Assembly (NCBI GenBank): GCA_012522985.1 | Contig: JAAYJJ010000068.1 | Coordinates: forward strand, 1 to 6,735 | DNA from: Aliarcobacter butzleri | GTDB lineage: Bacteria > Campylobacterota > Campylobacteria > Campylobacterales > Arcobacteraceae | DNA length: 6,735 nucleotides | Reading direction: 5' to 3' | Shown: positions 1-6,735 of the stretch, piece by piece | Layout of the letters: every line of letters starts with the position of its first letter | Position numbering within the stretch: position 1 is the first letter of the stretch | Translations under genes and position numbers: made by a program | The notes under the pieces: model-generated | Databases searched by the model: none | Told to the model about the DNA's origin: nothing | Seen by the model: only the letters and a program-made list of their open reading frames with translations

Positions 1-227
1 TTTACAACGACTTTTCAGAACACAAAATAGAAGACACTATATCAAAAATAAATCAATTTAGTGAACTAGCTCAAAAGATTCGTGTTGGTGAGGTCTCACA
101 AGATGAGATTATGCAACTACTTGGAAATACCAATATCTCTTTTATAGCTGGTGCTATTTTAGGTGCTTTGGGAACAACTATGTTTTCAAAAATATTAGAC
201 AAAAACGATGAAGAGCAAAAATCTTAA
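1..227 (+). CDS. C-terminal part of a small membrane protein, first visible gene of the ferrosome-like operon
   Basis: The gene is open from the left edge (first full codon at base 3) to TAA at 225-227, giving 74 residues. Its start lies outside the window. The visible part has a charged helical stretch (about residues 1-45, rich in E, K, Q and D), then one hydrophobic helix around FIAGAILGALGTTMF, then a short charged tail ending DEEQKS. The helix carries a GxxxG glycine-zipper pattern (GAILGALG) that recurs in the proteins starting at 242 and 836, which suggests related or co-packing membrane anchors. The stop is 14 nt before the next start, with that gene's Shine-Dalgarno in the gap, so the two are almost surely co-transcribed. 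I do not recognise the family. A role in the membrane of an iron-storage vesicle is inferred from context only. Confidence 0.8.
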   Translation, partial: YNDFSEHKIEDTISKINQFSELAQKIRVGEVSQDEIMQLLGNTNISFIAGAILGALGTTMFSKILDKNDEEQKS

Positions 228-241
228 AAAAGGAGTAGATC

Positions 242-487
242 ATGTTACCATTTATTGCTGGTGCGGTTGCTGGAGCTGTTGCTGTTTTGGCTTTTAATAA
301 CAAAAAACAGATAGAAAAAAGTTTAGTAAAAGGTGCTTCAAAAGCAAAAAAAATTGCATCTAGTGGCTATGAGAAGGTCAAAGATATAGCAGTTGAAACA
401 AAAGATAAAATAGAAGATAAAGTTGAATGTTTAAAGTCAAAAAACTCTTCTATTACAGATACAACTAAAGGAAAAGAAAATGATTAA
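242..487 (+). CDS. 81-aa single-helix membrane protein with amphipathic tail (YtxH/DUF5132-like architecture)
   Basis: The ATG at 242 is preceded by AGGAG at 231-235, a well-spaced Shine-Dalgarno, so the start is secure. Residues 3-18 form a short Ala/Gly/Val helix with GxxxG (G7, G11), inserted almost from the first residue. Residues 20-67 are Lys/Glu-rich and predicted helical, of the kind seen in YtxH-like or DUF5132-like small membrane proteins. There is one cysteine (C63), and the last 14 residues are polar. The reading frame overlaps the next gene by 8 nt (480-487), implying translational coupling. The architecture, a short anchor plus a long amphipathic cytoplasmic helix, could coat or curve a membrane. 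I infer a structural role in the same organelle or complex as the P-type ATPase downstream. The family name is uncertain. Confidence 0.85.
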   Translation: MLPFIAGAVAGAVAVLAFNNKKQIEKSLVKGASKAKKIASSGYEKVKDIAVETKDKIEDKVECLKSKNSSITDTTKGKEND

Positions 488-836
488 TACAGGAACTCCA
501 AGAAGTGTAGTAGGACATGTTGTAAGTGGTTCTATTGCATCAAGTATAGTAGCTAGTGCTATGAACTACAATAGATATAAAAAAGAGGAAATAACAAAGC
601 AAAAAGCTATTTGTGATACTATGAAACTATCAGTTCAAGGTGGTATTGCAACAGGAAGTGCAATAGCAGCTACAAATCATCTAGGCAATGGAAATTGGCT
701 TGGATTATTGGGAGCTATAAGTCTTGGTGCTATTGGTATTTATGCAACAGAAAAAATTAGTGAAAATATTGCACAAAATATACAAGAGCAACTACAAATA
801 GAACAAACTCAAAATATTATTGAAGGAGAAGAATAA
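480..836 (+). CDS. MamC (Mms13)-like small membrane protein
   Basis: The 118-aa protein starts at ATG 480, with AAAGGA at 467-472 as ribosome binding site inside the upstream gene. It has a hydrophobic Gly/Ser/Ala helix (about 9-28), a polar basic loop (29-49), a second small-residue segment (51-66), a third hydrophobic stretch (about 73-90) and an acidic Gln/Glu tail. From memory, the loop and second helix match magnetosome protein MamC: here KEEITKQKAICDTMK then GGIATGSAIAAT, against K-x-x-I-T-x-x-x-A-x-x-D-T-x-K then G-x-A-T-x-x-x-A-x-A-A-T in MamC. In magnetotactic bacteria MamC sits in the magnetosome membrane, and its loop affects magnetite crystal size. No other magnetosome genes are visible, so a role in an iron-storage compartment is a better inference than magnetosome formation. 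One cysteine (C45) lies in the loop. It shares one base with the next gene (TAATG). Confidence 0.8.
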   Translation: MINTGTPRSVVGHVVSGSIASSIVASAMNYNRYKKEEITKQKAICDTMKLSVQGGIATGSAIAATNHLGNGNWLGLLGAISLGAIGIYATEKISENIAQNIQEQLQIEQTQNIIEGEE

Positions 837-1147
837 TGCAAAATACACAAAAAAATCCATATATAAAAAGCCAAACAGCTGTAGATACAACAAATACAGT
901 ACAAAATCCATATATAAACAACACTACTACTCCAACAAGTAGTATATTTGATAATTTTGATACAAAAAACTTTTTAATAGGTGCTACAATAGGTGCTATA
1001 GGTGCTTATTTATTAACAAATGAAAAAGCTCAAAAAGCATTATTTAAAACTATAGCTGGTAGTAGCGAGATGTTTCAAGCAGGAGTTGAAGAGCTAAAAG
1101 AAAAATATGAAGATGCAAAAGCTGAACTAGAGGCTTCAAAACAATAA
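836..1147 (+). CDS. 103-aa glycine-zipper membrane protein with NPYI repeats (YtxH-like)
   Basis: The ATG at 836 overlaps the previous stop by one base. A strong AAGGAG at 823-828 fixes the start. Three parts can be seen. Residues 1-44 are a polar Asn/Thr/Gln-rich segment with two copies of NPYI (residues 7-10 and 24-27). Residues 46-60 are a glycine-zipper helix (G49, G53, G56: FLIGATIGAIGAYLL), close in pattern to the helix of the partial gene at 1-227. Residues 63-103 are a charged helical tail rich in Glu, Lys and Ala (VEELKEKYEDAKAELE), likely coiled coil or amphipathic, as in YtxH-type proteins. It has no cysteines. Its stop is one base from the ATPase start, so the ATPase depends on its translation. 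Function is unknown; a scaffold or recruitment role via the repeated NPYI motif is speculation. Confidence 0.85.
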   Translation: MQNTQKNPYIKSQTAVDTTNTVQNPYINNTTTPTSSIFDNFDTKNFLIGATIGAIGAYLLTNEKAQKALFKTIAGSSEMFQAGVEELKEKYEDAKAELEASKQ

Positions 1148-1148
1148 A

Positions 1149-3257
1149 ATGAACAGTGTAAAGTTAGTACATAGTACAAAAAATAGATTAAGATTTATAT
1201 GTGATTTTTTATCACAAGATTTAAATTCATATCAACTTATATTGGATTTGAAATCTATAGTTGGTATAATAGATGTGCGAATAAATAAAAAAGCAAAATC
1301 TATTATATTTGATATTGAAAAAGATATTAGTGAGTCTTTATATCAAAAACTACAAGAACTAAATAGTGATATTTATAAATCTTGTGATACATTTTTAACT
1401 GTTTGTGATGATTGTATAAGTGAAGAAGAACCCTCTTTAAACAATATCATTAAGGCCTCTTCAGCTTTAATAACAACACCTTTTGTTCCAAACGATAATA
1501 TTAAGTTTACATTAACAGCACTTGCATGTTCTTCTTTATTATATGAAGGTACTAAAGAGCTTTTTACAGATGGTTTAACATCAAAAGTTCTTGAAGCTAC
1601 GGCTGTTGGAGTAAGTCTTGCAAGACGAGATTATACTGCTGCAAATGCAACAAATGTAATGCTAGAGCTTGGTGAGTATATAGAAGAGACTATGGTAAGA
1701 AAAAGTGATGATCTTATAAAAGAACTTGCAAAACCTAACATAGAAAAAGTTTGGATAGAAAAGCTAACAGATAATGGAGATAGAACTCTTGAGCTTATCA
1801 ATACATCTGATCTAAATATAGGTGATATTGTAGTAGTTGGTACAGGCGATACTATCGCTATAGATGGGCATATTATAGGTGGAGAAGCTTATATCAATCA
1901 AGTCTCTATGACAGGAGAGAGTATACCAGTCAAAAAAGCTAGGGGTGATAGAGTAATATCTGGAACTATAGTAGAAGATGGTAGAATCAAAATCTGGGCT
2001 GAACAAGTAGGTGAAAATACTGCAACTGCAAGAATCAAAAACTATATACTTACATCACTAAATGAAAAATCATCTATAGGGCTAAAAGCTACTAAACTAG
2101 CAGATGAACTTGTACCTATAACACTAGGACTTGCTGGATTATCTTATGTGATAAATAAAAATTTTGAAAATGTAGCAGCGGTATTACAAGCTGATTATTC
2201 TTGTGCTCTTAAACTTGCAACTCCAGTTGCCTTTAAATCCTCTATTTCACAAGCTGGTAAAAATGGAGTTATGATAAAAGGTGCAAAATCTATAGAGTCT
2301 TTAGCTACTGCTGATACATTTGTTTTTGATAAAACAGGAACATTAACTTATGGAGAACTAGAAGTTACACATATTAACTCCTTTGACAAAGATTGGAGTG
2401 AGGAAGATGTATTAAATCTAACAGCAAGTGCCGAAGAACACTACTTTCACCCCGTAGCTCAAGCTGTTGTAAACGCAGCAAAAGAGAAAGGTTTTGTACA
2501 TATGCACCATGAAGAGGTTGATTTTATAGTATCACATGGTGTCAAAACTATTGTAAATGGTAAAGAGGTAGTTATAGGTAGTAGGCATTTTTTAGAAGAA
2601 GATGAAAAAATAGATTTTAGTAAACATTTAGACAAAATCGAAGCTTGTTTAGATGAGGGAAAAATATTACTTTATATAGGATATGATAAAAAGCTACTTG
2701 GTACTATAGGTATGAATGATAAGCTAAGAGATAATGCCAAAGATGCCATACAAAAGCTAAAACAACTTGGTGTTAAAAAACTTGTTATGCTTACTGGGGA
2801 TATCCAAACAAAAGCAAATCAGATTGCAAAAGAACTTGGTATTGATGAAGTATATTCAAATCTAAAACCTGATGACAAAGCAAATATTATAAAACAACTC
2901 CAACAAGATGGAGCGAATATTGCCTTTGTAGGTGATGGTATCAATGATGCCCCTGCACTTATTAGTGCAAATATTGGTATAAGTATGAGTAAAGGTGCAG
3001 ATATAGCAAAGGCTACAGCAGATATAAGTTTATTAAAAGATGATATTTATGCTATTGTTGAAGCCAAAGAACTTGCAAATAAAACAATGGATTTAATCCA
3101 CAAAAACTTTAATACCACTGTTGTAGTTAATAGTGTGATTTTAGGTGGTGCAACACTAGGTTTATTTAAACCTATATCAACCGCTGTTTTGCACAATGGA
3201 ACAACTATATTTTTACTTTTAAATTCTTTAAAAGGTATAAGATTAACAAAAAAATAG
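1149..3257 (+). CDS. fezB: P1B-type metal ATPase, probable FezB-like (P1B-6) iron transporter
   Basis: A 702-aa P-type ATPase that would move a metal ion across the membrane using ATP. Residues 1-75 look like an HMA_2 fold (VHSTKNRLRF, then GIIDVRINKKAKSIIFDIE) without CxxC in the metal-binding loop; R13 and R15 stand there instead. Cysteines C79, C86 and C89 lie just after it. Two or more poorly hydrophobic helices follow (about 98-177), then the actuator domain with TGES (255-258). The M4 metal site reads YSCALKLATP (350-359), in place of the CPC of copper and zinc pumps. Next come the phosphorylation motif DKTGT (D394), an HP motif (H434-P435), a nucleotide site with SHGV where GHGV is usual, TGD (549-551), GDGINDAP (595-602) and two final helices (about 655-694). 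Enzyme residues are intact. It follows the upstream gene by 1 nt with no strong ribosome site of its own, so coupling is likely. The FezB assignment rests on the non-canonical site and the neighbours; the symbol is provisional. Confidence 0.9.
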   Translation: MNSVKLVHSTKNRLRFICDFLSQDLNSYQLILDLKSIVGIIDVRINKKAKSIIFDIEKDISESLYQKLQELNSDIYKSCDTFLTVCDDCISEEEPSLNNIIKASSALITTPFVPNDNIKFTLTALACSSLLYEGTKELFTDGLTSKVLEATAVGVSLARRDYTAANATNVMLELGEYIEETMVRKSDDLIKELAKPNIEKVWIEKLTDNGDRTLELINTSDLNIGDIVVVGTGDTIAIDGHIIGGEAYINQVSMTGESIPVKKARGDRVISGTIVEDGRIKIWAEQVGENTATARIKNYILTSLNEKSSIGLKATKLADELVPITLGLAGLSYVINKNFENVAAVLQADYSCALKLATPVAFKSSISQAGKNGVMIKGAKSIESLATADTFVFDKTGTLTYGELEVTHINSFDKDWSEEDVLNLTASAEEHYFHPVAQAVVNAAKEKGFVHMHHEEVDFIVSHGVKTIVNGKEVVIGSRHFLEEDEKIDFSKHLDKIEACLDEGKILLYIGYDKKLLGTIGMNDKLRDNAKDAIQKLKQLGVKKLVMLTGDIQTKANQIAKELGIDEVYSNLKPDDKANIIKQLQQDGANIAFVGDGINDAPALISANIGISMSKGADIAKATADISLLKDDIYAIVEAKELANKTMDLIHKNFNTTVVVNSVILGGATLGLFKPISTAVLHNGTTIFLLLNSLKGIRLTKK

Positions 3258-3318
3258 TTTTACTATAGAGTCTTTTAATATGACATATAGTATTTGCAAA
3301 GATTGAAAAGGATAATAG

Positions 3319-3441
3319 ATGCTAGAAAATGTTTTTATAGGTATTGTTTTTATATGGGCTGTTTATTTTATATATAAATCACTATTTAAAAGTGGTGGTT
3401 GTAACTGTGGAAGTAAAAACAGTTGTAAAAGTAAAAAATAA
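3319..3441 (+). CDS. 40-aa FeoB-associated Cys-rich-type membrane peptide
   Basis: ATG 3319 to TAA 3439-3441 encodes 40 residues, with AAGG at 3308-3311 about seven bases before the start. Residues 3-19 form one transmembrane helix (VFIGIVFIWAVYFIY). A short basic linker and a cysteine cluster follow: C28, C30 and C36, within GGCNCGSKNSCKSKK. This is the layout of the FeoB-associated Cys-rich membrane protein family, small proteins often encoded beside ferrous iron transporters and thought to handle Fe(II) at the membrane. No feoB is visible here. The gene lies 61 bp after the ATPase on the same strand with no convincing terminator between, so I take it as the last gene of the same operon. 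It may deliver metal to the ATPase; that is inference. Confidence 0.75.
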   Translation: MLENVFIGIVFIWAVYFIYKSLFKSGGCNCGSKNSCKSKK

Positions 3442-3447
3442 ATTAGT

Positions 3448-3462
3448 TCATATATTATATGA
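3448..3462. repeat. 15-bp perfect palindrome upstream of a promoter
   Basis: TCATATATTATATGA has 6-bp arms around ATT. It sits immediately after the 40-aa gene and about 20 bp upstream of the -10 box at 3483. It could be a repressor or activator site for the downstream transcript, or a weak hairpin ending the upstream operon (a run of seven T follows at 3472-3478, but nine bases away from the stem). The sequence is AT-rich, so chance is possible. It does not match the Fur consensus. Confidence 0.35.
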
Positions 3463-3479
3463 TAGTTAAAGTTTTTTTA

Positions 3480-3488
3480 TGTTACAAT
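3480..3488 (+). promoter_or_regulatory. Extended -10 promoter (TGTTACAAT)
   Basis: TG at 3480-3481, one spacer base, then TACAAT at 3483-3488, preceded by a T-tract (3472-3478). This fits the sigma70 promoters of Campylobacterota, which rely on the -10 box and upstream T-rich tracts rather than a defined -35. Transcription would begin near 3495 and run through the uncertain ORF towards metE. If metE uses this promoter, its leader would be about 420 nt, unusually long. Confidence 0.5.
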
Positions 3489-3518
3489 GACTGAAATTTA
3501 ACTATAGGTGGTTTTTGC

Positions 3519-3875
3519 TTGAGATCTCCGTGCGGTTTTGGAAAACGATATTTTAGTTTAGCTTCCATACAAGCATATAGTGTGCAAATAACCCTTAATA
3601 AAGAGTGTGCTAGATTTGGCTCTTTGGATACATATCATACAAAAACTTATGAAGACAAAGAAGAAGATCCTCCACCTTTACTTGATGAACTTCTTACACT
3701 AGAGCTTAGCTCATATAATCCTTATCGTTGCAATTGCTATTATAGATCAAGATCCAAACGGATTTTAAACAAAAATAGAACTCTTAAACGTTGCCAATGC
3801 TCTAGTAAGTGCTTTAGTTTTAGACGAAGTGGCATACATCCTCCTTTTATTTATATAAACTCACTCAATCAATAA
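3519..3875 (+). CDS. Uncertain 118-codon ORF with TTG start; possible decayed gene or leader RNA
   Basis: The ORF starts at TTG 3519, with AGGTGG at 3506-3511 as a possible ribosome site and a promoter at 3480-3488. I do not recognise the product. The first half contains an acidic proline stretch (EEDPPPLLDELLTLEL, about 48-63). The second half is very basic with CxC (C71, C73) and CxCxxxC (C92, C94, C98). In the +1 frame the second half instead reads as hydrophobic sequence (LAHIILIVAIAIIDQDPNGF, one stop, then LLNVANALVSALVLDEVAYI). A gene broken by a frameshift near 3715 and a stop at about 3779 is therefore as plausible as an intact one. Base composition is less AT-rich than its neighbours, which could mean transferred DNA or a structured RNA. 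The Cys pattern could bind metal if the ORF is real. Confidence that it is a working gene is low. Confidence 0.25.
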   Translation: MRSPCGFGKRYFSLASIQAYSVQITLNKECARFGSLDTYHTKTYEDKEEDPPPLLDELLTLELSSYNPYRCNCYYRSRSKRILNKNRTLKRCQCSSKCFSFRRSGIHPPFIYINSLNQ

Positions 3876-3917
3876 TAAATTAAATTAAAAATAATCTTTA
3901 AATAGAAGGATAAACTA

Positions 3918-6188
3918 ATGTCAAAAAATATCAAAAACAGTATCGTAGGCTTCCCACGAATTGGTGAACAAAGAGAATTAAAGTTTGTTTTAGAAAAATA
4001 TTTTGCTAAAAAATGTGATTTTAACGAGGTAGAAAAAAGTGCAAATATGCTAAAAGAGAGATCTTGGCAATATCAAAAAGATGCAGGAATTGATCTAATA
4101 AGTATCAATGACTTTTCATATTATGATAATATCTTAGATACTATTGTACTTTTTGGTGCTATTCCAAAAAGATTTGAAAATATCAAAGATCCAAAAGAGC
4201 AATATTTTGCTATGGCTAGAGGCAATAGCTCTAGTGTTGCTATGTCTATGACAAAGTGGTTTAATACAAATTATCACTATATAGTACCAGAGCTTAGCAA
4301 AGATCAAAAATTTTCACTAAATAGCAAAAAAATTATTGATGAATACCTTCATGCCAAAGCACAAAATATTAAACCAAAAATAAATCTTATAGGACCCGTT
4401 TCATTTTTGGCTCTTAGTAAGTCAAATGATGGTGGAGACCCTTATCTACACTTTAACAAACTCTTAGAGCAATATATCAAGCTTTTAGAAGAGCTTTCAA
4501 CTCTAGATGATGAAATAATAGTACAATTTGAAGAGCCATATTTTGTAAAAGAACCAAAAAATTCAGAACTTTTGCTACTACAAGAAGCATACAATAAACT
4601 TAGCCATGTAAAAAGCAATATCAAAATAGTAGTTACAACATATTTTGAACACTCAAATGAAGCTACAAAAATCTTAATCAACACTCCTATTTGGGCTATA
4701 GGACTTGACTTTGTAGCAGGGAATAAAAACTTAGAACTACTAAATCTTATCTCAAAAAGCCAAAAAAAGCTTTTTGTTGGTATAATTGATGGTAGAAATA
4801 TATGGAAAAATGATCTTTTAAAAAGCCTTCAAATACTAAAAGAAATATTTAGCTTTATAGATAAAGAAAATATTATTATCAGCACAAGTTGTTCCTTACT
4901 TCATACTCCATATACTCTAAAATATGAAACAACTCTAGATCCAAAGATCAAAAATTGGCTAAGTTTTGCAGTAGAAAAGCTAAGTGAAGTATCACTTTTA
5001 TCAAAGCTTTTTTTCAATATTGAACTAAACAAAGATGAGCAAACTCTACTAGAAAATAGCTTAAAAGCTATAGAAGATAAAAACTCTTCATCTATGGTAC
5101 ATAACTTCAAAGTCAAACAAAGAGTAGAAAATATATCTACTTTTGATAGAGAAGTAGATGCCAAAACAAGGCTAAAAATCCAAAAAGAGACTCTAAAATA
5201 TCCAGATTTAGCGACCACTTCTATAGGATCTTTTCCTCAAACAGATGAGCTAAGAAAGATAAGAAGAGAGTTTAAAAACTCTAACCTAGAAAAAAGCGAT
5301 TATGAAAAATATATCAAAGCCTATATAGATGAAGCTATCAAAATCCAAGAAGAGATAGGATTAGATGTATTGGTTCATGGTGAGCCTGAGAGAAATGATA
5401 TGGTTGAATATTTTGGAGAGTTATTAAATGGCTTTGCATTTAGTGCAAATGGATGGGTTCAAAGCTATGGTACAAGATGTGTAAAACCTCCTATTTTATA
5501 TGGTGATGTGAGTCTTGATAATCCAATGACAACCAAATGGATAACATATGCTCAAAGTAAAACTCAAAAAATAGTAAAAGGTATGCTAACAGGTCCTGTT
5601 ACTATTATAAATTGGTCTTTTGTAAGAGATGATATCCCAAAAGAGACAATAGCCTATCAAATAGCCCTATGCCTTGCTGATGAGATAGATGATCTACAAA
5701 AAAATGGTATCAAAATCATACAAGTTGATGAAGCAGCATTTAAAGAGGGCTATCCTCTAAGAGCAGAAAATATAGCTGATTATGAAAAGTGGGCGGTAAA
5801 TAGCTTTAAACTTAGTACAAGTGTAGCATATCCGCACACTCAAATCCATACACATATGTGTTATAGTGATTTTAACGATATCATCAAGACTATAGAAGCT
5901 ATGGATGCAGATGTTATTACTATAGAAACAGCTAGAAGTGGTAACAGACTACTACAAATCTTTAAACAAGTAGGATATACTAAAGAAATAGGCCCAGGGG
6001 TATATGATATACATAGTCCTAGAGTTCCTAGTGTAGAAGAGATAGAGTCTCAAATTAAACTTTTACTTGAAGTATTGCCAAAAGAGCAACTTTGGATAAA
6101 CCCTGATTGTGGACTTAAAACAAGAAAATGGGATGAAGTTATTCCAGCTTTAAAAAACATGGTAGAAGCTACTAAAAAGTTTAGGTAG
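3918..6188 (+). CDS. metE: MetE, cobalamin-independent methionine synthase
   Basis: MetE transfers a methyl group from 5-methyltetrahydrofolate (polyglutamate) to homocysteine, making methionine in the cytosol without vitamin B12. The 756 aa match the usual length of about 755. The N-terminal domain begins with GFPRIGEQRELK (11-22) and includes STSCSLLHTP; the C-terminal catalytic domain starts near TTSIGSFPQT. By alignment with remembered E. coli numbering (+5 offset), the zinc ligands are H646, C648 (HTHMC), E670 (ITIETARS) and C731 (NPDCGLKTR). Homocysteine-site residues are E489 (HGEPERND) and D604 (QVDEAAF), and the proton donor is H699 (YDIHSP). All are present, so the enzyme should be active. 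ATG 3918 has AGAAGGA at 3904-3910, which fixes the start. No B12 or SAM riboswitch was recognised upstream. The E. coli redox-sensitive Cys645 is Ser650 here. Confidence 0.98.
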   Translation: MSKNIKNSIVGFPRIGEQRELKFVLEKYFAKKCDFNEVEKSANMLKERSWQYQKDAGIDLISINDFSYYDNILDTIVLFGAIPKRFENIKDPKEQYFAMARGNSSSVAMSMTKWFNTNYHYIVPELSKDQKFSLNSKKIIDEYLHAKAQNIKPKINLIGPVSFLALSKSNDGGDPYLHFNKLLEQYIKLLEELSTLDDEIIVQFEEPYFVKEPKNSELLLLQEAYNKLSHVKSNIKIVVTTYFEHSNEATKILINTPIWAIGLDFVAGNKNLELLNLISKSQKKLFVGIIDGRNIWKNDLLKSLQILKEIFSFIDKENIIISTSCSLLHTPYTLKYETTLDPKIKNWLSFAVEKLSEVSLLSKLFFNIELNKDEQTLLENSLKAIEDKNSSSMVHNFKVKQRVENISTFDREVDAKTRLKIQKETLKYPDLATTSIGSFPQTDELRKIRREFKNSNLEKSDYEKYIKAYIDEAIKIQEEIGLDVLVHGEPERNDMVEYFGELLNGFAFSANGWVQSYGTRCVKPPILYGDVSLDNPMTTKWITYAQSKTQKIVKGMLTGPVTIINWSFVRDDIPKETIAYQIALCLADEIDDLQKNGIKIIQVDEAAFKEGYPLRAENIADYEKWAVNSFKLSTSVAYPHTQIHTHMCYSDFNDIIKTIEAMDADVITIETARSGNRLLQIFKQVGYTKEIGPGVYDIHSPRVPSVEEIESQIKLLLEVLPKEQLWINPDCGLKTRKWDEVIPALKNMVEATKKFR

Positions 6189-6213
6189 TATAAGTGGCTT
6201 TTGCCACTTATAC
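6188..6213. terminator. Hairpin between convergent metE and DUF2325-like gene
   Basis: A perfect 11-bp inverted repeat (GTATAAGTGGC at 6188-6198, GCCACTTATAC at 6203-6213) has a TTTT loop. It begins on the last base of the metE stop and ends one base before the stop of the convergent gene. The position suggests a shared bidirectional terminator. Neither strand has a proper T-run after the stem, so it may act with Rho or mainly protect the 3' ends. Confidence 0.65.
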
Positions 6214-6214
6214 A

Positions 6215-6517
6215 TCAAATCTTACGATTTGGACAAATATCAGCCATTTCACAAAACTTACAAATTACACTATTTTCATTTCTATTGGCACAAATAAAAG
6301 GTATATTTCTCTTTTTTGCTTCTGTTTTAAACTTATACATTGCATTGTGATTTAAAAAATTTGTTAGCATTATCACATACTGCGTATTTTGTGGTATTTT
6401 TTTATTTATATCTCGTGTTTTTCGTAAACTCCAATGAGTGATATCTTTTACACCCAAAAGACTCAAAGAATCTGTGATACCTTCGATCCTATCACCACCT
6501 AAAACCAATACACTCAT
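6215..6517 (-). CDS. DUF2325-like small protein with Cys-rich tail, probably Fur-regulated
   Basis: This 100-aa protein opens with MSVLVLGGDR, a Rossmann-like first strand and GGD turn typical of DUF2325. Other features that fit the family as I remember it are GVKDITHW, KIPQNTQYVIMLTNFLNHNAM and AKKRNIPFICANR. The biochemical role of the family is unknown to me. The C-terminal end has C86, C89 and C95 (CKFCEMADIC), a possible metal or Fe-S site. The start is supported by AGGAG on the minus strand (about 6524-6528). A -10 box and a Fur box lie upstream, so expression is probably repressed when iron is plentiful. It converges on metE across a hairpin and is not part of that operon. Its iron regulation gives a thematic link to the iron-related operon at 1-3441. 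Confidence 0.85.
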   Translation of the reverse strand: MSVLVLGGDRIEGITDSLSLLGVKDITHWSLRKTRDINKKIPQNTQYVIMLTNFLNHNAMYKFKTEAKKRNIPFICANRNENSVICKFCEMADICPNRKI

Positions 6518-6544
6518 AGTCCTCTCCTAGTAATAAATATAGTG

Positions 6545-6572
6545 ATTATATAAAATATTTGATTAAGAGTAA
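6545..6572 (-). promoter_or_regulatory. Sigma70-type promoter for the DUF2325-like gene
   Basis: Read on the minus strand, a perfect TATAAT -10 box lies at 6545-6550, with a weak -35 candidate TTACTC 16 bp upstream (6567-6572). Transcription would start near 6538, giving a leader of about 20 nt before the ATG at 6517. The Fur box lies just upstream of the -35. Confidence 0.65.
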
Positions 6573-6579
6573 CTTAAAA

Positions 6580-6594
6580 TGATAACTATTATCA
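6580..6594. promoter_or_regulatory. Fur box
   Basis: TGATAACTATTATCA matches the 7-1-7 Fur consensus TGATAATnATTATCA at all but one defined position. It lies about 8 bp upstream of the minus-strand -35, a usual position for Fur repression. It could also serve a rightward gene beyond the window, but none starts before 6735. Confidence 0.75.
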
Positions 6595-6704
6595 AATTAA
6601 TTTTTACTAATAAATTCTTTAAATTTATCTATTTGTTATATTTTAGTTTAATGTAGTTGAAAGATGATAAATATTAATTAAAATTATAAGATTTGATAGT
6701 TAAG
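6595..6704. other. AT-rich intergenic stretch, no gene seen
   Basis: Very AT-rich sequence with no ORF carrying a ribosome site on either strand. A weak second Fur-like half match (TGATAAATATTA) starts at 6665. Nothing else is supported. Confidence 0.5.
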
Positions 6705-6732
6705 ATATTCTCGTGAAAATTCACGAGAATAT
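6705..6732. repeat. Perfect 13-bp inverted repeat at window edge, probable hairpin
   Basis: ATATTCTCGTGAA at 6705-6717 pairs with TTCACGAGAATAT at 6720-6732. The core GTGAAAATTCAC would form a stable stem-loop. No T-run is visible after it on either strand within the window, though the plus side is cut off at 6735. It is most likely the terminator of a gene to the right, or a palindromic operator. Confidence 0.5.
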
Positions 6733-6735
6733 AAA

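Follow-up and report, generated by a model that had tools for sequence, protein, structure and literature searches.

A candidate ferrosome (fez-type) operon truncated at a contig start in Aliarcobacter butzleri

The stretch of DNA analyzed here (the window; 6,735 nucleotides, the whole of contig G000:C202) carries in positions 1-3257 the 3' portion of a fez-type operon, which is truncated by the contig start. Five open reading frames on the + strand follow one another closely, either no more than 14 bp apart or with short overlaps, and an RBS-like sequence precedes the complete starts at 242, 480, and 836 but not the fourth, at 1149. These frames encode, in order, the C-terminal 74 amino acids of a ferritin-like (DUF2202-type) protein, including a membrane segment (3-227); small1, an 81-aa YtxH-like membrane protein (242-487); a MamC-like membrane protein of 118 aa (480-836); a 103-aa YtxH-like protein with NPYI in its N-terminus and no Kyte-Doolittle segment above 1.2 (836-1147); and a FezB-type P1B ATPase of 702 aa (1149-3257). 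A Cys-rich membrane peptide of 40 aa (3319-3441, +), beginning 61 bp past the ATPase, is a doubtful sixth member: it matched FeoB_associated (PF12669) with 19.8 bits against a cut-off of 27, and a scan of the 1.3 kb following FezB across 98 loci revealed no clear counterpart in the 97 others, the one other short Cys-rich frame near FezB (31 aa, L176) being not clearly alike. Of the tightly coupled operon of at least six genes described in the earlier note, the five coupled frames stand, and the sequence leaves the membership of a FeoB-associated-type peptide unsupported.

The same note counted four small glycine-rich membrane proteins, but three complete ones are present, because ORF 3-227 is the tail of a ferritin-like protein of about 230 aa cut by the contig start; its reading as a small glycine-rich protein was accordingly ruled out. 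A profile of this tail matched the ends of approximately 230-aa proteins at the same place in 16 of 17 other loci (E 1.1e-29 to 2.2e-17), and a full-length relative used as a query against the window's own genome matched at this spot only. As the ferritin-like core lies beyond the contig, the domain was scored in relatives, where PF09968 (DUF2202; cut-off, 22) gave 27.9 bits for L040 and values below the cut-off for L042 (16.1), L159 (19.4), and L126 (17.5). An AF2 model of L126, a Proteobacteria relative, had the uncharacterised MJ0754 as its best Foldseek match (E 3.6e-4), followed mostly by bacterioferritins and ferritins, with only two matches at E <0.001; this modeling is in keeping with a ferritin-like fold.

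The MamC-like member that had been noticed among the small proteins was corroborated by a match of the 480-836 product to NCBIfam MamC (NF038051; 29.3 bits, E 8e-7), far under the equivalog cut-off of 100 bits, and by its sequence the protein is a homologue of MamC, not a MamC. In the other direction, the MamC-like profile matched magnetosome MamC (E 4.9e-8); the gene, however, stands beside FezB and not among magnetosome genes. A MamC profile built solely from Campylobacterota found matches in 48 of 83 non-Campylobacterota loci, every one upstream of FezB on the same strand and none elsewhere. It was cleaner than the YtxH profile (off-place matches in 3 of 105, first pass) and the HMA_2 profile (20 of 210, iterated, named loci). 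The AF2 model of the MamC-like protein comprised three helices (pLDDT, 77) and returned no Foldseek match at E 0.001. The YtxH-like protein lies below the PF12732 cut-off in the window (E 8.8e-4), and its profile matched the Rhodopseudomonas locus L085 with E 9.7e-10. For small1, the window copy had a weak YtxH match (E 0.046), and the Campylobacterota small1 profile reached E 0.011 in L085 and 6.5e-4 in L069 at the gene-3 position. The small1 and YtxH profiles cross-match and are separated only by position before or after the MamC-like gene; the homology of small1 to Rhodopseudomonas gene 3 is based on position and a weak match.

The assignment of the ATPase draws on its family profile, its clade, and its signature residues. 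It is of the heavy-metal P1B type (TIGR01525, 488 bits) and, as the earlier note had recognized, carries no copper or zinc motif, DYSCALK occupying the place in TM4 where Cu and Zn pumps have CPC. Its features include R13/R15 of an HMA_2-like domain, D349-YSCALK in TM4, the DKTGT phosphorylation site (394), and HN-x2-T (682-686). D349 and C352 were kept in 180/180 FezB-type rows, and H682, N683, and T686 in 179/179, while the first Cys of CPC was present in 17 of the 21 other P1B rows. Phylogenetic analysis, run without the D. magneticus, S. putrefaciens, and C. difficile FezB sequences, placed the window ATPase in one clade (18 rows, 100/98) with the ATPases of the Rhodopseudomonas, Rhodoblastus, and Azospirillum operons, in agreement with the predicted FezB-type placement. 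Outside the FezB-type clade were E. coli CopA and ZntA, the pMOL30 and pSymA pumps, and other Campylobacterota pumps. A Cu/Zn/Cd exporter of the CopA or ZntA kind was rejected on both counts, namely DYSCALK for CPC and a position outside those clades. Fe(II) is given as the P1B-6 substrate in a published table.

Within Campylobacterota, the ordered core of HMA_2, ferritin-like protein, small1, MamC-like protein, YtxH, and FezB was found in 88 of 96 loci, with small1 in 93 (distinguished from YtxH by position), the MamC-like protein in 90, and the YtxH-like protein in 94; a separate HMA_2 gene lay upstream in 95, the exception being the window, cut by the contig start. A FezC-like gene, not present in the window, followed FezB in 85/96 loci (74 within 2.9 kb of the FezB start and 11 further ones about 3.5 kb on), and both histidines of its product were kept in 87/87 rows. 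No FezC-like gene was found in the window genome, with nothing at E 10 (one candidate scored, no positive control). The contig of L159 stops 386 bases after FezB, and the absence of a FezC-like gene there says little. A Fur-family gene occurred in 53 and FeoB in 7 of the 96 fetched regions. Fur-box-like sites, defined as at least 13/19 to the consensus, were seen in 47/96 upstream regions (two plasmid loci included) versus 13.6% of Markov shuffles, the loci being not independent and the promoter of the window lying beyond the contig.

According to published accounts, R. palustris CGA009 forms ferrosomes from six fez genes, RPA2333-2338 are named fez genes, and rpa2333-2338 are lowered in low light along with many iron genes. 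Rhodopseudomonas sp. BR0M22 (L085) served as the proxy for this operon, and we infer its orthology to RPA2333-2338 from genus, gene number, and content. The window holds four of the six positions of the Rhodopseudomonas operon (gene 3 by position and weak match) in the same order, from small1 through the MamC-like (gene 4) and YtxH-like (gene 5) proteins to FezB, and the TM4 sequence QADYSCALKLATPVAFK is identical in both. As in Rhodopseudomonas, an HMA_2 gene precedes the small genes in the relatives of the window; the Rhodopseudomonas first gene has an HMA_2-like start and a tail weakly resembling DUF4405 (E 0.046, Azospirillum counterpart). By sequence comparison, the MamC-like and YtxH-like proteins, and HMA_2 in relatives, are homologous to Rhodopseudomonas operon proteins. 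Campylobacterota differ from Rhodopseudomonas in an added ferritin-like gene, which follows HMA_2, and in a separate FezC-like gene, which usually follows FezB. The best match of the FezC-like profile in Proteobacteria was not significant (E 0.0062), and most of the 25 best rows were in the first-gene position but at least 6 were elsewhere, so that FezC can be linked only weakly to the first gene of Rhodopseudomonas. A ferritin-like gene lies inside the operon in 18 of 80 named loci, and the operons of Azomonas, Azotobacter, and Aromatoleum (L126, L129, L130, and L076) share this arrangement but differ in having no separate FezC-like gene by the Campylobacterota profile at E 1e-4. The ferrosome systems of D. 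magneticus and C. difficile have fewer genes, and their FezB is of the P1B-6 type. The published descriptions of C. difficile (FezA, FezB) and D. magneticus (FezC) likewise combine a FezB pump with small membrane proteins, a likeness of gene content. D. magneticus FezC is described as a heme cytochrome, and the available account of C. difficile does not list FezC as a required protein.

The clade shared with Rhodopseudomonas and the small-protein homologues in the same order, with the weak gene 3 match, uphold the proposal of a candidate ferrosome operon. We consider it quite probable that the window contains the 3' portion of a fez-type operon. The predicted task of its FezB-type pump is to move Fe(II) out of the cytoplasm and into ferrosomes, small membrane compartments likely shaped by the small membrane proteins. 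Organelle, cargo, and small-protein roles are all read from the genes: iron would be the cargo, its path being putatively lined by D349, C352, H682, N683, and T686, and the HMA_2, YtxH-like, and MamC-like proteins may sort to, bend, or line the compartment membrane. MamC probably meets the mineral in magnetosomes, and by analogy the MamC-like protein perhaps does so here. The membrane-tailed ferritin-like protein would bind or oxidize iron at the compartment, the two-histidine FezC-like protein of relatives could adjust the iron redox state, and Fur-type control may tie the operon to iron supply. The cell is therefore predicted to store iron in the way of Rhodopseudomonas, whose operon likely builds ferrosomes, with the added ferritin-like protein probably helping.

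An alternative that we regard as unlikely is plain efflux of Fe(II), or of a broad range of divalent metals, across the cytoplasmic membrane, with the small proteins as regulators or assembly factors and no organelle. Export of Fe(II) by P-type pumps such as PfeT has been reported; however, the MamC-like, YtxH-like, and HMA_2 partners keep their order across phyla, and the same layout of six genes occurs in a genus that includes, in the published account, the ferrosome-forming strain. Far less probable is a pump that carries a divalent metal other than iron (Zn, Co, or Mn), either for efflux or to metallate proteins, assisted in some relatives by the second P1B ATPase directly upstream. Such an ATPase occurs in 19/96 loci, and the four motifs inspected read CPC, then S or A, then T, in TM4. 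Against this role for the window pump stand DYSCALK instead of CPC, the iron-linked neighbours in relatives (Fur, FeoAB), a Cereibacter homologue adjoined by FeoA and siderophore receptors, and the fez naming of RPA2333-2338 in the literature. We give almost no credence to decay of the window copy: no FezC-like gene was found, and a search of three congeneric genomes, two with a completeness of only 86%, gave no FezB, but each of the five frames is open, their coupling is tight, and the inspected family-signature residues and the DKTGT site are intact.

The preferred reading, a ferrosome operon, offers a candidate open to direct testing in a phylum rich in host-associated species, FezB being found in 136 of the 397 sampled genomes of the class. 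Halarcobacter and Malaciobacter, both Arcobacteraceae, are among the named genera with FezB matches. A bolder proposal, offered tentatively as possible rather than probable, is that Campylobacterota build a second ferrosome design, in which their own membrane-tethered ferritin-like protein would capture or oxidize iron at the compartment and a MamC-related protein would handle the mineral, so that ferrosomes and magnetosomes would share a mineral-facing family; about one-third of the sampled class genomes, plus named Campylobacter such as C. rectus by FezB, would have it. Ferrosomes are not placed in Campylobacter in the available text of PMC12574912. The ferritin-like gene would unite protein-cage and lipid-compartment iron storage within a single operon, and the likeness to MamC would join ferrosomes and magnetosomes through a part of common descent. 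By a strict pattern, however, the ferritin-like ExxH pair was kept in 25 of 34 rows from Arcobacteraceae but in only 13 of 56 from other Campylobacterota, among them two from Arcobacter plasmids, and in 3 of 18 from Proteobacteria. This, the second ferritin/Dps-family protein encoded in the window genome, the lack of a FezC-like match there, and the lack of FezB in the congeners searched weigh against the preferred reading.

Our analysis gave good support for reading the first part of the window as a fez-type operon in a Campylobacterota layout with an added ferritin-like gene. The window represents a complete contig (G000:C202, 6,735 bp) of a 1.59-Mb source genome with 95.7% completeness. Its forward strand carries frames for the tail of the ferritin-like protein (3-227, open at the contig start), small1 (242-487), a MamC-like protein (480-836), a YtxH-like protein (836-1147), and the FezB-type ATPase (1149-3257), followed by a 40-aa frame (3319-3441). 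Beyond it lie metE (3918-6188) and a DUF2325 gene (6215-6517) on the opposite strand. The operon is predicted to give rise to a ferrosome; the cargo of this organelle and what the small proteins do are likewise presumptive. DUF2325 genes recurred near fez operons, at 7 of 96 fetched loci including the window (L042-L045, L049, and L163) and on both Arcobacter plasmids (L034, at 5494-5826, and L035). The frame at 3519-3875 resembled, by eye, a sequence after FezB in the relative L159 (6700-6992), with transposase-like letters following it there; the frame is perhaps a remnant of an insertion sequence.

On longer contigs of relatives, the operon order was HMA_2, ferritin-like (DUF2202-type), small1, MamC-like, YtxH-like, FezB, and FezC-like. 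Neighbor counts were based on 96 of 139 known FezB loci (the window, 15, and 80), a non-random sample with 43 loci left out by choice, 24 of them from one genus with many similar-scoring members. A separate HMA_2 gene lay upstream in 95 of these loci, the exception being the cut window. Genes were likewise present for the ferritin-like (91/96), small1 (93/96), MamC-like (90/96), YtxH-like (94/96), and FezC-like (85/96, 3' of FezB) proteins. The complete ordered core, from HMA_2 to FezB, was found at 88/96 loci, including L159 (77% ATPase identity to the window); the window showed only the contig-covered part of it, and seven loci lacked one or more core parts in the profile search (E 1e-3). 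A second P1B ATPase was located directly 5' of the fez operon at 19/96 loci (L159:307-2496, L040, L163, L190, and 15 more). Its motif, in the four cases inspected, was CPC with S or A and then T after it; an NRVRL-type stretch at its N-terminus, HMA_2-like by eye, had no Pfam match.

The window ATPase matched the heavy-metal P-type subfamily with 488 bits, and its best named relatives were from an Arcobacteraceae MAG (82%), Halarcobacter, and Marinarcus, which puts the window presumably in Arcobacteraceae. Full-length relatives (E <= 2e-172) occurred in 16 of 41 genomes, its own included; three searched congeners, two with 86% completeness, had none. In an IQ-TREE phylogeny of 41 rows, with long branches in five and unusual composition in many, the window ATPase and its Campylobacterota orthologues grouped with those of Rhodopseudomonas, Rhodoblastus, Azospirillum, Paramagnetospirillum, Aromatoleum, Aeromonas, and Azomonas (18 rows, 100/98), joined next by Vibrio and Cereibacter (20 rows, 100/99). 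Outside lay E. coli CopA and ZntA, two pumps each from Cupriavidus pMOL30 and Sinorhizobium pSymA, and other Campylobacterota pumps. D349 and C352 were each present in 180/180 FezB-type sequences and S351 in 164/180, and, among rows with a letter at the position, H682, N683, and T686 were each found in 179/179, R13 in 177/177, and R15 in 176/176. Other P1B rows had Cys at the Tyr350 position (17/21) and Pro at position 351 (19/21). Fe(II) is given as the P1B-6 substrate in a review table. The conserved residues may bind iron.

Named genomes were scanned with the Azospirillum ATPase as the query, and the best 80 of 145 relatives were kept, including L085 from Rhodopseudomonas sp. BR0M22. The six-gene operon of L085 comprises an HMA_2-like first gene (789-1283; tail weakly DUF4405-like, as tested on the Azospirillum counterpart), HMA_2 (ending at 1623), small1 (1641-1964), MamC-like (ending at 2292), YtxH-like (ending at 2623), and FezB (2620-4722). 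From the genus and the number and kind of genes, it is presumably the orthologue of the six-gene fez set with which R. palustris CGA009 is reported to form ferrosomes. S. putrefaciens, too, carries a set of six. Campylobacterota-only profiles matched L085 at the corresponding places (HMA_2, 8.9e-10; MamC-like, 3.3e-5; YtxH, 9.7e-10), with only a weak match for gene 3 (0.011). The MamC-like profile of this set matched 48 of 83 non-Campylobacterota loci (E 1e-3), in every case just 5' of FezB and nowhere else, and its iterated version matched 5' of FezB at 74/80 named loci, with one match elsewhere. The Vibrio sp. THAF190c ATPase had MamC-like, YtxH-like, and HMA_2 neighbors; ATPases about 80% identical to it were seen in V. 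harveyi, V. owensii, and relatives. On the Cereibacter plasmid pORIO2 (L038), typed as conjugative, a fez-like cluster lay between FeoA and siderophore receptor genes.

The NCBIfam MamC model matched the MamC-like proteins of the window (E 8e-7), L159 (8.9e-8), L040 (3.4e-8), and the Vibrio locus L037 (8.8e-9), and did not match those of L053 and five Proteobacteria versions. In a search of ~13,500 frames, the Campylobacterota profile retrieved MamC of Paramagnetospirillum caucaseum (4.9e-8) and Magnetospirillum sp. SS-4 (3.4e-7), the former scoring 34.9 bits versus a maximum of 20.2 over 5,000 block shuffles. We read these sequence matches as pointing to shared descent of the MamC-like protein and magnetosome MamC, which might also have a function in common.

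The ferritin-like protein of L040 scored above the DUF2202 cut-off of 22 bits (27.9), and those of L042 (16.1), L159 (19.4), and L126 (17.5) scored below it. The AF2 model of L126, the relative from Azomonas, showed four long helices (block pLDDT mostly >90) and an unconfident tail; Foldseek returned the uncharacterised MJ0754 first, then mostly bacterioferritins and ferritins, with only two matches below E 0.001. Glu was kept in the first (84 of at least 89) and third (90/90) long helices of Campylobacterota rows, and the ExxH pair of the second was seen in 25/34 Arcobacteraceae, 13/56 other, and 3/18 Proteobacteria rows. A functional di-iron site thus appears plausible in Arcobacteraceae and doubtful elsewhere; the window's copy is a tail without this region. 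The gene also occurred at 18/80 named Proteobacteria loci.

FezB (E <= 1e-150) was detected in 136/397 genomes and 29/68 genera of the class; hits in named Campylobacter included C. rectus as well as Campylobacter sp. CCUG 57310. Fur-family genes were present in 53/96 fetched regions, FeoB in 7/96, and flavodoxin in 11/96, and Fur-box-like sites occurred at 47/96 loci versus 13.6% in shuffled controls, with related loci counted many times over. Elsewhere, the window's genome encodes two strong FeoB matches and one ferritin/Dps-family protein. L034 and L035 are 133-kb plasmids of chicken-meat Arcobacter bearing the fez operon with an integrase nearby; L035 also has TonB receptors and a ChaN gene near the operon, and its FezB gene is split over two frames. 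Transcriptome sets of eukaryotes, Anaeramoeba being the source of one, also contained FezB relatives with ~70% identity (P0023 and P0035), which perhaps come from associated Arcobacter-type bacteria.
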